Of a stretch of 38,973 nt of DNA, positions 1-38,973 are shown piece after piece. The stretch is from Pseudomonadota bacterium (GTDB lineage Bacteria > Pseudomonadota > Gammaproteobacteria > JAKAQQ01). The stretch spans positions 1 through 38,973 of the forward strand of contig JAKATI010000007.1 in NCBI GenBank assembly GCA_021828045.1. Reading direction: 5' to 3'. Positions within the stretch are counted from its first letter, which is position 1, and each line of letters starts with the position of its first letter. A program made the position numbers and the translations under genes. The notes beneath the pieces were generated by a model. The model saw nothing but the letters and a program-made list of their open reading frames with translations, was not told where the DNA came from and ran no database searches.

Positions 1-9
1 TTCCGATCT

Positions 10-699
10 AACGAGAGGGGGCGAGTTCCCTTTTTGGTTGACTGCCTGAAACGGGGCGAAAGGCTGGCCTTGGTTTCAGATGCGGGAACTCCACTCCTGA
101 GCGATCCGGGTTGCTGGCTTGTTGCGGCCGCACACGAGGCCGGGTTCCGGGTCACGCCGGTACCGGGTCCGTCTGCCGTCCTGGCTGCCTTGTCGGTAGC
201 GGGATTTCCAGCCGCCCGGTTTCATTTCGAGGGTTTTCTGCCCCCACGGGGCCCTGTCCGTGAGGCCCGCCTGCGGGCACTTTCCGGAGTCGACATTCCG
301 CTCGTTTTCTTTGATTCTCCCGTGCGTCTCGAACGTCTGGTGGACGAGCTGGCCGGAATCTTCGGGCCAGACCGGAAAGCACTCTTGGCACGTGAGATGA
401 CCAAGCAGCATGAAACGATCCACCGGGCCTCGCTGGCCGAGCTCAGGACGTTCCTCGCCTCGCAGAACGGGCCCACCCGAGGTGAGGTCGTTGTGGTGGT
501 GGAGGCCGCGGCAGAATGGAGGGGGGGTGAGACTGCACACCCGCCCGATGAGAGGCTGGATCGCGTACTCCGGTTGCTGCTGGATTCGCTTTCTCCATCG
601 CGTGCGGCGACGGTGGCATCGACCCTCTTGGATCTTCCCCGTTCTGTGGCCTATCGGCGGGTCCTCGATCTCAGGGGAAAGGCAGCCTCCAGCCCGTAA
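10..699 (+). CDS. rsmI: 16S rRNA (cytidine(1402)-2'-O)-methyltransferase RsmI, 5'-truncated
   Basis: Open from the window edge; NER...LALVSDAGTPLLSDPG, PGPSAVLAALSVAGFP, FEGFLPPRG, LAREMTKQHETIHR and GEVVVVVE are RsmI/SAM-methylase motifs. Bases 1-9 are probably adapter, so the real sequence starts near base 10. Confidence 0.93.
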   Translation, partial: NERGRVPFLVDCLKRGERLALVSDAGTPLLSDPGCWLVAAAHEAGFRVTPVPGPSAVLAALSVAGFPAARFHFEGFLPPRGPVREARLRALSGVDIPLVFFDSPVRLERLVDELAGIFGPDRKALLAREMTKQHETIHRASLAELRTFLASQNGPTRGEVVVVVEAAAEWRGGETAHPPDERLDRVLRLLLDSLSPSRAATVASTLLDLPRSVAYRRVLDLRGKAASSP

Positions 700-725
700 T
701 GAGGGCTGAGGAAACCGGCTCCCTA

Positions 726-1568
726 TCAGCGGGACCTCGTTTTCTTGGCCTTGCCGGAGCGTTTCTTTGCAGGCGGGAGGTTCCGTGGCTTTGATTTCTT
801 CTTGGCGGAGGTGGTGGAGACTCGCCGAGCGGTGCGGGCAGCGGCAGGGGACTTGGACTGCCGGGCCGGTACCTTGCCTTTCCGGGGGCGAAGGGGTGCT
901 CTGCGTTGCCGGTGTTCGTTGATGACCCGTCGGATCTGCCGAAAGATGGTGGGGATCGGCCCATCCGCGTTGATTTCGGCGAGGAGTCCACGCGAGCGGT
1001 AAAACCCGATGAGCGGTTCGGTCTGGGCTTCGTAAACGCGGAGTCGGTTGATGATGGTCTCTTCGTTGTCATCGCTGCGGTGACGCAAGAGAGTGCCGCA
1101 GTTGTCGCACTGGTCATCGAAACGGGGGGGCGAGGTATAGCGGTTGTAAACCGCTCCACACTGGGGGCAAGTCAGACGTCCGGACAAGCGCTGGATGAGG
1201 TATTCGGAATCCATCTGGAACAGGATGGCGACCGTGAGGGGCCGGTCCAGGGTCTCGAGAAGCTTCTCCAGTGCCTGGGCCTGTTCCAGATTCCTCGGAA
1301 AGCCGTCAAGCAGGAACCCGGATCGGGCATCGGGTTGAACCAGCCGGTCGCGGATGATGCCCATCACAATGGTGTCGGAGACGAGCAAGCCCTGATCCAT
1401 GACCGCTTGGGCCTCGAGCCCCAAGGGTAGCCTGCTTTGAACTGCCTGGCGCAGCAGTTCGCCTGTCGAGATCTGAGGAATCCCGTACTGCTGGGACAAG
1501 AGGCGGGCTTGGGTTCCCTTCCCGGAACCGGGTGCGCCGATCAAGACGATTTGGACGAGTGACTGCAT
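726..1568 (-). CDS. adk: Adenylate kinase with Cys4 zinc lid and a Lys/Arg/Pro/Ser-rich C-terminal extension
   Basis: VLIGAPGSGKGTQA P-loop, DGFPRNLEQAQALE, CPQCGAVYNRYTSPPRFDDQCDNCG lid. Start set at MQSLVQIVLIG; the listed ORF begins 39 nt upstream. Confidence 0.94.
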   Translation of the reverse strand: MQSLVQIVLIGAPGSGKGTQARLLSQQYGIPQISTGELLRQAVQSRLPLGLEAQAVMDQGLLVSDTIVMGIIRDRLVQPDARSGFLLDGFPRNLEQAQALEKLLETLDRPLTVAILFQMDSEYLIQRLSGRLTCPQCGAVYNRYTSPPRFDDQCDNCGTLLRHRSDDNEETIINRLRVYEAQTEPLIGFYRSRGLLAEINADGPIPTIFRQIRRVINEHRQRRAPLRPRKGKVPARQSKSPAAARTARRVSTTSAKKKSKPRNLPPAKKRSGKAKKTRSR

Positions 1569-1709
1569 GGATGGGCCCGGATCAAGGGAGGATGTGGCCG
1601 GTTTCAAGCTGCCGCGCTAAACTACCGCGTGCAGTGCGCGGCGTCAACCCGAGGCCTCTTTTATCATGGTTCGGGTACCAATCTTCCGCGGCTGGGGAAA
1701 GGGCGCGTC

Positions 1710-2987
1710 ATGAAGAAAAAATCCTTGCCGGTAAACATGTTGTATGCCCAGTCTGGGGGGGTGACGTCCGTCATCAATGCAACAGCTTGGGCATTGATTG
1801 ATGAAGCGCGGAGGAAAAGAGGGTCTGTCGGCGACGTTTACGTCGGATCGGATGGGATCGTGGGAGTTCTCGAGGAAAATCTCATTGATGTGAAGAGAAT
1901 TCCCGAATCCGTGCTGGCACGGCTCCCTTATACGCCGGCCGGGGCTTTTGGCTCCTGCCGTTTCAAGCTGGGCACCCCCGAAAAGAATCCGGGCCAATAT
2001 GAAAGGCTTTTTGCCGTTTTTGTTGCCCACCAGATCGGTTATTTCTTCTACAACGGGGGCGGCGATTCACAGGATACCGCTCGTAAAATCGCTGAATATT
2101 GCAAAGGCCGGGGGCACCCCGTTCGGGTTCTGGGATTGCCCAAGACGATCGACAATGACCTCTACGGAACGGATTTTTCTCCGGGGTACGGTTCGGTTGC
2201 CAAGTACATCGCGGTTTCAGCACTCGAGGCGTCGCTGGATGTCGCTTCCATGTCTCGGACCTCCACCCGGGTTTTCATCCTCGAGGTCATGGGCCGGCAC
2301 AGCGGCTGGATTGCTGCCGCCTCGGCCCTTGCACAGAAGCGCGCTGGAGATCCTCCCCACCTCATCCTGTTCCCGGAGCGGCCATTCGAGGCCGAGGATT
2401 TCCTGGCTCGGGTACGTGAGACAGTCGAATCCCGCGGCTTCTGCGTCATCGTCACCTCCGAGGGGATTCGCGACCGGAAGGGGCAGTTTATCAGCGAGAG
2501 TGGGATCAAAGACGCCTTTGGCCACACGCAGCTCGGCGGAGTGGCCCCGGTGCTGGCCCAGCTGGTCGGGACGCGACTCGGGTACAAGTACCACTGGGCC
2601 GTATCCGATTATCTGCAACGCGCTGCCCGCCATCTGGCTTCTCGGACCGATTGGGAGGCAGCTCTGGCGGTGGGTCGGGCGGCGGTTCGCAAGGCTTTGG
2701 CCGGTTCGGATGGCGTCATGTTGACCCTCCTGCGCGGGGCCGGTTCGCACCCCCGCTTCCGGATTGGAGAGATCGCCCTTGAGCAAGTAGCCAACCGGGA
2801 ACGGCCGCTTCCGCCGAAGTTCATCGGGTCGGGTGGATACGGTCTCACGCCCGAGGCCCGGCGCCATCTCCTGCCCCTGATCCAGGGAGAAGCTCCTCTG
2901 CCTTACACGGGTGGAATCCCGGACTATGTTCGTGAACTTCCCCGGCGCTGGCTCAGGAAGAGGTTGCCCCCTTTTGCCGCTCGCTGA
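1710..2987 (+). CDS. 6-phosphofructokinase, probably pyrophosphate-dependent
   Basis: PFK fold motifs YAQSGGVTSVINAT, YNGGGDSQDTA, GLPKTIDNDLYGTDFSPGYGS, EVMGRHSGWIAAASALA. Lys in PKTIDND is typical of PPi-PFKs. ATG at 1710. Confidence 0.9.
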   Translation: MKKKSLPVNMLYAQSGGVTSVINATAWALIDEARRKRGSVGDVYVGSDGIVGVLEENLIDVKRIPESVLARLPYTPAGAFGSCRFKLGTPEKNPGQYERLFAVFVAHQIGYFFYNGGGDSQDTARKIAEYCKGRGHPVRVLGLPKTIDNDLYGTDFSPGYGSVAKYIAVSALEASLDVASMSRTSTRVFILEVMGRHSGWIAAASALAQKRAGDPPHLILFPERPFEAEDFLARVRETVESRGFCVIVTSEGIRDRKGQFISESGIKDAFGHTQLGGVAPVLAQLVGTRLGYKYHWAVSDYLQRAARHLASRTDWEAALAVGRAAVRKALAGSDGVMLTLLRGAGSHPRFRIGEIALEQVANRERPLPPKFIGSGGYGLTPEARRHLLPLIQGEAPLPYTGGIPDYVRELPRRWLRKRLPPFAAR

Positions 2988-3912
2988 GCCTTCCTGGCAT
3001 CACCATCCATTCGCTGAGCAAGGAAGCGACTCGCGTCGGCGACTGGCCTTCTGCCTGGGTCTCACGGCCCTCTATGCACTCATCGAGTTTGCCGCCGCTC
3101 GATGGGCCCATTCTCTTGCATTACTTGGGGATTCGGGCCATATGCTGGTCGACACGCTGGCCTTGGTCATTGCCATGGCGGGGGCCAGCCTGTCGCGAAG
3201 ACCTCCTTCCGAGCACCAGACCTATGGCTGGGGACGGGCGGAAGTCATCGCTGCCGCCATCAATGCAATCCTCATGCTGACGCTGTTTGGTATCCTGGCC
3301 ACCCTGTCTGTCCGGCGTTTACTCAGGCCGGAGCCCGTAGCGGTGAGCGGGTGGACGGTACTGGTCATCGGAGCCGGCGGGTTGATCTTGAACTTGGGGA
3401 TAACCCGAATTCTCCGCGCCCACCGTGGTTCGCTCAATGTACGCATGACCTTCTGGCATGCCATGGGCGACCTTTTTGGTTCCCTCGCGGCCATCGTGGC
3501 GGGGGCCGTGATCGTCACGACCGGTTGGATGCCGATCGATCCGATCCTGTCTCTGTTCATTGCGAGCCTCATTCTCGTCGTGGGGATCCGGTTGTTCCGG
3601 CAGGCTCTCCATGTCCTTCTGGAAGGGGTTCCGCCTGGCCTGGATGCCGTCCGGATCGGGGAGAGCCTGTCCCAGCTGGAAGGTGTGCTTTCTGTTCACG
3701 ATCTCCATATCTGGGCCCTGTCCTCGGAACAGGTTGCGTTGTCCGCTCATGTGATGGTGGAAACCCTGGGCGACTGGTCGATCGTCCTGGAGCGCCTGGC
3801 GCGTCACCTGGAAAGCCGCTATGGAATCCGGCACGTCACCCTCCAGCCCGAATCCTGGGTCCGGAAGGTCCCGGTCGAATCGGTCGCCCGGCATCCTGCC
3901 GGGCCCCGGTGA
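2911..3912 (+). CDS. Cation diffusion facilitator (CzcD/ZitB-like) metal efflux transporter
   Basis: LLGDSGHMLVDTLALVIA and HAMGDLFGSLAAIVAG (CDF metal-site motifs), SVHDLHIWALSSEQVALSAHV C-terminal domain. The first codon is uncertain; the listed start overlaps the PFK gene by 77 nt. Confidence 0.9.
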   Translation: MESRTMFVNFPGAGSGRGCPLLPLAEPSWHHHPFAEQGSDSRRRLAFCLGLTALYALIEFAAARWAHSLALLGDSGHMLVDTLALVIAMAGASLSRRPPSEHQTYGWGRAEVIAAAINAILMLTLFGILATLSVRRLLRPEPVAVSGWTVLVIGAGGLILNLGITRILRAHRGSLNVRMTFWHAMGDLFGSLAAIVAGAVIVTTGWMPIDPILSLFIASLILVVGIRLFRQALHVLLEGVPPGLDAVRIGESLSQLEGVLSVHDLHIWALSSEQVALSAHVMVETLGDWSIVLERLARHLESRYGIRHVTLQPESWVRKVPVESVARHPAGPR

Positions 3913-3978
3913 ATCTGTGTAGAATCCCGAGAGGTCCCCAACCGAGGGACCCCGTCTGAACCCGAATGGAGGTGCCCA

Positions 3979-5136
3979 GTGCTTGCGACACAAATTCGAC
4001 AGAAAGATAGCCACTTCTACTTCATCAACTACACCGCGCAGGATCTCCTGAACCGGGTTCGGTTCATTTCCCGCTTCTATGGGGAAGGGGGGCAGATCCG
4101 TCCGGATGATACGGATGCGGAGGATGACATCGTCCGGTTCATCGCACGCGTGGAGCGGAGTGACGGAGCCTTTCAGCGGGAGCTGTCCCGGGCCAAGGTG
4201 CGCGCCCTTCAGAATTTTTACGAGACCGCAATTTCCCAACCGCCGATTCCCGGTACGATCCTTCTTTTCACGAAAGAATCCTTGGAATTCACTCCCCTGT
4301 CAGGTGCCCGCCATGTCGGCAATTTGAGTGAGCCCAGTGACCGGTTCCTGATCATCGATGGCCAGCACCGGCTGGCGGCATTGCATTTCTATCTTCAAAA
4401 GAAACCGGAGGAGGCGGCCTCACTCCACATTCCCTGCATCCTGTTTGACGGGCACAGCGAAGATTTCGCGACCGAGATGTTCGTCATCATCAACTCCACG
4501 CCGACCCGGATCAATAAGAGCCATCTCATCGACCTGTATGAAAAAGTATCGTGGGCGGAACCGGACCGGAAGTTTGCCGCCCGCATCGTCGACGCCCTCT
4601 ACAGCGCAACGGACAGCCCGCTCCGCTATCGCATCAACCGGTTGGGGGGACGCAGCCAGCAGGAGAAATGGATTCTCCAGGCCGAACTGTTCAATGAGCT
4701 GCATCGATGGGTCCGTGCCCGCTGGCCGGCCATCGGAAAAGAGGTCTCGACCTCGCGGGAGGGGAAACGCGAGGCGGAGAGCGATTACCGGGCGATCCGT
4801 GATTTTCTCAAAGCCGCCCAGAAAATCTTTGGACAGGCGTGGGGCAACAATAGCCGGTACATGGTGACCCGTCCCGTGACCCTCAAGGCGCTGATTCGGG
4901 TGGCAGCCGATCTGGCCGAAAACGACCGGGACCCGGAGGAGGGCCGGATCGAACGGTGGGAGGTGCGCCTGTCGCCTTGGCGCAACTTGGTGCCGGATTT
5001 CCGGACCGAAGGGTTCTATGAGCGCTACGCCGCAAAGGGACAAGTCGAACGAGTGGCGATCCTGCATCGCCATCTCGCCCAAAGCGCCCGCATTCCTCCT
5101 GCCATCAAGACGGGAGCAGCAAAACAGCGGGGATAG
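3979..5136 (+). CDS. DGQHR domain protein (DndB-like family)
   Basis: FLIIDGQHRLAALHFYLQ and TEMFVIINSTPTRINKSHLIDLY match the DGQHR/DndB-like family; GTG start preceded by GGAGG. Confidence 0.85.
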   Translation: MLATQIRQKDSHFYFINYTAQDLLNRVRFISRFYGEGGQIRPDDTDAEDDIVRFIARVERSDGAFQRELSRAKVRALQNFYETAISQPPIPGTILLFTKESLEFTPLSGARHVGNLSEPSDRFLIIDGQHRLAALHFYLQKKPEEAASLHIPCILFDGHSEDFATEMFVIINSTPTRINKSHLIDLYEKVSWAEPDRKFAARIVDALYSATDSPLRYRINRLGGRSQQEKWILQAELFNELHRWVRARWPAIGKEVSTSREGKREAESDYRAIRDFLKAAQKIFGQAWGNNSRYMVTRPVTLKALIRVAADLAENDRDPEEGRIERWEVRLSPWRNLVPDFRTEGFYERYAAKGQVERVAILHRHLAQSARIPPAIKTGAAKQRG

Positions 5137-5169
5137 GTGGTTTTCGCGGGGAGGCGTAGAATCCGGACC

Positions 5170-5847
5170 ATGAACGGGATTCCTGCCCGCTGTCCCGGGC
5201 TTCGACAGACCCGCCGGTGGACGATGCTTGTGCTGGCGGCACTGGCCGGTTTCTGGACCGGGCCTTTGCGGGCCGAGCCCAGGCAGGCGGTCCCGGTGCG
5301 GATCTATGAGTGGAGAGGTCCCCACGGAGTGACGCATTTTTCGGGAACTCCGCCTCCCCGCAACCAGTCCGGGGTGACCCACCTCAGGCAGAAGACCCTT
5401 GAACTGGTTCCCGTTTCCGCTCGCCAAGCGCGTCGCGACTACCGTTCCAGCCTGCGTGCTGCCCGATCCATGGAACAAGGTTTGCGAATGCTGGAACGGG
5501 AGGAGGCCGGGTCCTCCTCAACCGCCTTCCAGACACCCTACCCGGGGAATGGGCCAGCGGAAGTTGCGCCTTCCGGCTACGCTGGCCAACGGGGTGCGTT
5601 CTACCCGCCCTTGGGGTTCTACCCCGTGGGACTCGGGCCACCCCCCTTCGCCCGATCCCCTGGGCCCGCCCCGGACTTGTCCCCACCGAGTGCCGGATTC
5701 GGCATTTGTGGCTATGAGATCACCTGTCCCGGGACGAACACGCCACCCGTCATCGGGACGGAGCCGCCCTTCTTCCCCCGGCCCGCTCCCGCCCCGGCAC
5801 CCGTACCGCTGCCTGCACCCCCACCGCCTCCTCCTCCCCGTCGCTAG
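5170..5847 (+). CDS. DUF4124-like secreted, proline-rich protein
   Basis: N-terminal signal-peptide-like segment (MLVLAALAGFWTGPLRAEP), RIYEWRGPHGVTHFSGTPPP resembles DUF4124 (Y.W.D..G..HYSDTPP), PAPAPAPVPLPAPPPPPPPRR tail. Start is 5170 or 5224. Confidence 0.7.
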   Translation: MNGIPARCPGLRQTRRWTMLVLAALAGFWTGPLRAEPRQAVPVRIYEWRGPHGVTHFSGTPPPRNQSGVTHLRQKTLELVPVSARQARRDYRSSLRAARSMEQGLRMLEREEAGSSSTAFQTPYPGNGPAEVAPSGYAGQRGAFYPPLGFYPVGLGPPPFARSPGPAPDLSPPSAGFGICGYEITCPGTNTPPVIGTEPPFFPRPAPAPAPVPLPAPPPPPPPRR

Positions 5848-5912
5848 ATGCCACCCGCGAGTGGTGACGACTCGGCCCACCATCCTGAACGGCGCGCCGG
5901 AGATGTCTCGCT

Positions 5913-6968
5913 GTGATCAAATACCTAGGATCCAAACGTCTGTTGATTCCGAAAATTCTGGAACAGGTGAGGCTTGCCCCCTCCGCCCGTTCCGTGATCG
6001 ACCTGTTTTCGGGAACTTCACGCGTGGGTTATGCACTCAAGGCTGCCGGATACCGCGTTCTTGCCAATGACCACAATGCCTACGCCGAGGTGGTGGCCCG
6101 TTGCTACATTGAGACGGATGCCACCCACGTCTCCAAGGATGCCGAGCGGCTGATCCGCGAACTGAATGCGCTGCCTGGCCGACCCGGTTTCTTTACCGAA
6201 ACCTACTGCGAGAAGTCACGTTTCTTCCACCCGAAGAATGGTGCACGCATCGATGCCATCCGCGATCGGATCACCACCCTCGGCCTGCCCCCGCAACTCG
6301 AGGCGGTCGTCCTGGTTGCCCTGATGGAGGCGGCAGACCGGGTGGATTCCACGACCGGTGTCCAAATGGCTTATCTGAAGCAGTGGGCCCCTCGGGCGCT
6401 TTCGGATCTTGAACTCCGGTTGCCGCCACTCCTGGACTGTGCACCGGCCGGGCCGGGGCAGGCGACGGGATGGGATGCGCTTGAGGCGGCTCGCCGTCTC
6501 GAGTCGGATGTCGCTTACCTCGACCCGCCCTATAACCAGCACTCCTATCTGGCCAACTACCACATCTGGGAAACCTTGGTTCTCTGGGATTCCCCCGGCG
6601 TTTACGGTTCTGCCTGCAAGCGACTCGACTGCCGGACCCGGAAGAGCCCACTCAACTCAAAAGTCCGGTTCCTGTCGTATTTCCGGTCGGTTCTTTCCGC
6701 GCTCCGTGCGCCGGTGGTGATCGTGTCATTCAGTGACGAGGGATTCTTGACCGAAGAGGAGATGTCCCGCCTCCTTGTGGAACTGGCGGGTCCAGGCGGG
6801 ACCGTTGAGCGGGAAGTCGTGGATTACCGCCGCTACGTTGGAGCCCGGATCGGCATCTACAATCCCAAGGGTGAGAAGGTCGGCCAGGTGGGCCGGCTCC
6901 GGAACCGTGAAATCCTTTACCGTGTCCGTCGTTCCGGTATGAATGAGAGGCGAGACAAGCCTGACTAG
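5913..6968 (+). CDS. D12-class DNA adenine N6-methyltransferase
   Basis: IKYLGSKRLLIPKI, SVIDLFSGTSRVGYALKAAGY (SAM motif I), VAYLDPPYNQHSYLANYHIWETLV (catalytic DPPY). GTG start. Confidence 0.9.
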   Translation: MIKYLGSKRLLIPKILEQVRLAPSARSVIDLFSGTSRVGYALKAAGYRVLANDHNAYAEVVARCYIETDATHVSKDAERLIRELNALPGRPGFFTETYCEKSRFFHPKNGARIDAIRDRITTLGLPPQLEAVVLVALMEAADRVDSTTGVQMAYLKQWAPRALSDLELRLPPLLDCAPAGPGQATGWDALEAARRLESDVAYLDPPYNQHSYLANYHIWETLVLWDSPGVYGSACKRLDCRTRKSPLNSKVRFLSYFRSVLSALRAPVVIVSFSDEGFLTEEEMSRLLVELAGPGGTVEREVVDYRRYVGARIGIYNPKGEKVGQVGRLRNREILYRVRRSGMNERRDKPD

Positions 6969-9019
6969 GATTTCTTCCAGGTGGCTGGGTTGGCCGCGAG
7001 GCTTTCTCCGACTGCTTGCCGGACTTGGTCCACGGATTCAGGGTTGGCCAACGTGGTGACATCCCCTGCGTCCTCTCCCCGCGCAACCGCCCGGAGGATC
7101 CGGCGCATGATTTTCCCGGATCGGGTTTTGGGCAGGTCGGTCACAAGGATTACGGCGTGCGGACGAGCGATCGGTCCGATGGCTTCAATCACGGACCGCG
7201 TGACGGCGGGAACCAGATCGCGGGCATTCTTGCAGCTTTCTTGGGCGGAAATGAAAAGCAGGGGAACCGCGCCTTTCACGGGGTCGGGGTAAGGCACGAC
7301 TGCCGCTTCGGCCACTCCCGTCACACTGAGTGCCGCCGACTCCATCTCCTTGCTGCCCAGCCGGTGTCCGGCCACGTTGATTACGTCGTCGGTGCGTCCA
7401 AGAATCCGGAAGTATCCATCGGCACTCCAGGTGGCCGCGTCATGGGTGCAATAGATCCAGCGATCCGCCTCTGTTCCCCTCCGGAGCGGATCAAAATAGG
7501 TCTTGCGAAAACGGTCAGGATCATTCCAGATCCCGAGCATGAGACCCGGCCAAGGATGTTCAATGCCCAAAAGGCCGGCCCGGCCTGACCCGGGGGGGAG
7601 CTTGCGGCCGGTCTCGTCGTAGATGGAAGCGGCGATTCCTGGCAACGGGGGGCCGGCGCTCCCGGGTTTCATGGCATCGACACCAGGCAGGGTCGCGAGC
7701 AAGTGCCCCCCCGTCTCGGTCTGCCAGTAGGTATCGACGACCACGGCCCGGCCGTGACCGACGGTCTTGTGGTACCAATGCCAGGTTTCCGGTTCGATGG
7801 GTTCGCCCACAGTGCAGAGGAGCCGGAAGGAGGTGGCGTAGCGTTGCGGAAGATCCGGATCCAGCCGGCGCAGGGCCCGAATCGCGGTGGGTGAGGTATG
7901 CAGTATCGTGACCCCAAGACGCTCGGAAATTCTCCAGGGTCGTGCAGCGTCCGGCCAGTGGGGAAGACCTTCGTAGAGGACGGAAGTCGCCCCGGCCAGG
8001 AGCGGGCCGTAGACGATATAGGAGTGGCCCGTGATCCAGCCGATGTCGGCCATGCACCAGTATACATCTCGCGGATTCAGATCCAGAACGTAACGAGTTG
8101 TGGCGGCGACCCAGCTGAGATACCCGCCGGTGCCATGGAAACAACCTTTGGGGCGCCCCGTCGTACCACTCGAGTACATGATAAACAGTCCCTCATTGGA
8201 TTCCTGCGAAACCGCCTTGCAGGAATCTCCGGATGACTGCTCGAGCAGGGGGGTGAGGACAAACTCCCCCGGTGAGCGGATCGGGCTTTCGCTGCGGTAG
8301 TGATGGGGGGTTCGTTCAAAAACAAGGAGACCGTCCAGGCGATGGTTCTGGAGCCGGCTTTCCGCGACGGCTTGGTCGGCTTTGGTCTTGAGATCAACCC
8401 ATTGACCACCCCGCGAGTAGCCGTCCATGGTGATGAGAAGACGACTGTTTGAGTCCACGATCCGGTCACCTGCGGCCTTGCCGGAAAAACCACTGAAGAC
8501 GACGGAGTGGATCACCCCGAGCCGGGCACAGGCGAGCATGGCCACCGGCAGTTCGGGGACCATGGGCAAATAGAGAGTGACCCGATCGCCTGCCACGAGC
8601 GCGAAACGGTCCTGGAGGAGACAGGCCAGGCGGTTGACACGACGGGACAGCTCGCCATACGTGATGTGTTCGACCGGTGCCGATTCGTCCTCCGGTACGA
8701 AATGGTAGGCGATTCGGTCGGCTGCACCGGGCAGGTGCCGGTCGATGGCGTTGACGCAGGCGTTGAGACGGCCTCCGGCGAACCACCGGTAGAAGGGTGG
8801 TTGGGACGCGTCCAGGATCCGTTCATAAGGCCGGTCCCAAGTGAGCAGGTCGGCGTAGGCCCGAAACACCTCCGGACCGTGGGATGGGTCCATCTCATCG
8901 CGCAAGGCCTGGTCACGGACCTGCGCCACACGCGAAAAGGCCGAAGGAGGATTGATCCGGGGCTCTTCGCGCCAGTGGACGGCAATCTCGTCAGCAGAGG
9001 GGTCAGGGCCATTGGGCAT
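6965..9019 (-). CDS. acs: Acetyl-CoA synthetase / acyl-CoA ligase
   Basis: MYSSGTTGRPKGCFHGTGGYL, YWQTETGGHLLATLPG, GRTDDVINVAGHRLGS, TRSGKIMRRILRAVA. Start at MPNGPDPSADEIAVHW (9019) gives 684 aa; the 915-aa ORF has an artefactual N-terminal extension. Confidence 0.94.
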   Translation of the reverse strand: MPNGPDPSADEIAVHWREEPRINPPSAFSRVAQVRDQALRDEMDPSHGPEVFRAYADLLTWDRPYERILDASQPPFYRWFAGGRLNACVNAIDRHLPGAADRIAYHFVPEDESAPVEHITYGELSRRVNRLACLLQDRFALVAGDRVTLYLPMVPELPVAMLACARLGVIHSVVFSGFSGKAAGDRIVDSNSRLLITMDGYSRGGQWVDLKTKADQAVAESRLQNHRLDGLLVFERTPHHYRSESPIRSPGEFVLTPLLEQSSGDSCKAVSQESNEGLFIMYSSGTTGRPKGCFHGTGGYLSWVAATTRYVLDLNPRDVYWCMADIGWITGHSYIVYGPLLAGATSVLYEGLPHWPDAARPWRISERLGVTILHTSPTAIRALRRLDPDLPQRYATSFRLLCTVGEPIEPETWHWYHKTVGHGRAVVVDTYWQTETGGHLLATLPGVDAMKPGSAGPPLPGIAASIYDETGRKLPPGSGRAGLLGIEHPWPGLMLGIWNDPDRFRKTYFDPLRRGTEADRWIYCTHDAATWSADGYFRILGRTDDVINVAGHRLGSKEMESAALSVTGVAEAAVVPYPDPVKGAVPLLFISAQESCKNARDLVPAVTRSVIEAIGPIARPHAVILVTDLPKTRSGKIMRRILRAVARGEDAGDVTTLANPESVDQVRQAVGESLAANPATWKKS

Positions 9020-9068
9020 GAGGGGATCTCCGTTAGCGGCTCTAGCATAAACCGATTGGGCGCGGTTT

Positions 9069-9098
9069 TTGCCGTGGCTGGACTCGACTGGGTAGAAT
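9069..9098 (+). promoter_or_regulatory. Candidate sigma70 promoter for the metallophosphoesterase gene
   Basis: TTGCCG (9069-9074), N18, TAGAAT (9093-9098) in the divergent gap. Confidence 0.5.
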
Positions 9099-9130
9099 CC
9101 CCTTTGGAATCCAACTTGAGGAGTTCCCCG

Positions 9131-9940
9131 GTGTCCGGGATGCAAGAGGGGGATGTGACCCGAGGGCGCGACCGCCCGGCCGAGAAGTGTTTCCGACTCA
9201 TCCAGATTTCCGATCCGCACCTGCCGGCCGAACCGGACGGGTGGCTTAAAGCCGGAGTCCGGCCCGAGGCCCGGCTGGCCCGGATTTGTTCGGCCTTGGC
9301 GGAGGAGGAAAAGCCGGACTGTCTCCTCCTGACAGGAGATTTGGCCCATGAGGGCACCCCGGACAGTTACCGACGGCTTGCGCGTCTCATGGCCAGAACC
9401 GCCATCCCCTGGTACGTTTTGGCTGGCAACCATGATGACGAGCGGTTCATGCGCGGGTTTTTCGGCGAATCCCTGATGCCCCGGCGCATCCACCTCGGTC
9501 CATGGCGCATCCTGCTTCTGAACACGGCGTGGCCCGGTCACGTGGAGGGGCGTCTCGACCCCGGTGATCGTGCGGCGATGGTGGAAGTGCTTGTCCATGA
9601 GCCCCCAGTGCCGACACTGGTGGCGCTTCATCATCCACCCGTGACGACGGGGACCGCCTGGCTTGATGCCATCGGACTTTCGGGGGATCGGAACTGGTTG
9701 AACCCGATTCATGGATCACCGGTTCGGGCGGTGCTCTTCGGGCACATCCATGCCGCTTTCGAGACGGTCGCGGGCGGGATCCGCTACTATGGGGCCCCCT
9801 CCAGCGCGATGCAGTTCGTGCTGGGCCGGTCGGATCTGGCGATCGAGACCGGTTGGGGAGGCTGGCGAAGCTATCGTCTCTGGCCCGACGGACGCATCGA
9901 CAGCCGGGTTCACCCGATTCCGTTCGAAGGGGGGATTTGA
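9131..9940 (+). CDS. Calcineurin-like metallophosphoesterase (CpdA/Icc-like)
   Basis: RLIQISDPHLP, LLLTGDLAHEG, YVLAGNHDDE, LVALHHPPV, AVLFGHIHAAFE. GTG 9131 or ATG 9140. Confidence 0.9.
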   Translation: MSGMQEGDVTRGRDRPAEKCFRLIQISDPHLPAEPDGWLKAGVRPEARLARICSALAEEEKPDCLLLTGDLAHEGTPDSYRRLARLMARTAIPWYVLAGNHDDERFMRGFFGESLMPRRIHLGPWRILLLNTAWPGHVEGRLDPGDRAAMVEVLVHEPPVPTLVALHHPPVTTGTAWLDAIGLSGDRNWLNPIHGSPVRAVLFGHIHAAFETVAGGIRYYGAPSSAMQFVLGRSDLAIETGWGGWRSYRLWPDGRIDSRVHPIPFEGGI

Positions 9941-9941
9941 G

Positions 9942-10616
9942 ATGTCGGCCCAACATCCTGACACCATGACACCCGGTGATCTTGTCCGCATCTACCGTCG
10001 CATGAGGGAGTACGGACTCAATGATCCCCATAGCGGAAATGCCTCACTTCGCCACGGGAGGCAGGTCTGGATTACTCCGCATGGCGCTTGGGCAGAGGAG
10101 TTGACCGAGGCGGAACTGGTTCTTTTGGATCTCGATTCGGAGATTCCAGCCAGCGCATCCTGGGATACCCCCCTCCATTGTGCAACCTACCGCAAGCGGG
10201 AGACCCATGGGGCCGTCCTTCACGGTCATGGTCTTTACAGCGTGGCCGTGAGTCTGCTCGGAGAAAGTTCATTCGAGCCCCTTGATTTTGAGGGTCGCCT
10301 GAGTTTCCCCTGCGTACCGATCGTGGATAGTTCCCGTGAAACACCCTTCGAGGATGCGGCCCGGGCGGTGTCGGAAGCCCTGCGGGAGTACCCTCTGGCC
10401 ATCGTGCGTGGCCATGGCGTCTACTCGGCGGCCGCGAGCCTGGAAGAGGCTTGGCATCAGCTCGCGGCCCTGGAGTGGTCTGCCGAGCTTGCGTGGCTCT
10501 ACCGGGGTCACGCCCCCAGGACGGATCGGGGAACGGCCGGTCCGGCCGGATTTCGCACGAGGTCGCGGCTTAGCCGAAAGAGCGCGAAAACCCCCAGGCG
10601 ACGATCACGATCATGA
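9942..10616 (+). CDS. Class II aldolase/adducin-family protein
   Basis: DLVRIYRRMREYGLNDPHSGNASLRHG, VLHGHGLYSVAVSLLG, LAIVRGHGVYSAAASLEEAWHQLAALEWSAELA with the zinc-site His residues. Confidence 0.85.
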   Translation: MSAQHPDTMTPGDLVRIYRRMREYGLNDPHSGNASLRHGRQVWITPHGAWAEELTEAELVLLDLDSEIPASASWDTPLHCATYRKRETHGAVLHGHGLYSVAVSLLGESSFEPLDFEGRLSFPCVPIVDSSRETPFEDAARAVSEALREYPLAIVRGHGVYSAAASLEEAWHQLAALEWSAELAWLYRGHAPRTDRGTAGPAGFRTRSRLSRKSAKTPRRRSRS

Positions 10617-10764
10617 TCACAATGTAGATCCGGAGCCCCCAAAAGACCATCCGTTGCCAACCCGCCAGCGAAACCCGCCGGACCGGCGGGAGGGGGTCCA
10701 GCCAGTGTTCCTGCTCGAGCAGCGTGCGGATTTGCTGGGAATCGTATTCGTCGAGTTCTTTCAT
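10570..10764 (-). CDS. Small single-TM hypothetical protein
   Basis: 64 aa; polar N-terminus then MVFWGLRIYIVIMIVIVAWGFSRSFG hydrophobic helix; sits directly downstream of the Nramp-related gene on the same strand. Confidence 0.6.
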   Translation of the reverse strand: MKELDEYDSQQIRTLLEQEHWLDPLPPVRRVSLAGWQRMVFWGLRIYIVIMIVIVAWGFSRSFG

Positions 10765-10777
10765 GACGGAACCTGGC

Positions 10778-12148
10778 CTAGAGAAGGACGTGGAAGGAGG
10801 AGAGACCGTAGAGTGCGTTGCACAGGATGAGCAGGATCATGAGGCCGATGGACAGGGTGTTGCGGACGGGACCATTGACCTCGTCTCCCATGAGCTCCCG
10901 GTCATTGAGCAGCATGAGCAGAAAGAGGAGGGCAGCCGGCATGAAGATCGTGGCGACCACCTGGACCGTAAGATTGAGGAAACCGAGCGGGATGGCGTGG
11001 ATCATCACCACGCCGGCCGCAATGAGCACGCTCACGATTCCAGGCGCATAGAATCCCCAAGCCTGCCGGGGCCGGGCATTGAGCGAGCGGGGGATGTCAA
11101 AGGCCTCGCCGAATGCCCACGATGTGCTCGCCGTGATCACGATCGAGGCGATGAGGCCGGCCTCGAGGAGTCCCAGGGCAAACAGGCTTGCGATCCAGGG
11201 ACCGAGCTGGATCTCCAAGAGGTGGATCATGGTTCCGATACTGAAATGATCTGCACCGGCCTGTCCGTGGATGTACTGCCCGCTCAGGATGATGAGGGCC
11301 ATGGCCACGAGAACCATGCCGATCACGCCGATCATGAGATCCCGCCGTCCGGCATTGATGTCCTTCTCCAGAAGTCCCTTGTCGACCACGCAAGACTGCT
11401 GGAAAAACAGTTGCCAGGGCGCGATGGTGGTTCCGATGTTGGCCGAGAGCAAAATCAGGAAGGCCGGTGCCAGCAATCCGCCCGTCATGACCCAGCCCCC
11501 ACCCACCAGGCTGCGTCCGATGGCCGGCCAGTCCGGGTGTGAGAAGAGGGTGATCGGGATGAACACCAGGTTGAAGGCCGCGATGAGCAGGCTGATCCGC
11601 TCCCAGGTCCAGTAGCGCAGGTACACGAGGCAGAGCACCACAAACAGGGCGCCCAGCGGAATGGTCAGGGCATAGGGCCAGCCGAACACCGCGCTGGCGA
11701 CCCGGATCCCGATGAACTCTGTCATGAGGGTGAGCACATTCGCTGCCACGAGATCAAAAAGGGAGAAGGCACCCCAGAAGGGACCATAGCGCTTCCAGAT
11801 CAGCTCGGCGTGCCCGCGCCGGGTCACGGCACCGAGACGGATGGTCATTTCCTGGACCAGGTAGGCCACGAATCCCAGGAGGATCATGAGCGGAACGAAG
11901 AGACCGATGCCGTACCGGGCTCCGGTCTGCATGTAGGTCACAACCCCGCCCGCATCATTGTCGCCCAGCATGACGAGAATACCGGGCCCGATGAGGGTGA
12001 GTCCCAAAAGCAGGCGGTTCCACAGGGTGGCTTGTCCATGTCTCAGCGCATGGACATGAAGCCGGTCGGCCAGCCTGAGGGAAACGTCCTCGGGCAGGGC
12101 GACCGTATCCGTCACTGACGAAGACGCGGTCCGGAGGGGGGTTTTCAC
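10778..12148 (-). CDS. Nramp-related divalent metal transporter
   Basis: GPGILVMLGDNDAGGVVTYMQTGARYG (TM1, DND in place of DPGN) and LLSANIGTTIAPWQLFFQQSCVV (TM6). GTG start at 12148 preferred because GGAGG lies 7 nt upstream; the ORF track uses an ATG at 12232. Confidence 0.85.
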   Translation of the reverse strand: MKTPLRTASSSVTDTVALPEDVSLRLADRLHVHALRHGQATLWNRLLLGLTLIGPGILVMLGDNDAGGVVTYMQTGARYGIGLFVPLMILLGFVAYLVQEMTIRLGAVTRRGHAELIWKRYGPFWGAFSLFDLVAANVLTLMTEFIGIRVASAVFGWPYALTIPLGALFVVLCLVYLRYWTWERISLLIAAFNLVFIPITLFSHPDWPAIGRSLVGGGWVMTGGLLAPAFLILLSANIGTTIAPWQLFFQQSCVVDKGLLEKDINAGRRDLMIGVIGMVLVAMALIILSGQYIHGQAGADHFSIGTMIHLLEIQLGPWIASLFALGLLEAGLIASIVITASTSWAFGEAFDIPRSLNARPRQAWGFYAPGIVSVLIAAGVVMIHAIPLGFLNLTVQVVATIFMPAALLFLLMLLNDRELMGDEVNGPVRNTLSIGLMILLILCNALYGLSSFHVLL

Positions 12149-12227
12149 CACCTCACCTCCAGTATCCAGAGCAACACCCGTCTGTGAATCATGGCCGTCA
12201 TGGCACGTTTCCGGGCGCCGCACCTGA

Positions 12228-12289
12228 CCCATCCGGTACCCGGCACCCAGGGGGGCAGGCGGGATGGGCTCTCAGGAATTTCCGGATGG
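12228..12289 (-). promoter_or_regulatory. Mutually exclusive hairpin pair in the leader of the Nramp-related gene
   Basis: Minus strand: CCATCCGG (12289-12282) and CCCATCC (12268-12262) can each pair with CCGGATGGG (12236-12228). Confidence 0.4.
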
Positions 12290-12416
12290 CGAAGCCGCGC
12301 GTACCTCCTCCGTGGGGGTTGATCCAGCTCTGGCTTGATGGCGCGGTTTCGTCTGTCGTGGCTGGTGCGAGTGCACCGCCCACGGTCAGAAGAACCGCTT
12401 GCGGGATCGCACCGAA

Positions 12417-12466
12417 CCACTCCGGAGGTGATGGGGGCGGCTACTGCCCATGGGTCTCCCTAGTGG
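12417..12466 (-). promoter_or_regulatory. Nested hairpin at the 5' end of the Nramp-related leader RNA
   Basis: CCACT/AGTGG, GGAG/CTCC and ATGGG/CCCAT nested with near-symmetric internal loops. Confidence 0.5.
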
Positions 12467-12480
12467 CCGGGACAGCGGGA

Positions 12481-12508
12481 ATTCTAATCTCGGATCGGCT
12501 GCTGTCAA
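12481..12508 (-). promoter_or_regulatory. Sigma70-like promoter upstream of the Nramp-related gene
   Basis: Minus strand TTGACA-N16-TAGAAT (plus strand 12503-12508 and 12481-12486). Confidence 0.65.
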
Positions 12509-12543
12509 GGCCCGAGGACGGGTCCGATGCCGGGAGGGTCGGA

Positions 12544-13401
12544 TCAGAACTCGAGACCGAGCCCGGCACCGACATAGTGGGAGTAACCGCCCAGATTTCC
12601 CGAGAGCCGGGTACCCGCCTCGAAGTCGATCTCCATGTTGCGGCTGAGCAGGATCTGGATCCCTCCATCGGCATCGTAACCGCTTCCTTGCCCGACTCCG
12701 GTATGGCTGGCTCCGTACACCTCGAAGTAAAGCTGCCAGGGGGGGAGGAATTCCCAGGTCACGACACCATCGGGATTGAAGCTCGTATAACGGCCACCCC
12801 CAAGGTTTGAGGGCTCGGTATCCGACGTAAAGCCGGCCATGAGAGACAGCCCGACGGTCGAGGAGGGACTGTAACTCGCGACGCCGTTGATTGCGACCCC
12901 CGTTCCCGCACTCCCCTGATTGGGATCCCCGGAAGGGAGGGTCACCAGGCTTTCCGCAGCGAACTGCCAGGCCGGCGAGACGTCGAACTCGTGCTTGAGG
13001 CCGACCACCGAGGCCGTATAGCCATCGGAGCCGGGGGCCACCACCCGATTGGGTGGGAGGAATACCAGTTCGTTGTCGTGAGGAAGTCCGAACCGGACTT
13101 CCATCTCTGGGGCATTCCAGCCGCGTCCGCTACCGGAGGGGTAGAGCGTCGCGTGGGCGTAACCAGCCTCGATGACCACGTGATCCGGTCGGACGACGCA
13201 ACTGCTGTCCGCCACGGTTGGTCGATCGAGCACGGCCAAGAGAGCATCGCGTCCGACGCACGGGTTGGACGAGGGATCTGGCACGGAAAGTTGTCCTTCG
13301 GCGCGGACCGGCCCGACCAGCGCTCCCAGTCCCAGGAGGCCAAAGGCCAGTGTCCGGGAGACGGCTTGGAGCCGGGATCTCTGGGTTTTCCCAAGGTTCA
13401 T
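12544..13401 (-). CDS. Outer-membrane beta-barrel protein, MetA-pathway/phenol-degradation transporter-like
   Basis: Signal peptide (LAFGLLGLGALVGPVRAEG) followed by amphipathic strands ending in ...YSHYVGAGLGLEF (terminal Phe). Confidence 0.75.
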   Translation of the reverse strand: MNLGKTQRSRLQAVSRTLAFGLLGLGALVGPVRAEGQLSVPDPSSNPCVGRDALLAVLDRPTVADSSCVVRPDHVVIEAGYAHATLYPSGSGRGWNAPEMEVRFGLPHDNELVFLPPNRVVAPGSDGYTASVVGLKHEFDVSPAWQFAAESLVTLPSGDPNQGSAGTGVAINGVASYSPSSTVGLSLMAGFTSDTEPSNLGGGRYTSFNPDGVVTWEFLPPWQLYFEVYGASHTGVGQGSGYDADGGIQILLSRNMEIDFEAGTRLSGNLGGYSHYVGAGLGLEF

Positions 13402-14261
13402 GGAGACCTCTTGGTTGTGGCCCGGGGGTGGGCAGAGGGGTGCAGTCTGCGGATCTCAAGGGTGAAGGAACCCATGCCGACGCCTAGAACGATCAGGATC
13501 ACCAGCAGGAAGGCAAGACCCAGATGGGCCAGGTTATGGATCCGGATGCCGGTCGAAACGGCCCACTGGCCTGCGGCCGGAACCAGGAGAGTCAGGATCG
13601 CGGCGGCCACGAAGGCGGCTCCGCCCCACTTGAGGGTGCGCCCCGCCGTTCGCAGGGCAGCCTTGCGCAGGTCATCGGTTGAGAGACCGCGACTTGCAGC
13701 CCACCCTCCAAAGCTGGCGCCCGCCAGTGCCTGAACGAGTGTGGTCCCGACGCCAAACAGGGCACCCGGCACCCATCCCCAAGCTGCTGAAGGCATGGCG
13801 GGAGCGAGCACGGTGTAGATGATGAGCGCGAAGGCACCGAACCCCCAGCCCGCGATAAAGCCATGAACGAGTGGCATCCAGGGCTTGGGTTCCCGGAGCA
13901 TTTGCTCGCCTGACTTGCCGGGCTCCGAATGGGGATTCCGTGTTCGGACGATCCGCCACCCTCCCCACCACATGACCATTCCGACTGCAAGCCAGACCCA
14001 GGAGTTGGTTCTTGCATCCAGGAAGGAAACCACGCCCAGAAAAGCCAGTTCGCTGGCAAGGGCGCGTTGCAGGGTAAAGGCCAGTGAGAACAAGAGTCCC
14101 ATGCGCAGTCCACGCCGGCTGGAATAACCGCCGATCGCATAGCTGAAGGTGATGGGCCAGGTATGCTCATCCGGGGTGAGACCGTGAACGATGCCCAGGG
14201 CGAGGGCCGTGAGCAGGGCAAGCCCCATGGCCAGATGTCCGGGGTTCCAGAGATTCAGCAT
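13398..14261 (-). CDS. Polytopic membrane protein, NicO/UreH-like predicted metal transporter
   Basis: LALGIVHGLTPDEHTWPITFSYAIGGYSSRRG (HxxxxDEH motif in TM) and HNLAHLGLAFLLVILIVLGVGMG; multiple TM segments. Confidence 0.6.
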   Translation of the reverse strand: MLNLWNPGHLAMGLALLTALALGIVHGLTPDEHTWPITFSYAIGGYSSRRGLRMGLLFSLAFTLQRALASELAFLGVVSFLDARTNSWVWLAVGMVMWWGGWRIVRTRNPHSEPGKSGEQMLREPKPWMPLVHGFIAGWGFGAFALIIYTVLAPAMPSAAWGWVPGALFGVGTTLVQALAGASFGGWAASRGLSTDDLRKAALRTAGRTLKWGGAAFVAAAILTLLVPAAGQWAVSTGIRIHNLAHLGLAFLLVILIVLGVGMGSFTLEIRRLHPSAHPRATTKRSP

Positions 14262-14695
14262 AAATCGGTCTTGTGGGTGGGGAGCGCGGGCTTGCGGCAG
14301 GATCGTTTCCGGACACAGCGCGGACAGGTCCCTTCCCAGACCATGGAATGGCTATGGATCCGGTATCCGGTCTGCTGCTCCATCCGGTGATGCAGGGATT
14401 GGGCGAGTTTGCAGGGAACCGCTTCGAGGGTTCCACAGGATTGACAGAAAAGGTGGTCATGGTGATGCCCGGACCATTCGAACCGGGTTTTGCCGTCTCC
14501 GAGCATGACGGGTTGCCACTGGCCCTGGTCGACGGCTTGACGGGCGGAGCGGAAAATGGACGAGAAATTGGAATGGATCCCGAGCCGGGCCAAGGCCTGC
14601 CGGAGTTCTTCGAGCGTCCAGGCATGCGGCTCATGGTGGCTGCGCAGGAGGGCGTCGAGTTGGGGCCGGATCTGGGAGGGTCGTGCCATGGGCAC
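14255..14695 (-). CDS. Fur-family transcriptional regulator
   Basis: Winged-helix N-terminus, GHHHDHLFCQSCGTLEAVPC and EGTCPRC (Fur metal sites). Overlaps the downstream permease start. Confidence 0.88.
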   Translation of the reverse strand: MPMARPSQIRPQLDALLRSHHEPHAWTLEELRQALARLGIHSNFSSIFRSARQAVDQGQWQPVMLGDGKTRFEWSGHHHDHLFCQSCGTLEAVPCKLAQSLHHRMEQQTGYRIHSHSMVWEGTCPRCVRKRSCRKPALPTHKTDLC

Positions 14696-14717
14696 AGGGT
14701 AACCACCTGCCGGTTCA

Positions 14718-14736
14718 AATGCAAGTAACTTGCGTT
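14718..14736. promoter_or_regulatory. Candidate Fur-family operator
   Basis: AATGCAAGTAACTTGCGTT: GCAAGT-A-ACTTGC perfect 6-bp inverted repeat, 26 nt upstream of the Fur-family start codon. Confidence 0.55.
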
Positions 14737-15661
14737 ATTCGCCGGGTCTGGGCGTCCGGACAGTTCCCCCGCGCGGATGATCCTTGAAGCGGTCATGACT
14801 CCAGAGATACTGCTCCGGCATCATCCGGATGTAGTGCTCGAGAAGCAGGTGCACACGTTTGGCGTCTTCTACGGGATCGCCTCCGGGAAAATCGGTCAAG
14901 GGCGGTTCGATCATGACCCGGAACCCATCGCGTCCCGGCAGTCTCCGGACAAAGAACGGGACGACCGGTGCCCGGCTGGCCTGGGCCAGCCGGCTCAATC
15001 CCAGGTGGGTTGGTGCGAGGTTTCCGAAAAAGGGGACCCGGGCGCTTTGTTTTCCGGTATAGCCCTGGTCCGTGGCGTACCAGACCGGGATATTGTCGGC
15101 CAGCGCGTGGAGCAGCATCCGGACATTGTCCCGTGGAATCGCGATCCGCGTCCGCCGCTGTCTCCCCTGCCGCATGAGACGGTCTAGAACGGCGTTATTC
15201 CCAGGACGATAGAGCGCACCGACCGGGATCTTGCGGCTGATGAACCGGGCCCCGATCTCGAGCGCGGTGAAGTGACCGGTGAGGAGGAGCGCACCCCGGC
15301 CACGGGCCAGGGCCTCCTCCAAGTGCTCGAGCCCCTCGATCGTGACGGGTGGGAGCCGCTCATCGGAGCGCCACCAGCCCATGGCCGTTTCGATGAATCC
15401 CATGCCGAGCGCCTGGAAGTGGGCTCGGGCGAGCCGACGGATCTCCCGGGGGGGTTTTTCCGGAAAACAGCGTTTCAGGTTGTCTCTGGTGATCGCCCGA
15501 CGCCGGGGTTGAAGGGCGGCGTAAAGCAGCCCAAAACAGGAGCCCAGGGCCGGTTCACAGGCGTAGGGCAGCTGGCCTGCCGAATACACCAGAGCCGCAG
15601 CCGCCCAGAGGGGCCAGTGCCGCGGTTTCCAGAGAGTCGGTGGAGTGTGGGCTTCCTTCAA
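14735..15661 (-). CDS. Lipid A biosynthesis lauroyl/myristoyl acyltransferase-like (LpxL/HtrB family)
   Basis: RAITRDNLKRCFPEKPPREIRRLARAHFQALG, GRGALLLTGHFTALEIG, YATDQGYTGKQSARVPFFGNLAPT, MPEQYLWSHDRFK. Confidence 0.92.
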   Translation of the reverse strand: MKEAHTPPTLWKPRHWPLWAAAALVYSAGQLPYACEPALGSCFGLLYAALQPRRRAITRDNLKRCFPEKPPREIRRLARAHFQALGMGFIETAMGWWRSDERLPPVTIEGLEHLEEALARGRGALLLTGHFTALEIGARFISRKIPVGALYRPGNNAVLDRLMRQGRQRRTRIAIPRDNVRMLLHALADNIPVWYATDQGYTGKQSARVPFFGNLAPTHLGLSRLAQASRAPVVPFFVRRLPGRDGFRVMIEPPLTDFPGGDPVEDAKRVHLLLEHYIRMMPEQYLWSHDRFKDHPRGGTVRTPRPGE

Positions 15662-15710
15662 CGGTCAGCGTGGGTCGCACAGTGGGCGCATGGTATGATT
15701 CCCAGGCATT

Positions 15711-17159
15711 TTGGCATATTCCCGGATGCCCATGGGGATCGATTTTTCGAAGACACGCGTGCTCGTCGTGGGCGATGTCATGCTGGACCGCTACTGGACC
15801 GGCGAGACGGAGCGGATTTCCCCCGAAGCCCCGGTTCCGATCGTCCGGATTTCGGACCGCCATGAACGGCCGGGCGGTGCGGCCAATGTGGCGGTCAACC
15901 TGGCCAGTCTGGGTTGCGGTGCGGATCTCATCGGCGTTATCGGTGACGACGAAGAGGGTCGTCGGCTTGTTGAATTGCTGGAGGCGTCGGGGGTCCGACC
16001 GGATCTCGTTGTCGACCCGGGCTTCCGGACCATCAGCAAGCTGCGGGTCCTGTCACGGCACCAACAGTTGGTCCGGCTCGACTTCGAGGAGGCACCCCGG
16101 CACACTTGGGATGATGTCCTGTGTTCGAAACTGCCGGATGTCTCTGGAAGCTGCCAGCTCTTGATCCTGTCGGATTATGGCAAGGGGACCTTGAACCGGA
16201 CGGCCGAATGGATCCAGAAGGCCAGAAAACAGGGCAAACCGGTGATCGTGGACCCCAAGGGGCGGGATTTCGCAAAGTATCGAGGGGCCACTCTTTTGAC
16301 TCCGAACCGGGCAGAGTTCGAGGCAGTGGCTGGGCCCTGTCCGCAAAGATCCGACCTCGAGTCACGCGGGCAGCGCCTGCGGGCTGATCTTGCGCTGGAC
16401 GGCCTGCTCATCACGCTGGGCGAAGAGGGCATGATCCTCATCGGGGCCAATGGCAAAGTGCTGTCCCTGCCTGCGGAGGCGCATGAAGTCGCCGACGTCA
16501 CAGGAGCTGGAGATACAGTCGCAGCCACACTAGGGGCAGTCCTTGCCACCGGAGCCGGACTGGAGGAGGCGGCTCGGCTCGCGAACCGGGCCGCCGGAAT
16601 CGTCGTGGCCAAACTCGGTGCGGCCCAGGTCACGGCAGCTGAACTCTTCGGGATCCCCGCCGGCCATCCGGCCTTTTCCGGTGTGGTCGATCCGGAGACA
16701 TTGATCCGTCTCGTCCGCGACTTCCGCTCCCGTGGGCTTCGGGTGGTCATGACCAATGGCTGCTTTGATCTCCTCCATGCCGGTCATGTGCGATACCTGG
16801 CTCAAGCGCGAGCGCTCGGCGATGCGCTCATCGTCGCGGTCAACTCCGATCGCTCGGTCGGGGTCCTCAAGGGGTCTGGGCGTCCCCTCATCCCCCTGGA
16901 ACAGCGCATGGCGGTCCTCGCGGCTCTCGGTTCGGTGGACTGGGTCGTGCCGTTTGACGAGGAAACACCGGAACGGCTGATCTGCCGCCTCCTCCCGGAC
17001 ATCCTGGTCAAAGGGGGAGACTGGAAACCGGAATCCATTGCGGGGGCGAGCTGTGTCGTGCAGGCGGGTGGCTCAGTAAAAGTCTTGCCCTATCTGGAGG
17101 GGCACTCGACCACCCGCATCATCGACTCGATCCGGAAACCACGGACGCGGGAGGAATGA
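15711..17159 (+). CDS. hldE: Bifunctional heptose-7-phosphate kinase / heptose-1-phosphate adenylyltransferase
   Basis: [94 protein letters not shown] 15711 or ATG 15726/15732. Confidence 0.96.
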
Positions 17160-18482
17160 ATGTGGGAGTGCCTTTACGAGTTCTGTATGACCGTCGTCTC
17201 CCCGTTCGCCTTGGGGTGGCTGGATCGCAAGGGCCGGCAACAAACCGGACACTCTACTGCTTGGACTGAGCGATGGGGGCGAATCCCCTCCCAGCCTGGC
17301 CCGACCTTCTGGATCCATGCCTCTTCGCTGGGCGAGCTGCAGGTGGCCCTCAATCTGGTCCGGGGCCTGCACGAGCAGGAGCCGGACCTGCCGATCGTCA
17401 TGACCACCTTTACGGCGACCGCGCGGGAGCAGGCCGAAAAAGCGCTCGGAAGCTCGACGCCGGTTCACTTTCTGCCTTGGGACCGTGGGACTTGGGTCGA
17501 GCGCTTCCTGAATCGCCTTGAGCCTGCAGTCGGGATCATCATCGAGACCGAAATCTGGCCTACCCTCATCCACCGGGCTTCGGAGTGGGGCATCCGCATG
17601 GCCATCGTCAACGGCCGGATCTCCGACCGGTCGCTCGGACGATATGAGCGCTTTTTGCCGCTTTTTGGTCCTGCCTTGCGCAGGCTGGATCGGATCTGGG
17701 CCCAAAACGAGATGCATGCCCGGCGCTTCATTGCACTGGGGGTGGATCCCGACCGGGTCCGTCTGGGTGGCAACCTGAAGTTGAGGGGGCGACCCTCGGC
17801 CGAGGCAGCTGAAAAAGGGCAGGTCCTGCGTCTTGAGATCTTGGGCGGGCATCCCGCTTGGATCGCCGGCAGTGTCCGGGAGGGAGAAGAGCGCATGATG
17901 CTTGAAGCCCAGCAGTGGGTACGGACCCGCCTACCGCAAGCGATTGCCGTTCTGGCCCCTCGACATCCGGAACGGGCGGAGGCGATTCAAGCCGAAAACG
18001 AAATCTGGAGACTCCCCTTGGCCCGTCGCAGCCTCGGTCAGGTGCCGGAGCCGGGCGGGATCCTGGTCCTCGACACCATTGGGGAACTGACGGCGTTCTA
18101 CGCTGCGGGGGATGCCGCCTTCATCGGAGGGAGCCTCGTGCCGCTCGGCGGTCACAACCTGATCGAGGCCATCGAACAGGGTTGCCCGGTGATCATGGGG
18201 CCTTCCCATGGGAACGTCCGTGAAGCCGTCGACCGGCTCGTCCAAGCGCGGGCCATGGCCATCATCCAGGATCCGGATGAATTGGCACGCGAGGTCCTGA
18301 CCCTCTTGACCCAACCGGTCGAACGGGCGGACCGGGCCGAACGCGCCCTGCAGATCATCACCGAGGCCCGAACCGGTCAAGACAGCCTCGTGGCGACTCT
18401 TCTGGATTGGTGGCGGCAGATCCGGTCCGCTGCAGCAGAGACGGGTCTGCGGAGCTCAATGCAGGAGAAAGTGGTTGATTGA
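17160..18482 (+). CDS. waaA: 3-deoxy-D-manno-octulosonic acid transferase
   Basis: WIHASSLGELQVALNLVRGL, VNGRISDRSLGRYERF, FIGGSLVPLGGHNLIEAIEQGCPVIMGPSHGNVREAV. Confidence 0.95.
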   Translation: MWECLYEFCMTVVSPFALGWLDRKGRQQTGHSTAWTERWGRIPSQPGPTFWIHASSLGELQVALNLVRGLHEQEPDLPIVMTTFTATAREQAEKALGSSTPVHFLPWDRGTWVERFLNRLEPAVGIIIETEIWPTLIHRASEWGIRMAIVNGRISDRSLGRYERFLPLFGPALRRLDRIWAQNEMHARRFIALGVDPDRVRLGGNLKLRGRPSAEAAEKGQVLRLEILGGHPAWIAGSVREGEERMMLEAQQWVRTRLPQAIAVLAPRHPERAEAIQAENEIWRLPLARRSLGQVPEPGGILVLDTIGELTAFYAAGDAAFIGGSLVPLGGHNLIEAIEQGCPVIMGPSHGNVREAVDRLVQARAMAIIQDPDELAREVLTLLTQPVERADRAERALQIITEARTGQDSLVATLLDWWRQIRSAAAETGLRSSMQEKVVD

Positions 18483-19856
18483 CTGAATCACCGCAGGCGT
18501 GAGCGTTCCGGCATCCTGGTCCAGGGTCAAAACCGCGATCAGGTAGTTGTAGCGGCTCAGGGCGTAGCTTTCCTCGGCCGTGAGCAGGGTCTGACGGGCC
18601 GTCAGGACATCGACCATGGTCTGCGTGCCGACCTTGTAACCCGCTTCGGTTGCCCGGAGGGCGATCCGGCTCGAGCGCACGCTCTGCTTGAGTGCCCCGA
18701 CCTGTGCCATCTCCGAGATCACGGACAGGAAATCGGTCCGTGTGCTGGAAACCGTTGTCCGCTCGGTGGTGGCGCTTTGGGCGAGGTCAGCCTCATACTG
18801 GTAGCGCGCCTGCCGGGCCCGGGAGGCAATGAGTCCGCCCGAATAGATTGGCCAACTGAGATCAATCCCGAGAACGTTGGTGTTGGTCCCGGAAACAGCG
18901 GGTGCCGAGAGAGAAGCCGTTGGCGAAGCTTGGGATGACGTGCCGGTCGTAAAACTGCGACCGTGGCTCAGCACGAGGTCAAGGGAGGGATAGCCTTGGG
19001 CTCGCTGTACGCGAACATTGGCGTGCCCGGCCTTGGCTGCCAGCCGTGCCGCGATCAGGCTTGGGTTCTGGGCGAGAGCCTGGCTGATCCAGTGGTTGAG
19101 ATTATCCGGCTCGGGCCGGGCAAGTGGCAGCTCGCGAACAAGCGGACGCAGATGAACGACGGGGACGCCGATCAGGGCCTCGAGTGCCTGTTTGGCGGTC
19201 GTCAGGCTGAGTTTGTCGGCAATGACCTGGGCGGCGGCCTGATCATAGGAGGCCCGGGCCTGCTCTGCCGCCGTGACCGGTTGAAGCCCCACCTTGTATT
19301 GCTCTTCCGCCAAGGCCAGCTGGCTCGCGAAGGCTTTTTCCGCAGCCCGTTGTGCCGCGAGGACGTCCTCGGCGTAGAGCACGTTGAAGTAATCCTGGCT
19401 CACGGCAAGGAGGATGCTTTGGATGGAGGCGTTGAGTGTGGCCAGGGCTTCCGCCCCGGTCAGGTCCGCCTCATGCAGAGACTGCCAGTCTGCCCAGTTG
19501 AAAAGGGTTTCGGTGAGCTGTGCCGTGTAGGCCCGGGTGGGAGTGTTCGAGGCACTGAGACCTGTGAAATAGGCGAACTTGTTGCCGGGAATCGAAAAGC
19601 TGGAAACCCGGGTCGAGTCTGTATTGACCTGGGTCAGGGAGGCGGACAGGCTCACCTGCGGCAAGAGAGCGGCCAAAGCCTGGGGACGTGCCTCCTCGCT
19701 GGCCTTGGCGATGGCCAGTGCCTGCTGATACTGGGGATCGTTGTGCAAGGCCAGCTGGTAGACCGTCCAGAGATCCATGGTCCGGCCGGGTGGGCTCAGG
19801 CCGAGCAGGAACAGTACAGCCGGAAGGAGGGGGAGAAGGGCGAAGCGCGATCGCAT
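18456..19856 (-). CDS. tolC: TolC-family outer-membrane efflux protein
   Basis: MDLWTVYQLALHNDPQYQQALAIAKASEEARPQALAALLPQVSLSASLTQ; TEAGYKVGTQTMVDVLTARQTLLTAEESYALSRYNYL. Confidence 0.93.
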   Translation of the reverse strand: MRSRFALLPLLPAVLFLLGLSPPGRTMDLWTVYQLALHNDPQYQQALAIAKASEEARPQALAALLPQVSLSASLTQVNTDSTRVSSFSIPGNKFAYFTGLSASNTPTRAYTAQLTETLFNWADWQSLHEADLTGAEALATLNASIQSILLAVSQDYFNVLYAEDVLAAQRAAEKAFASQLALAEEQYKVGLQPVTAAEQARASYDQAAAQVIADKLSLTTAKQALEALIGVPVVHLRPLVRELPLARPEPDNLNHWISQALAQNPSLIAARLAAKAGHANVRVQRAQGYPSLDLVLSHGRSFTTGTSSQASPTASLSAPAVSGTNTNVLGIDLSWPIYSGGLIASRARQARYQYEADLAQSATTERTTVSSTRTDFLSVISEMAQVGALKQSVRSSRIALRATEAGYKVGTQTMVDVLTARQTLLTAEESYALSRYNYLIAVLTLDQDAGTLTPAVIQSINHFLLH

Positions 19857-19936
19857 CAGATAAACCTCAGGCGTTTTACTGGAGTATATCAGTATTCATC
19901 AAGTCTGGAAAGTTCCAGGCACGAAAGACCGCTCGA

Positions 19937-20614
19937 TCAGGAAAACCGGAAATCCGGGGGTTGAGGGGCGTTTTTCAGCGGGGGAATGCGGGTTTCAAAC
20001 AGGCGCGTCTCCTCGAAAGAAGCACTGTCGCCCAGGCGTCGGATGAGGCGTGCACTCTGGACCAGGTTCGTGCCGAGAACCATGAACAGACGTCCATCCA
20101 CTTCGAGAGCCTTGTAAAAACTGGTTTCCGGCAGATAGAGCGACCCCGTCAGGGCAATGGCATCAAAGCGTTCCTCCAGGAGTGGTGCCGGAAGAGCATG
20201 ACCGTCGGCGGCAAGGTACCGGATCGGTTGGCGGAGCCCGAGTGCCTGGTGACGCTGCTTCGCGGCTTGAATGAAATCCGGATGGAGGTCCACTGTGGTA
20301 AGTTCCCGGCCGAGGCAGGCGAGACAGGCGGTCAGGTATCCTGAACCCGTGCCGATTTCCAGGATCCGTTCCCTTCCGACCAGACCCAGGGCTTGGGCCA
20401 GTCGAGCCTGAAAGGAAGGGGTCAGCATCGCCTCGCCATGATCCAGGGGAATCTCGCAATCGGCATAGGCCAGTTTTTGGAATGTGTCGGGGACAAAGAT
20501 CTGGCGGGGAATCTCGTCGAAAACCGCAAGCACGGCCGGGTCCAGAACCCCGCCGGCCCGGATCTGCTGTTCCACCATCTGGTGGCGGGGCGCGGTTACA
20601 TTGAAGTCGAGCAT
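19937..20614 (-). CDS. Protein-L-isoaspartate O-methyltransferase family protein
   Basis: MVEQQIRAGGVLDPAVLAVFDEIPRQIFVP, LTPSFQARLAQAL, RILEIGTGSGYLTACLACLG. Adjacent to tolC, a common arrangement. Confidence 0.9.
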   Translation of the reverse strand: MLDFNVTAPRHQMVEQQIRAGGVLDPAVLAVFDEIPRQIFVPDTFQKLAYADCEIPLDHGEAMLTPSFQARLAQALGLVGRERILEIGTGSGYLTACLACLGRELTTVDLHPDFIQAAKQRHQALGLRQPIRYLAADGHALPAPLLEERFDAIALTGSLYLPETSFYKALEVDGRLFMVLGTNLVQSARLIRRLGDSASFEETRLFETRIPPLKNAPQPPDFRFS

Positions 20615-20681
20615 GGAACGACTGGGTGGCGCGACTGCTCAGCGCTCAATGGTAGCATAGGACCTTCCCCAGGCGGACGCG

Positions 20682-21626
20682 TTGACGGACACAGAGAGCC
20701 GCATGACCACGGAAAAAATGAAACGAAGCCGACGACGCACGGGGAAGGGAGGGGATAGTGGCGGTTCGGGGGATTTTCCCTTCGGCAGCCGTTCCTCTGT
20801 TGTGGTTTTGGGACAGCCGAGGACTTGGCTACGGGATTTTTACTACTGGCTGCTGACCACCCGCTGGAGCTGGTTTCTCCTGTTTGTCTTCGGTGTCTAC
20901 ATTCTGGTCAATTGTGTGTTCGGCCTCTTGTTCTGGCTGGATCCGGGCGGGATCGCGAATCTCGCTCGGGGCTCGTTCTGGGATGCGTTTTTTTTCAGCA
21001 CCGAGACGCTCACGACCCTGGGTTCGGGTTTCTGGTATCCGGCCGACCGCTATAGCGAAGTCCTGACGGCTCTCGAACCCATGATGGGTCTCATGGGCCT
21101 CGCGCTCGTGACGGGTGTGATGTTTGCCCGGGTTTCGCGACCCTCTTCCCGGATCCGCTTCAGTCGCCATGCGCTCATTACACCATTTCAAGGGACCCCG
21201 ACTTTGGTGTTCCGTCTGGCCAACAGTCGCCATAATCTCATCACAGGAGGGACCCTGGGTGTTTATCTCATTCGTTCTGAAAAAAGCCGAGAAGGACGGG
21301 CACTCCGCCGCATCCACGAACTGCCGCTGGTGAGGTCGCAGACACCGCTGTTTGCTCTCACCTGGCTTGTCATGCACGAGATTCGCCCGGGCAGCCCACT
21401 GGCTGCTTTCATCGATCCGGACTCGTTCCCTCCCGGGGATGACGATACCTTTATCCTGGTCAACTTTACCGGGCATGACCGGACCTACGGCCAGGCGGTC
21501 CATGCCCAGCATCTCTACCGGATGGGCGACCTGCGCTGGAACCGCTGGTTTGCCGACGTCACGGAGCGGCGGGCCGACGGACGTTGGCAGATTGATTACG
21601 AGCGTTTCGACGAACTCGTCGACTGA
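20682..21626 (+). CDS. Inward-rectifier (KirBac)-like ion channel with non-canonical filter
   Basis: Two TM segments around FFFSTETLTTLGSGFWYPADRYSEVL, LVTGVMFARVSRPSSRIRFSRHALITPFQG (Kir gate/linker), IRK-like cytoplasmic domain (LVFRLANSRHNLI...; LTWLVMHEIRPGSPL; ILVNFTGHDRTYGQAVHAQHLY). Confidence 0.88.
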   Translation: MTDTESRMTTEKMKRSRRRTGKGGDSGGSGDFPFGSRSSVVVLGQPRTWLRDFYYWLLTTRWSWFLLFVFGVYILVNCVFGLLFWLDPGGIANLARGSFWDAFFFSTETLTTLGSGFWYPADRYSEVLTALEPMMGLMGLALVTGVMFARVSRPSSRIRFSRHALITPFQGTPTLVFRLANSRHNLITGGTLGVYLIRSEKSREGRALRRIHELPLVRSQTPLFALTWLVMHEIRPGSPLAAFIDPDSFPPGDDDTFILVNFTGHDRTYGQAVHAQHLYRMGDLRWNRWFADVTERRADGRWQIDYERFDELVD

Positions 21627-21639
21627 TCGGCCGGCTTGC

Positions 21640-21645
21640 TATACT
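21640..21645 (+). promoter_or_regulatory. Extended -10 element for thiC mRNA
   Basis: TGC-TATACT upstream of the TPP riboswitch; -35 poorly conserved. Confidence 0.45.
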
Positions 21646-21678
21646 GGAACACCGGTCGACCCAGTCGGGTCGACCAGG

Positions 21679-21757
21679 CAAGCCGGGGGTGCCCTGGGTG
21701 GGCTGAGAAAGACCCTTGGAACCTGATCCGGGCAAAACCGGCGGAGGGAAGGCTTGC
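21679..21757 (+). ncRNA. TPP riboswitch (THI element)
   Basis: GGGGGTGCCC...GGCTGAGAAAGACCCTTGGAACCTGATCCGGGCAAAACCGGCGGAGGGAAGGCTTGC; P1 GCAAGCC/GGCTTGC; upstream of thiC. Confidence 0.97.
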
Positions 21758-21802
21758 GGGCATGGGCCCGGGCGTGATCCTCGCTCCGCTTCCTGGAGGT
21801 GA

Positions 21803-23674
<1,872 letters not shown>

Positions 23675-23908
23675 AGTTTCACGGAAATGGGTGTCACTTT
23701 CCCCCATTTTCTCCTGTCGGGGTGGCGGGAACCTGCAGGTTGTCACGCCAGGCGGTGAACGGGGTGGTATAAAAGCGCTTGAGGCGGTCTACCCGGCGTG
23801 GTCCACCCAACATCCCGGCCGGCCGCGCTCGAATGGCGGGGAGTGTTGCTGATCGGTTCGTATTCTATCAGCATATTGGTATCGAAAAAGTGATGCGATT
23901 GTACTAAT

Positions 23909-24681
23909 ATGATTCTCTCGGCTCGTGATCTCGGTTTCAGCCCGGAGGCGGAGTTTCGCGACCGGACTCAAATGCAGTTCATCGCTCTCCTCATGCGGCA
24001 GGGGGCCAGCCGCCTCATCCTCTAAGGCGGGATGGCCATTCGGGTGCTCTACGCAAGCATGCGTCTCGCCTAAGGATGTAGATTTCGACTGTGAAGACAA
24101 CGTCTCACAGCAGTCCATGCAGACTCACATGAACAAGGCACTCTCGCAGGCGGCCCGACTTGTGGGCCTGAGAGGGGTGGAGGTCACCCAGACGAAACGG
24201 GTCGAGCGCTCCGCCCGGTGGCGGATCAAAGCCGTTTGAAACACCGATTGCATACCGTATTCCGCCGTTCAATGTCCGCGTATACGGATCGGCCGCAATG
24301 GCGGGCGGCAAGGTAAACGCGTTACTGAGCGAGAATCGGAGTGTTCCGCGTGATGTGTACGACCTGGCGGAATTGACACGGCACGGTGCGGATCCGACGG
24401 AACTTTGGATTCGCCGCATTCCACGACAGGTCCTCGAGTGGAAACGGCCGGTCGTCCTGCGCAAGATCGAGATCATCGATTTTGCTAGGGCTGCCGCGGA
24501 GCTGCTGCCCTACATCGCCCCAGAGATACGGCAGTCCCTAGACGAGGCCCGCTGGGATGAGATGCGCCTCGACGTTGCACATCATGTGGAGGGGTGGATG
24601 GACTCCGCTGTCGCACGCGCCGAGGACTCTGGTGAGGAGGATTATGTCCAGACCACCGACAGCGATCTTGCTGGGCGCTGA
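23909..24681 (+). pseudogene. AbiEii-like nucleotidyltransferase toxin, decayed
   Basis: Reconstructed across frames: MILSARDLGFSPEAEFRDRTQMQFIALLMRQGASRLIL*GGMAIRVLYASMRLA / KDVDFDCEDNV...VERSARWRIKAV / FETPIAYRIPPFNVRVYGSAAMAGGKVNALLSENRSVPRDVYDLAEL...; one in-frame stop and two frame changes. Confidence 0.82.
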
Positions 24682-24705
24682 GGCGTCAGCGTCCTGACGA
24701 TCCCC

Positions 24706-25286
24706 ATGCTTGCTGCGGTTCTCTCGGACCGTTGCAAGTCACCGACGCGCAACACACTTTTTCGATGGGTCCGTGAACAGGTCGCAAGTGGTGTTTTGCG
24801 ACCCATCACGCGCGGACTCTATCTCAACCAATTAGCGGCACCGAAACCGACTGCTGCCGAAGCTGCCGGATTTGTAAGGACCGGAGCGGTCGTCAGCCTT
24901 CAGACCGTGCTGGGCGAAGCCGGTATCACGAACAGTTTTCCCGATGTCGTAACGAGTGTGGTTCCTCACGAACGCGACCATGTGCCGTCCGTGAGGCCGG
25001 TACAGGCGGCCGACATCGAATTCCGCTTCCACTCCATGCCGGTGCGACTCCTCGACGACCGAGCCGGACAGCTGGAGGACCGTATGGACCTGGACGCCAA
25101 GTATCCTCGGGCAACCGCGGAGAAGGCGTTGCTGGACTGGCTGTACCTTGGTGAATCCCGTTACTCGAGAATCGCGGGCCCACCTCTTGATGTCGAGGTG
25201 GAGCAGCTCAACAGCCGCGACTGCGCAGGCTGGCCCGGTCCATGGAGCTCACCGAGCAACTCCAAGCCTGGCGGGCACAAAAGTAG
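24706..25286 (+). pseudogene. AbiEi-family antitoxin-like protein with 3' frameshift
   Basis: FRWVREQVASGVLRPITRGLYLNQ, AGFVRTGAVVSLQTVLGEAGITNSFPDVVTSVVP, ATAEKALLDWLYLG. Near 25217 the conserved-looking tail LRRLARSMELTEQLQAWRAQK* moves to another frame, ending at TAG 25284-25286. Confidence 0.7.
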
Positions 25287-25816
25287 AGATACGATCTCGA
25301 CCCCGATGTGGGAGAGAATACTTCTAACCACCTGTAGCCCAAGGTCCTGATTCCGCCACACCTGCTAGCATAAAACTGTGCGAGGCCAGAGCTCTGCGGA
25401 AGCCAGTGGCCTTATTTTCCGGAGACCGCCGGTCTGGATTGTGGCACTGCCTTTGTCCAATCCGTCCTGCAGCCAGCTTTGATATCAGCATCGACTGTAC
25501 AGGTCGCAGAGCTCCTGGTGACCGAATCGATGAAGACGACGTCTATGGCTTGTAACCCAGCATCTGCCATCCCGATCACTGGATTTGGAAAACCATTACT
25601 CTTCCGGGATGCGATCTCTCTACAATCGCTCGCCATGGCGATTGAGAGCAACTTCTGTCTGGAAGGAGACGGATCCCTCCCCTCAACTAAGGATCCGGGT
25701 GGTTCCAGGCCAGAGGTCTGCAGAGCCCCGGTCGGGCTGCGGCGGGGCCACGGTTCCCGCCCGTGGGGAATCCCGGTGGAAGGGACGGGGCGGATCCGGG
25801 ATGTGATTGCAGCGCG

Positions 25817-27166
25817 TTAGAGAATGTATCGGCTCAAGTCTTCGTTGCCGGCAATCCCGGAGAGACGGCTCTCGACATAGGCCCGGTCAATCACGATTTC
25901 ACGACCCCGGATGTCCGGAGCCTGGAAGGAAGCGGCCTCGAGCAGACGCTCGAGCACGGTATGCAATCTCCGGGCCCCAATGTTTTCCGTGCGGGTGTTG
26001 ACCTCGTGGGCAATCTCCGCGATGCGTTGTACGCCGTCGGGTTCGAAGCGCAGGATCACGCCTTCGGTGGCCAGGAGGGCAGAATACTGACGGGTCAGTG
26101 AATTCTCGGGTTCGGTGAGGATGCGGACGAAATCGCCGCTCGAAAGGGCCTGGAGCTCGACCCGGATCGGCAACCGTCCCTGGAGTTCGGGAATGAGGTC
26201 TGCGGGCTTGCTCGTGTGGAAAGCTCCCGAGGCAATAAACAGGATATGGTCGGTGTGAACCAGCCCATAACGGGTACTCACGGTTGAGCCTTCGATCAGG
26301 GGGAGGAGATCGCGCTGGACCCCCTCGCGGGAGACATCCGCCCCGCCCACCGTCTCGTCCGATCGGCGGGTGATCTTGTCAAACTCGTCGATGAAGACGA
26401 TTCCATCCTGTTCCACGGCCGTGATGGCCCGGGCACGGAGTTCGTCCTCATTGACCAGCTTGAGCGATTCCTCCTCGAGCAAGCGCTTCCTGGCTTCCCC
26501 GACGCGCAGCCGCTGGCGCCGGCTCTGGCCCGATCCCGCCAGCTGGCGGAACATCTGGTTGAGCTGGCCGCTCATTTCCTCGAGTCCCGGTGGTGTCATG
26601 ATCTCGAGCCCTGCGGGATTGGTGGTCAGCTCGATTTCAATCTCCTCCGGGTCGAGGGATCCGGAGCGCAGTGCATCGCGCAACGCGGCACGCGAGGTCC
26701 CCGGACGCGATCCTTGGGGTGGGGCGAATCCGTAGGGACTCGGTCCCTGACCGGAGAGTGCATCCAGGATGCGGTTTTCGGCCGCCGTTTCCGCTTGGAG
26801 TGCGACCTCGTGCACGGCTGCTTCGCGTTCCATCTTGACGGCCATCTCCGCAAGATCCCGGATGATCGAATCCACGTCGCGGCCCACATAGCCCACTTCG
26901 GTGAACTTCGTGGCCTCGACCTTGAGAAACGGGGCATGGGCCAGGCGGGCCAGGCGGCGTGCAATCTCGGTTTTGCCGACCCCGGTGGGGCCGATCATCA
27001 GAATGTTCTTGGGGGTGACTTCCGCGCGCAGCTCGGGTGCGAGCTGGGCGCGGCGCCAGCGATTGCGCAGGGCAATGGCGACCGCCCGCTTGGCTTCGTC
27101 CTGTCCAATGATGTAGTGGTCCAGTTCCGCGACAATTTCACGCGGGGTCATCGGGGTCAGGGCCAT
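25817..27166 (-). CDS. hslU: ATP-dependent protease ATPase subunit HslU
   Basis: [85 protein letters not shown]. Start [10 protein letters not shown] at 27166. Confidence 0.98.
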
Positions 27167-27200
27167 CGGGTCAACGCTCCGTCCGAACAGTCGTCGTGGA

Positions 27201-27764
27201 TCAAGCGGGGAGAGGAAGTTCTTCGACCAGGATTTCCTGGTTGGTGTAAATGCAGATCCCGGCAGCAATGCCGATTGCTTCCCGGCACAGGGTCGGGGCA
27301 TCCAGGTCCGTATGCCGGAGGAGTGCCTGGGCCGCGGCCTGCGCGTAGGGTCCGCCAGATCCAATGGCAATGAGGCCATCCTCCGGCTCCAGGACATCGC
27401 CGTTTCCGGAAATGAGAAAGGCCCGTTCCCGGTCCGCCACAGCCAGCATGGCCTCGAGCCTGCGCAGGATCCGGTCACTGCGCCAGTCACGAGCCAGCTC
27501 CACCGCGGCACGTGCGAGTTGTCCGCTGTGCTTTTCCAGCTTTTCCTCGAACCGCTCGGCCAGGGTGAAGGCATCCGCCGTGCCTCCGGCAAAGCCTGCC
27601 AGCACACGGTCGTGGTAGAGGCGACGGATCTTCCGGGCATTGGCCTTGAGGATGGTCTGCCCGAAGGTGACCTGACCGTCTCCTGCCATGGCGACCCGGT
27701 CACCCCGACGGACACAGAGGATCGTGGTGCCTTCGAAAGCCGGCAATCCTCCCCGCTCGCTCAT
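27201..27764 (-). CDS. hslV: ATP-dependent protease proteolytic subunit HslV
   Basis: [60 protein letters not shown]. Confidence 0.98.
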
Positions 27765-28684
27765 CGATTTTCCTTGCCGGACGTGGTTTTTTCCCGCCGA
27801 GCACGGGGATGGGTTTGATCATAGACCCGGGCCAGGTGCTGGAAATCGAGATGGGTGTAGATCTGGGTGGTGGAAAGATGCTGGTGGCCGAGAAACTCCT
27901 GGATCCCGCGGAGGTTGCCGCTTGATTCCAGGAGATGGCTGGCACAGGAGTGGCGGAAGAGGTGCGGGTGTAGCCGGGCACCGATGCCTTCCCGAATCCC
28001 GTAGCGGGCGAGCCGTGCCTGGATGGTCCGGGGGGCGATCCGGGACCCCCGCGTGCTTACGAAGAGCGCTCTCTCTCCCGGGTTTCGAGCCGGGCGCACG
28101 CGGAGCCAGGCCGCGAGTGCCTGAAGTGCCGGGACCCCGACGGGAACGACCCGCTCCCGGTTGCCCTTTCCACGGACCCGGACCAGTCCCGATTCCGCAT
28201 GGAGGTCTGCCACGTCCAGTCCTACGAGTTCCGAGAGCCGGAGGGCGGAGGAATAGAGCAGTTCGAGTACGGCACGATCGAGGTGGTCGCCGATTGTACT
28301 CGGGGGCTGGGTGAAGAGGCGACCCATCCGGTCCACGTCCAGGATGGCGGGCAGACGGCTCCGGTTTTTGGGGGGGCGAACCAAAAGTGCGGGATTCCGG
28401 GTGGTCAGCCCCTTTCGGATGAGATCCCGGTACAGGCTCCGCACCGCGGAGAGATCGCGGGCCAGTGTGCGGGGAGAGGTGCCGGACCGGGTCCGGGCCG
28501 CCAACCAGCGGTGCAGAGTCTCCGGCTCGAGCAGCTCCCATCGTCCGATTCCCTCCCCGGCCAGGAAACCGCCCAGGCTCTCGAGACTCTGCCGGTAGGT
28601 CTGGATCGTGGCAGCCGAGAGCCGGCCCGTCTGGCCGAGTTCATGGAGGAAAGCGTCGATCGTGGATTTAAGATCCGGATTCAT
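27761..28684 (-). CDS. xerC: Tyrosine recombinase XerC
   Basis: [75 protein letters not shown]. Catalytic R/K/HxxR/H/Y visible; adjacent to DUF484 and dapF. Confidence 0.96.
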
Positions 28685-29382
28685 GGGGTTGAGAGGCCGA
28701 ATGCGGTCGAGAGAAGTTCCCCCAGGCGATGGAGGTAGGTGGTGGCCAGGCCCGGGCGGAAATGGTCGGGGTCGGCGAGCCCCAAGGCCAAAAAGCCGAT
28801 CTCATGATGCGAGGGGCCGAGCGCAATGAGCGCGATTGAACGAAGGTCCGGGTGCTTGTCCCCGAACAAGGAAACACCCATCGCCTCGCCCAGCCGTCCG
28901 CAGTAGGGGTGTTCGGTATCCCAATCCTCAGGAAGGAGCTTGGCGGGTTTTTCAGGTGCAATCCGGAATCCGGCGATGGGCCGGGGTGGGCTGATCCAGA
29001 GGGTCCCGGCCACGGCGTCAACGGCGAGCATTTCCCGGAGGTGGCTCATCAGGGCGGGATCGGTGGTTGCGTTTTTCCGGGTCAGGAAATGGAGGGCAAC
29101 TTTGTGCAGGCGGTCGAAAAGCTGGTCATTGTGGCGTCCCGCCTCGAGAAAATCGTTGAGCCGGCGTTCCAGGCGCTGGTTCTGCCGGCGCAGGACCTCC
29201 ACCTGTCGTTCGATCAGGGAGACCGTCCCTTCAGGCTGTGCGTGGGGGATCCTGAGCTGGCTGAACAAGGCCGAATGTTCCTGGAAGAACTCCGGGTGGT
29301 CGGCGAGAAAGTCAAGAACCATTTGCGCGTTGGCGTTGGGTCGAGTGGTGGATTCAGGAGGAAGGGGGAATTTTTCGTTCAC
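28681..29382 (-). CDS. DUF484 family protein
   Basis: VLDFLADHPEFFQEHSALFSQLRIPHAQPEGTVSLIERQVEVLRRQNQRLERRLNDFLEAGRHND; GTG start at 29382 overlaps the dapF stop (GTGA). Confidence 0.93.
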   Translation of the reverse strand: MNEKFPLPPESTTRPNANAQMVLDFLADHPEFFQEHSALFSQLRIPHAQPEGTVSLIERQVEVLRRQNQRLERRLNDFLEAGRHNDQLFDRLHKVALHFLTRKNATTDPALMSHLREMLAVDAVAGTLWISPPRPIAGFRIAPEKPAKLLPEDWDTEHPYCGRLGEAMGVSLFGDKHPDLRSIALIALGPSHHEIGFLALGLADPDHFRPGLATTYLHRLGELLSTAFGLSTP

Positions 29383-30299
29383 AGGGAAAGGACTCCGGAA
29401 AAAACCCGGGTAGCCGGGCCCGTCATGTAAAGGGGATGGTTTTCGCCTTCCCATTCAATTTCGAGAATGCCACCCGAAAGATGCACGGAAACCACCGGAT
29501 CGACCCAGTCCATGAGACGGCTCCAGGCGACAGCTGCGCAGGCGCCGCTGCCGCAGGCGAGGGTTTCTCCGGCGCCCCGCTCATGCACGCGGAGACGGAG
29601 CTTCCCACGGTCCACAATCTCGATAAACCCGACGTTGGTCCGTTGCGGGCAGCGGGGATGGTGTTCGAGTGCCGGTCCGAGCTTGTTGACCGGTGTGGTG
29701 GAAAGACGCTGGACACGGAGCAGGAGGTGGGGGTTGCCCATTGAGACCGCACCGACCGTGAACTCCATTCCGCTGACATCGATCGGATAGCTCAGGGCGC
29801 GGGACGGGGCCACGAAGGGAATCTCGGCCGGCTCGAGCCGGGGTGTTCCCATGTCCACTCGGATCCGGTCCGGAGCCATGCACTGGGCACGATGCTTGCC
29901 CCCCGGTCCCTCGAATTCGAGGAGGGTCTGCTCGGGGATCCCGAGGTCATAGGCATAGCGCGCAAGACAGCGGAGGCCGTTTCCGCACTGTTCGGCCTCG
30001 CTGCCGTCCGCATTGAAGACCCGGTAACGGAAACGGTTTCCATCCAGGGGTTCGAGCAAAAGGACCTGGTCACAGCCCACCCCGAGCCTTCGGTCGGCAA
30101 TGGCCCGGATGTTCGCGGAGTCCGGCCGGAACGCCGGTTGGTCGATCACGACGAAATCGTTTCCCAGCCCCTGCATCTTGGTAAAACCAAGGGACCGATC
30201 CGCCGGTCGGGTCTCTGCCCTTGGGCCGCTCCCGACGACATCGACGCGGGGCATTTTGCCGCGGTCATCCGCGGTGGATCCGATGCGCATACCCTTCAT
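29379..30299 (-). CDS. dapF: Diaminopimelate epimerase
   Basis: FTKMQGLGNDFVVID, ADGSEAEQCGNGLRCLARY, SMGNPHLLL, ERGAGETLACGSGACAAV. The exact start is uncertain (30299, 30290 or 30254). Confidence 0.97.
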   Translation of the reverse strand: MKGMRIGSTADDRGKMPRVDVVGSGPRAETRPADRSLGFTKMQGLGNDFVVIDQPAFRPDSANIRAIADRRLGVGCDQVLLLEPLDGNRFRYRVFNADGSEAEQCGNGLRCLARYAYDLGIPEQTLLEFEGPGGKHRAQCMAPDRIRVDMGTPRLEPAEIPFVAPSRALSYPIDVSGMEFTVGAVSMGNPHLLLRVQRLSTTPVNKLGPALEHHPRCPQRTNVGFIEIVDRGKLRLRVHERGAGETLACGSGACAAVAWSRLMDWVDPVVSVHLSGGILEIEWEGENHPLYMTGPATRVFSGVLSL

Positions 30300-30330
30300 T
30301 ATATGCGGTGTGCCGGATCCCGGTTCTGCC

Positions 30331-30336
30331 TATAAT
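30331..30336 (+). promoter_or_regulatory. -10 element for CBS gene
   Basis: Consensus TATAAT 30 nt upstream of ATG 30366. Confidence 0.45.
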
Positions 30337-30365
30337 CGGCGGAAACCCGGCCGGAGGGGAAGGCC

Positions 30366-30800
30366 ATGATACAGGTACGTCATCTGCTGGAAAAAAAGGG
30401 GGCCCAGGTATTTTCGGTGGGTCCGGAAGACAGTGTGTACCAGGCACTCGAGTCGCTGGCGCGCCACGATATCGGAGCCTTGGCCGTCGTGGAGTCCGGC
30501 CGGCTGGTCGGGATCTTCTCGGAGCGGGATTATGCCCGCAAGGTGGTGCTCCAGGGGCTGACCTCGAAGACGACCCGGGTGCGGGCTCTCATGAGTCCCA
30601 ATCCGGTCACCGCCGCGCTCGAAACCTCGATTGCCGACTGCATGCGGCTCATGACCGAACATCGGATCCGCCACCTGCCGATCCTGGAGGCCGGGCAGCT
30701 TGTCGGGCTTGTGAGCATCGGGGACATCGTGAAGGGACTTTTGGCCGAGCAGGAGGCGCTCATCGGGGATCTGCGCGACTACATCGGAGGGAAAAGCTGA
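30366..30800 (+). CDS. CBS-domain protein (tandem CBS pair)
   Basis: DSVYQALESLARHDIGALAVVESGRLVGIFSERDYARKV and MTEHRIRHLPILEAGQLVGLVSIGDIVKGLL. Confidence 0.93.
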   Translation: MIQVRHLLEKKGAQVFSVGPEDSVYQALESLARHDIGALAVVESGRLVGIFSERDYARKVVLQGLTSKTTRVRALMSPNPVTAALETSIADCMRLMTEHRIRHLPILEAGQLVGLVSIGDIVKGLLAEQEALIGDLRDYIGGKS

Positions 30801-30810
30801 CGAGACGCCT

Positions 30811-31563
30811 TCAGGGAGCCCGTCCGGTCGTTGCCTGGGCCGGGTCGAGCGGGATCAGCGGGTAGAGGGCGTGGAGAAGGCGGGCAGTCGAGACCAAGGA
30901 TCCGCTCTCAAAGATCCGCCTGAGGTGGCCACCCGGCCCGTAGATTTCGAGTGGATCCTCATGGCTCGGGTTGGAGTGGATGCCGTGGGGATTGAGTGGG
31001 TTGTGCCAGCGAAGTTCGGGGATCGCTCCCGGGTGGGTGGAGGCCGGGACCCGGCCGAACCAGACGTGGAATCCCTCCTTGACCACCTGGTCGAGGAGGG
31101 GAGGCGGTCCGGTCAGAAACTCCCAGAGAAGGTCTTTTGGCTTCCAGCCGAAAATCTTCTGGAAGCGGGCCAGGGTCGAGGGACCGGCCGATTTCGGATC
31201 CAGGTTGAAGGAGAGCAGAACGACCCGGTCGGCCCAGCCACTCGCCCGGATGGCATCCGCGTACTCGACGTAGTGATGGGCAATCAGGGGGCATTCTTCG
31301 CGACAGTAAGGGGAGATAAAGCTCACCACCTGGATGCGTCCCCTGAGCGAAGTTGAGGAAATGCGCCCACCCTGCTGGTTGGTCAGTGTGAAGATCGGTT
31401 CGAGCGGGGCCGGAGCGGCTTTCTCGCGCGGTTGCGCAGATTGTCCAAGCAGGATCAGGAAGACGAGCCCGACCAAGAGCCCCCCCAGGGCCATGCCGAT
31501 CCAGAGAATGCGGAAGGGGGTGAGCTGGAAATAGCGACGGGTCGGAGAGGCGGGAGCAGGCAT
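30811..31563 (-). CDS. SCO1/SenC-like membrane-anchored thioredoxin-fold protein
   Basis: N-terminal TM; FTLTNQQGGRISSTSLRGRIQVVSFISPYCREECPLIAHHY (CxxxCP), distal His in HEDPLEIYGPGGHLRRIF. Confidence 0.78.
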   Translation of the reverse strand: MPAPASPTRRYFQLTPFRILWIGMALGGLLVGLVFLILLGQSAQPREKAAPAPLEPIFTLTNQQGGRISSTSLRGRIQVVSFISPYCREECPLIAHHYVEYADAIRASGWADRVVLLSFNLDPKSAGPSTLARFQKIFGWKPKDLLWEFLTGPPPLLDQVVKEGFHVWFGRVPASTHPGAIPELRWHNPLNPHGIHSNPSHEDPLEIYGPGGHLRRIFESGSLVSTARLLHALYPLIPLDPAQATTGRAP

Positions 31564-31598
31564 GGGTGGTCGGCGAACGGTGCACGTGCAAGGTGATT

Positions 31599-33350
31599 TT
31601 ACAGCTTGTCATGGATCCTCACAGGCTCTATGCCTCGGGAGACGGCGAGGGCCGAAGCGGTGACGAAAACAATCCAGTTCACGACGAAGGTATGGATCCA
31701 GAGGGTCTCCGTGAAACCAAATAGGGAGAATCCCAAGACAAAAAGCTCCATGAAGACGCGAAGTTCATATGGCCCCGGATGTTCCGGCCCACGGCCGATT
31801 CGCACTAACGCGTAGTAGAACCAGAGAAGGGCGGCCAGGCCCAAAAGACCTTCGGTGGCGAGCTGGTTGAAAAAATCGTTGTGCGCATGCTGGTAACCCC
31901 AGACCACAGGAGGAACCTGCCCGTCCCGGATCCGCCAGGCTGCATCGGATTCGAAGGATCCTGTTCCTGCTCCCAACCACGGATGTTTCAGGAAAATCAA
32001 AAAGGCGGTTCTCCAGAGTGCGAGCCGGTTGCCGATCGAGTTGCCCCCCGGGTCGTAGCTGAACTCCCAAGGATAGGTGGTCACCGGAATGAAGTTCAGT
32101 GTCCAGCCGGGATGAAGGTAGAAGGTAAGCGGGGCGAAGCGGCCGGCATCTCCGATGGCCGAATAAAGTCGAAACCTGCGGCCCTGGATCTTTTCAACCG
32201 GGCCTTTCTGGCCTATCTGAAACAGGGCCTGGCCCCGGGCCCAGACTTGGGCTTCATGGAAGCCGGGCCGCCGGGACGTGGTATTGACCCAGATGCTCAG
32301 CCAGTCGGTTGAATACCGGACATGGGCACGAAATGCCATGTGACCCGTGCACCCGGTGGGCACCTGAGACGCGGGCAGCCGGACCAGCTTCAGATCGCCA
32401 CGGTCCAGGGGTGGCGCGGTCTCCGTGTACTGTCGGAGCCGAACCAGTCCCGTTTCCCGGTTGAGACAGCCAAGCCGGGGAGGAATACTTTCCCAAAGGG
32501 GAAGCATTTCATCGTGAACCGAGATCCATGTCTGCCTCACAGCGCGGATCACGCGCGTTCGGATGGGTGAGGGAGGGATCAGGCAGAGGGCAGTCAGACC
32601 GGCAGCGAGGAAGGTGACCCCGAGGTACCAGCGTCCCTTGTGCCGGATCCCGGTGCAGCGGGCATAAGCGCGGGTGCCCACGAAAAGGAAGGGAAGAATG
32701 GCGATCCAGGCCCCCCGGGTGCCGGAGGCAAAGGCTGCCAGGATGCCCGAGATCAGGCTCGCAAGGGCCAAGCCACCCCACAGGAGCTTGGTCCGGAAGG
32801 GCAGATGACGATCCTTGGGAAGAAGCAACCAGGCTCCGGAGGCGCCCGCCAGGAGGGCCAAGTCACCGAAGACGATCGCGATCCCGGTCACCCCGCGAAC
32901 CCGGTGCCCCGGCGCATGCACACCGAGGCTCCAGAGGCTATAGACGAACGCGACCCCGGCGGCAAGTCCCAGGATGATCCCGAGTTGCTTTCGGGACAAG
33001 GCGAGACGCCTCACGACGAGATAGACGGGCAGGAAAAGCAGGATCCGGAGCTCGCGTCCCAGGACATGGAACCCCACTTCAGTTTCCCGGCCCAGTGCGA
33101 AACAGGTGACGGTGGCGAAGCCGAGCAGGAATGTTGCCCCGGCGATCCATCTTTCGTCGCGATCCAGGCGCGCCCAAAAACCGTTCCAGAGACCGTCCGC
33201 CAGGCCGATCAAACCCCCCAGGAAAAGGCTCACGCTCAAAAGATCGGGAACGATGAGCCCGACCGAAAGGGTCATCCCGAGCAAGCTGATCCCGATCAAG
33301 CGGAGCGGGGGGATCCTGCCCGGGGAAGGGCCATGATTTGCCCCGGTCAT
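31599..33350 (-). CDS. O-antigen ligase / Wzy-like polymerase, multi-TM
   Basis: Multiple TM segments, GNSIGNRLALWRTAFLIFLKHPWLGAGTGSFE...YQHAHNDFFNQLATEGLLGLAALLWFYYAL (Wzy_C motif). Start MTGANHG at 33350. Confidence 0.9.
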   Translation of the reverse strand: MTGANHGPSPGRIPPLRLIGISLLGMTLSVGLIVPDLLSVSLFLGGLIGLADGLWNGFWARLDRDERWIAGATFLLGFATVTCFALGRETEVGFHVLGRELRILLFLPVYLVVRRLALSRKQLGIILGLAAGVAFVYSLWSLGVHAPGHRVRGVTGIAIVFGDLALLAGASGAWLLLPKDRHLPFRTKLLWGGLALASLISGILAAFASGTRGAWIAILPFLFVGTRAYARCTGIRHKGRWYLGVTFLAAGLTALCLIPPSPIRTRVIRAVRQTWISVHDEMLPLWESIPPRLGCLNRETGLVRLRQYTETAPPLDRGDLKLVRLPASQVPTGCTGHMAFRAHVRYSTDWLSIWVNTTSRRPGFHEAQVWARGQALFQIGQKGPVEKIQGRRFRLYSAIGDAGRFAPLTFYLHPGWTLNFIPVTTYPWEFSYDPGGNSIGNRLALWRTAFLIFLKHPWLGAGTGSFESDAAWRIRDGQVPPVVWGYQHAHNDFFNQLATEGLLGLAALLWFYYALVRIGRGPEHPGPYELRVFMELFVLGFSLFGFTETLWIHTFVVNWIVFVTASALAVSRGIEPVRIHDKL

Positions 33351-33483
33351 CTTGTGGGCGGAAGGACGGTCCGGATCATGAGGGAATTCCGTTGGGGTCG
33401 CGGAGACGATTCTAGCGGGACAGTAAAAGGGATGCTGACTTGGGGCATAATGACCCGCAGTCGATTCGGGTTGGGGCCATTTT

Positions 33484-34626
33484 GTGAAACGAGGGGAGGG
33501 AGAGCAGAACACCTCAGGCCCAACTAGCCCGGATGCCGTTACCGCATACTGGCAGCAAGCCCGTAAGGTTGTGGTCACCGGTTGTTGTGGGACGTTGGGA
33601 CGACGGCTGGTCCGGCACCTCCTCTTGGATCCGGTCCAAGCCTTTCGGGGCACTGTTTTGGGTCTCGACAACAATGAGGATGGGATTTTCCGGATGGAAG
33701 CCCGCTGGATGGACGAACCGCGGGCCCGTTTCCTTCTGGGCGATATCCGGGACCAATCTTCACTGAGACGTCTTTTCGCAGGCGCTGACACGGTTTTGCA
33801 CTGTGCGGCCTACAAACACGTCTATCAATGCGAGAAGGCGCCTTTTGAGGCGATGCGGACGAATATCCTGGGAGTCGAGTCCGTGATCCAGGCCGCCTCC
33901 GAGGTCGGTGTTTCCCGTGTGCTCTTCACGAGTTCGGACAAGGCGGTCAATCCGACCAACGTCATGGGAACCTCGAAGCTCATGGGCGAGCGCCTCATCA
34001 CCGCCGCCAATGCCAATGGCGGGGGCGCGGTATTTGCCTCCACCCGGTTTGGCAATGTCCTGGGATCCCGGGGTTCGGTCACGGAAATTTTTGCCAGCCA
34101 GATTGCCCGCGGTGGACCCCTCACACTGACCAGCCGGGAGATGACCCGTTTTGTCATGAGCATCGACGAGGCGGTCCGGCTGGTGCTGAGTTCTGTACCC
34201 CTGGCGCGGGGCGGTGAGGTTTTCATCACGAAAATGCCCGTAGTGGCGATCGAGGATCTGGCACGGGTCATGATCCAGGCACTGGCTCCCGGTCAGGGGT
34301 ACCCTCCCGAGTCCATCGAGGTGATTGAAACGGGTCCCCGGCCCGGCGAGAAACTCATGGAAGAACTCATGACCGAATCGGAGACGATGCGAACCTGCGA
34401 ACTTCGGGACTTCTTCGTGGTTCTTCCGGCATTCCGTCCGCTCTATCAAGGAATTGTCTATGACTATCCCCAGGTCATCCGTCACCGCGTGGATCGCCCC
34501 TATGTCTCCCGGGATGAGCCCCGTCTTGATCCCGGAGCCCTGCACCGGCTGCTGGAGGAGATCGGACTGATCCCCGCCCCGCTCCCCCGGCAGGATACCC
34601 CGGAGGGGAAGCCATGCGCATCCTGA
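33484..34626 (+). CDS. Polysaccharide SDR (CapD/UDP-GlcNAc 4,6-dehydratase-like)
   Basis: VVVTGCCGTLGRRLVRHLL, LHCAAYKHVYQCEKAPFEAMRTNILG, FTSSDKAVNPTNVMGTSKLMGER, FASTRFGNVLGSRGSVTEIF, MTRFVMSIDEAV. Confidence 0.92.
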   Translation: MKRGEGEQNTSGPTSPDAVTAYWQQARKVVVTGCCGTLGRRLVRHLLLDPVQAFRGTVLGLDNNEDGIFRMEARWMDEPRARFLLGDIRDQSSLRRLFAGADTVLHCAAYKHVYQCEKAPFEAMRTNILGVESVIQAASEVGVSRVLFTSSDKAVNPTNVMGTSKLMGERLITAANANGGGAVFASTRFGNVLGSRGSVTEIFASQIARGGPLTLTSREMTRFVMSIDEAVRLVLSSVPLARGGEVFITKMPVVAIEDLARVMIQALAPGQGYPPESIEVIETGPRPGEKLMEELMTESETMRTCELRDFFVVLPAFRPLYQGIVYDYPQVIRHRVDRPYVSRDEPRLDPGALHRLLEEIGLIPAPLPRQDTPEGKPCAS

Positions 34627-35759
34627 TTCTCGGAGGGGATGGCTACCTCGGCTGGCCGACCGCCATGCATTTTGCAGCCCGTGGACATGGGGTCACAGTG
34701 ATCGACAACTACCTCCGTCGCACATTGGCCCTGCAGACGCGGTCCGAACCCCTGATCGACGCTCCGGACCTTGAGCAGCGCGCGGAAATCTTTCGCCAGG
34801 TGACCGGGTGCGGAGTGGAGGTGCGGATCGGCGACTGCGCGGACTATCCCTTTCTCGAATCGATTTTTCGAGAGACGCAGCCTGAGGTGGTGATCCATTA
34901 TGCAGAGCAGCCTTCGGCCCCCTATTCCATGCGGGGATATGCCGAGGCCTCGCTCACGCTACGCAACAATCTCGCCACGACGCTGAATGTGGTCTGGGCC
35001 ATACGGGAGGCTGCCCCATCGTGCCATTTGATCAAGCTCGGGACCATGGGTGAATACGGGACTCCCGCCATCGAGATCGAGGAGGGCTGGATCGAGATCG
35101 AACACAAGGGGCGTCGGGATCGCTTTCTCTACCCGCGGCAGGCGGGGAGCCTCTATCACACCACGAAAATCATGGATACGGACTTGATCTGGTTTTATGT
35201 CCGGATGTGGAATCTCCAGGCGACGGATCTCATGCAGGGACCGGTCTATGGACTGTCGATGCCGGAAGCGGATCGGGACGAGCGCTTGCTTCCGAATTTC
35301 CATTATGACGACTTGTTCGGAACCCTCGTCAACCGGTTCCTGGTTCAGGCAGTCGCGGGAATTCCCTTGACCGTTTACGGCCGGGGTGGACAGACCCGGG
35401 GCTATCTCAACCTCCTGGACACACTCCAATGCGTCGAACTGGCTGCAACCCACCCGCCCGGGGAGGGTCAGCTCCGCATCCTCAACCAGTTTACGGAATG
35501 TTTCACGGTCAATGAGCTGGCTGCCTGGGTCCAGCGGGCCGGACAGTCGTTGGGACTTCGGGTCGAAATCCAGCACCTCAAGAATCCCCGCAAGGAAGCG
35601 GAAGAGCATTTCTATAAGCCGGCGCACAGTGGCCTGCTCGAACTGGGGCTCAGGCCGCACCCGATCTCCGAGGAGATCCTCTGCGGCATGCTGGAACGGA
35701 TCCTGCCCTATAAAAACCGGATTGACAGCGAGCGGATCTATCCCCGTGTCCGCTGGTGA
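34614..35759 (+). CDS. SQD1/SqdB-like NAD-dependent nucleotide-sugar enzyme (UDP-sulfoquinovose synthase-related)
   Basis: MRILILGGDGYLGWPTAMHFAARGHGVTVIDNYLRR, HYAEQPSAPYSM, HLIKLGTMGEYGTPAIEIEEGWIEIEHKGRRD, YPRQAGSLYHTTKIMD, WNLQATDLMQGPVYG. Confidence 0.85.
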   Translation: MRILILGGDGYLGWPTAMHFAARGHGVTVIDNYLRRTLALQTRSEPLIDAPDLEQRAEIFRQVTGCGVEVRIGDCADYPFLESIFRETQPEVVIHYAEQPSAPYSMRGYAEASLTLRNNLATTLNVVWAIREAAPSCHLIKLGTMGEYGTPAIEIEEGWIEIEHKGRRDRFLYPRQAGSLYHTTKIMDTDLIWFYVRMWNLQATDLMQGPVYGLSMPEADRDERLLPNFHYDDLFGTLVNRFLVQAVAGIPLTVYGRGGQTRGYLNLLDTLQCVELAATHPPGEGQLRILNQFTECFTVNELAAWVQRAGQSLGLRVEIQHLKNPRKEAEEHFYKPAHSGLLELGLRPHPISEEILCGMLERILPYKNRIDSERIYPRVRW

Positions 35760-37071
35760 GACTGTCCGGGCCGGGCCGGGTCCCCGGTTTCACCAGGGAT
35801 CCTTGTGGGTCCGGGCCGTGGTCTATGCATTGACCGTGGCGCTTTGTGTGCCTGCGAAGCTCCTGGAACCCATGGCGGTGGCAGGGCACCCGCTTCTCGT
35901 TCCGCTCTTGACCTTGGGGATGGCCTTGGCCTGGGTGCTGGGGCGGAACGGACGGATGCCGGCCATCGGGGGAAACCTGAGCCTCCTTTGGTTGTCCCTG
36001 TCCGTGTTTTTCGGGCTGGTCCTGGTTTCCTCCTGGGTCTCGCCGGATCGGTCCACCTCCCTGTCCCTTTGTGGCGCCTACCTTGCCCGTCTCGTCCTGT
36101 TTTTCGTTCTGGTCCAGATCTGTGTGGATGACCCGGGTCTCGAGAGAAACCTGGCAAGGCTGTTTCCGATTGCCTTGGCCGTCCTCGCCCTCCTGATGGT
36201 GAGTGGAAGCCTTGAGTCCCTGGGCCATGTGACCTGGGTGGGTGATCTCACGCATGGCTTCATTCTCCGGGCGAGTGCCGGAATCGGTGATCCCAACCTC
36301 ACGGCCTTCGCGTTCAACATCGGTCTCGCCCTGGCGTTGGCCTGGTTTGCCGGCGAACGGAGAGCCGCCCGCAAAGTTCTCGCCCTTCTCGTCTCGTTGG
36401 TGCTGGTCTGGGGCATTGGCCGGACGGTTTCCATCGGAGGACTGATCGGGCTTCTCGTGGTTCTGGTGTTGAGTGCCTGGTTTCTGTTTCCCAAGGCAGG
36501 AAGACGGGGCGGAACTCTCATGGCTCTCACCCTGGGCCTTTTCTCGATCATCGTGCTGGCCGCCGGTGGAGTCTATCTCGAACGGATCCACACCCAGGTC
36601 ATCCGCTCGGAGCACTCCATCGGTGCAGTCGGGTCCGAGCGATTGAACCTTGCACTCGGCGGAATCGCGATGGCCGCATCCCATCCCCTTTGGGGGGTGG
36701 GTCTGGCCAACATCAATGCCGATATGCCTCCTTACCTTCCCTTTCCGATTTCCGACCCCAACCAGGGTCCCCACGACCTCTGGCTCGCGGTTCCTGATGA
36801 GAGCGGCATCCCTTCCCTCTTGGCACTCACTGTAGCCGGGGGGATCATTTTCTGGCTGGGCTGGCGCGCCCACTCCCGCCTGCGCGCCTCGCCGGACCGC
36901 GAGTCCTACTTCCGTCATACGGGCCTTTGGGTCGCGACACTGGCCTGTGCCGTGCAGTCCCTTGCGCTCGGTACCCAGCGTGACCGTTTCTTCTGGTTTC
37001 TGCTGGCTTTGTTGGTAGCTTCCGCTTGGCAGACGCTTGCCCTGCTGCGCGCCCCTGTTCCCGGCAACTGA
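35746..37071 (+). CDS. O-antigen ligase / Wzy-like polymerase (second copy)
   Basis: About 10 hydrophobic segments; SASAGIGDPNLTA-like region, SERLNLALGGIAMAASHPLWGVGLANINADMPPY...GPHDLWLAVPDESGIPSLLALTVAGGIIFW. GTG 35746 start overlaps the upstream stop. Confidence 0.82.
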   Translation: MSAGETVRAGPGPRFHQGSLWVRAVVYALTVALCVPAKLLEPMAVAGHPLLVPLLTLGMALAWVLGRNGRMPAIGGNLSLLWLSLSVFFGLVLVSSWVSPDRSTSLSLCGAYLARLVLFFVLVQICVDDPGLERNLARLFPIALAVLALLMVSGSLESLGHVTWVGDLTHGFILRASAGIGDPNLTAFAFNIGLALALAWFAGERRAARKVLALLVSLVLVWGIGRTVSIGGLIGLLVVLVLSAWFLFPKAGRRGGTLMALTLGLFSIIVLAAGGVYLERIHTQVIRSEHSIGAVGSERLNLALGGIAMAASHPLWGVGLANINADMPPYLPFPISDPNQGPHDLWLAVPDESGIPSLLALTVAGGIIFWLGWRAHSRLRASPDRESYFRHTGLWVATLACAVQSLALGTQRDRFFWFLLALLVASAWQTLALLRAPVPGN

Positions 37072-37078
37072 CCGGCCC

Positions 37079-38284
37079 ATGCGTGTCCTGGTCCTGACCG
37101 AAACCTTCCCGACGGCGGAGCACCCGGGGCGGGGGATTTTCATCCGGGAGCAGGTTACAGCCCTCGCCGATCGGCATGAGATCACGGTGCTGTTTCCGCG
37201 TCCCTGGTTGCCGGGCATTCCTTCCCGCTGGCTGGAATCGCGGGCACGCAATCTGGAGGTGCAGATCCCACCCCCTACCGTTCTGCCGATTCCCGTGAAG
37301 CGTACCCCCTACCTCTATATTCCACGGAATCGCGAGATCCGGAGCCGGCAGCTTGCCGCGCTCGCCCGGCGCGAGTTGTTCGCCAGCGGGATCCGCTACG
37401 ATCTGGTCCATGCCCATTGGCTGAGTCCCCCTGGCCTGGCTGCGATCCGTGCGGTTGGCCATGCACCGATCCCCACCATCGTGACCGCTCACGCCGGCGA
37501 TGTGTACCGGGACCTTGACCAGGCCGCCTACCGCCCCGCAGCACGGACGGTCGTGGGACGCGCCACCCGGATCATTGCGGTCGCCGACTATTTTCGTGGG
37601 CCTCTGGAAGGGCTTGGGACTGATCCCAGCCGGATGAAGATCATTCCCAATGGAGTGGACACCCGTCTTTTCAGGCCGAAGGAACGAGGAGCCGCCCGTC
37701 TGGCATTGGACTTGCCGCCGGAGGGCTTCCTGTTTCTTTACGTCGGGAATCTGGAGCCGGCCAAAGGCGTTCTGGACACCGTTCATGCCTTTTTTTCCGG
37801 GGCTCCGGAAAAGGCTCGGCTGCTTCTTGCGGGAACCGGATCCCTCTGGACCGATCTCGAGCGGCGGGCCCGTCACTCGGAGGGCCGGCTCATCCTCCGG
37901 GGATGGCAGTCCCACGAGAGCGTATCGCAATACCTCGCGGCTGCCGATTGCTTCGTTCTTCCGTCCTACGGGGAGGGGAATCCGGTCACGGTCCTGGAAA
38001 GCCTCTGTTGTGGAACGCCGGTCATCGGAAGCGCGATTCCCGCGTTGAGCTCACTGATCCAGCCGGGGCAGAACGGTCTTCTCGTACCCGCAGGGGCGGT
38101 TTTGGAACTGGGGACGGCCATGCAGGAGGTCACCCGGAGGAGATGGGACACAGAGGCGATTTCGAGCAGGGCCCAGTCCCGGTTTGGCTGGACAACAGTG
38201 GCGGATCAGATCTCGTCGGTTTACGACGAGGCCGTAGCGGAATGCCAAACGCGTGCCGGCTTCGGGGTCCAGAGACGAACTTGA
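37079..38284 (+). CDS. GT4-family glycosyltransferase
   Basis: VLVLTETFPTAEHPGRGIFIREQVTAL, IIPNGVDTRLFRPKERG, LYVGNLEPAKGVLDTV, LPSYGEGNPVTVLESLCCGTPVIGS. Confidence 0.94.
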   Translation: MRVLVLTETFPTAEHPGRGIFIREQVTALADRHEITVLFPRPWLPGIPSRWLESRARNLEVQIPPPTVLPIPVKRTPYLYIPRNREIRSRQLAALARRELFASGIRYDLVHAHWLSPPGLAAIRAVGHAPIPTIVTAHAGDVYRDLDQAAYRPAARTVVGRATRIIAVADYFRGPLEGLGTDPSRMKIIPNGVDTRLFRPKERGAARLALDLPPEGFLFLYVGNLEPAKGVLDTVHAFFSGAPEKARLLLAGTGSLWTDLERRARHSEGRLILRGWQSHESVSQYLAAADCFVLPSYGEGNPVTVLESLCCGTPVIGSAIPALSSLIQPGQNGLLVPAGAVLELGTAMQEVTRRRWDTEAISSRAQSRFGWTTVADQISSVYDEAVAECQTRAGFGVQRRT

Positions 38285-38973
38285 GCGTGAGACGGGTGAT
38301 CCTCCTCTGTTTCAATCGCACACCCACGCCGCGGCAGTGGAATACTTTCCGCCTGTTCGAGGATGTCGGGGAACACCCCGGTTTTGTGGTCTGGGATCGC
38401 TCGCCAGGCCGCCCGGGTTTACCGGATCAGAAGGAAATCCTCGCAACCGTCCATCTCCGTGCACCGACCGAGAGTGCGCGTTTGCTCCTGGCCATGCCCC
38501 GCTACTGGCAGGCAGTTTCCCGGATCATCCGGGAAGAGATCCACTCCGAAGACCAGCCACCCATTCTGGTGGCCACCCATCTTTTCCAGCTGCCTCTCGT
38601 CTGGCGCTTCCCGCGCGCGATCTGGTTTTACGACAGTGCGGAATATTACGCTTGGGATGTGTCGCGTTACTTCGGTCCCCTGGGACCTGTGGCCTGGCCG
38701 ATCCTGCGATGGCTCGAAGGTCTTGCGCTCCGGCCAATGCGCGGGATTCTTGCCGTGGATTCCCGTGGCGGCTGGTTCGAGACCGGGCTTCGGTGTTTCA
38801 ATGACTCTGTCCGGATGGTACCCAACTTCCCGGCTCTGGCCGATGACGGTTCCTGGAAATCCAGGATTGGGCCAGAGATAAGAACCGGGCGCCGGGTGAT
38901 CTGTTATGTCGGCGGACTTCTCGAACGCAAGGGGATCGGCGTTGCGCTTCAGGCCCTTGTGCTCCTCAAACCC
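38281..38973 (+). CDS. Second GT4-like glycosyltransferase, 3'-truncated by window end
   Basis: Frame open to window edge, absent from the ORF track: (TTG)SVRRVILLCFNRTPTPRQWNTFRLFEDVGEHPGFVVWD...MPRYWQAVSRIIREEIHSEDQPPILVATHLFQLPLVWRFPRAIWFYDSAEYYAWD...VRMVPNFPAL...VICYVGGLLERKGIGVALQALVLLKP. TTG at 38281 (TTGA overlap) or GTG at 38287. Confidence 0.82.
   Translation, partial: MSVRRVILLCFNRTPTPRQWNTFRLFEDVGEHPGFVVWDRSPGRPGLPDQKEILATVHLRAPTESARLLLAMPRYWQAVSRIIREEIHSEDQPPILVATHLFQLPLVWRFPRAIWFYDSAEYYAWDVSRYFGPLGPVAWPILRWLEGLALRPMRGILAVDSRGGWFETGLRCFNDSVRMVPNFPALADDGSWKSRIGPEIRTGRRVICYVGGLLERKGIGVALQALVLLKP

Follow-up and report, generated by a model that had tools for sequence, protein, structure and literature searches.

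The Kir gene studied here lies on the plus strand of a 38,973-nucleotide window (the whole stretch of DNA that was analysed), between a divergent pcm-tolC pair and a thiC gene with a TPP riboswitch. Its reading frame is open from a TTG at 20682, ends at 21626 on the plus strand and reads FFSTETLTTLGSGFWYPADRY; the ATG at 20703 is the likely start codon. The features of the locus are as follows.

20703..21626, plus strand: KirBac-type channel gene, 307 aa; orthologues of the genus align from near its ATG
20865..20936, plus strand: TM1, residues 55-78, from a helix of the AlphaFold2 model and the Pfam IRK match
20973..21014, plus strand: pore helix, SFWDAFFFSTETLT region, residues 91-104, from alignment to KirBac1.1/3.1 and to the orthologues
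21015..21029, plus strand: selectivity filter TLGSG (T105-L-G-S108-G); the codon of Ser108, a residue that is Tyr or Phe in K+ channels, is TCG at 21024-21026
21048..21134, plus strand: TM2, residues 116-144, from a helix of the AlphaFold2 model
21153..21623, plus strand: Kir cytoplasmic domain (IRK_C, PF17655), beta-rich and confidently modelled
21675-21767, plus strand: TPP riboswitch (Rfam RF00059, 63 bits), between the Kir gene and thiC

By homology, the window protein is a member of the prokaryotic Kir family. It has two transmembrane segments with a P-loop (Pfam IRK and the model helices), a C-terminal Kir cytoplasmic domain (IRK_C) and a likeness to KirBac1.1/3.1 in both sequence and fold, with TLGSG standing where a TxGYG (or GFG) filter is expected. 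Both Pfam matches lie above their curated cut-offs, IRK with an E value of 1e-6 and IRK_C with 3e-16 (protein 158-313, 157/174 positions), and the closest solved relatives are KirBac1.1 and KirBac3.1 (E about 1e-60), whose homology extends over the whole length. The assignment to the Kir family and the intact cytoplasmic domain, both put forward by the initial annotation, are thus borne out. The first PDB matches of the AlphaFold2 model in a Foldseek search were KirBac3.1 structures (E 7e-26); this model has a mean pLDDT of 70.8 and falls below 50 in the P-loop, and we set it aside as evidence on the filter and used the fold match alone. A NaK-type channel with two transmembrane segments, which is short, lacks a Kir domain and carries TVGDG, is ruled out by the Kir domain and by TLGSG. 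The same annotation had read a filter with Ser for Tyr in an interval that includes positions 21015-21029, and the codons ACC CTG GGT TCG GGT confirm it there; the alignment with KirBac1.1 and KirBac3.1 has no gap across the filter and places GSG opposite GYG.

Further downstream, a short ORF at 24298-24678 (plus strand) matches the C-terminal part of AbiEii, a type IV toxin-antitoxin nucleotidyltransferase, and is followed by a 214-aa ORF without Pfam match; the two perhaps form a truncated AbiE-like pair. As to other K+ transport, every one of the nine genomes of the window's order in the searched set has a PF07885 match, and in the three genomes of the window's genus a second PF07885 protein is a Kch-like channel with the filter TVGYGD, whose cytoplasmic tail resembles, by eye, a TrkA/RCK domain. 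Hence a selective K+ path has not been lost in the genus, and we rejected the idea that it had lost all of its K+-selective channels. KdpA was found in seven of the nine order genomes and TrkH in none of them (G000-G008). The name of a related isolate, DBS1-2, matches the 'DBS' mining area of an acid-mine-drainage sediment study (PMC12153355), and sample naming of this kind suggests that the genus may be acidophilic.

The unusual filter belongs to a maintained gene. TLGSG is found in all three known species of this small uncultured proteobacterial genus, with the Ser codon being TCG in two of them and TCC in the third, and with synonymous differences among the filter codons (ACC/ACT, GGT/GGC, TCG/TCC, GGT/GGG). 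Between pairs of these species, dN/dS ranges from about 0.09 to 0.12 (dN 0.06-0.08, dS 0.61-0.79), and the window Kir gene is under purifying selection. Because the motif recurs in three species with synonymous codon variation and dN/dS is close to 0.1, a sequencing or assembly error, or a decaying pseudogene, is very unlikely.

Among the nine order genomes, a single Kir gene is present in each of the three from the window's genus and in each of three from a sister genus, six genomes in all; none was found in the order's third genus among these nine. The tolC-pcm-kir order is common to both genera, and the Kir genes are therefore orthologous; downstream of kir lies thiC in the window's genus, and on one contig of the sister genus it was found there too. 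Comparison with a paralogue was rejected on the basis of these common neighbours and of the single Kir gene in each Kir-bearing genome of the order. All three sister-genus orthologues have TIGYG, and all cyanobacterial outgroups have GYG. In a maximum-likelihood tree of 39 sequences, the TLGSG sequences are monophyletic (support 100/99) and nested with their TIGYG sisters in a clade supported at 100/100, and FastTree agrees on 142 sequences (0.998 and 1.0). As TLGSG is monophyletic beside TIGYG sisters and GYG outgroups, the Tyr-to-Ser change is, on this phylogenetic reconstruction, derived and fixed once on the stem of the genus. The suggestion that TLGSG might mark a clade has therefore held, with all three species of the genus grouped together in both trees. 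The P-loops of the two genera also show other fixed differences, among them two changes to Thr in the pore helix (one from Val, one from Ala) and a filter change of Ile to Leu. Altogether, fixed changes occupy 5 of 25 comparable columns in the P-loop, against 20/69 for the remaining membrane columns and 28/110 for those of the cytoplasmic domain; these counts show no P-loop excess and lead us to reject a divergence focused on the P-loop, and there is thus no obvious compensatory burst.

The filter Tyr is as a rule nearly invariant, and filters such as TLGSG are rare among the channels that we compared. We examined 149 distinct Kir filters, mostly from Pseudomonadota, Cyanobacteriota and Myxococcota, a set that is neither random nor a complete census, and among these 149 sequences only the TLGSG clade, one TVSFG and one TLGSEG lack GYG or GFG. 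Kir genes occur in 4 of 369 sampled genomes of the class. The TVSFG protein (first Gly to Ser, Tyr to Phe) is encoded by an ORF from 1375 on the plus strand of locus L048 (genome G320), from the same class and another family; no other Kir match was found in five further genomes of its genus. The TLGSEG filter, WYSAHTLSTLGSEGMAP, belongs to a Myxococcota Kir paralogue (L116 1-786, minus strand, G968:C44:57431-58216), in a genome that carries a second Kir, L158, with the filter TIGYG. This paralogue represents an independent loss of the filter Tyr. Relatives of the window Kir were not found in a search of viral contigs, and a plasmid search gave nothing closer than distant relatives below 60% identity, from Synechocystis and Caballeronia.

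We propose that the window protein is a functional Kir channel, a tetrameric cation pore with reduced or no discrimination between K+ and Na+ under ordinary control by the Kir domain, a model that we hold about as likely to be right as wrong. With slightly less assurance, just short of an even chance, we suggest that this natural Kir lineage descends from a K+ channel that became a cation channel of no selectivity, or of a different one, when a single position of its otherwise canonical P-loop changed from Tyr to Ser. Both conduction by the window protein and its selectivity are matters that we infer. The leading Thr and both Gly are kept in TLGSG, and the inner half of the filter (carbonyls of Thr, Leu and the first Gly, sites S4-S3) would be kept as well. 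What would be lost is the aromatic ring by which the outer half is held firm against the adjacent subunit; sites S1-S2 might then be wider or more mobile, for which NaK (TVGDG) is the example. In K+ channels this Tyr side chain faces away from the pore, and in Kir2.1 it stacks on F143 and F103 of the neighbouring subunit (PMC9273215). F98, the Phe before the pore-helix Ser, is invariant in the orthologue alignment and corresponds to one of these partners, and the invariant F73 of TM1 corresponds to the second in a hand alignment; since both are kept, only the Tyr side of the stacking contact would be missing.

We favour a weakly selective or non-selective pore because of the NaK and NirBac precedents. 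NaK, with Asp at the Tyr position, has only the S3/S4 sites and is non-selective, and once its TVGDGN is changed to TVGYGD, four sites are present again and the channel selects K+ (PMC9822992). NirBac1.1/1.2, with non-canonical filters, are tetrameric and conduct monovalent cations without selectivity; however, among precedents that keep the P-loop the nearest is NirBac2.1 (TTGTD), which was neither purified nor measured, and this counts against the non-selective reading (PMC4607889). The selective K+ path that the genus retains in its Kch-like channel speaks for this reading, whereas the unremarkable number of fixed P-loop changes, the low-confidence P-loop of the model and the behaviour of GLG filters, TbIRK and the Kir2.1 mutants described below speak against it. 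Thus, NaK and NirBac lend plausibility to the altered or lost K+ selectivity predicted by the initial annotation, but the motif alone does not imply it.

It is possible, and on balance rather unlikely, that the channel is still K+-selective, with backbone-carbonyl sites and other residues stabilizing the filter, and that the change altered gating, conductance or filter stability. Heginbotham et al. in 1994 reportedly found in Shaker that an aromatic residue at the filter Tyr position is not essential for selectivity, which would support such a channel. K+-selective filters include GFG and, in K2P channels, GLG, and some filter variation is tolerated (PMC3283738); a Kir2.1 signature-sequence study cited there announces in its title an effect of mutations on gating 'but not ionic selectivity'. 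Moreover, TbIRK, without TxGYG, prefers K+ over Na+ by a factor above 7 (PMC5429665). However, Ser is much smaller than Phe or Leu, and NaK, in which the Tyr is likewise replaced by a small polar residue, shows no selectivity (PMC9822992). In Kir2.1, Phe is tolerated at the filter Tyr position, and the other mutants reach the surface with strongly reduced function (PMC9273215), which also argues against retained K+ selectivity. The same mutational scan shows that surface expression and function are separable at this Tyr (PMC9273215), and the Kir2.1 Y145C (GCG) homotetramer carries no current yet is at the membrane (PMC5634867). Both observations are consistent with a non-conducting pore in a Kir-domain protein that serves as a sensor or has a structural role; we consider this improbable, since a dead pore should drift, whereas conservation in TM1, the pore helix, both Gly and TM2 is no lower than elsewhere in the protein. 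A preference of the pore for some other particular cation, be it Na+, a divalent metal ion or H+, is very improbable: at least one relative would, going by sample naming, come from acid-mine drainage, rich in metal ions and protons, but the filter contains neither an acidic residue nor a known Na+/Ca2+ filter motif.

Kir channels with non-canonical filters were already described in 2015 (NirBac, PMC4607889), and much of the novelty is thereby lost. The value of the present case lies in a natural Y/S pair in an otherwise canonical P-loop, split between sister genera. Residues for K+ selectivity are usually probed through laboratory mutants, which are often non-conducting; here, a GSG Kir is kept by purifying selection. 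This sister pair bears on whether Kir channels work without the filter aromatic and on what permits it, and if a single Tyr-to-Ser change did alter selectivity, the TIGYG sister lineage and the convergent TLGSEG paralogue of Myxococcota would serve as controls.

Among known systems, KirBac1.1 and KirBac3.1 (TC 1.A.2) share with the window protein homology over the whole length and the architecture of two transmembrane segments, P-loop and Kir cytoplasmic domain, and differ by their TVGYG/TIGYG filter. NirBac1.1, 1.2 and 2.1 (Zubcevic et al. 2015, PMC4607889) likewise combine the Kir architecture with a non-TxGYG filter. The P-loops of NirBac1.x have no homology to those of KirBac, whereas the window P-loop is otherwise canonical with both Gly kept; in NirBac2.1 (TTGTD) the rest of the P-loop is kept, as in the window protein. 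Because its closest relatives have TIGYG, the filter change in the window probably arose independently of NirBac, as judged from trees built without the named NirBac sequences. NaK (TVGDG) also has a small polar residue for Tyr and keeps both Gly, but it lacks the Kir cytoplasmic domain and has Asp where the window protein has Ser. Finally, TbIRK of Trypanosoma brucei (PMC5429665) is likewise Kir-like without TxGYG, but its filter is GGYVG, and measurements on this channel gave a selectivity for K+ over Na+ above 7.
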